NCBI GenBank assembly: GCA_019694575.1
Contig: JAIBBR010000054.1
Coordinates: forward strand, 1 to 32,150
Direction of reading: 5' to 3'
Source: Myxococcaceae bacterium
Lineage (GTDB): Bacteria > Myxococcota > Myxococcia > Myxococcales > Myxococcaceae
DNA length: 32,150 bases
Shown piece by piece: positions 1-32,150 of the stretch (position 1 is the first letter of the stretch; each line of letters starts with the position of its first letter). Below the pieces are notes generated by a model that was not told the origin of the DNA, searched no databases, and saw only the letters and a list, made by a program, of their open reading frames with translations. A program made the position numbers and the translations under genes.

Positions 1-161
1 CCGCCCTCCCTTCTCGTGCCACAGCACAGCTTCAAAGGCACAAGGACCAGGTTCGCACCACACTCTCAGTCCACGACGCCTATCGTCAGGTCCCTGGGCG
101 GGATCCCGAAGTCAGGTAAGCACCCGTCACGCTAGAGGCAATCGACGACAACGGCAGCCAT

Positions 162-440
162 GTGCTTTACCCCGGCCCTGGAATAACGCACCCACTCAAG
201 GCCGAACGCACCTACGCGTTTCCAGCGCCCGGTAGTTTTTATGAAATCGATGGGCGTGCACGGTTGCGGCTCACGGTGCGGCCACTCAATGCCGACGGCA
301 CAACGACAGTGCTGCATGCACGTGCAGGTGAAGCGCAAATGCGGCGCGCTCGATTGAGCGACGGCGCCCGTTTTCTCGTCGAAGAGCGGCCCTTTCGAGC
401 GACCGGAGCAGGGGTGCTCGAGCTCGCTTTCGGGCAGTAG
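162..440 (+). CDS. C-terminal fragment, DUF4384-like, possibly broken gene
   Basis: A 92-residue frame beginning at a GTG. The same frame is open back to 120 and reads as plausible protein there (an Ile-Asp-Asp-Asn-Gly strand, then Leu-Tyr-Pro-Gly). A TAA at 117-119 interrupts it, and upstream of that it is open again to the left edge of the window. The order of strands, with a Lys-Ala-x-x-Thr-Tyr-x-Phe-Pro stretch in the middle, resembles the beta-rich DUF4384 domain found at the end of kinase- or caspase-linked proteins; this is a weak similarity judged by eye. No Shine-Dalgarno sequence precedes the GTG. It may be the 3' end of a gene with a nonsense mutation, or a small independent gene. 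Function unknown. Confidence 0.35.
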   Translation: MLYPGPGITHPLKAERTYAFPAPGSFYEIDGRARLRLTVRPLNADGTTTVLHARAGEAQMRRARLSDGARFLVEERPFRATGAGVLELAFGQ

Positions 441-530
441 TTGTTGTTTGCCCGGCGACAGACAGTAGCGACAACGCGACACCCATGCAGACGGTTCAGC
501 GCCCTCCCAAAAAGATATTGCCTCTCATCA

Positions 531-558
531 CGAGCGTTTTCGGGAAGGCTCGATTTTT
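531..558 (+). terminator. hairpin plus T-run, terminator-like
   Basis: CGAGC at 531-535 pairs with GCTCG at 548-552 and is followed by A and five T (554-558). The stem is only 5 bp with a 12-base loop, so this is a modest candidate. It would end transcription from the reading frame that stops at 440. If real, it argues against starting the next gene at the ATG at 485. Confidence 0.35.
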
Positions 559-594
559 GCTATTGCGAACCTCAATAGATCATTCCCCATCTTC

Positions 595-599
595 AGGAG
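595..599 (+). promoter_or_regulatory. ribosome-binding site deciding the catalase-family start
   Basis: AGGAG lies 5 bases before the GTG at 605. The alternative ATG at 485 has no such sequence, and the stretch between encodes no recognisable domain. Confidence 0.6.
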
Positions 600-604
600 C
601 TGCC

Positions 605-2107
605 GTGATTCCCGATTCGTCTCACCCGCTTGGCTTTCCCTCCACCGCTGCTGTTGCCCCTGCCAGCCCTACGCCGCCCGTTGAAACAGCCCGCATCCCG
701 AATCCTCCTCCTGCGCTGCCAGCTCAGCAATCATGGAACAACGTCGCGTCCCTCGAGAGCTACTTGCAGAAGGTGTTCGCCGCAAACCCCGCGCTCAAAG
801 AGCAACTCGACGCGGTCGCGCAGCGCAATATGAATGACCCCTCGTCTTTGTACTCGCTTGGGTCAGGGCTCGACGCACTCGCGGCATCAATCAGCAGCAT
901 TGGCGGCCAATCAGTCACTGCCACCGACTTGCTCGGCTATCTGCAAGCAACGAGAAGCCAACGACCACCGACGCTCCAATGGCTGAAAATCGACAGTCAG
1001 CCCGCGACGTCACAGACGAAGCCGCCAGAGCTCAACTGGGCCGACCCCAACGTGCAGGCGCTCATCGAAGCCACGCCCGAGCAGCAGCAAAAGTTCATCG
1101 CTTTCGCCAATGAGCACGCCGCGATTCAAAAGCGGGTGGCGCAAAAAATGGGCGTAGAGCAGCCCTTTCGCGGCCAGCACGCCAAGGGCGTTGGGCTCTC
1201 GGCGACGTTCGAGGTGTACGACAACATTCCCGAGTACGCGAAGGCTGGCCTCTTCGCGAACGGGGGTAAGTTCAAGGGCGTGGCGCGTTTTTCGGGTTCA
1301 GCGGGCGTTCCCGACAAAGAGACGGCGCCTGACGCACGCGGGTTTGCCATCGCCTTCATCGGGCCCGACGGCAAAGAGCAGAATTTTTTGATGACCAACC
1401 GCGAAGGTTTCTTCAAAAACGCCGACGAAGTGATGGTGATGGTGCGCGCCAAAATGGCGGGCGGCATGGCAAAAGAGAAGTACCTCGCTGAGCACCCTGG
1501 CGACTTGGCCGGAGCAGAAAATGCGCTCAAAGGCGCGACCATGGCCACCGCGGTGAAAGGCATGGTCACAGCCGGCATCGTGGGCACCGAAGCCGAAGCC
1601 GTGCAGCGCGCGGGCTTTCTCTTCACCCGTTCTGCCGCCGACGCCCAGCGCCCGGTGCAGAGCTATTTGACTGAGACGTACATCAGCAACATGCCGATCA
1701 AAGTTGGCAACCGGGTGGCGCGCTTCGCGGTGCGACCCTTGACGAGCGATGGTTTGAACAAAGGCACCGCTGACAAGCCGCTCACCGCCGACCTCACCAA
1801 CCGCCTGGCCAAAGAGGACGCTGAGTTCGAGTTCGGGCTGCAGTTCTACGAGAGCCCCGACACCACGCCGCTCAATGACGCCACCAACCCCTGGGCCACG
1901 CCTTTCGTACCGGTCGGCCGGGTGACACTGCCCAAGCAAGATCTCACCTCGGCGGAGTCACAAGCCCTGGCGAAACAAATCGACGACACGTCGTTCTCGC
2001 CGTGGAATACCAGCGAGCACACACCGGTGGGCGACATTGGTCTTGCCCGCAAGCCGATTTACGAGACCAGCGCCGGCGTGCGCAACGCGTGCCCATATGG
2101 TTTTTGA
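605..2107 (+). CDS. catalase-superfamily heme protein with long N-terminal extension
   Basis: The C-terminal 320 residues match the short catalase-like family (heme-binding catalase core, related to allene oxide synthase domains). Visible marks are Arg-Gly-Gln-His-Ala-Lys-Gly, where the His matches the distal heme His; Phe-Leu-Met-Thr-Asn-Arg; Glu-Thr-Tyr-Ile-Ser-Asn-Met-Pro with a candidate proximal Tyr, followed by Arg-Phe-Ala-Val-Arg-Pro; and the closing Thr-Pro-Val-Gly-Asp-Ile and Ile-Tyr-Glu-Thr-Ser pattern. It probably decomposes peroxides or processes lipid hydroperoxides; which of these cannot be read from the sequence. The first 170 or so residues are Pro/Ala/Ser-rich, then helical, and are not part of the catalase fold; no clear signal peptide. 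The GTG start is chosen for its AGGAG; an in-frame ATG at 485 would add 40 residues. It stands alone and converges on the M23 gene with a 10-bp gap. Confidence 0.8.
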   Translation: MIPDSSHPLGFPSTAAVAPASPTPPVETARIPNPPPALPAQQSWNNVASLESYLQKVFAANPALKEQLDAVAQRNMNDPSSLYSLGSGLDALAASISSIGGQSVTATDLLGYLQATRSQRPPTLQWLKIDSQPATSQTKPPELNWADPNVQALIEATPEQQQKFIAFANEHAAIQKRVAQKMGVEQPFRGQHAKGVGLSATFEVYDNIPEYAKAGLFANGGKFKGVARFSGSAGVPDKETAPDARGFAIAFIGPDGKEQNFLMTNREGFFKNADEVMVMVRAKMAGGMAKEKYLAEHPGDLAGAENALKGATMATAVKGMVTAGIVGTEAEAVQRAGFLFTRSAADAQRPVQSYLTETYISNMPIKVGNRVARFAVRPLTSDGLNKGTADKPLTADLTNRLAKEDAEFEFGLQFYESPDTTPLNDATNPWATPFVPVGRVTLPKQDLTSAESQALAKQIDDTSFSPWNTSEHTPVGDIGLARKPIYETSAGVRNACPYGF

Positions 2108-2117
2108 GGCGTTGAAG

Positions 2118-2846
2118 TCATAACGGCCCCAAATGCTCGAGAGGGTCAACCGGCACGCCGTCTTTGCGCACTTCAAAATGCAAGTGCGGGCCACTGGTGC
2201 GGCCTGATTCGCCCACCGTGGCAATTACCTGACCCTCGCGCACCTTCTGCCCGCTCTTCACTTTGAGCTCGTGGTTGTGTGCGTAGAGCGTCACCAAGCC
2301 ACCCGGGTGTTCGACAATCACAATCAACCCGTAGGCTTTTTGTTCTCCGGCATAGAGCACCGTGCCCGGCGCGGCGGTCTTCACCACAGTGCCCTTCGGC
2401 GCCGCCAAGTCGATGCCGTCGTGGGGCTCTTTGCCCTTACGGCCGTGGCGCGCGTACAGCACGCCCCGCAACGGCCACTGCAAGGTACCTTTGGGGTGAC
2501 CCACTTGCACGGGCCCCTGCGGCCCTTTGCTCGGCGGCTTGGGCTCTATGTCAGGAGTGTCTTGCGCGGGCAGGGTGACGGCCTTCGCCGCGCCGGGAAC
2601 CCACAGCTGTTGACCAGGCTGCAGCTCAGATGGGTTCTCAATGCCGTTCGCGCTCATCAGCTCTTCGACTTTGAGCCCATAGGCGCGCGCAATGCGAAAC
2701 AGCGTGTCACCTTTGGCCACGGTGTGCCGCACGGTGAGCAAATCAGGCTCTTGGTGCGTGTCTTCGAGCTTCACCACAGGCCGTGGCGAAGCAGTGACGC
2801 AGCCCGCCGCGCTCAGAACGAATAGCAGCAGGCAGAGGTGGCGCAA
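2118..2846 (-). CDS. LysM/M23 lipoprotein, NlpD-like murein hydrolase or activator
   Basis: A 242-residue lipoprotein: a hydrophobic signal ends in Leu-Ser-Ala-Ala-Gly-Cys with the lipidated Cys at 16. A LysM peptidoglycan-binding domain (about 40-84) is followed by a Pro-rich linker and an M23 (LytM) domain (about 125-240). The M23 zinc ligands appear complete: His142 and Asp146 (HxxxD) and His221-x-His223. Unlike E. coli NlpD, which has lost them, this protein could be an active endopeptidase that cuts cell-wall cross-links in the periplasm. It starts at a TTG 3 bases after surE, with GGAGG 10 bases upstream. The surE-nlpD adjacency is known from enterobacteria and recurs here behind eno. 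Confidence 0.9.
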   Translation of the reverse strand: MRHLCLLLFVLSAAGCVTASPRPVVKLEDTHQEPDLLTVRHTVAKGDTLFRIARAYGLKVEELMSANGIENPSELQPGQQLWVPGAAKAVTLPAQDTPDIEPKPPSKGPQGPVQVGHPKGTLQWPLRGVLYARHGRKGKEPHDGIDLAAPKGTVVKTAAPGTVLYAGEQKAYGLIVIVEHPGGLVTLYAHNHELKVKSGQKVREGQVIATVGESGRTSGPHLHFEVRKDGVPVDPLEHLGPL

Positions 2847-2849
2847 TGC

Positions 2850-3617
2850 TTACGCGCCTCCGGCGAAACCCTCGAGCTGCCAGGAGCGCAACATGGGCAG
2901 GTGATCGACTCCGGTCAAGTCGAGCCGCAGCGGCGTCACGCTGATGCGCTGGTGGGTGTGAATCGCCATGCAATCGCTGCCTTCAATCGGCTCGAAGTCG
3001 TAGTCGCTGCCGCCTATCCAATAATAACGGCGCCCGCGCGGGTCGGTCTTCTCAACCACTTCACTGCCGTACGAGTGCCGGCCAAGCTGCGTGATTTCGT
3101 AGCCTAAGTCTTTCGGCTGCCCGGGAATGTTGACGTTGAGCAACGCCCGGCCCGGCAGCTTCATGTGCAGCGCCGCCTGCGCCAGTGAGCGCGCGAATTT
3201 GGCGCCCGCCGCAAAGTCCCACGGGCTGCGTGCCGCCAAGCTGAAAGCAATGGCCGGAAAACCGAGCAGTGCGCCTTCACGTGCCGCGGCCACCGTGCCC
3301 GAATAGAAAATATCGTCAGCCAGGTTCGGCCCATGGTTGATGCCCGAGAGCACCAGCGACGGCTTTTTATCTTTCATCAGGTGGTTGACCGCCAAGTGCA
3401 CGCAGTCAGCCGGAGTGCCGTCGACAGCGAAAAAATTCGGCTTCAATTTACGAATGCGCAACGGGCGGTGCAGTGACAGCGAATGCGAGCTGGCGCTCTG
3501 TTCAGACTCGGGCGCCACCACCCACACTTCACCCAAGTCGCTCACCGCTTCGACCAGCGCCTGCAGCCCTGGCGCCTGGGCTCCGTCGTCGTTCGAGACG
3601 AGAATACGAATACTCAA
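2850..3617 (-). CDS. surE: 5'/3'-nucleotidase SurE
   Basis: A 255-residue protein of normal SurE length. It opens with the family signature Val-Ser-Asn-Asp-Asp-Gly (Asn9, Asp10, Asp11 bind the metal) and has Ser-Ala-Ser-Ser-His-Ser and Ser-Gly-Ile-Asn-His-Gly-Pro-Asn, the other metal and phosphate-binding segments. SurE is a metal-dependent phosphatase that removes phosphate from nucleoside monophosphates, often linked to stationary-phase survival. It starts at a TTG six bases after the eno stop, so it is very probably transcribed with eno and the NlpD-like gene. Confidence 0.95.
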   Translation of the reverse strand: MSIRILVSNDDGAQAPGLQALVEAVSDLGEVWVVAPESEQSASSHSLSLHRPLRIRKLKPNFFAVDGTPADCVHLAVNHLMKDKKPSLVLSGINHGPNLADDIFYSGTVAAAREGALLGFPAIAFSLAARSPWDFAAGAKFARSLAQAALHMKLPGRALLNVNIPGQPKDLGYEITQLGRHSYGSEVVEKTDPRGRRYYWIGGSDYDFEPIEGSDCMAIHTHQRISVTPLRLDLTGVDHLPMLRSWQLEGFAGGA

Positions 3618-3623
3618 GCTTCG

Positions 3624-4930
<1,307 letters not shown>

Positions 4931-4940
4931 CTCGACGCTC

Positions 4941-6029
4941 GTGAAGCTTGGACTTGTCCTCTCTGACCTGCACCTCGGTACCGGGCACCGCAAAGGTCAG
5001 ATCAACATTTACGACGACTTTCGCGAAGACGAGCGCTTCGAGCAGCTACTCGATCATTTCTCGCAAGGCCCGTGGGCTGACACCGAAGTGCACCTGGTGC
5101 TCAACGGAGATATTTTCGACCTGCTCAAAGTACCGGTGGGCGGCCATTTCCCCGACGAAATTACCGAGCGGCTGGCGATTGAAAAGCTCGACGCCTGCGT
5201 CAAAGGCCACCCTCGCGTGATGCGGGCTTTGACCCGCTTTCTCTCGCAGGCCTCGCACCAGCTCACCTACCAACCCGGCAATCACGACATGGAGTTCTTC
5301 TTCCCCAAAGTGCAGGAATATTTCTGTCACGCACTCACCCAAGAAAGCGCGCACGCCCGGGTGCACTTCATTTCGCACGAGCCGTGCTTCACGCTCGACG
5401 GTGTGCAGTTTCACCACGGGCATCAGTTCGAGGCGATTCACGCGATGGACTTTCAGCGCCTCACCTTGCCGCGCAAACACGGCGAGCCGATTCTCAACTT
5501 GCCTTGGGGCAGCCTGTTCGCGCTGCATGTCGTCAACGAGCTGTGTGGCGAGCGCCCGTACCTCGACAAAGTCATGCCATTTTGGCCTCTCTTCGCCGGC
5601 GGTATGATCTTCGACACCCGCTTCACCTTGAAAATGATGGCCGCCAGCATGTCGGTGCTGGCACAAGGGCGGTTGAACCCCGTGTGGTGGCGCAAACGGC
5701 CCTTCGAAAAAGTGACTCGGTTTTTGCACCAAGAAGTGGGTTTCTCGAAAGGCTTAGAACATTTCGCCGCGCGAATTTTGCGAAACCCCACCCTGCACGC
5801 GGTGTTCATGGGGCATACCCACCAAGAAATGGTGCGCACTTTTCCCGGTGACAAAGTGTTCGTGAATACCGGTACCTGGTTGCCCATGGTGAGCTTGCGG
5901 CTTTCAGCTTTGGGGCAGAACTTGGCGCTGAACTATGGGCAAATTGAATGGCGTGACGACGGGCCACCTCGGTGCTCGCTGATGCGCTGGCATGGGCGCA
6001 GGCCGGTGACTGAAGAGGTCATTTCATGA
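4941..6029 (+). CDS. calcineurin-like metallophosphoesterase
   Basis: A 362-residue cytosolic-looking phosphoesterase with all five metal-binding motifs of the family in order: Ser-Asp-Leu-His at the N-terminus, Asn-Gly-Asp-Ile-Phe-Asp, Gly-Asn-His-Asp, His-His-Gly-His, and Gly-His-Thr-His near the C-terminus. A dinuclear metal centre is therefore expected. The substrate is not evident. The layout has some resemblance to UDP-2,3-diacylglucosamine hydrolase, but the protein is longer, with an inserted segment containing aromatic and hydrophobic stretches (about residues 180-250). The GTG at 4941 is the best start; the frame runs back to a TTG at 4893, which would overlap eno and adds nothing conserved. 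It overlaps the next gene by ATGA. Confidence 0.85.
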   Translation: MKLGLVLSDLHLGTGHRKGQINIYDDFREDERFEQLLDHFSQGPWADTEVHLVLNGDIFDLLKVPVGGHFPDEITERLAIEKLDACVKGHPRVMRALTRFLSQASHQLTYQPGNHDMEFFFPKVQEYFCHALTQESAHARVHFISHEPCFTLDGVQFHHGHQFEAIHAMDFQRLTLPRKHGEPILNLPWGSLFALHVVNELCGERPYLDKVMPFWPLFAGGMIFDTRFTLKMMAASMSVLAQGRLNPVWWRKRPFEKVTRFLHQEVGFSKGLEHFAARILRNPTLHAVFMGHTHQEMVRTFPGDKVFVNTGTWLPMVSLRLSALGQNLALNYGQIEWRDDGPPRCSLMRWHGRRPVTEEVIS

Positions 6030-7192
6030 GTCCCGCTCCGCCGGCGCGGCCACCTCCGCCGAAGCGGCCCCTCGCGCTGGGCAAAAAAAGGCCCGAGGTA
6101 ATGCCGCCCGACAAACCAGCCCTCAATGCCCGTAAGCGGGGCGCGTTGTTGGGCCTGGCAGTGGGTGATGCATTGGGCACCACGATGGAATGGAAGAAGG
6201 CCTACGCCCCCGATTTTCCCGAGCTGGCGGCCGGGCCCCACGTCGAGATTCGGGGCGGAGGCCCCTTTTCGTTGCGCGTTGGCCAAGTGACCGACGACAC
6301 GCAAATGGCGTGCGCCTTGGCGGCGATGCTCAAAGCGCACAGCCGGTACGATGTCTTGGAAACCGCCAAAGCCTACGCCCGGTGGATGCCCCTGGCCTTC
6401 GACGTCGGCGCACAAACGCGCGCCGCGCTCACCTTGATTAGCGAGGGAGTACACCCCGAGCTCGCCGGCAAACGGGTGTGGCAAGAAGGCAGCCAGCGGC
6501 CCGCCGGCAACGGCTCGTTGATGCGCTGCGCCCCCATCGCGGTGATGTTTTCGACGAACCAAGCCGCGCGCATTGAAGCGTCACTGCTCGATTCGTCGAT
6601 GACACACTTTGATTTTCGGTGCCAGCTCGCCTGCGTGGCCTTCAATGCCGCCATCGCCACTGCGATTGAAAGCGTGGGCGCGCGGGCAGAACCGCAGGCA
6701 TTGGTCAAAGCGGCGGAAGCTGACGTGTCGGTGGCGGCGAGCCAACTGGGCAAGACGTACCCGCATTTCGCGATCAAAGTTCAAGACGCCGCCGCGGGCG
6801 TGCATCAAGACTTGGCGCTGGCGCAGGCGAAAGACCCCCAGCTCTATGGGCCCGAGCTGCATCTGCACCTGCAAATGGGCTTCGTGCGCGTTTCGTTTCG
6901 ACTCGCGTTTTGGCATCTGTTTCACACCCAGAGCTTCGAAGCGGCGTTGATAGACGTGGTGAACCGCGGAGGCGATGCCGACACCAACGGCGCCATCACC
7001 GGAGCCCTGCTCGGCAGCGTGTACGGCGTGCAAGTGATACCCGAGTATTGGGCGACGCGGGTGTTGGAAGCGCGTCCTGAATATGCCTACGAGACAGGCC
7101 CTCTGTGGAAGGACTACCACCCCGCCCGGCTGCTCGAAGACATGGTGCCTGACGACACGCCGAAGGTGCCGCCCAAGTTACTTATTCGGTAA
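6026..7192 (+). CDS. ADP-ribosylglycohydrolase family protein
   Basis: A 388-residue protein of the DraG/ARH fold, which uses magnesium ions to hydrolyse ADP-ribose from proteins or other ADP-ribosylated molecules. The metal-binding segments are Val-Thr-Asp-Asp-Thr-Gln-Met (near residue 95) and Asn-Arg-Gly-Gly-Asp-Ala-Asp-Thr-Asn-Gly near residue 315, plus Ala-Val-Gly-Asp-Ala-Leu-Gly at the start of the fold. The first 35 residues are Pro/Arg/Lys-rich and probably disordered. The start overlaps the phosphoesterase stop by 4 bases, so the two are translationally coupled and may act on linked substrates. The specific target is unknown. Confidence 0.88.
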   Translation: MSPAPPARPPPPKRPLALGKKRPEVMPPDKPALNARKRGALLGLAVGDALGTTMEWKKAYAPDFPELAAGPHVEIRGGGPFSLRVGQVTDDTQMACALAAMLKAHSRYDVLETAKAYARWMPLAFDVGAQTRAALTLISEGVHPELAGKRVWQEGSQRPAGNGSLMRCAPIAVMFSTNQAARIEASLLDSSMTHFDFRCQLACVAFNAAIATAIESVGARAEPQALVKAAEADVSVAASQLGKTYPHFAIKVQDAAAGVHQDLALAQAKDPQLYGPELHLHLQMGFVRVSFRLAFWHLFHTQSFEAALIDVVNRGGDADTNGAITGALLGSVYGVQVIPEYWATRVLEARPEYAYETGPLWKDYHPARLLEDMVPDDTPKVPPKLLIR

Positions 7193-7201
7193 CGGAATCA
7201 G

Positions 7202-7213
7202 GTGTCCTGACAC
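7202..7213. other. small inverted repeat between convergent stops
   Basis: GTGTC-CT-GACAC lies in the 23-bp gap between two convergent genes and overlaps a second inverted repeat, TCAGG-TGT-CCTGA. It has no T-run, so it is at best a weak bidirectional terminator. Confidence 0.2.
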
Positions 7214-7215
7214 GC

Positions 7216-8406
7216 CTAATGCCCGCGCTCCCCCGCCGGTACAGCCTGCAACGTTCCCGACGCGCGCAGCTCGGCAATGCGCGCCATAATCGCCCTGCAC
7301 TCTTCTTCACTGTTGTAGAAGTGCGGCGAAATACGAATGCCGCCGTTGGGCCGCCAGTCGATAACAAAGCCCGACTCAATTAGTTTTCGGCTGCAATCTT
7401 CTGAATGCTCGAAATCGACACACACCGTGTTGCCACGGCGGTGTGGTTCACGCGGCGTATTCACCTTCAACCCCTGCGCGTCGGCGAGCGACATCAGCAT
7501 CGTCGTCAGCCGCAACGACTTCTCGCGAATTGCCGCCACGCCCACTTCGCGCACAATTTCGTAGCCCGACTGCGCCGCGTACAGCGCCGGCACCGCGGGA
7601 GAGCCTCCCATGAAACGGTGCGCGTCTTCGGCATAGTCCACATCGCCGAAGCGAAAATCGAACGGCTTCTTGTCTGAAAACCAACCGGTGTTCGCCGGCT
7701 GTAACTTCGCGAGCCGATCGGCCCGCGCGTACAGGTAACAAGCGCCGGCGCCTCCGCACAGCCACTTCACCGAGCCCCCGGTGAGAAAGTCGACGTTCAA
7801 CGCTTGCACGTCAATCGGCACTGCTCCCGTGGCCTGGTAGCAATCGAGCATCACCATCGCGCCGTGCTGGTGGGCCTTTTCAATCACCGGCTTGACGTCG
7901 ACCAGGCCCGAAGAACGAAAGAGCACCAAGTCGAGCTGCACCACCAAAGTGGAGTCATCGATGGCCTTGAGAATGTCCTCCGTCTCTAAATTCAGCCCGC
8001 CATCGCGGCTCTTCACCACTTCAACGCGCGCCCCATTTCGCTTCTGCGCAAACCAGTTGTAAGCCACCGAGGGAAAATTCAGCTCTGACAACACCACCTT
8101 GTTGCGCGGGCCTTTGAAGTCGAGCGCGCTAATGAAGATGCTGGTCAGCGTCGAAACGTTCTGGTGCATCATCACCGTGCCTTGGGGCGCATTGATGATG
8201 CCGCCCACCATGTCGGCGGTCTCTTGCACCATCGGCAACCAACGGTGCCAGGCCATCACCCCGTCACGCGACCACAGGTCGGCATATTCTTTCAGCCGCT
8301 CGTAGGTCTTCTTCGGCATCGCGCCGAGCGAGTTGTTGATCAGATAACCCGCTTTGCTTTCCAAAATCGGAAAATGCGGGCGCCATTTCAAAAGAGGGTC
8401 ACTCAT
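7216..8406 (-). CDS. class V aminotransferase, kynureninase-like PLP enzyme
   Basis: A 396-residue pyridoxal-phosphate enzyme. Asp in Met-Leu-Asp-Cys-Tyr-Gln-Ala-Thr-Gly would contact the cofactor pyridine nitrogen, and Lys in Gly-Gly-Ser-Val-Lys-Trp-Leu-Cys-Gly-Gly is the Schiff-base lysine; Trp-Leu-Cys-Gly-Gly after it is typical of kynureninase-like class V members. Arg in Gly-Gly-Ile-Arg-Ile-Ser near the C-terminus is the likely carboxylate contact. It could be a kynureninase, a cysteine desulfurase relative or another lyase; the substrate cannot be decided here. The ATG at 8406 overlaps the WD40 stop (ATGA); a longer open frame upstream runs antisense-like through the WD40 gene and is not used. 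Confidence 0.88.
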   Translation of the reverse strand: MSDPLLKWRPHFPILESKAGYLINNSLGAMPKKTYERLKEYADLWSRDGVMAWHRWLPMVQETADMVGGIINAPQGTVMMHQNVSTLTSIFISALDFKGPRNKVVLSELNFPSVAYNWFAQKRNGARVEVVKSRDGGLNLETEDILKAIDDSTLVVQLDLVLFRSSGLVDVKPVIEKAHQHGAMVMLDCYQATGAVPIDVQALNVDFLTGGSVKWLCGGAGACYLYARADRLAKLQPANTGWFSDKKPFDFRFGDVDYAEDAHRFMGGSPAVPALYAAQSGYEIVREVGVAAIREKSLRLTTMLMSLADAQGLKVNTPREPHRRGNTVCVDFEHSEDCSRKLIESGFVIDWRPNGGIRISPHFYNSEEECRAIMARIAELRASGTLQAVPAGERGH

Positions 8407-9308
8407 TGCGGCAACTCCCATAACTTCAAATACCGGCCTTCGCCTACTGCCAGCCGCTTGAAGTCTGGGCTCACCGCGGCGAACAGGGCGCCTTGCCCGC
8501 GCAGCAGCGACAGCTCTTTGCGGTTTTTCACGTCCCACAGGCGCACCGAACCATCGAGCGACGCCGAGACAGCCCGCGAACCATCGGCCGACACCGCCAA
8601 TGAGGTGAGCCCTCTTTGATGCCCTTCGAGCTTCACCGGCGCATCTTTGGGGCGGCTCAAGTTCCACACCAAGACTTCGTTCTGCCCTTGGTCTCGCGAA
8701 AGCACGGTTGAGCCATCAGCCGACACCGCGACCGCTGGCACATGGCTGCCCGTAGAAAGTTGAGTCTTCGGCGCTCCCAACGCTTTGGGGTACACCACAA
8801 TTCGCCCTGAGCGGGTGCCGGCAATCAATTCAACGCCATGCTCTGGCGCAGCCAATGAACGCACCGGCAAATCTTTCACCTTCTGACCATCGGGCACCGA
8901 ATAGACGGCACCTTGATCTCCCATGCCTCCCACCCAAACGTGGTTGCCGTCTGCGCTGAAGAGCAGTGACGAAATGGGCTCTCGGTGCAGCCAGGTCGCT
9001 ATCGCCTCGCCCGTCTTCAGGTTCCACAGCTTGAGTTCCAACCCCCCGTCACCCGAGACGAGATACGCACCATCACGTGAAAACGCCAATGCCTGCGCGC
9101 CCTGCTTCAACCCCTTCAACGTGTGGAGCAGCTTGCCGTCACCCACGCTCCACACACGAATCTCTTTGTCTGCCGCGCCGCTGGCCACTTGCTGGCCGTC
9201 GTATGAAAAAACCACCGCGGTAATGCTCTGGCTGTGCCCTTCCAACACCCGGGGCGGCGCGGTCCACCCCGCGGCTACCGTTGCCGTCAACAACACCCAT
9301 GCCGTCAT
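8403..9308 (-). CDS. exported WD40 beta-propeller protein
   Basis: A 301-residue protein with a likely signal peptide (Met-Thr-Ala-Trp-Val-Leu-Leu, ending near Ala-Gly-Trp-Thr-Ala) and about seven WD40-type blades. Typical pieces are Leu-Glu-Gly-His-Ser, Ile-Arg-Val-Trp-Ser, Leu-Lys-Leu-Trp-Asn-Leu, Val-Arg-Leu-Trp-Asp-Val, and repeated Phe-Ser-x-Asp-Gly or Val-Ser-Ala-Asp-Gly turns. Such propellers are binding scaffolds, here probably in the periplasm. The ATG at 9308 overlaps the moaC stop by ATGA; a start 8 codons earlier exists but would put non-signal residues in front of the hydrophobic stretch. No partner can be named. Confidence 0.85.
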   Translation of the reverse strand: MTAWVLLTATVAAGWTAPPRVLEGHSQSITAVVFSYDGQQVASGAADKEIRVWSVGDGKLLHTLKGLKQGAQALAFSRDGAYLVSGDGGLELKLWNLKTGEAIATWLHREPISSLLFSADGNHVWVGGMGDQGAVYSVPDGQKVKDLPVRSLAAPEHGVELIAGTRSGRIVVYPKALGAPKTQLSTGSHVPAVAVSADGSTVLSRDQGQNEVLVWNLSRPKDAPVKLEGHQRGLTSLAVSADGSRAVSASLDGSVRLWDVKNRKELSLLRGQGALFAAVSPDFKRLAVGEGRYLKLWELPQ

Positions 9309-9751
9309 CGCTTCGACTCCTTGCGCCGCCACGTGCCTGACCGGCCTCCGCTCTTTTGCAAGAGCCCGACATTTTCAATCACCATGCCCCGGTCGACTGA
9401 CTTGAGCATGTCGTACACCGTGAGCGCCGACGCGCAGACAGCGGTCAACGCCTCCATCTCGACTCCCGTGCGGTCAACCGTCTTCACCGTGGCTTCAATT
9501 TCGAGCAGCCCCTTCTTGAAGGCGAGCTCTACCTTCACCGAAGTCAAAGCGATGGGGTGACACAACGGCACCACGTCGGGCGTGCGCTTGGCTGCCATGA
9601 TGCCGGCCAGCCGCGCCGCCGAAAGCACGTCGCCTTTTTCGACCTTGCCGTCACGCATGCGCTTGGCCGTGGCCGGCAACATGCGCACACACGCACGCGC
9701 GGTAGCAACCCGCTCCGTTTTGTCTTTGCTGCCGACGTCGATCATCTTCAT
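9305..9751 (-). CDS. moaC: cyclic pyranopterin monophosphate synthase MoaC
   Basis: A 148-residue protein that fits MoaC, which forms cyclic pyranopterin monophosphate in molybdenum cofactor synthesis. Signatures are Met-Ile-Asp-Val at the N-terminus, Lys-Gly-Asp-Val-Leu-Ser-Ala-Ala-Arg-Leu-Ala-Gly, Ile-Pro-like Val-Pro-Leu-Cys-His-Pro-Ile, Gly-Val-Glu-Met-Glu-Ala-Leu-Thr and Met-Leu-Lys-Ser-Val-Asp-Arg-Gly-Met. No other Moco genes are in the window. It is first of three overlapping genes, the next encoding a secreted WD40 protein and an aminotransferase, neither an obvious Moco partner. A 6-bp inverted repeat stands directly before its ATG. Confidence 0.95.
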   Translation of the reverse strand: MKMIDVGSKDKTERVATARACVRMLPATAKRMRDGKVEKGDVLSAARLAGIMAAKRTPDVVPLCHPIALTSVKVELAFKKGLLEIEATVKTVDRTGVEMEALTAVCASALTVYDMLKSVDRGMVIENVGLLQKSGGRSGTWRRKESKR

Positions 9752-9752
9752 G

Positions 9753-9773
9753 GGCGCTCGCTTCTATAGCGCC
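9753..9773 (-). promoter_or_regulatory. hairpin at moaC translation start
   Basis: GGCGCT (9753-9758) and AGCGCC (9768-9773) form a 6-bp stem with a 9-base loop. In the mRNA it ends two bases before the moaC ATG and covers the whole ribosome-binding region. No T-run follows, so it is unlikely to be a terminator. Confidence 0.3.
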
Positions 9774-9794
9774 AACGCCAAGAAGATAAGCCCG

Positions 9795-10715
9795 TCAGTC
9801 GTCGAGAATGAACTTGCGCGGGTTCTGCGCAATGCCGTTGACCCGAACTTCGTAGTGCAAATGCGGCCCGGTAGAACGACCGGTGTTGCCCAAAGCCGCG
9901 ACGACCTGCCCGCGCTTGACCCGTTCGCCCGGCTTGACCTTGATGCTCGCCAAGTGACCAAACCGAGTTTTAATGCCGTAACCATGATCAACCACCAGCA
10001 CGTTGCCGTAGCCGCCCTCGAGGCCGGCAAACACCACCGTACCGTCAGAAGGCGCAATCACCTCTTTGCCGTGGGGGCCGGCGATGTCTAAACCGGCATG
10101 CATCACCCGGTCGGAGGTGTATGGGTCTAAACGCGGGCCAAAGTCGCTCGTCACCCACCCACGCACGGGCCACACCGAGGGAGTGGAAGCGAGCAGCGAG
10201 CGCTGGTCTTGAAAATACGCTTGCAGCTCTTGCAGGCTTTGTTCTTGCCGCGTCGCTCCGGCTGACAGACGGTCGAGCTTCTCAGACAACGCTTTGGGGT
10301 TGTCTGACGTGTTGAGACGGGTGAATGGGTTGTCAGCGCTGCCGCCAGCCGAGGCATTGGGGTCATTCTCGGTGGGGCCCATTGCCAAATTGCGCTGGGG
10401 GTCAGACAACAACGTAATCGCCCGCAGCTTTTGGTCGAACCGTTCGACACGGTCCAACACTGAATCGATATGGCCGACACGCTCGCGAATCGCTTTCAGC
10501 TCAGACTTCAGCGCCACGTTCTCTTCGCGCAAGCCCGGGTTTTCTTTCGCTTCGCTCACCACCGACAAGTAGTGAAACAGACTGATAACCGTCACCACCG
10601 TGACGGTGAGAAGCGCCGCGGCCCCTTGAAACAGCCAGCGTTTTTCTAAACGAAACCGCTTCACCTCGGAGTGATGGTCGGGAACGACAATCAAGGTGAA
10701 GCTCTTGTTCGCCAA
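9795..10715 (-). CDS. membrane-anchored M23 peptidase with coiled coil
   Basis: A 306-residue protein with a basic N-terminal segment, one transmembrane helix (about 29-50), a periplasmic coiled coil (about 55-100), a Gly/Asn/Ser linker, and an M23 metallopeptidase domain (about 182-300). Zinc ligands His206, Asp210, His285 and His287 are all present, so it should be an active cell-wall endopeptidase, of the kind found in MepM/DipM-like division or cell-shape proteins. It starts at a TTG; a GAAGGGG about 12 bases upstream may serve as binding site. The 121 bp between it and the phosphatase gene hold no further gene. Confidence 0.88.
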   Translation of the reverse strand: MANKSFTLIVVPDHHSEVKRFRLEKRWLFQGAAALLTVTVVTVISLFHYLSVVSEAKENPGLREENVALKSELKAIRERVGHIDSVLDRVERFDQKLRAITLLSDPQRNLAMGPTENDPNASAGGSADNPFTRLNTSDNPKALSEKLDRLSAGATRQEQSLQELQAYFQDQRSLLASTPSVWPVRGWVTSDFGPRLDPYTSDRVMHAGLDIAGPHGKEVIAPSDGTVVFAGLEGGYGNVLVVDHGYGIKTRFGHLASIKVKPGERVKRGQVVAALGNTGRSTGPHLHYEVRVNGIAQNPRKFILDD

Positions 10716-10836
10716 AACGCGGTACCCCTTCTCTAAGGCACTGGAACAAAAAGGCTAAAAGGACCCAGCCCCTATGCCGCACTGCAATCAGAATGTCTCT
10801 TGCTTTTGAAGACTGAAGAGTCTCACACAACGAGAG

Positions 10837-11616
10837 TTATGATCCAGCTTCTGTCTTCACGACGATCACGGTGATGTTGTCGTCTCCACCACGTTCATTC
10901 GCCATTTCGATGAGCTTCTTGGGTACTTCTTTCAGCTCGTTACCACGAATAATCTCGCTGATCTCTTTGTCGTCGAGCATGTTGGCAAGACCGTCGGAGC
11001 AGAGAACGAAGGCGTCATTTGGCTCAGCAATCAACCCCATCACGTCGACCTGCACTTCTTCTTCGAAGCCCACCGAACGGGTGATGATGTTCTTATAGCG
11101 GGAGTGCTTGGCCTCTTCGGGCGTAATCATGCCCGCTTTGATCTGCTCGTTGACCAGCGAGTGGTCTTCGCTCACCTGCTGAATCAAGTCGCCACGAATC
11201 AAATAGGCCCGGCTGTCACCCACGTGGGCAAAGAGAGCGTGATTGCCCCGTACCAACACCGAAATCACCGTGGTGCCCATGCCGTTGAGGCGAGGGTCTT
11301 CTTGCGCAGCCTTGAAGATTTCTACGCAGGCCTTCTCAACCGCCGCCCTCAAGTGCTCAGGCAACGGAGAGTCTTGAAGGTTGCAGTCGACCTTGAACGG
11401 ATTCTCAGACGAGTCGCGAACCTTGCGCAGCTCACGATCAATCGTCTCCACGGCAATACGTGATGCCGTGCCTCCCCCCGCGTGCCCACCCATGCCATCG
11501 GCCACGACGAAAAGCTGTAGCTCCTCGTCGACGAGGTAGCTGTCTTCGTTGTGATTTCGCTTGCGGCCAACGTCGGTTAGGCCCGCTGAATTAACCTTCA
11601 TCGCGGTTTTCGACAC
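10837..11616 (-). CDS. PP2C-type Ser/Thr protein phosphatase
   Basis: A 259-residue phosphatase of the PPM/PP2C (Stp1/PrpC) family that removes phosphate from Ser/Thr phosphoproteins, probably reversing Hanks-type kinases, which are abundant in this phylum. All metal motifs are visible: Arg-Asn-His-Asn-Glu-Asp-Ser, Ala-Asp-Gly-Met-Gly-Gly-His, Gly-Met-Gly-Thr-Thr, Val-Gly-Asp-Ser-Arg-Ala-Tyr, Ser-Asp-Gly-Leu and Gly-Gly-Asp-Asp-Asn-Ile-Thr. There is no transmembrane segment. The start may be the GTG at 11616 or the ATG at 11601; neither has a convincing ribosome-binding site. No kinase gene is adjacent. Confidence 0.93.
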   Translation of the reverse strand: MSKTAMKVNSAGLTDVGRKRNHNEDSYLVDEELQLFVVADGMGGHAGGGTASRIAVETIDRELRKVRDSSENPFKVDCNLQDSPLPEHLRAAVEKACVEIFKAAQEDPRLNGMGTTVISVLVRGNHALFAHVGDSRAYLIRGDLIQQVSEDHSLVNEQIKAGMITPEEAKHSRYKNIITRSVGFEEEVQVDVMGLIAEPNDAFVLCSDGLANMLDDKEISEIIRGNELKEVPKKLIEMANERGGDDNITVIVVKTEAGS

Positions 11617-11662
11617 GTCGGAGATGGTAGGCGAGGCAAAGTGTCAGGGCAAGGAAGGTTTT

Positions 11663-13348
11663 TCAACTTAGTCGCGCAGTTCGCGTCGCCCCCTTAAGCA
11701 ATGCCTGCGCCGCCCGAACCGCCTCACGCGTTATGGCGACCCCCGACAACATTCGTGCCACCTCTTGGGTACGGGCGCGAGCCTCGCCCAACTCGAGCAC
11801 CGTGGAGCGAACCCGCCCTTCATGCGTCATTTTCTCGATGCGAAGGTGCGAGTCGGCGTACGCCGCTACCTGCGGTAAGTGTGTGATGCACAGCACCTGG
11901 CGCTGACGACTCATGTCCCACAAGAGCCTGCCTACCGCGTCAGCAATCGCGCCTCCCACCCCGGCGTCTGACTCATCGAACACGTAGCAGTCGTAGCCAT
12001 GGGCTGCCGCCAAGGCCGCCTTAATGGCGAGGAGTAACCGCGACGCTTCACCTCCCGAGGCCACTTTGGCCAACGGTTGTGGCGGTTCACCCTTGTTGGC
12101 GCTGAAGGTCCACACCACGTGATCAGCCCCATCGGCTCCTGGTTCTTTGGCTTCAAGGGCAACTTCGACTTTCGCGCCCTTCAGCCCCAACCGTTGGCAG
12201 TGGCCGCGAACGGCTCCCAACAGTTTCGTCACCACCTCACGCCGAACCTGTGTCAGCGCGAGGCCCGCTTTGTTGAGAGCCGTTCTGTGCTGCTCTACCC
12301 GCGCTTCGGCCGTCTTGCGGCGATCAGCCCAAGCCCGCAAGCCGGCGGCTTCAATTTCCAGCTCCGTGGCCCGACTTGGCAGCTGATCGCATGGAATACC
12401 CCACCGCCGCGACAACCGCTTCAAGCTTTCCAAGCGCTCTTCCACTTCAGCCAGGCGCTGCGGGCTTTCGTCGAGCACACTCAGCTGCTTGCCCACCGTG
12501 CGCAAGGCGTCGTTCACTTGCCCCTGGGTGATCAGCACTTGCTCGTGCAAGGTCGCCAACCGGGGGTCGATTTTTTGTGCATCGGCCAAGGCCCGCGCCG
12601 CTTGGCCCAATTGATCAATGGCCGAATGGTCTCGGCCTCCCAGCGCTACTTCGGCCGAAGCCAACGTTTCTCTCATGCGCTCGACTTGGCGAAGGCCACG
12701 GCGTTCAGCCTCGAGCGAGGTCTCTTCACCCACCTTCGGGTCTAACCGCGACAGCTCGTCGATTTGATATTGCGCGTCTTCGAGCTTGCGTCGCACCTGC
12801 GCCTCGTCGCCCCCCAATTGGTGCAACTCGAAGCGTGCTGTTTCGAGTTGCGCCCACTCAGCGACATATTCTGCCCATTCGGAGCTCGCCGTGCGCACGC
12901 GGCCGAATTGATCGATCAGGTCCAAATGGCGCTTGGGGTCTAGCAATTCGAGGTGATCATGTTGGCCTGCGATATCGGCAATGCCCCTCAATAAGTCAGC
13001 CAGCATGCCCACCGTAGCCAACCCACCGTTGACATGCACCCGGCCTCGGCCCGATCGACCGATGACCCGGCGCACCAATACTTCAGGCCCCTCTGCGGGT
13101 AGGCCTGCTTGAGAAAGCCGCTCCCGCAACAAAGGCGTGCTTGAGAAGACACCTTCAATCACCGCTTCTTCGGCGCCGTTGCGCACCATCACTGACTCGG
13201 CCCGGCCCCCCAAAAGCAAGCCTAGCGCGTCGACCAGCACCGATTTGCCCGCCCCCGTTTCTCCGGTGAGCACCACCAGACCAGAACCGAACGTAATCAA
13301 CGTCTCTTCCACCACCGCAAATTGCGACAGCCGCAACGAAAGCAACAT
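11663..13348 (-). CDS. recN: DNA repair protein RecN
   Basis: A 561-residue SMC-like ATPase that acts early in double-strand-break repair. It has a Walker A motif Gly-Glu-Thr-Gly-Ala-Gly-Lys-Ser near residue 30, Gln-His-Asp-His-Leu-Glu-Leu-Leu-Asp, a central coiled-coil region, an ABC-type signature with Lys-Val-Ala-Ser-Gly-Gly-Glu-Ala-Ser-Arg, and Walker B Cys-Tyr-Val-Phe-Asp-Glu-Ser-Asp-Ala-Gly-Val-Gly-Gly. The second of two nearby ATGs (13348) is preferred, because AGGAGG at 13357-13362 is 8 bases from it and only 2 from the first (13354). Two SOS-type boxes precede the gene, so DNA-damage induction is expected. dnaE2 ends 90 bp upstream on the same strand. Confidence 0.97.
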   Translation of the reverse strand: MLLSLRLSQFAVVEETLITFGSGLVVLTGETGAGKSVLVDALGLLLGGRAESVMVRNGAEEAVIEGVFSSTPLLRERLSQAGLPAEGPEVLVRRVIGRSGRGRVHVNGGLATVGMLADLLRGIADIAGQHDHLELLDPKRHLDLIDQFGRVRTASSEWAEYVAEWAQLETARFELHQLGGDEAQVRRKLEDAQYQIDELSRLDPKVGEETSLEAERRGLRQVERMRETLASAEVALGGRDHSAIDQLGQAARALADAQKIDPRLATLHEQVLITQGQVNDALRTVGKQLSVLDESPQRLAEVEERLESLKRLSRRWGIPCDQLPSRATELEIEAAGLRAWADRRKTAEARVEQHRTALNKAGLALTQVRREVVTKLLGAVRGHCQRLGLKGAKVEVALEAKEPGADGADHVVWTFSANKGEPPQPLAKVASGGEASRLLLAIKAALAAAHGYDCYVFDESDAGVGGAIADAVGRLLWDMSRQRQVLCITHLPQVAAYADSHLRIEKMTHEGRVRSTVLELGEARARTQEVARMLSGVAITREAVRAAQALLKGATRTARLS

Positions 13349-13356
13349 GTGCATGT

Positions 13357-13362
13357 CCTCCT
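13357..13362 (-). promoter_or_regulatory. recN Shine-Dalgarno, overlapping the proximal SOS box
   Basis: A perfect AGGAGG, 8 bases from the ATG at 13348. Its last two bases belong to the proximal SOS box. Confidence 0.75.
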
Positions 13363-13398
13363 GATATTCCGTTCAGCATACACTGAACAAAGTATCAG
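13361..13398. promoter_or_regulatory. two SOS-type boxes forming a 38-bp dyad upstream of recN
   Basis: The plus strand reads CTGATA-N4-GTTCAG-N6-CTGAAC-N4-TATCAG. Each half is a 16-bp box with palindromic ends (CTGA-N8-TCAG), and the two boxes face each other. They match most positions of the Myxococcus xanthus LexA box as I recall it (CTRHAMRYBYGTTCAGS, not checked). On the recN strand the distal box contains GATACT, a fair -10 element, placing the transcription start just before the proximal box. LexA-type repression of recN is inferred. Confidence 0.75.
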
Positions 13399-13443
13399 CA
13401 TGGCCTGACATGTCACTTTTCCATTGCCAAAAAGCTTCGGCAG

Positions 13444-16400
13444 CTAATGAAAATCTCGGCTCATCATGTTTGCCTGGTAACCGCGAAAATCGAGCGGCTT
13501 GAGCTTGTCGACAATCAGGTAAATGACGTCACCATTGCGCTCAACCGTGCCTTCACCGAGCAGAAACCCATAACCGGTCGCCAGGTGACGAAGTCGCTCA
13601 AAAACCCGGCCATACAAAAGCCAATTCATGAAGCCGTGTTCGTCTTCGAGGGTAATGAACACCACGCCGCTGGCGGTCTGCGGCCGTTGCCGGCAAATCA
13701 CCATACCCGCGGTTTGAACGCGCGCACGGTGGTGAGCCAGGGCAAACGCTTTCGAGCCCAAGACCCCAGGGGGCAGTTGCTTGCGCACGTGACGCATGGG
13801 GTGGTCTCCAACAGAGAACCCGGTACGAACATAGTCCAACAGGAGCAGCTCATCGTCTGCCAGGCGCGGCAAGTTTACTTTTTGCCCTTGCGGTCCTTCG
13901 CGTTGCCACAAACCATCGACGCGCGGGGCCATGGCCATCCACATGGCTTGGCGGCGTTCGGGGGTGAGCGCTTCGAGGGCTCCGGCTTCAGCGAGAAAGT
14001 GAAGGTCACGGGTGCTCAGCCGTGCCCGTTGCCGCAAATCATTCACCGAGGCAAATGGCGCAAACGCACGCGCCTGCTCGATGCGCCGCCCCACTGACTC
14101 GCCCAAACCCTTGATGCCGCGCAAACCGACGCGCAGGTAAGGCTCGTCGGGTTCCAACGTGCAGTCCCATTGGCTTTTCACCACGCAAATGGGCAACAGC
14201 TGCACCCCGTGGCGCCGTGCGTCTTGGAGCAGCGTGTTGGGCGAGTAAAAACCCATTGGCTGGCTGTTCACCAAAGCCGCGGCAAATGCCGCTGGGTGGT
14301 GCACTTTCAGCCAGGCACTGGCGTAAACGAGGTGCGCAAAGCTCGCGGCGTGACTTTCGGGAAAGCCATAGTCAGCAAAACCTTTCATCTGCTCATACAG
14401 TTGCTCTGCGAACTGGGCAGAAATGCCGTGCGCCGAGAAACCCTGCAGCAACCGTTCGCGGTGCCGCTCGAGGTTGCCGGTGCGCTTCCACGCCGCCATG
14501 TCGCGGCGCAACTGGTCGGCTTCGCTCCCCGTATAGCCAGCGCCGTCGATGGCAATCTGCATCACCTGCTCTTGAAAAATGGGAATACCCAAGGTGCGAT
14601 TGAGAATGTGCTCGAGCAGAGCATGCGGCGCGTTCACGGCGGCGTGGGGGTCTTTTCGTTTTTCTTCTCGCCGGCGCAAGTAGGGGTGCACCATGCCGCC
14701 TTGAATCGGCCCAGGACGAACCAGTGCTACTTCCACCACCAAGTCGTAAAAATGGTCGGGCCGTAACCTGGGCAACATCGACATTTGAGCGCGGCTTTCG
14801 ACCTGAAAAACACCTACCGTGTCGGCACGGCACAATGCCTCGTAGACAGCGGGGTCTTCGGGCGGAACCTTGGCCAGCTGCTCAATCGCGGTATCGGCAC
14901 GAATGCGCTCGTCGCTTTGGGCCAAAGCCAAAGTGCGGCGCAAGGCGGTGAGCATGCCCAAGCCGAGCACGTCGACTTTGAAAAAGCCCAGGGTTTCTAA
15001 ATCGTCTTTGTCCCAGGTGATGATGCTTCGGTTGGGCATCGAAGCGGGCTCAATCGGAGCGACTGTCGAGAGGGACGTCGCGCTGAGTACGAAGCCACCC
15101 ACGTGAGTCGACAGGTGCCGGGGGTAGCCTTGAATCGCCTCAGCGATCTGCAGCGCCAGACGAATTCGGTGATCGCGGCCGTCGACACCCATCAAGCGCA
15201 GGCGCTGCTCGTCGAGCACCTCTAAGTTTTCTCGCCAAGAAAGCGTGGCGCTCAGCCGTTCTAAGTCATCGCGAGAGATACCGAACGCATGGCCCACGTC
15301 GCGCACCGCCGAGCGTGGCCGGTAACAATTGACTTCGCACACCATTGCCGCACGGTCGCGCCCGTAGCGTTGATAAATGTCTTGAATCACTTCTTCACGG
15401 CGTTCGTGCTCGAAGTCGACATCAATGTCGGGCGGTTCGCTGCGGTTCGAAGAGAGAAACCGTTCGAAAAGCAGCGATGAATGGGCTGGGTCTAGCGCGG
15501 TGATACCAAGGCAATAACAGACTGCGCTGTTGGCGGCGCTCCCCCGCCCCTGACAAAGAATGTCGCGCTCACGGGCGAGTTCGACGACTTCTTGAACGCT
15601 CAAAAAAAATGGAGCCACGGCCCGCTGTTCAATCAGCCACAGCTCTTTGGTCAGTTGATCACGCACGCTGGGGGGAACTCCGCGGGGGTAGCGGCGGTGC
15701 GCACCTTGTTCGACGAGGCGTCTCAACATACCCATGGGCGTTTCTGCGCGGGCTGCGAGCTCGCAGGGAAAATGAAATTGCAACTTGCGCAGTGAAAATC
15801 GGCAGGCATCAGCAATTTCTCTGGTACGCAATAACCACTCAGGTTGATGGGCGAACAGCCGCTGCATTTCTTGGGGCGGCTTCAAGTGCGCCTCAGCGTT
15901 GACCGACAGTTTCCGGCCGGCGCGCACCAGCGGGTAGCCTTCGCGAATGCAGTGGAGCACATCGTAAATCGGCTTGTGTTCAGCCACGGCATATTTCACG
16001 GCGTTGGTGGCGCAGACGGGCACGCCGTAGTCATCGTGAGCACGCAGCGCGCGTCGCTCTCGCGCGGGGTCCTCGCCATCGGTGTGGCGAATGACTCTGA
16101 TTGAAAGCCGGTCGCGAAAGGCTTCTCTCAAATTATCCCAAGCGCGGTCGGCTCCCCAACGTTCGACGGCGGCGGGGTCGACCGAAGCCCACAGACCTTC
16201 GCTGTACTGGCACAAGGTGTCGAGCGGCAGACCCGCGTGGCAGTTGCGAGGCAAAGCTGAGCAGACGCGGCGGGGTTCGCTTTGGGGGTAGCGGGCATGG
16301 CTGTCGGTCAATAAGCGGCAGAGGTTGGAATAGCCCAGCTCGTTTTCCACATGAATCAGCACCGTGGCGGGCTCGACAGAGTGATCATCAATGGTCACTT

Positions 16401-16602
16401 CACAACCGATGATCAGCCGAACGCCGCGGCGCTCACTTTCCTCCATTGCCCGAACCATTCCGTAAAGGCTGTCACGATCAGTGATGGCGAGCGCGTCGTA
16501 GCCAAGCGCTTCGGCAGTTTTCATCAGGGCTTTGGGAGTGGAGCCGCCCATCAAAAGCGAGAAGCACGACTGAACCTCGAGCTCGATGTAATCGGTGCTC
16601 AT
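13444..16602 (-). CDS. dnaE2: error-prone DNA polymerase III alpha subunit DnaE2
   Basis: A 1052-residue C-family polymerase, the catalytic member of the ImuA-ImuB-DnaE2 translesion machine responsible for damage-induced mutagenesis. An N-terminal PHP domain (1-210) is degenerate: where replicative DnaE has His-x-His-Ser it reads Glu-Val-Gln-Ser. The polymerase carries the catalytic Pro-Asp-Ile-Asp-Val-Asp-Phe near residue 392 and Lys-Val-Asp-Val-Leu-Gly. A helix-hairpin region, an OB domain (Gly-Val-Val-Phe-Ile-Thr-Leu-Glu-Asp-Glu) and the terminal Ser-Arg-Asp-Phe-His, close to the usual DnaE2 ending, complete it. The ATG at 16602 overlaps the imuB stop as ATGA; a 40-residue longer frame through imuB is rejected. 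Confidence 0.96.
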   Translation of the reverse strand: MSTDYIELEVQSCFSLLMGGSTPKALMKTAEALGYDALAITDRDSLYGMVRAMEESERRGVRLIIGCEVTIDDHSVEPATVLIHVENELGYSNLCRLLTDSHARYPQSEPRRVCSALPRNCHAGLPLDTLCQYSEGLWASVDPAAVERWGADRAWDNLREAFRDRLSIRVIRHTDGEDPARERRALRAHDDYGVPVCATNAVKYAVAEHKPIYDVLHCIREGYPLVRAGRKLSVNAEAHLKPPQEMQRLFAHQPEWLLRTREIADACRFSLRKLQFHFPCELAARAETPMGMLRRLVEQGAHRRYPRGVPPSVRDQLTKELWLIEQRAVAPFFLSVQEVVELARERDILCQGRGSAANSAVCYCLGITALDPAHSSLLFERFLSSNRSEPPDIDVDFEHERREEVIQDIYQRYGRDRAAMVCEVNCYRPRSAVRDVGHAFGISRDDLERLSATLSWRENLEVLDEQRLRLMGVDGRDHRIRLALQIAEAIQGYPRHLSTHVGGFVLSATSLSTVAPIEPASMPNRSIITWDKDDLETLGFFKVDVLGLGMLTALRRTLALAQSDERIRADTAIEQLAKVPPEDPAVYEALCRADTVGVFQVESRAQMSMLPRLRPDHFYDLVVEVALVRPGPIQGGMVHPYLRRREEKRKDPHAAVNAPHALLEHILNRTLGIPIFQEQVMQIAIDGAGYTGSEADQLRRDMAAWKRTGNLERHRERLLQGFSAHGISAQFAEQLYEQMKGFADYGFPESHAASFAHLVYASAWLKVHHPAAFAAALVNSQPMGFYSPNTLLQDARRHGVQLLPICVVKSQWDCTLEPDEPYLRVGLRGIKGLGESVGRRIEQARAFAPFASVNDLRQRARLSTRDLHFLAEAGALEALTPERRQAMWMAMAPRVDGLWQREGPQGQKVNLPRLADDELLLLDYVRTGFSVGDHPMRHVRKQLPPGVLGSKAFALAHHRARVQTAGMVICRQRPQTASGVVFITLEDEHGFMNWLLYGRVFERLRHLATGYGFLLGEGTVERNGDVIYLIVDKLKPLDFRGYQANMMSRDFH

Positions 16603-18113
16603 ACGTCGACCCAGCCACGAATCCAGCACTGGCCGTTGCCTTCCTCGACCCAGGCCGAGGCTTGGGCCCAAAAGACCCACACCAGGCGCCACTGGCGAAA
16701 TCGGTCGGGCGTTTTCCACCACTCCACCGAATGCGAACGAAGCAGCACAGGCTCATGGGTCATCGGCCCTTCGTATGGAATGGGCGTTTTTAGCCAACGC
16801 ACAGGCTCGGGCACAGGCAAGGGTTTGCCAACCGAGCGCGGCGAGCGAAAGCCTTCTGCAGACCAAGGCACCAGGCGGGTTCGTTCTTCTGGGTTCCAAG
16901 TGTCGACAATCTCTAAGGTGCCCACATTTTCGCGCCCCAGGGCCGCAGCGCACTCTGCCCACCATTGGGGCAGAAGCCTTTCGGCACGTGATTCGCGTAG
17001 AAACAAATCGAGGGTATGTCTCGAGACAGGCGCGGCTTCAACCACAGCCAGGGTAAACCCCACGGCAGGCGCAACCAAGTTCAACTGTTCAATGCTGGTG
17101 CGAACGACCGAGAACAACGCGTCGAAGCGATACGCCGGAGCAGAAAAAGACAGCCACCAAACATGTTTGGGGTTCTCGCGAGCCAGCGACCGGTGCAGCG
17201 ATAACTCAGCCCTCAACCGGGTGACGCCCAAAGCTCGGGCCGACAAGCGCGTCGACAATGACTGCACCATGCGTTGAGCAGCGAAGAGCAGCGCTTCGGT
17301 GTGAATGATTTCATCATCGAAATCGAGCCTCTCTTCGGGCCAGGTGACGGGCCGGTACGGCTCGAAAACGCCGTCGTCTTTCCCTTCGAGAAGCGGCAAC
17401 AAGGGCCACTCATCAGGCTGCAGGCGATCGCGCAAGTCTTGTATCGGCAGGGTTTGGAGCTGTTTAATTTTCGAAACGCCGAAATTGTTCAGTCTCTCTT
17501 GGGTTTCGTCAGAGAGGCCCCAAGCCAGAATCGACAGTTGACCAAAGGCGGCCGCCGCTTGCCCCTGTGGAACAATGTGAACCCATTGCTTCTCTGGGCC
17601 GTACATCGCTGCCGCGGCTGCGAGACGAGGGCCATCGGCGACGGCCATGCGCATGTGGTGTCGCAACGGAGCGAGCAATTGACTCAACCGTTTAAGAAAA
17701 GTGCTCTCGCCTGTCGGGTCTTCTTCACTTCGGTAGAGGTGGGAGCAGTCACCGATTTCGACCCACATGATGGACCTAGCGGCCTCGAAGCCCACGCAAG
17801 GGGCCAACGCCAAGGCTTGATCAGCGATTCGAGTCAGCTCAAGACGCAACCGGGCCTCGGGAAACTTAACGATGTCGAGCCTGCGCAATTTGGCACGCGC
17901 CGACGTCAACGTATGCCCCGGCATGATGTTCAGCGCACGTGCACCGCTCGAGGCGGCATTAATTCGAGCGTAACGGCCGGGCACTTTGCAATGAAGGTTC
18001 TCTGTCTGAAGAAACACGACCCAGGGGCGATCGAACCCGTTCGTTCTGATTTTGAGCGTCTTGATGAGCTCGACGAGTAAATCTGGGAAAAACAGCGCCA
18101 ATACGCGCCTCAC
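16599..18113 (-). CDS. imuB: ImuB, catalytically inactive Y-family polymerase homologue
   Basis: A 504-residue Y-family-like protein that links ImuA, the sliding clamp and DnaE2 in the mutasome. The N-terminus Leu-Ala-Leu-Phe-Phe-Pro-Asp lacks the acidic pair of active Y-family enzymes, and the position of their Ser-x-Asp-Glu reads Trp-Val-Glu-Ile-Gly-Asp-Cys, both as expected for ImuB. A helix-hairpin-helix-like part (about 205-240) and a long C-terminal tail rich in Trp and Pro follow. The start is a GTG whose last bases overlap the imuA stop (GTGA); the end overlaps dnaE2. Expression therefore depends on the imuA promoter. Confidence 0.92.
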   Translation of the reverse strand: MRRVLALFFPDLLVELIKTLKIRTNGFDRPWVVFLQTENLHCKVPGRYARINAASSGARALNIMPGHTLTSARAKLRRLDIVKFPEARLRLELTRIADQALALAPCVGFEAARSIMWVEIGDCSHLYRSEEDPTGESTFLKRLSQLLAPLRHHMRMAVADGPRLAAAAAMYGPEKQWVHIVPQGQAAAAFGQLSILAWGLSDETQERLNNFGVSKIKQLQTLPIQDLRDRLQPDEWPLLPLLEGKDDGVFEPYRPVTWPEERLDFDDEIIHTEALLFAAQRMVQSLSTRLSARALGVTRLRAELSLHRSLARENPKHVWWLSFSAPAYRFDALFSVVRTSIEQLNLVAPAVGFTLAVVEAAPVSRHTLDLFLRESRAERLLPQWWAECAAALGRENVGTLEIVDTWNPEERTRLVPWSAEGFRSPRSVGKPLPVPEPVRWLKTPIPYEGPMTHEPVLLRSHSVEWWKTPDRFRQWRLVWVFWAQASAWVEEGNGQCWIRGWVDV

Positions 18114-18814
18114 GGAAAGTCGCCTCGCTTCCAGCGTGTATGGCCGGAAACGAGCTTGATGCGTCGCGGGGGCGACACCGTTCCACGGCGCGACTTGGTG
18201 ACTTCGACCACGAAAGCATCAGGTTCGAACTGCTCGCACTTGAGTTTTTGATCGACAGGCCATGCGCTCGTCTGCTCCTGCGCAGCGTCTGTTAGGAGCA
18301 CCACACGGGTTCGGGTTTTCTCACTGGCCAACGCCAGGCGCTTTAGCCAATGAGCGTCGAGGAGTTGATCAGGGGTGAATGCTGCCTGCAGATTGAGCGC
18401 TGACTGCGCATCGACCACAAGCCCATCGAATAACCCTCGAGCGGTGGTTCGAAGCACCCACTTGGCAAGGAGATCGTCTGGAGACTGCACGACAATGAAC
18501 CGCCGCAAATCCACACCAATTTGGGCTGCTCCCGGGGCGTGAAGCATCTCATCTGTGGAAAACCAAACACACCATGCATCAGATTGAGCCCGGTGGATTG
18601 CTGCCGTTAAGCGCAGAGCCAACTGGGTGACGCCGCCTCGCCCAAAGGCCCCGGAAAACTCAGAGACCCCCTGAAAAAAGCCACAGTCAGCTGCGAGCCC
18701 TTCAAGTCCAGGCCAATTTAAAGAACACCAATCAGTGCTCTCAGGAGCGGGTTTAACGCTCACCTGCTCTTCATCAATCTTAGACTTACGAACCTTTATC
18801 GACACAATCGCCAT
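18110..18814 (-). CDS. imuA: ImuA, RecA-like mutasome subunit
   Basis: A 234-residue protein with a RecA-like core. Ser-Glu-Phe-Ser-Gly-Ala-Phe-Gly-Arg-Gly-Gly takes the place of a P-loop but has no Gly-Lys-Thr/Ser, so ATP binding by the usual route is doubtful. It is followed by the ImuA-typical Val-Trp-Phe-Ser-Thr-Asp-Glu and Ile-Gly-Val-Asp-Leu-Arg-Arg-Phe-Ile-Val-Val. ImuA assists ImuB and DnaE2 in translesion synthesis. The ATG at 18814 is two bases from the SOS box, and the -10 within that box would put the transcript start at or next to this ATG, suggesting leaderless translation. The open frame continues to a TTG at 18871, but that runs through the operator. A GTG at 18763 is another possible start. 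Confidence 0.82.
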   Translation of the reverse strand: MAIVSIKVRKSKIDEEQVSVKPAPESTDWCSLNWPGLEGLAADCGFFQGVSEFSGAFGRGGVTQLALRLTAAIHRAQSDAWCVWFSTDEMLHAPGAAQIGVDLRRFIVVQSPDDLLAKWVLRTTARGLFDGLVVDAQSALNLQAAFTPDQLLDAHWLKRLALASEKTRTRVVLLTDAAQEQTSAWPVDQKLKCEQFEPDAFVVEVTKSRRGTVSPPRRIKLVSGHTRWKRGDFP

Positions 18815-18816
18815 TA

Positions 18817-18832
18817 CTGAACAAATTATCAG
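18817..18832 (-). promoter_or_regulatory. SOS-type box with embedded -10, imuA-imuB-dnaE2 promoter
   Basis: On the minus strand CTGATAATTTGTTCAG has the same CTGATA-N4-GTTCAG design as both recN boxes. GATAAT inside it differs from the consensus -10 at one base. A repressor here would cover the -10 element and the start codon region of the whole mutasome operon. Confidence 0.75.
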
Positions 18833-18874
18833 CACCCAGAGAAGATTTCCACGGAGGACTGTTCGGCGCAAAGA

Positions 18875-18946
18875 GACGCTCAGACGCTCAGACGCTCAGA
18901 CGCTCAGACGCTCAGACGCTCAGACGCTCAGACGCTCAGACGCTCA
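18875..18946. repeat. 8-bp tandem repeat, nine perfect copies
   Basis: GACGCTCA is repeated nine times without a mismatch over 72 bp, between the end of the GntR gene and the imuA promoter. The right-hand two units contain the last sense codons and the TGA of the GntR gene. Read on the minus strand, TGA recurs every 24 bases in each frame; on the plus strand all frames stay open. Perfect short-unit arrays are prone to copy-number change by slipped-strand replication. Confidence 0.97.
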
Positions 18947-19676
18947 CAACATCCGTGCCAGCCTGCGGGTCAAGCTTTTCGAGGGCACTGATCCATTTTG
19001 TAGCGAAAATCTTCCAGCGCTCCGTCCAAAAGCGACTCGCGTCAACGTCGTTTTTCTTCTGCAACAACTCCAACACGGCATAGTGGTCATCGAGCGACAT
19101 CACCGGCGTCATGCCGAAACCCATCGGCCAGTTCACCAGGAACAATGGCCTCAGCGAATTCAACATCACCGTGTGGGTCACGTTCTTCGAAGCACCCGCC
19201 ATCGCCCTCAAAAACTCCAGATCAGCCAGGCCGATAGACGGGCATTTTTTCTCTTGATGAATTGCTTCACCCAAAAAGCCAATGTACCGCTCGAGCCATT
19301 GAAGGTGCAGCTCCTCGCGGTGTAGCGCGGCGTCAGCAACCATGCCCGCAGTCTGACGCCCTACGACTAACATCAACTGCGTCGCTATTTGAACCCGACG
19401 GTCAGCCTCGCGCGCCCTCTCGATGATTTGTACCAAAAGCCGCAAATCAGCCGACTGCGTCAACTGCATTACTTTCAACCCATCAGATCGAAAACGCTCC
19501 AACAACCCACGTGACTGCAGCCGGCCCACTGCGGAAGTCACCGTATTGCGGCTCACTTCGAGCATTTGAGAAAGCCGCTTGTTGGTAGGCAGAAAATCTC
19601 CCTCGGGAAACTCCCCGCTAATGATTCTTCGCAGAATCCACTCCTCAACCTTGTCTACGACCAAATCGATGTGCAT
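18936..19676 (-). CDS. GntR-family regulator, FadR-like
   Basis: A 246-residue transcription factor with an N-terminal winged helix (about 1-70) carrying the GntR signature Leu-Pro-Thr-Asn-Lys-Arg-Leu-Ser and Val-Ser-Arg-Asn-Thr-Val-Thr. A helical FCD-type ligand domain follows (about 80-235). In FCD proteins an Asp-x-x-x-His pair helps bind a metal; the equivalent Asp-Leu-Glu-Phe-Leu here lacks the His, so ligand binding may be metal-free. The ATG shares one base with the comM stop (TAATG), indicating coupled translation; the Shine-Dalgarno lies in the codons for the ComM glycine tail. It ends inside the octamer repeat. Targets are unknown; it could act on the comM operon or on nearby imuA. 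Confidence 0.88.
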   Translation of the reverse strand: MHIDLVVDKVEEWILRRIISGEFPEGDFLPTNKRLSQMLEVSRNTVTSAVGRLQSRGLLERFRSDGLKVMQLTQSADLRLLVQIIERAREADRRVQIATQLMLVVGRQTAGMVADAALHREELHLQWLERYIGFLGEAIHQEKKCPSIGLADLEFLRAMAGASKNVTHTVMLNSLRPLFLVNWPMGFGMTPVMSLDDHYAVLELLQKKNDVDASRFWTERWKIFATKWISALEKLDPQAGTDVVSV

Positions 19677-21304
19677 TAGCTGCCTCCTCCACCGCCCCCC
19701 AACACACCTTGTTGAGCAGGATCTTTGAAAACCTGAACCGCTGTGCGGTTCATCGCTTGTTGTTTCAGCCAGTCACGACGATCAACCACTCGGCAATCGA
19801 TCGCGAATCGCATGTCTTCAGCTTCGATGCGTTCGTGCCCCTCTAAATCGGCACGCGTACGCGCCATCTTTAAAATACGGTCGTGGGCACGCGCAGAAAG
19901 TCCATGCTGCATCACTGCCTGCTGTAAGCTGCGCTGCGCCTCGGCGACCATGAGGCACATCTGCCGAACTTGCCGAGCACTCATTTGTGCGTTGCACAAA
20001 ATGCCCTTCGTATTCTTGAAGCGCGCCGCTTGCCGTTGACGCGCTTCAATCACGCGTTGCCGATACCATTCTGAAGGCTTTTCACGGCCCACCTCGGCGG
20101 TCATGTGCTGTACTTCGACGGCCCTCGTTTCGAGCGTAATGTCCACCCGATCGAGCAAGGGCCCACTGACGCGCGCGTGGTACTCGGCCACTCTATTCTG
20201 CGTGCACACACACACACGGTTACCTGTCACGTTAAAATAGCCGCACCGGCACGGGTTCATCGCCGCCACCAGCATCACCTGGCAGGGGTAGCTGACATTT
20301 TGATTGGCCCGCGCTAACCGCACCACGCCCTCCTCGAGCGGTTGCCGCAACACTTCGAGCACGTGTTTTTGAAACTCAGGCAACTCGTCGAGAAACAAAA
20401 CGCCTCGGTGGGCCATCGACAATTCTCCCGGGCGAGCCATCGGCCCTCCACCCACCAAGCCCGCATTCGAGATGGTGTGATGCGGCGCGCGAAAGGGCCG
20501 GTCATGAATCATCGACTCGCCATCGGCGATTAACCCCAACACCGAGTAAATCTTGGTGACCTCCAAGGTCTCTTGAAAGTCCATCGGAGGTAAAATGGTC
20601 GACAACCGACGCGCCAACATTGTCTTGCCCGAGCCAGGAGGCCCACACATCAGAACGTTGTGCCCACCCGCTGCCGCCACTTCGAGAGCATTTTTGACGT
20701 CGTTCTGCCCCCGCACATCACTCATGTCTAAAGCGGGCGCCCCTGCATTAAGAAGAATGCGCCCGGTTTGCCTGAGGGCCGGAGCTATCGTCTGTTCTCC
20801 CTGCAGAAAACCAAACGCGTCGGCCACTGTTGTCACCGGTATGACCTCGATACGGTCGACCAACGCTGCTTCAGCCGCGTTGGCAGTGGGCACCACGACA
20901 CCCTTGAACCCGCCATCGCGCGCTGCCAGCGCCAAAGGCAGCACGCCTCGAATCGGCTTTACCGCGCCGTCGAGCGAAAGCTCTCCACCATAGAGGTAGT
21001 CACCCATTTTCTCGCCGCTCAGAATACGCGCCGCCGCGAGCACGCCAATGGCGATCGGCAGCTCGAACGCGGCCCCTTCTTTTCGAATGTCGGCCGGAGC
21101 CAAGTTCACCGTGATTCGCTTGTGCGGCAGCTCGTAGCCCGAGTTCTTGAGCGCCGACACCACCCGCACTTTGCTCTCTTTCACCGCCCCCTCGGGCAGG
21201 CCGACAACATGAAAAAATGGCAACCCCAATGCCATGTCGACCTCGACGTCCACGACGACCGCGTCGACTCCCACCAACGCCCCCGACCTCACCCTCGCCA
21301 GCAC
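19676..21304 (-). CDS. comM: ComM/YifB-family Mg-chelatase-like AAA ATPase
   Basis: A 542-residue hexameric helicase-type ATPase. In naturally competent bacteria ComM promotes branch migration during integration of incoming DNA. An N-terminal Lon-protease-like fold (Ala-Arg-Val-Arg-Ser-Gly-Ala-Leu-Val-Gly-Val to about 170) is followed by AAA with Walker A Gly-Pro-Pro-Gly-Ser-Gly-Lys-Thr and the segment Phe-Arg-Ala-Pro-His-His-Thr, a Leu-Phe-Leu-Asp-Glu-Leu-Pro-Glu-Phe Walker B, and a four-cysteine insertion (Cys-Arg-Cys-Gly, Cys-Val-Cys). The GTG at 21304 places the start exactly where family members begin and has GAGGGAGGGG 6 bases before it; an ATG at 21328 is possible. It ends in six Gly and a Ser. 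Confidence 0.92.
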   Translation of the reverse strand: MLARVRSGALVGVDAVVVDVEVDMALGLPFFHVVGLPEGAVKESKVRVVSALKNSGYELPHKRITVNLAPADIRKEGAAFELPIAIGVLAAARILSGEKMGDYLYGGELSLDGAVKPIRGVLPLALAARDGGFKGVVVPTANAAEAALVDRIEVIPVTTVADAFGFLQGEQTIAPALRQTGRILLNAGAPALDMSDVRGQNDVKNALEVAAAGGHNVLMCGPPGSGKTMLARRLSTILPPMDFQETLEVTKIYSVLGLIADGESMIHDRPFRAPHHTISNAGLVGGGPMARPGELSMAHRGVLFLDELPEFQKHVLEVLRQPLEEGVVRLARANQNVSYPCQVMLVAAMNPCRCGYFNVTGNRVCVCTQNRVAEYHARVSGPLLDRVDITLETRAVEVQHMTAEVGREKPSEWYRQRVIEARQRQAARFKNTKGILCNAQMSARQVRQMCLMVAEAQRSLQQAVMQHGLSARAHDRILKMARTRADLEGHERIEAEDMRFAIDCRVVDRRDWLKQQAMNRTAVQVFKDPAQQGVLGGGGGGS

Positions 21305-21310
21305 CGTAAT

Positions 21311-21320
21311 CCCCTCCCTC
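21311..21320 (-). promoter_or_regulatory. strong ribosome-binding site deciding the comM start
   Basis: GAGGGAGGGG on the minus strand, 6 bases before the GTG at 21304. The ATG at 21328 lies upstream of it and has no comparable site. Confidence 0.6.
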
Positions 21321-21366
21321 TTCCTCATTGGAGTTGCCGCATGGTGACTCAGCAAGCTTCGTGCCC

Positions 21367-23049
21367 ATGCCTTCTCAGGGGGGAAGCCCAGCCTTGAGGT
21401 TATTCAACACTCCAGTTTCAGAGACTGAACCGGTCTCGCTTTCGGTATTGCCCCGTGGTCGATGGTATGTACAACCCGATGCTTCTCTACGAGTCGAGCA
21501 ACTGACGGTGGACTCCCGCTACGCGCTCTTCGACGCGGTGAAGCAGCGGCTCGCCGACGAACACGGAACACTCTTCAAAGAGGCGCAGCTGCGCGTGGCA
21601 TTGGCCTACCCCAGCCCGTACCACGTAGGCATGAGCTCGCTCGGCTTTCAAACCATCTACCGGGAGCTGCACCGGCACCCGCTTGCCTCAGCCGAGCGCG
21701 TCTTCTTACCCGACGACGTCGCCGCCTACCGCCAGCAGAATTTGCCAGTCTTCAGTTATGAGCGGCAAAAGCCCTTCTCTTCGTTCGATGTACTGGCCTT
21801 TTCGGTCGCTTACGAGCTGGAGCTGACGGGCATTTTCGAGCTGCTCACCTTGGCTGGCTTTTCTCCGTTTCGAGAGCAACGGTCGACCAGTGCGCCGTTG
21901 GTCGTCGCCGGCGGGCCGCTCACTTTTTCAAACCCAGAGCCTCTCGAACCCTTTGTCGATGTGTTGGTTCAGGGCGAAGCTGACGTACTGATTCACGAGC
22001 TGGTCGATGTCGCCGCCGAGCTGCGTGACAAAGTACGCATTCGCGAACACTTGGCGAAGCGGCCCGGCTTTCGGGTGCCCGGTCTCGCTGATGACAGCTC
22101 TCGCTTTTACGTGCACAAGACACCCGACCCGCAGCTGCCGGCATACTCGCAGATTCTCACCCCGCACACTGAGCTTCGCTCGATGTTTCTGATCGAACCT
22201 GAACGTGGTTGTTCGCGCGGGTGCCACTACTGCGTCATGCGCCGTACCACCAACGGCGGCATGCGCACCGTACCCATGGCCCAGGTGCTCGAACGGGTGC
22301 CGGCGCATGCCCGCCGGGTAGGTTTGGTAGGCGCGGCGGTGACTGATCACCCCCACATCGCCGACATCATTGGCACGCTGGTCAGCCAGGGCCGCGAGGT
22401 CGGCATTTCGTCACTGCGCGCCGATCGCCTCACGCCCAAACTGGTCGAGGGACTGCGGGGCGGAGGCGCTCAAAGCCTCACGGTGGCTTCTGACGGGGCT
22501 TCGCAGCGGTTGCGCGACTGGGTCGACCGTAAACATTCCGAGGCGCAGATCATACGCGCCGCCGAGCTGGCCAAAGCCGCGGGCATGAAGCGGCTCAAGG
22601 TCTACAACATGGTCGGCTTGCCCAACGAAGAAGAGCAAGACATCGACGAGTTGGCCCGCTTCACCCGCGAATTGGGGCGCATTTTACCCGTGGCCCTGGG
22701 CGTCGCGCCTTTCGCCGCCAAACGCAACACGCCACTCGATGGTTCACCTTTCGCCGGTATCTCGGTGATTGAACAACGGCTCAATCGTTTGCGACGTGCA
22801 CTCAAAGGCGCAGCCGAAGTGCGCCCCACCAGCGCCCGCTGGGCCTGGGTTGAATACATGCTCGCGCAATGCGGACCCGAAGCCGGTTTAGCCGCGCACA
22901 CCGCCTGGGAGCAGGGCGCCAGTTTTCGCGCGTGGGAAAAAGCATTCACCACGCATCAGTGCCAACCTTACGTCGCGCGACGCACCGTCGACGGCCGGCG
23001 CAACGCCGTGGTGTGGCCGTCGTTACCACCGCGCTCCGCCGCTACTTAA
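21367..23049 (+). CDS. radical SAM protein with B12-binding-like N-terminal domain
   Basis: A 560-residue protein. Residues 60-230 resemble the cobalamin-binding-type domain of the large radical SAM group (Tyr-Pro-Ser-Pro-Tyr-His-Val-Gly-Met-Ser-Ser-Leu-Gly-Phe, then Val-Ala-Gly-Gly-Pro), without the usual Asp-x-His-x-x-Gly cobalamin ligand that I could find. The radical SAM cluster motif is Cys282-x3-Cys286-x2-Cys289 in Glu-Arg-Gly-Cys-Ser-Arg-Gly-Cys-His-Tyr-Cys. It would bind a 4Fe-4S cluster and SAM; the substrate is unknown. Related proteins include the TIGR03960-like group. The ATG at 21367 is 63 bp from the divergent comM start. Its stop overlaps by 8 bp the stop of the convergent next gene. 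Confidence 0.85.
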   Translation: MPSQGGSPALRLFNTPVSETEPVSLSVLPRGRWYVQPDASLRVEQLTVDSRYALFDAVKQRLADEHGTLFKEAQLRVALAYPSPYHVGMSSLGFQTIYRELHRHPLASAERVFLPDDVAAYRQQNLPVFSYERQKPFSSFDVLAFSVAYELELTGIFELLTLAGFSPFREQRSTSAPLVVAGGPLTFSNPEPLEPFVDVLVQGEADVLIHELVDVAAELRDKVRIREHLAKRPGFRVPGLADDSSRFYVHKTPDPQLPAYSQILTPHTELRSMFLIEPERGCSRGCHYCVMRRTTNGGMRTVPMAQVLERVPAHARRVGLVGAAVTDHPHIADIIGTLVSQGREVGISSLRADRLTPKLVEGLRGGGAQSLTVASDGASQRLRDWVDRKHSEAQIIRAAELAKAAGMKRLKVYNMVGLPNEEEQDIDELARFTRELGRILPVALGVAPFAAKRNTPLDGSPFAGISVIEQRLNRLRRALKGAAEVRPTSARWAWVEYMLAQCGPEAGLAAHTAWEQGASFRAWEKAFTTHQCQPYVARRTVDGRRNAVVWPSLPPRSAAT

Positions 23050-23749
23050 CCGAAAAAATCGCGTCTATTTTTTTGCCACTCAAGCGCAGCGCTGTCTTGT
23101 GCTCGACGTCGAAAAACCAAAGCGCCGGCCCCTGGCTGCCCAGCCGCTCAAGCAACTGGCCATTGCGCTTACTCAGCAATTGACTGCCCTTCACCGCCCA
23201 CCGCATTTGCTCGGCCCGTGAAGGCGTACGCAACGCCGTCACGCCGTCGATGCCGTGAAAAGGGTTCGCGCCTTGCGCCAGCGAGCCATTCAAGTTGGCA
23301 AAGAACACTTTCTTCTGCTGCGCGTCGACAATGGCAGTACGCGCCGGAGCGCCAAGCCGGCAATCGCGGTTGTTGAGGTTGAGCGCCGGTAGGTCAAAGC
23401 CCGAGGCAGCGCCGATAGTCGCCACGAAGCGTTTGCTGCGCGCATCGTAGCGGGGCTCGCCTGCGCCCACATTGCTCAGGCCCGAGAGCACCACCACGGG
23501 CTCTTCTAAACGCAAATCGACCCTCCCGTGTAGCGTGACTTGCTGGCCTGGCTTGGCAGTACCTCCCTTGAGCGCAATGGTTTGCACCGGTCGACCGTCG
23601 AGCTTCACCGCCCGCGAGAGCTCAAGCACCACGTGCTCGCCCTTTTTCGCCACCTTGCCGCGCACCGTCTGGTAGCCGCCGGGAATAAACGAAGGAATGG
23701 GCGGGGTCAAAATTCGGCCAACGACACCCACTCCTGCGAACGACGGCAT
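23042..23749 (-). CDS. uncharacterised beta-rich protein, last in the elbD operon
   Basis: A 235-residue protein I do not recognise. The middle part (about 25-90) is rich in alternating hydrophobic strands with Val-Arg-Gly-Lys-Val, Thr-Leu-His-Gly-Arg-Val and Pro-Val-Val-Val-Leu-Ser-Gly, suggesting an OB-like or beta-barrel domain. The C-terminal half has no clear motif except several aromatic and basic residues. There is no signal peptide or transmembrane helix of normal length. The ATG at 23749 has GAGGGA 7 bases upstream; a start 10 codons earlier lacks one. It is 92 bp behind the zinc-ribbon gene and may belong to the same transcript. The stop overlaps the radical SAM stop on the other strand. 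Confidence 0.7.
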   Translation of the reverse strand: MPSFAGVGVVGRILTPPIPSFIPGGYQTVRGKVAKKGEHVVLELSRAVKLDGRPVQTIALKGGTAKPGQQVTLHGRVDLRLEEPVVVLSGLSNVGAGEPRYDARSKRFVATIGAASGFDLPALNLNNRDCRLGAPARTAIVDAQQKKVFFANLNGSLAQGANPFHGIDGVTALRTPSRAEQMRWAVKGSQLLSKRNGQLLERLGSQGPALWFFDVEHKTALRLSGKKIDAIFSVK

Positions 23750-23841
23750 GAATGACTCCCTCACCTTGAAGCAACCCAACCCATGGTTAACACAGCCAAT
23801 GGAGGCGCTCGCAGCCCGGCAAGGCGATGATTTCTCAGCGT

Positions 23842-24537
23842 CTACAACAGCTTCGAAAACAACGCGCGCAACCCAACCGACATTAAGTCGGTACCTCGCC
23901 CGAAACCGTGAGTGTCGCGTTCAAGCTCGCGATAGAAGCGGGCGACCGAAAGTTGGTCTATCACCAGACGGGCCGACACAGTCGGGTCGACACGCTGCCG
24001 TTTGTCTTCTTTCTCGGCCAGTTCGCGCAAAGTGCCTTCGAGTTGCTCGCCACCCAAAAAACAAATTGGCGCTTGGCAGTGCTGACAGTTCGACGTTTCA
24101 GACAACGGCACCGGAGCCCCGCAGCTGCTGCACTGCACCGTCTTCACTTTCGCCTTTAATGCTTCGAGCTCGGCCGCAGACGCCTGCCGCACAAACCCCT
24201 TCTCGCGCAGAAACTGAAAAAACGTGATGAAGCGGCCGTGCGCGTCACAGCGAAAATAGCTGAACGCGGTGGTGTGGCGCTTGTCGAAGGTTTCTTTGAG
24301 CACCCCGTTGCAGCGCGGGCATGCCTTCACTGCGTGGTGAGGCTGACGGGCTGACTCACGGCGTTCGTACATCGAGTGAAAAAGCTTCACCGTGGCGCCC
24401 GGCGTAAGCGCCAAACTTTCGCGCCCGTCAAACCACAGGCTGTTGCAGTGGTGGCACACGTCGATCTCGACGCGCGGCAGGTAGTGACCGTCGTAGACCT
24501 CGCTTTGGGCCTCGTGTCCGCACCCGGGACAATTCAT
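23842..24537 (-). CDS. zinc-ribbon protein with three zinc-binding modules
   Basis: A 231-residue protein. The first module is a TFIIB-type zinc ribbon: Cys-Pro-Gly-Cys near the N-terminus with Cys-His-His-Cys-Asn-Ser-Leu-Trp-Phe-Asp-Gly. The second has Cys-Pro-Arg-Cys at about 74 with Cys-Asp-Ala-His about 22 residues later. The third is Cys-Ser-Ser-Cys and Cys-Gln-His-Cys (about 137-156). The rest is helical with many charged residues. Such proteins bind nucleic acid or protein, but no partner is evident. The ATG has AGGGAG 7 bases upstream. It follows the SDR gene after 15 bp, so it is co-transcribed with elbD and the SDR. Confidence 0.85.
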   Translation of the reverse strand: MNCPGCGHEAQSEVYDGHYLPRVEIDVCHHCNSLWFDGRESLALTPGATVKLFHSMYERRESARQPHHAVKACPRCNGVLKETFDKRHTTAFSYFRCDAHGRFITFFQFLREKGFVRQASAAELEALKAKVKTVQCSSCGAPVPLSETSNCQHCQAPICFLGGEQLEGTLRELAEKEDKRQRVDPTVSARLVIDQLSVARFYRELERDTHGFGRGTDLMSVGLRALFSKLL

Positions 24538-24552
24538 CGACGCACTCCCTCT

Positions 24553-25581
24553 TCAGCGCTTGGCGAGCTCGGCCAAACGGCCTTTGGTACCCGGTAACGG
24601 GCCCGGCCCGCGCTTGGCAAAGACGTACTGCACGGTGTCTGAAAGCGTCTCGTAAACATCGCGCGGCTTGAAGTGTAGCTCACGCTCGGCCTTCGACGCA
24701 TCGAGCCAAAACCAGTGCTCGCCAATCTCGACTTCTTGCGGGTCTAACGTCGAGTCCACCCCACGCGCCCGGTTGAGACGAGTAAGCACCGCAGCCCCGA
24801 AAATGTTCACCGGCTTCGGCAACTTGAGCTTCGGAGCAGGCACTCCGGTCAACCGTTCCAGACGTGAGAAAAACTCTGACATTGACAGGTTCACACCCAT
24901 CAAGTGGCGCCCATACAGCTCGCCTTGGGTAAGCGCATTGACGGCGGCATCGGCCACGTCGCGCACGTCAGCGATTGAAATGCCTCCGCCCGGCATGGCG
25001 GGAATGTCACGTTGCAGAAATTTCACCACGGTCCACGTCGATGAGAGCCGGTCGTCGCCGGGCCCCATCAACAGGCTGGGGTTCAACACCACCAGGGGTA
25101 TTTGGTGATCGCGGCAGAACTGCAGCGCCAACTTCTCTTCGTAAATTTTCGACAAGTAGTACGGCCAACGGCCCACCACTTCGATGGGGTAGTCGTTGGC
25201 TTCTGACCGCGTGGCTTCGCTCGCTGACACCGCGATGGTGCCCGACGTCGATGCGAGCACGATGCGCGGCTTGGTACCCAGCTCACGCACGTCGCGCAGC
25301 AATTCACGTGTGCAATCGACATGCAGCTCATACATTTTGCGGCCGTCTTCATGGCGAAAGCTGACCAAACCAGCGAGGTGAAAAATACCTTCGACGCCCA
25401 GCAACGCCCGACGCACCAATGCGCGGTCTTTCAAATCACCCTGCAGCCATTCAACCTTGTGCGCCCATTCTGCCGCAGGCGCCGAGCGCGACAGTAACCG
25501 CACCTGATGCCCAGCGACCAACAGCCGTGGCACCAAATGCGCGCCTAAGAACCCCGTGCCTCCCGTGACGAGCAACTTCAT
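24553..25581 (-). CDS. extended SDR, dihydroflavonol-reductase-like NAD(P)-dependent oxidoreductase
   Basis: A 342-residue extended short-chain dehydrogenase. The nucleotide-binding Thr-Gly-Gly-Thr-Gly-Phe-Leu-Gly is at residues 6-13, an Ala-Gly-Leu-Val follows near 70, and the catalytic Tyr-x3-Lys is Tyr-Tyr-Leu-Ser-Lys near 145. The family includes 3-beta-hydroxysteroid dehydrogenases, dihydroflavonol reductases and NAD-dependent epimerases. The ATG overlaps the elbD stop by 4 bases, so the two proteins are made together. A reduction step on a fatty-acid- or glycerolipid-derived substrate is a reasonable inference, not shown. Confidence 0.9.
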   Translation of the reverse strand: MKLLVTGGTGFLGAHLVPRLLVAGHQVRLLSRSAPAAEWAHKVEWLQGDLKDRALVRRALLGVEGIFHLAGLVSFRHEDGRKMYELHVDCTRELLRDVRELGTKPRIVLASTSGTIAVSASEATRSEANDYPIEVVGRWPYYLSKIYEEKLALQFCRDHQIPLVVLNPSLLMGPGDDRLSSTWTVVKFLQRDIPAMPGGGISIADVRDVADAAVNALTQGELYGRHLMGVNLSMSEFFSRLERLTGVPAPKLKLPKPVNIFGAAVLTRLNRARGVDSTLDPQEVEIGEHWFWLDASKAERELHFKPRDVYETLSDTVQYVFAKRGPGPLPGTKGRLAELAKR

Positions 25582-28500
25582 GCGTCGCCCCGCTTTTTCT
25601 CGCGCGGCGCTTCGTCGGGCACCACCAACCCTGAAGGAGAATAAACCCGCCCGTCGCGCAACGAGCGAATCGCCTCTTCAGCAATGCGCGTGGCATGGCG
25701 GTAGCTGTCAGAACGCGACATTGATTCAGTACGGGCTTTCATCATGCCGACCGGTAACACCGGGCCAATGCGCACCTCGAGCTTCTTGCCCTTCGGCCAA
25801 TAGCCTCCCTTGGGCAGCACCTCATGTGCCCCCTCGATGTAGAGGGGCAAAATGTCGACGTTGTGGGTAAGCGCGAGAAAGCCGAGCGTGGGGTAAAATT
25901 CTTGCAGCGTGCCGTCAGGCGAGCGGCCACCTTCGGGAAAAATAAGCAGGTTGTAGCCCTGATTCAACGCTTCACCCGCCAACCGCAGCGATTCACGCAG
26001 TGAGCCTTGGCGGTCCATCGGAATTAAATTGGTGAAGTTCTCGAAGTACACACGCTTCATCGGCGTGTTGAAGAAATAATCGCGCGCGGCAATTGAGACC
26101 AACCGTTCGCCCTGCTCTCCCAGCACCACTTTGATCAGCCCCATGTCCAAGTGGCTGGTGTGGTTGGCGATCACCATGAAGTTGCGATTGTGGGGAATGA
26201 AGCTCTTACCGCTGGTCTTCACATCGAAGACGCCGCCGTAGAGCGCTTTCTGGCCAGCCTCTAACAGCCCGCGGCCCAACTTGACGAGCGGCTCGGGAAT
26301 TTCGAGCTCTAGCGCTTCGCTGTCTTTGCGCTTCTGCTCTTTGGAAATTTCTTTCGCCTTCGCGTCGAGCGCGGGGCGGCGACCCGAAGCAACTATCAGT
26401 TTGCGCAAATCGTCAACCGTCTGCACTTGCGAGAGGTCATTCACCGCGTGCACGGGCACCGAGGCTTGCTCGAGCGCACTGGCAAGCTCAGTCAGCATCA
26501 ACGAATCAAAACCCAAGTCACCTGTCAGCCGCGCCTCTGGCGTCACCTCGGCCAAGGGCTTGCCCACCACTTCGGCAATGACCGGGTACAGCCACTCGCC
26601 CACGCCGCCTTGTGCAGGCGCAGGTGACACCAGCTGCTTCTGGGCTTTCTCGGCTGACGCGGCGACACGTTCTAACCGTTTCAGCTCGTCGACCACCCAC
26701 TTGCGCTTCACCTTGCGCGTTGACGTGCGAAGCAGCTCACCGTCCCACAGGCGCAAAATCTTCACGCGACGATAAAAAGGCATCTCTTGCGAAACGTTGC
26801 GAAAATGCTCTTCGAGCTCGCGCCGCACTTCGTCGCGCGGCCGGTCTAAATAGTCGGGCACGCACAAGCAGGCCACCTTCTCGCCGCCCGCTTCATCAGG
26901 TAGGCCGACGATAGAGAGCTCTTTGATGTGCTTGTGAACCTGGTACAGCTCTTCGAGCTCATCGGGGAAAACGTTCTTCCCGTTGGCGTCGATGATCACG
27001 TCTTTCTTCCGGCCCACCAAATACAAGCGGCCGTCGGCGTCGATGCGACCCAAGTCACCGGTGTAGAGCCAACCGTTCTTCAAAATCGCATCGGTGGCGT
27101 CGCGGTCTTCGAAATAACCCGCCATCACGTTCGGGCCTTTCGCAATCACCTCGCCAATACCACTCGCGTCAGGCTCGAGAATCTTCAGCTCCACGCCCGG
27201 CAGCGCGCGGCCCACGGTACCTGGCAGCCGCTTGTTGCCGGGGCTGGTGACCGTCAACACCGGCGACGACTCGGTCAGCCCGTAGCCTTCGCTCAAATCG
27301 AAACCCAGCGCATGAAACGCCTTGTGCACTTCATCGGGCAACGCCGAACCGCCCGACACCAAGTAACGAATATTGCCGCCGAACTTTCGGTGCACCGGCC
27401 AGAAGAGCAACTTGCCAAGGTTGAAATCGGCCTTGTCGCGCAGCGCGGCGTTGGCGTCCATCAGGGTTTTCACCGCTTCTTCAACGAACTTGGGCTTGGC
27501 AGCCAGCTCTTGCGTCAACTTGCGGTGAAGCAGTTGCCACAACGCCGGCACGCCGATCATGCCGTTGACGCGGCCGGTCTCGAGCACTTCGCCCAACCGG
27601 TCAGACGTGAGCTCGTCGATGTAGCTGATTTCGCAACCCTGACTAAATGGGGTCAAAAAGCCTGCCGAGAACTCGAACGTGTGGTGCAGCGGGAGCACTG
27701 ACAGAACTCCGTCGCCTTCGCTCATCTCGAAGACGCCGGCCAATTTGGCAATCAACGACGTGAAGTTGCGGTGCGTGAGCATCACGCCTTTGGGGTTACC
27801 CGTCGTGCCCGAAGTGAAAATCAGCGACGCCACGTCGTCAGCCGACGCCGAGCGTTTCACTGGGCCCAAACCGTCAGGCTGACTCTCGTCACCTGCCATC
27901 GCCTGTGCCAACGAATGCACCTGAGTCGCCACGCCGGCCTCAGCGAGCAACCGGTGCAAGTTGGGCAAATCGTGCGCGGCTTGCTCTGAAATCAGACACA
28001 CGGTGGCTTTGGCGCGCTTCGCCACATTCACCACTTCGGCTTCAGTCAACTCGGGGTCGACCGGCACCGCGGTGGCACCGGCGCGCAAAATGCCAAAGAA
28101 TGCCATGCCCCATTCGGGCCGGTTTTCAGAGATGAGCAGCACCCGGTCTTGTGGCTTCACTCCCGCACGGAGCAAAAATGACCCCACGCGCCCCGCGTAA
28201 CGGTGCACTTCGCCGAAGGTGAAGCGTGTCTCTTGGTCGCCTTCGATCATGCGAAACGCCACCCGGTGTCGCCAGGCGTGCACGCTGGCGTCGAAGAGCT
28301 CGAGCAGGTCGCGGTACGCCGAAATCGCTTTGCGCTTTTCGGTCTCTTCTTCGAGGCCGGGAAACACCCACTTTTCCAACCCCGGCATGTGCACTTCGAG
28401 AAAGTACGTGCGCCAGTCGAAGCCTTCAGGGTCCCACGGAATTTTCGCCCAGTCGTGCGGCGCCAAGTGAGCGCACACTTCCCGGGTGTTGTCGCAGCGA

Positions 28501-30014
28501 AATAAAAACCGGTTGTCCCAAATGAACGGTAAAAACAGGTCGGCGATCATCTTCATCGCGGTGGCCTGATCTTCCATGCCCTCGAGCTTGCGCTGGGCCT
28601 TGGTCATCAGCGCCGACACTTTGGGAGCGCCCCACGTCGGCTTCCACTCTTCGAGCGCGCCCTGCAACCATTGGCTGCCTTTTAAAAACAACGGCGCCGA
28701 CCGCGCTTCGAACGCGTTCTTCGAGATCGCCTCGGGCTCGACCTTCGACAGCAGTTGGTTAAAGAGCCTGCTGCCAGTCTTTTTACGCCGGTAATAACGT
28801 CGGCGGTAAAGACCGGTCAGCTCCACCGAGCGGCTGGCGATGAAGGGGTTCGAATCGCCCGACGCCAATTGAAACACACGCCGCTCAGGCATGTTTTGCT
28901 GCTGGGCAGAAATCAACTGCGCGGCAATCGAGATGCACGCACCCGCCACCAAGTCGACGGGAATCATGTCTAAAATCGCTTTGTCGCCCGCGGGAATGCC
29001 CCGTTGGCCCCGCATGATGGCAAAGCACAACGGCGCCGACGTGGTGAAACCTTCATTCCACCCGGGAAAAGGAAAGCGCAGCGCGCTCTCGACGACCGAG
29101 GGGCGCACAATGGCGTAGCGCAACTTGGGCGTGGCGGCGATCACCTGCTCGCCGAGCGACTTGGTGTACGTGTACGTGTTGGGCCAGCCCCAGTGCTTGG
29201 CGCGCTCCATGCCGGCTTCGGTGAGGCGCGTGGTGAGCCACAACTTGCGTTCGCGGCCGATCGCCAAACGCAGCGTTTTCTCGTCTTGCCAGTCGCGGCC
29301 TTCGTCTTTGAGCCGCACCAATGCTTTTTCGCGGAACATCGACGCCAGCGCCTTGTCGTCGGCCTGTTCGCGTAACCGGGCGACAATCTTCTCGCCGTCG
29401 GCCAGCTCTTGCTCGAGCGAAAAATCGCGCCCGTCGATCTCGTGCTTCTTGGGGAAATACCCCACCACTTCTTCGTCTTCGAAAATCAGCCCGCTGCGGT
29501 TGCCCGCCACGAAGGTGGTGCTCATGTGCAAAAGCGGTATGTCGAGCGCCAAGCACATGTCGACGACATGCCGCACGCCGTACGTGTTGACGTTCAGCCC
29601 GACCTCGAGCGACGGGTTGAACGACACCAGGCCCGCGCAGTTGATCACCAAGTCGAGCTGGCCTTTGAGGCCCATCACGTAAGCGCCTTCGAGGCCCATC
29701 CACGGGTCGGTGATGTCGCCGTTCAACACCACGCACTTCTGTTTCAAGAACCCGAGCGCCCCGGCTTGGCCTCGCGCATCACGCAGCGGTTGAAACGGCT
29801 CGCTGGTGGCAATTTTATCGAAGAAACGCGCCTGCGAGCTGGGCGAACTGCCCTTGCGCACCAGCACGTAAACCTTGTCGAGCACTTCACCGTAGTGGTG
29901 CAGCAACATCGACAAGGTGACTTTGCCGACGAAACCGGTCGCGCCGGCGAACAAAATTCGCTTGCCGGTCAACGTGCGGGTGACGTCTAAGGGAGGCTTC
30001 ACGGACGCTGACAT
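25578..30014 (-). CDS. elbD: ElbD-like multifunctional ether-lipid synthase (FAR-AMP ligase-ACP-PlsC)
   Basis: A 1478-residue four-part enzyme (numbers count from the GTG at 30038). First, a fatty-acyl reductase: Gly-Ala-Thr-Gly-Phe-Val-Gly at about 32-38, Tyr-Thr-Tyr-Thr-Lys near 290. Second, an AMP-forming acyl ligase with Thr-Ser-Gly-Thr-Thr-Gly-Asn-Pro-Lys-Gly near 740. Third, an acyl-carrier domain with Gly-Phe-Asp-Ser-Leu near 1176, the Ser being the phosphopantetheine site. Fourth, a PlsC acyltransferase with Asn-His-Thr-Ser-His-Leu-Asp near 1290 and Phe-Pro-Glu-Gly-Gly-Arg-Ser near 1365. This is the domain order of ElbD, required for ether lipids in Myxococcus and Stigmatella. It presumably activates a fatty acid, reduces it to aldehyde or alcohol and transfers an acyl group to a glycerol backbone. 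The ATG at 30014 is preferred. Confidence 0.9.
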   Translation of the reverse strand: MSASVKPPLDVTRTLTGKRILFAGATGFVGKVTLSMLLHHYGEVLDKVYVLVRKGSSPSSQARFFDKIATSEPFQPLRDARGQAGALGFLKQKCVVLNGDITDPWMGLEGAYVMGLKGQLDLVINCAGLVSFNPSLEVGLNVNTYGVRHVVDMCLALDIPLLHMSTTFVAGNRSGLIFEDEEVVGYFPKKHEIDGRDFSLEQELADGEKIVARLREQADDKALASMFREKALVRLKDEGRDWQDEKTLRLAIGRERKLWLTTRLTEAGMERAKHWGWPNTYTYTKSLGEQVIAATPKLRYAIVRPSVVESALRFPFPGWNEGFTTSAPLCFAIMRGQRGIPAGDKAILDMIPVDLVAGACISIAAQLISAQQQNMPERRVFQLASGDSNPFIASRSVELTGLYRRRYYRRKKTGSRLFNQLLSKVEPEAISKNAFEARSAPLFLKGSQWLQGALEEWKPTWGAPKVSALMTKAQRKLEGMEDQATAMKMIADLFLPFIWDNRFLFRCDNTREVCAHLAPHDWAKIPWDPEGFDWRTYFLEVHMPGLEKWVFPGLEEETEKRKAISAYRDLLELFDASVHAWRHRVAFRMIEGDQETRFTFGEVHRYAGRVGSFLLRAGVKPQDRVLLISENRPEWGMAFFGILRAGATAVPVDPELTEAEVVNVAKRAKATVCLISEQAAHDLPNLHRLLAEAGVATQVHSLAQAMAGDESQPDGLGPVKRSASADDVASLIFTSGTTGNPKGVMLTHRNFTSLIAKLAGVFEMSEGDGVLSVLPLHHTFEFSAGFLTPFSQGCEISYIDELTSDRLGEVLETGRVNGMIGVPALWQLLHRKLTQELAAKPKFVEEAVKTLMDANAALRDKADFNLGKLLFWPVHRKFGGNIRYLVSGGSALPDEVHKAFHALGFDLSEGYGLTESSPVLTVTSPGNKRLPGTVGRALPGVELKILEPDASGIGEVIAKGPNVMAGYFEDRDATDAILKNGWLYTGDLGRIDADGRLYLVGRKKDVIIDANGKNVFPDELEELYQVHKHIKELSIVGLPDEAGGEKVACLCVPDYLDRPRDEVRRELEEHFRNVSQEMPFYRRVKILRLWDGELLRTSTRKVKRKWVVDELKRLERVAASAEKAQKQLVSPAPAQGGVGEWLYPVIAEVVGKPLAEVTPEARLTGDLGFDSLMLTELASALEQASVPVHAVNDLSQVQTVDDLRKLIVASGRRPALDAKAKEISKEQKRKDSEALELEIPEPLVKLGRGLLEAGQKALYGGVFDVKTSGKSFIPHNRNFMVIANHTSHLDMGLIKVVLGEQGERLVSIAARDYFFNTPMKRVYFENFTNLIPMDRQGSLRESLRLAGEALNQGYNLLIFPEGGRSPDGTLQEFYPTLGFLALTHNVDILPLYIEGAHEVLPKGGYWPKGKKLEVRIGPVLPVGMMKARTESMSRSDSYRHATRIAEEAIRSLRDGRVYSPSGLVVPDEAPREKKRGDA

Positions 30015-30080
30015 GAACGCCTGGGTGCATACTGTCACGGGGCTGCGAAATCCATCGCGATTCTGCTATGGAACCTGGCA

Positions 30081-31730
30081 ATGAGAGGGCCCCTCGCGCA
30101 TGCGCCGCGCAGGCTGTTTTTCGGGGTCTGGCTGGCCTTGAGCTCGCTTGTTTTTCCCGCTTCGGCGCAGGAGCAGCTACCCGCCGATCTCGAGCTCGCG
30201 CTGCGCGCCTTGCAAGACAATGAGCGCGAACGGCTAACCCGCCAAATCGGCTCGGTAGAAGAGCTGCCCTTTTACCGCGCCGAATTGAAAGTCGACCTCG
30301 CCGAGAAGATCGTTACCGGCACGCTGCGCATTCGCTATGCCGTTCGCTTGCGGTCTGTGCACGGGCTGTGGCTCTACGTGCAGGCCAACGCGGCGGACGG
30401 CACGCATGTGGAGCTTTCGCAAGCAGTGCGCGACAACAAAGCCGCCATCGTCGAACAGCCCTCGCCCACGCTTTACCGCGTCACGCTCAACCCACCCGTG
30501 GCGGCAACACAATCGGTCGACGTCGAGCTACAACTGCGCGCGCCACTGCCCGATGCCGAAGGTGGACCGTACGGCTATTCTGAGCAGCTCATCTCGCTGG
30601 CAGGTTTGCTCCCAGTGGTGTGCACCGACACCGAGCAGAGCGAGCTCGTCGACGAGAGCAACGGCGTAGGTGAAGGCTTGCCTCGGCGTGTGGGCAATTG
30701 GCTGATTAGCGTGCAAGTGCCCGCGGGGTGGAAAGCGTTCGGCCCACAAGAAACGGTGGGCGAAGTGCCGGCCGCCGACAGCGGCACCCGCTACGTGTTC
30801 ACCGGCGCCGCGGCACGCGATTTTCCCCTTGTGCTCACCCGCGGCTACCAAACCCTCACCATGCAAGTCGGCAATGTGACCCTCGAGAGCCACTTCTTAC
30901 CCGCCGACGCGCGCGCTGGAGGCGAAGTGCTCAGGCATGCAGCAGCGGCCTTGGCAGAATTTGAAAAGCGACTTGGCCCGTTGCCGTGGCGCCGGCTCAA
31001 AGTGGTGTCGATGCCGCTCAACAATGGCCACCAAGGTTTCGGTTTCTCGGGTTTGATGCCTCTGCCGCGCTCTCTCTACACCGGGCCGGTAGACCCGCTG
31101 GTGGCGTTGGGAGTGAGTGACGTGTCGATTCCTCCGCTGCTGCGCGAAGAGTGGAGCGACATTGGCCCCGCCAGCCGCTACACCTTGGCCTTCGCGGCCG
31201 CGCACCAAGTGGCACATCAATATTTCGGAGCCTTGGTTGGCAACGACGTATACGAAACCCCGGTGGTCGACGAAGCGCTGGCCCAAGCCATGGCGCTGCG
31301 CTTTCTAGAATGGAAGCACGGCCGTAAACACGCCGAGGCGATGAAGAAGGCGCAGTGGGTGCGCATCTATCAACTGTTTCGCTGGGGCGGAGGCAACGAC
31401 GACGCCGCGAACCGGCCCTCGTCGCAATTCGATTCATCGCTCGAATACACCGCGCTCACTTTCGGTAAAGCACCTTTTTTGTACGACGAAGCCCGAAAGC
31501 GCATGGGCGATGGAGCGCTGGGCCGCGCGCTCAAACGTTACGTCGACGACTACGCGCACCTCCAAGCTTCGGCTGATACGCTGCTGCAAATGCTCTCGGC
31601 TGAAGCGCCCGCGCAAGCCCAAGCGCTGGAGCAACTGCAGACACGCTTCTGGAACCAAGCCCACGGCGACGAAGACTTAGACCCTGCGAAAATGAACCCC
31701 CCCGCTCCCTCTTCCACGCAGCGGAAATAA
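30081..31730 (+). CDS. exported M1-peptidase-like protein, probable pseudoenzyme
   Basis: A 549-residue protein with a signal peptide (basic start, Leu-Phe-Phe-Gly-Val-Trp-Leu-Ala-Leu, cleavage near Ala-Ser-Ala-Gln). The N-terminal half is beta-rich, as in M1 aminopeptidases; the C-terminal half has a gluzincin-like site: His375-Gln-Val-Ala-His379 followed by Glu398. Spacing HxxxH-18-E is that of M1 enzymes, but the catalytic Glu is Gln376. The substrate-binding Gly-x-Met-Glu-Asn motif reads Gly-Phe-Ser-Gly-Leu-Met-Pro. All three zinc ligands remain, so it may bind zinc without cleaving peptides. It is divergent from elbD and only 66 bp away. A role as binding or scaffold protein in the cell envelope is a guess. 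Confidence 0.82.
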   Translation: MRGPLAHAPRRLFFGVWLALSSLVFPASAQEQLPADLELALRALQDNERERLTRQIGSVEELPFYRAELKVDLAEKIVTGTLRIRYAVRLRSVHGLWLYVQANAADGTHVELSQAVRDNKAAIVEQPSPTLYRVTLNPPVAATQSVDVELQLRAPLPDAEGGPYGYSEQLISLAGLLPVVCTDTEQSELVDESNGVGEGLPRRVGNWLISVQVPAGWKAFGPQETVGEVPAADSGTRYVFTGAAARDFPLVLTRGYQTLTMQVGNVTLESHFLPADARAGGEVLRHAAAALAEFEKRLGPLPWRRLKVVSMPLNNGHQGFGFSGLMPLPRSLYTGPVDPLVALGVSDVSIPPLLREEWSDIGPASRYTLAFAAAHQVAHQYFGALVGNDVYETPVVDEALAQAMALRFLEWKHGRKHAEAMKKAQWVRIYQLFRWGGGNDDAANRPSSQFDSSLEYTALTFGKAPFLYDEARKRMGDGALGRALKRYVDDYAHLQASADTLLQMLSAEAPAQAQALEQLQTRFWNQAHGDEDLDPAKMNPPAPSSTQRK

Positions 31731-31787
31731 CCCTCGCCCCCCCTTCGTTCACCTCAAAGTACGAGGGCCGAACTCAACGAAAGGGAG
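31731..31787 (+). promoter_or_regulatory. foldable leader with sequestered Shine-Dalgarno before the HPF gene
   Basis: CCCTCG (31731-31736) can pair with CGAGGG (31762-31767), and CCCTTCGTT (31741-31749) with AACGAA-A-GGG (31776-31785, one bulged A). The pairs interleave, so they can form an H-type pseudoknot or two competing hairpins. The second covers AAGGGAG (31781-31787), the ribosome-binding site six bases before the ATG. Confidence 0.4.
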
Positions 31788-31793
31788 TGTTTC

Positions 31794-32132
31794 ATGGAAA
31801 TCGAAGTGCGTGGTCGACACATGAGGCTGACCGAGGCGTTGCGGCAATACGTCGAGAAGCGTCTGCGTTTCGCGCTGGGGCGGTTCGACAACGGCGTACG
31901 GCGTGCGCTGGTCAGGTTGGAAGACACGAATGGCCCCAAGGGTGGCATCGACAAACGCTGCTCACTGGAGCTGTACGTCGATGGGCAAAAACCTTCGGTC
32001 GCTCAAGCGGTCGATGTCGACATGTATGCGGCGATCGATCGGGCGTCGGGCGTGGCCGGCAGAATGCTCAGCAGCGCGCGCGCGAAACGGCGTGAGTTTC
32101 GTGGCATGTCTCACGCACTCACCGCTGGTTAA
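31794..32132 (+). CDS. hpf: short ribosome hibernation factor, HPF/RaiA family
   Basis: A 112-residue protein matching the single-domain HPF/RaiA (sigma-54 modulation) family, which binds the ribosomal decoding region and stops translation in stationary phase or stress. It starts Glu-Ile-Glu-Val-Arg-Gly-Arg-His-Met, then Leu-Thr-Glu-Ala-Leu-Arg-Gln-Tyr-Val-Glu-Lys-Arg-Leu, and ends with a basic helix (Ala-Lys-Arg-Arg-Glu-Phe-Arg). It lacks the C-terminal dimerisation domain of long HPF. AAGGGAG is six bases before the ATG and can be masked by an upstream hairpin. The gene is complete, with its TAA 18 bases before the end of the window. Confidence 0.88.
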   Translation: MEIEVRGRHMRLTEALRQYVEKRLRFALGRFDNGVRRALVRLEDTNGPKGGIDKRCSLELYVDGQKPSVAQAVDVDMYAAIDRASGVAGRMLSSARAKRREFRGMSHALTAG

Positions 32133-32150
32133 GGTACCGCGGGCGCTTTA

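Follow-up and report, generated by a model that had tools for sequence, protein, structure and literature searches.

The stretch of DNA analysed here (the window; 32,150 nucleotides from a Myxococcaceae bacterium) carries on its minus strand a long gene followed by an epimerase gene. Sequence comparison gives good support for the long gene being an orthologue of elbD, in a bacterium whose family also includes Myxococcus. The genes and domains at the locus are as follows.

25578-30038, minus strand: elbD orthologue, 1486 aa from a GTG start, with an alternative ATG start at 30014
28938-29945, minus strand: fatty acyl-CoA reductase domain NAD_binding_4 (residues 32-367; Pfam E 3.5e-45), motifs GATGFVGK and YTYTK
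28362-28580, minus strand: weak Sterile/FAR_C C-terminal domain (residues 487-559; E 1.5e-4, under the Pfam cut-off)
27111-28292, minus strand: AMP-binding acyl ligase domain (residues 583-976; Pfam E 4.9e-83)
26721-26960, minus strand: AMP-binding C-terminal subdomain (residues 1027-1106; Pfam E 3.4e-4, just under the cut-off)
26406-26594, minus strand: acyl carrier PP-binding domain (residues 1149-1211; Pfam E 1.5e-8), phosphopantetheine serine in GDLGFDSL
25836-26222, minus strand: PlsC-type acyltransferase domain (residues 1273-1401; Pfam E 2.5e-20), motifs NHTSHLD and FPEGGRS
24553-25581, minus strand: elbE orthologue, NAD-dependent epimerase/dehydratase family, 71% identity to ElbE of M. 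xanthus (L064)
30081-31730, upstream of elbD: divergent M1-peptidase-like gene (PF01433 E 2.3e-7)

The elbD frame is free of internal stops. The GTG codon at 30038 is its longest start, and position 30014, the upper limit of the gene in the initial annotation, is an ATG at residue 9. Alignments of ElbD to its relatives start at about residues 8-17, and no clear ribosome-binding site was found before either codon; the two starts are equally possible. Scans for promoters and terminators gave no signal exceeding that of shuffled sequences.

A Pfam domain search recovered the reductase, AMP ligase, carrier protein and PlsC acyltransferase on one chain in the order of ElbD. The motifs of all four parts had been described as intact, and their conservation in 57 homologues bears this out. 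The reductase glycines (GxTGFxGK) and YxxxK are kept in all or nearly all of the homologues. Little or no variation was seen in the ligase A3-A10 core with its A10 lysine or in the PlsC motifs NHxxHLD and FPEG, and 56 of the 57 have the carrier serine. The A10 region starts at about residue 1104, and its lysine is invariant. The reductase domain also matches the fatty acyl-CoA reductase of PDB 7eoz (E 3.2e-40), and the third segment of that alignment falls on the same place as the weak Sterile/FAR_C domain. An intact four-domain ElbD frame with these motifs is far beyond chance. A pseudogene or a chance ORF was rejected on the stop-free frame and the motif conservation.

The window protein is 68% identical, over 98% of its length, to ElbD of M. 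xanthus AM003 (L064), whose genome (G193; same coordinates as G106 in the phylum sample) is placed in the family of the window itself (f1). The closest named relatives are Myxococcota with 65-74% identity, including Myxococcus, Archangium, Pyxidicoccus, Hyalangium and many MAGs of Myxococcaceae or Archangiaceae. In a tree of reductase domains, the protein was found within the ElbDs, beside other ElbDs of Myxococcota, and not with stand-alone reductases or wax-ester enzymes. The ElbA/ElbE-type epimerases and an SDR encoded on another contig (G000:C159) fell outside ElbD, and MXAN_1675 was on a very long branch of unsure placement. The SDR, considered as a second reductase, was rejected; it is a NAD_binding_4 protein of 365 aa in which the other domains are absent. 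A stand-alone acyl reductase or wax-ester enzyme was rejected for the window protein on the reductase tree, the Pfam domains and the comparison with 7eoz. The ElbD-like four-domain protein proposed in the initial annotation was confirmed, and the identity to M. xanthus ElbD and the adjoining elbE make the stronger case for an ElbD orthologue.

Neighbourhood and arrangement of the elb genes

The elbE gene lies directly downstream of elbD, with 4 bases shared between the elbD stop and the elbE start; ElbD and ElbE are probably translated together. In M. xanthus (L064), the gene order is epimerase elbA, HAD elbB (5649-6356), elbC, elbD and epimerase elbE, which corresponds to the published order and annotations (PMC9131029). 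Unlike in the M. xanthus operon, elbB and elbC are not directly upstream of elbD in the window. They form with elbA a separate intact block on another contig (G000:C90; L098), in which the relative of the HAD gene is also intact. The products of this block are 57% (ElbA), 71% (ElbB) and 78% (ElbC) identical to those of M. xanthus.

A divergent relative of the M1-peptidase-like gene was likewise found upstream of elbD at 11 other loci (L011, L017, L046, L049, L050, L053, L054, L058, L060, L062 and L069), and in all 11 elbC is absent from the side of elbD. Therefore, the split between elbD and elbC is a feature of the lineage. The genes elbB, elbC and elbD are contiguous in more distant Myxococcota and in a MAG labelled Proteobacteria (L065, L071 and L066), with ElbDs of 38-50% identity. 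This linkage in distant relatives suggests that the separation of elbD from elbB-elbC is a derived state. Since both linked and unlinked arrangements have been reported among elbD loci (PMC9131029), adjacency to elbB-elbC is not a defining feature of ElbD. A complete Myxococcus-like elbA-E operon was also seen in a record titled Comamonas sp. KCTC 72670 (L073; BNCN01000002.1), with an ElbC 99% identical to that of M. xanthus; this record is probably a mislabelled myxobacterial genome.

The window contains several other genes. A small cysteine-rich, zinc-ribbon-like protein is encoded on the minus strand 15 bases downstream of elbE (23842-24537), and the other loci compared showed no such gene close to elbD. 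On the same strand, positions 13444-18871 carry a gene for an error-prone DnaE2-type DNA polymerase (1092 aa; NCBIfam 1248 bits) with an overlapping frame of 504 aa (weak similarity to DNA polymerase IV) and an ImuA-like frame (31 bits, under the cut-off). This region looks like an SOS mutagenesis cassette. The plus strand encodes a B12-binding-type radical SAM protein related to TIGR03960 (21328-23049; 198 bits, cut-off 462 bits) and an ADP-ribosylglycohydrolase (6026-7192; PF03747 E 4.7e-60) adjoining a calcineurin-like phosphoesterase frame.

Ether-lipid genes in the genome and the family

ElbD was found in 94 of the 95 sampled genomes of the family and is therefore neither rare nor surprising there; the rarity that the initial annotation had attributed to this route did not hold in this family. 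Taken alone, the window gene adds a further ElbD to the family in which this enzyme was discovered. Of the 95 genomes, 86 have CarF and 17 have AGPS; these counts are of genomes and not of independent events. AGPS was absent from 69 of the 86 genomes carrying both ElbD and CarF, and no AGPS-positive genome among the 95 was without ElbD. The 69 genomes fit an ether bond that is formed independently of AGPS, and the joint occurrence of these genes is consistent with ElbD as the main source of the CarF substrate. Such family members, with ElbD and CarF and without AGPS, among them the genome of the window, provide natural backgrounds for the question of ether-bond formation by ElbD, free of an AGPS backup of the M. 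xanthus type.

The genome of the window encodes a CarF-type desaturase (G000:C203; PF10520 E 7.5e-61), which is 59% identical to M. xanthus CarF and scores under the NCBIfam equivalog cut-off (386 vs 500 bits). Since the genome has both the elbA-elbB-elbC block and this desaturase, plasmalogens are predicted for the organism. Searches of this genome, which is 98.9% complete and assembled in 220 contigs, detected no AGPS of the MXAN_1676 type (the strongest hit within the genome was 34% identical over 182 residues, E 1.5e-19), no full-length homologue of MXAN_1675 and no match to the HGD-D domain (PF06050). The latter, which is linked to the anaerobic plasmalogen synthase route PlsA/Ger, was the sole domain tried for that route. 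AGPS orthologues were found in 20 of 193 genomes, where they are 49-100% identical along almost the whole protein. Because the assembly consists of so many contigs, an AGPS gene could sit in a gap. With no AGPS detectable, the Elb route is expected to be the only source of the ether bond here. Elsewhere in the phylum, one genome (G005) showed a strong PF10520 match (5.9e-61) without a full-length ElbD or a listed AGPS match in the same sample, that is, a desaturase without an obvious source of ether lipids.

Proposed pathway and alternative explanations

In a 2022 review (PMC9131029), M. xanthus is described as having ElbD and AGPS routes and as relying mainly on ElbD. Most alkyl and vinyl ether lipids are missing from its elbD mutants, ether lipids are reduced in elbE mutants, and CarF makes the vinyl ether. 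The review also reports that the ligase and carrier activities of M. xanthus ElbD were shown in vitro and that neither reductase nor acyltransferase activity was detected. The term single-protein route used in the initial annotation is thus an overstatement, as the ligase and carrier activities are the only ones shown, and ElbE and CarF are likewise required or implicated.

By extension from M. xanthus ElbD, the ligase domain would activate a fatty acid, probably iso-branched, and load it onto the built-in carrier domain. Reduction of the acyl thioester to an aldehyde or alcohol would fall to the reductase domain, and the PlsC domain may act on the glycerol-phosphate side. ElbE, and possibly other Elb proteins, would help to form the alkyl ether, which CarF, encoded elsewhere in the genome, would desaturate to plasmalogen as M. 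xanthus CarF does. We give a probability of about 0.9 to this overall explanation, namely a putative Elb-route ElbD orthologue, an ether bond formed without AGPS, and CarF leading to plasmalogen. In Pontiella, ElbD homologues are present and ether lipids were not detected (PMC11868695). Therefore, the presence of ElbD is not proof of its function.

An enzyme of the fatty-alcohol or wax-ester type would release a free alcohol or aldehyde from its reductase and form an ordinary acyl ester with its PlsC domain, without any ether product. The relationship of the reductase domain to the solved 7eoz would fit such an enzyme, and in vitro formation of the ether bond by ElbD is not on record (PMC9131029). 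However, the window protein is a full-length orthologue of M. xanthus ElbD, without which most ether lipids disappear, it lies inside ElbD in the reductase tree, and it adjoins ElbE and co-occurs with CarF, all of which make this explanation very improbable. It is somewhat less probable still that the gene is an elbD orthologue whose role changed or was lost in this lineage after it left the elbB-elbC cluster. The position of elbD-elbE, apart from elbA-elbB-elbC and, as in several relatives, beside the divergent M1-peptidase-like gene, could be read in this way, but the catalytic motifs are kept, the elbA-elbB-elbC block is intact elsewhere in the genome, CarF is kept, and linked and unlinked arrangements were both on record before (PMC9131029).

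We regard as the least probable of these explanations a phospholipid-repair acyl-ACP synthetase/acyltransferase of the Aas type, composed of PlsC and ligase, to which a reductase has merely been added. The ligase region is indeed matched by PRK08633 (213 bits) and PRK06814 (167 bits), but these scores are far under the respective cut-offs of 1221 and 1349 bits, the best stretches lie within the ligase part, the domains come in a different order and the protein has a carrier domain of its own.

A further lead concerns ElbC, which the 2022 review (PMC9131029) called a protein of "unknown function". ElbC, encoded at L098:6135-7748 (G000:C90) in the window's genome and at L064:6370-7980 in M. xanthus, belongs to the LarA superfamily, the nickel-pincer nucleotide type (matches at E 8e-37 and 6e-33; PMC12611868). 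Across 38 ElbC rows, three positions do not vary: those aligned with the cofactor (nickel-pincer attachment) lysine, with the histidine that binds nickel and with the first catalytic histidine. The position of the second catalytic histidine is an apparently invariant valine, with a gap nearby in the reference alignment. Desguin et al. found a Frankia LarAH14 inactive on the substrates tried, noted non-conserved residues in group 16, and proposed that proteins without the second histidine may catalyse a different hydride-mediated reaction (PMC7583248). LarC is encoded in the genome (C25) and in nearly all family members; because it is widespread in the phylum, its presence is weak support for this reading of ElbC.

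These features suggest, as a lead and not as a result, that ElbC may perform a hydride-transfer step in the pathway. That Elb proteins alone form the ether bond independently of AGPS, with ElbC as a nickel-pincer-nucleotide hydride-transfer enzyme, is a tentative and on balance unlikely proposal. A literature search found no paper linking ElbC or ether lipids to the LarA superfamily, and we know of no role of the nickel-pincer organometallic cofactor in lipid synthesis so far; if true, this would be the first known to us. The identification of ElbC as a LarA-type protein provides a testable hypothesis on this pathway.

Comparison with known systems

The reductase of PDB 7eoz is homologous to the reductase domain of the window ElbD, and the homology extends to the C-terminal part. 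Unlike ElbD, 7eoz is a stand-alone chain of 532 aa without ligase, carrier or acyltransferase. MXAN_1675, which adjoins AGPS in M. xanthus, resembles ElbD in having FAR and acyltransferase domains on one chain and differs from it by the absence of ligase and carrier. The ElbD-like NRPS-like clusters of sponge symbionts (PMC9426513), compared by description, belong to Acidobacteriota and Poribacteria. The M. xanthus system differs from that of the window's genome in that elbA-elbB-elbC are here at another locus and that an AGPS or MXAN_1675 operon was not found in this genome. M. xanthus ElbD itself (Lorenzen et al. 2014, as described in PMC9131029; sequence from AM003) has the same four domains in the same order as the window ElbD, and its locus likewise has elbE directly downstream, in the same bacterial family.
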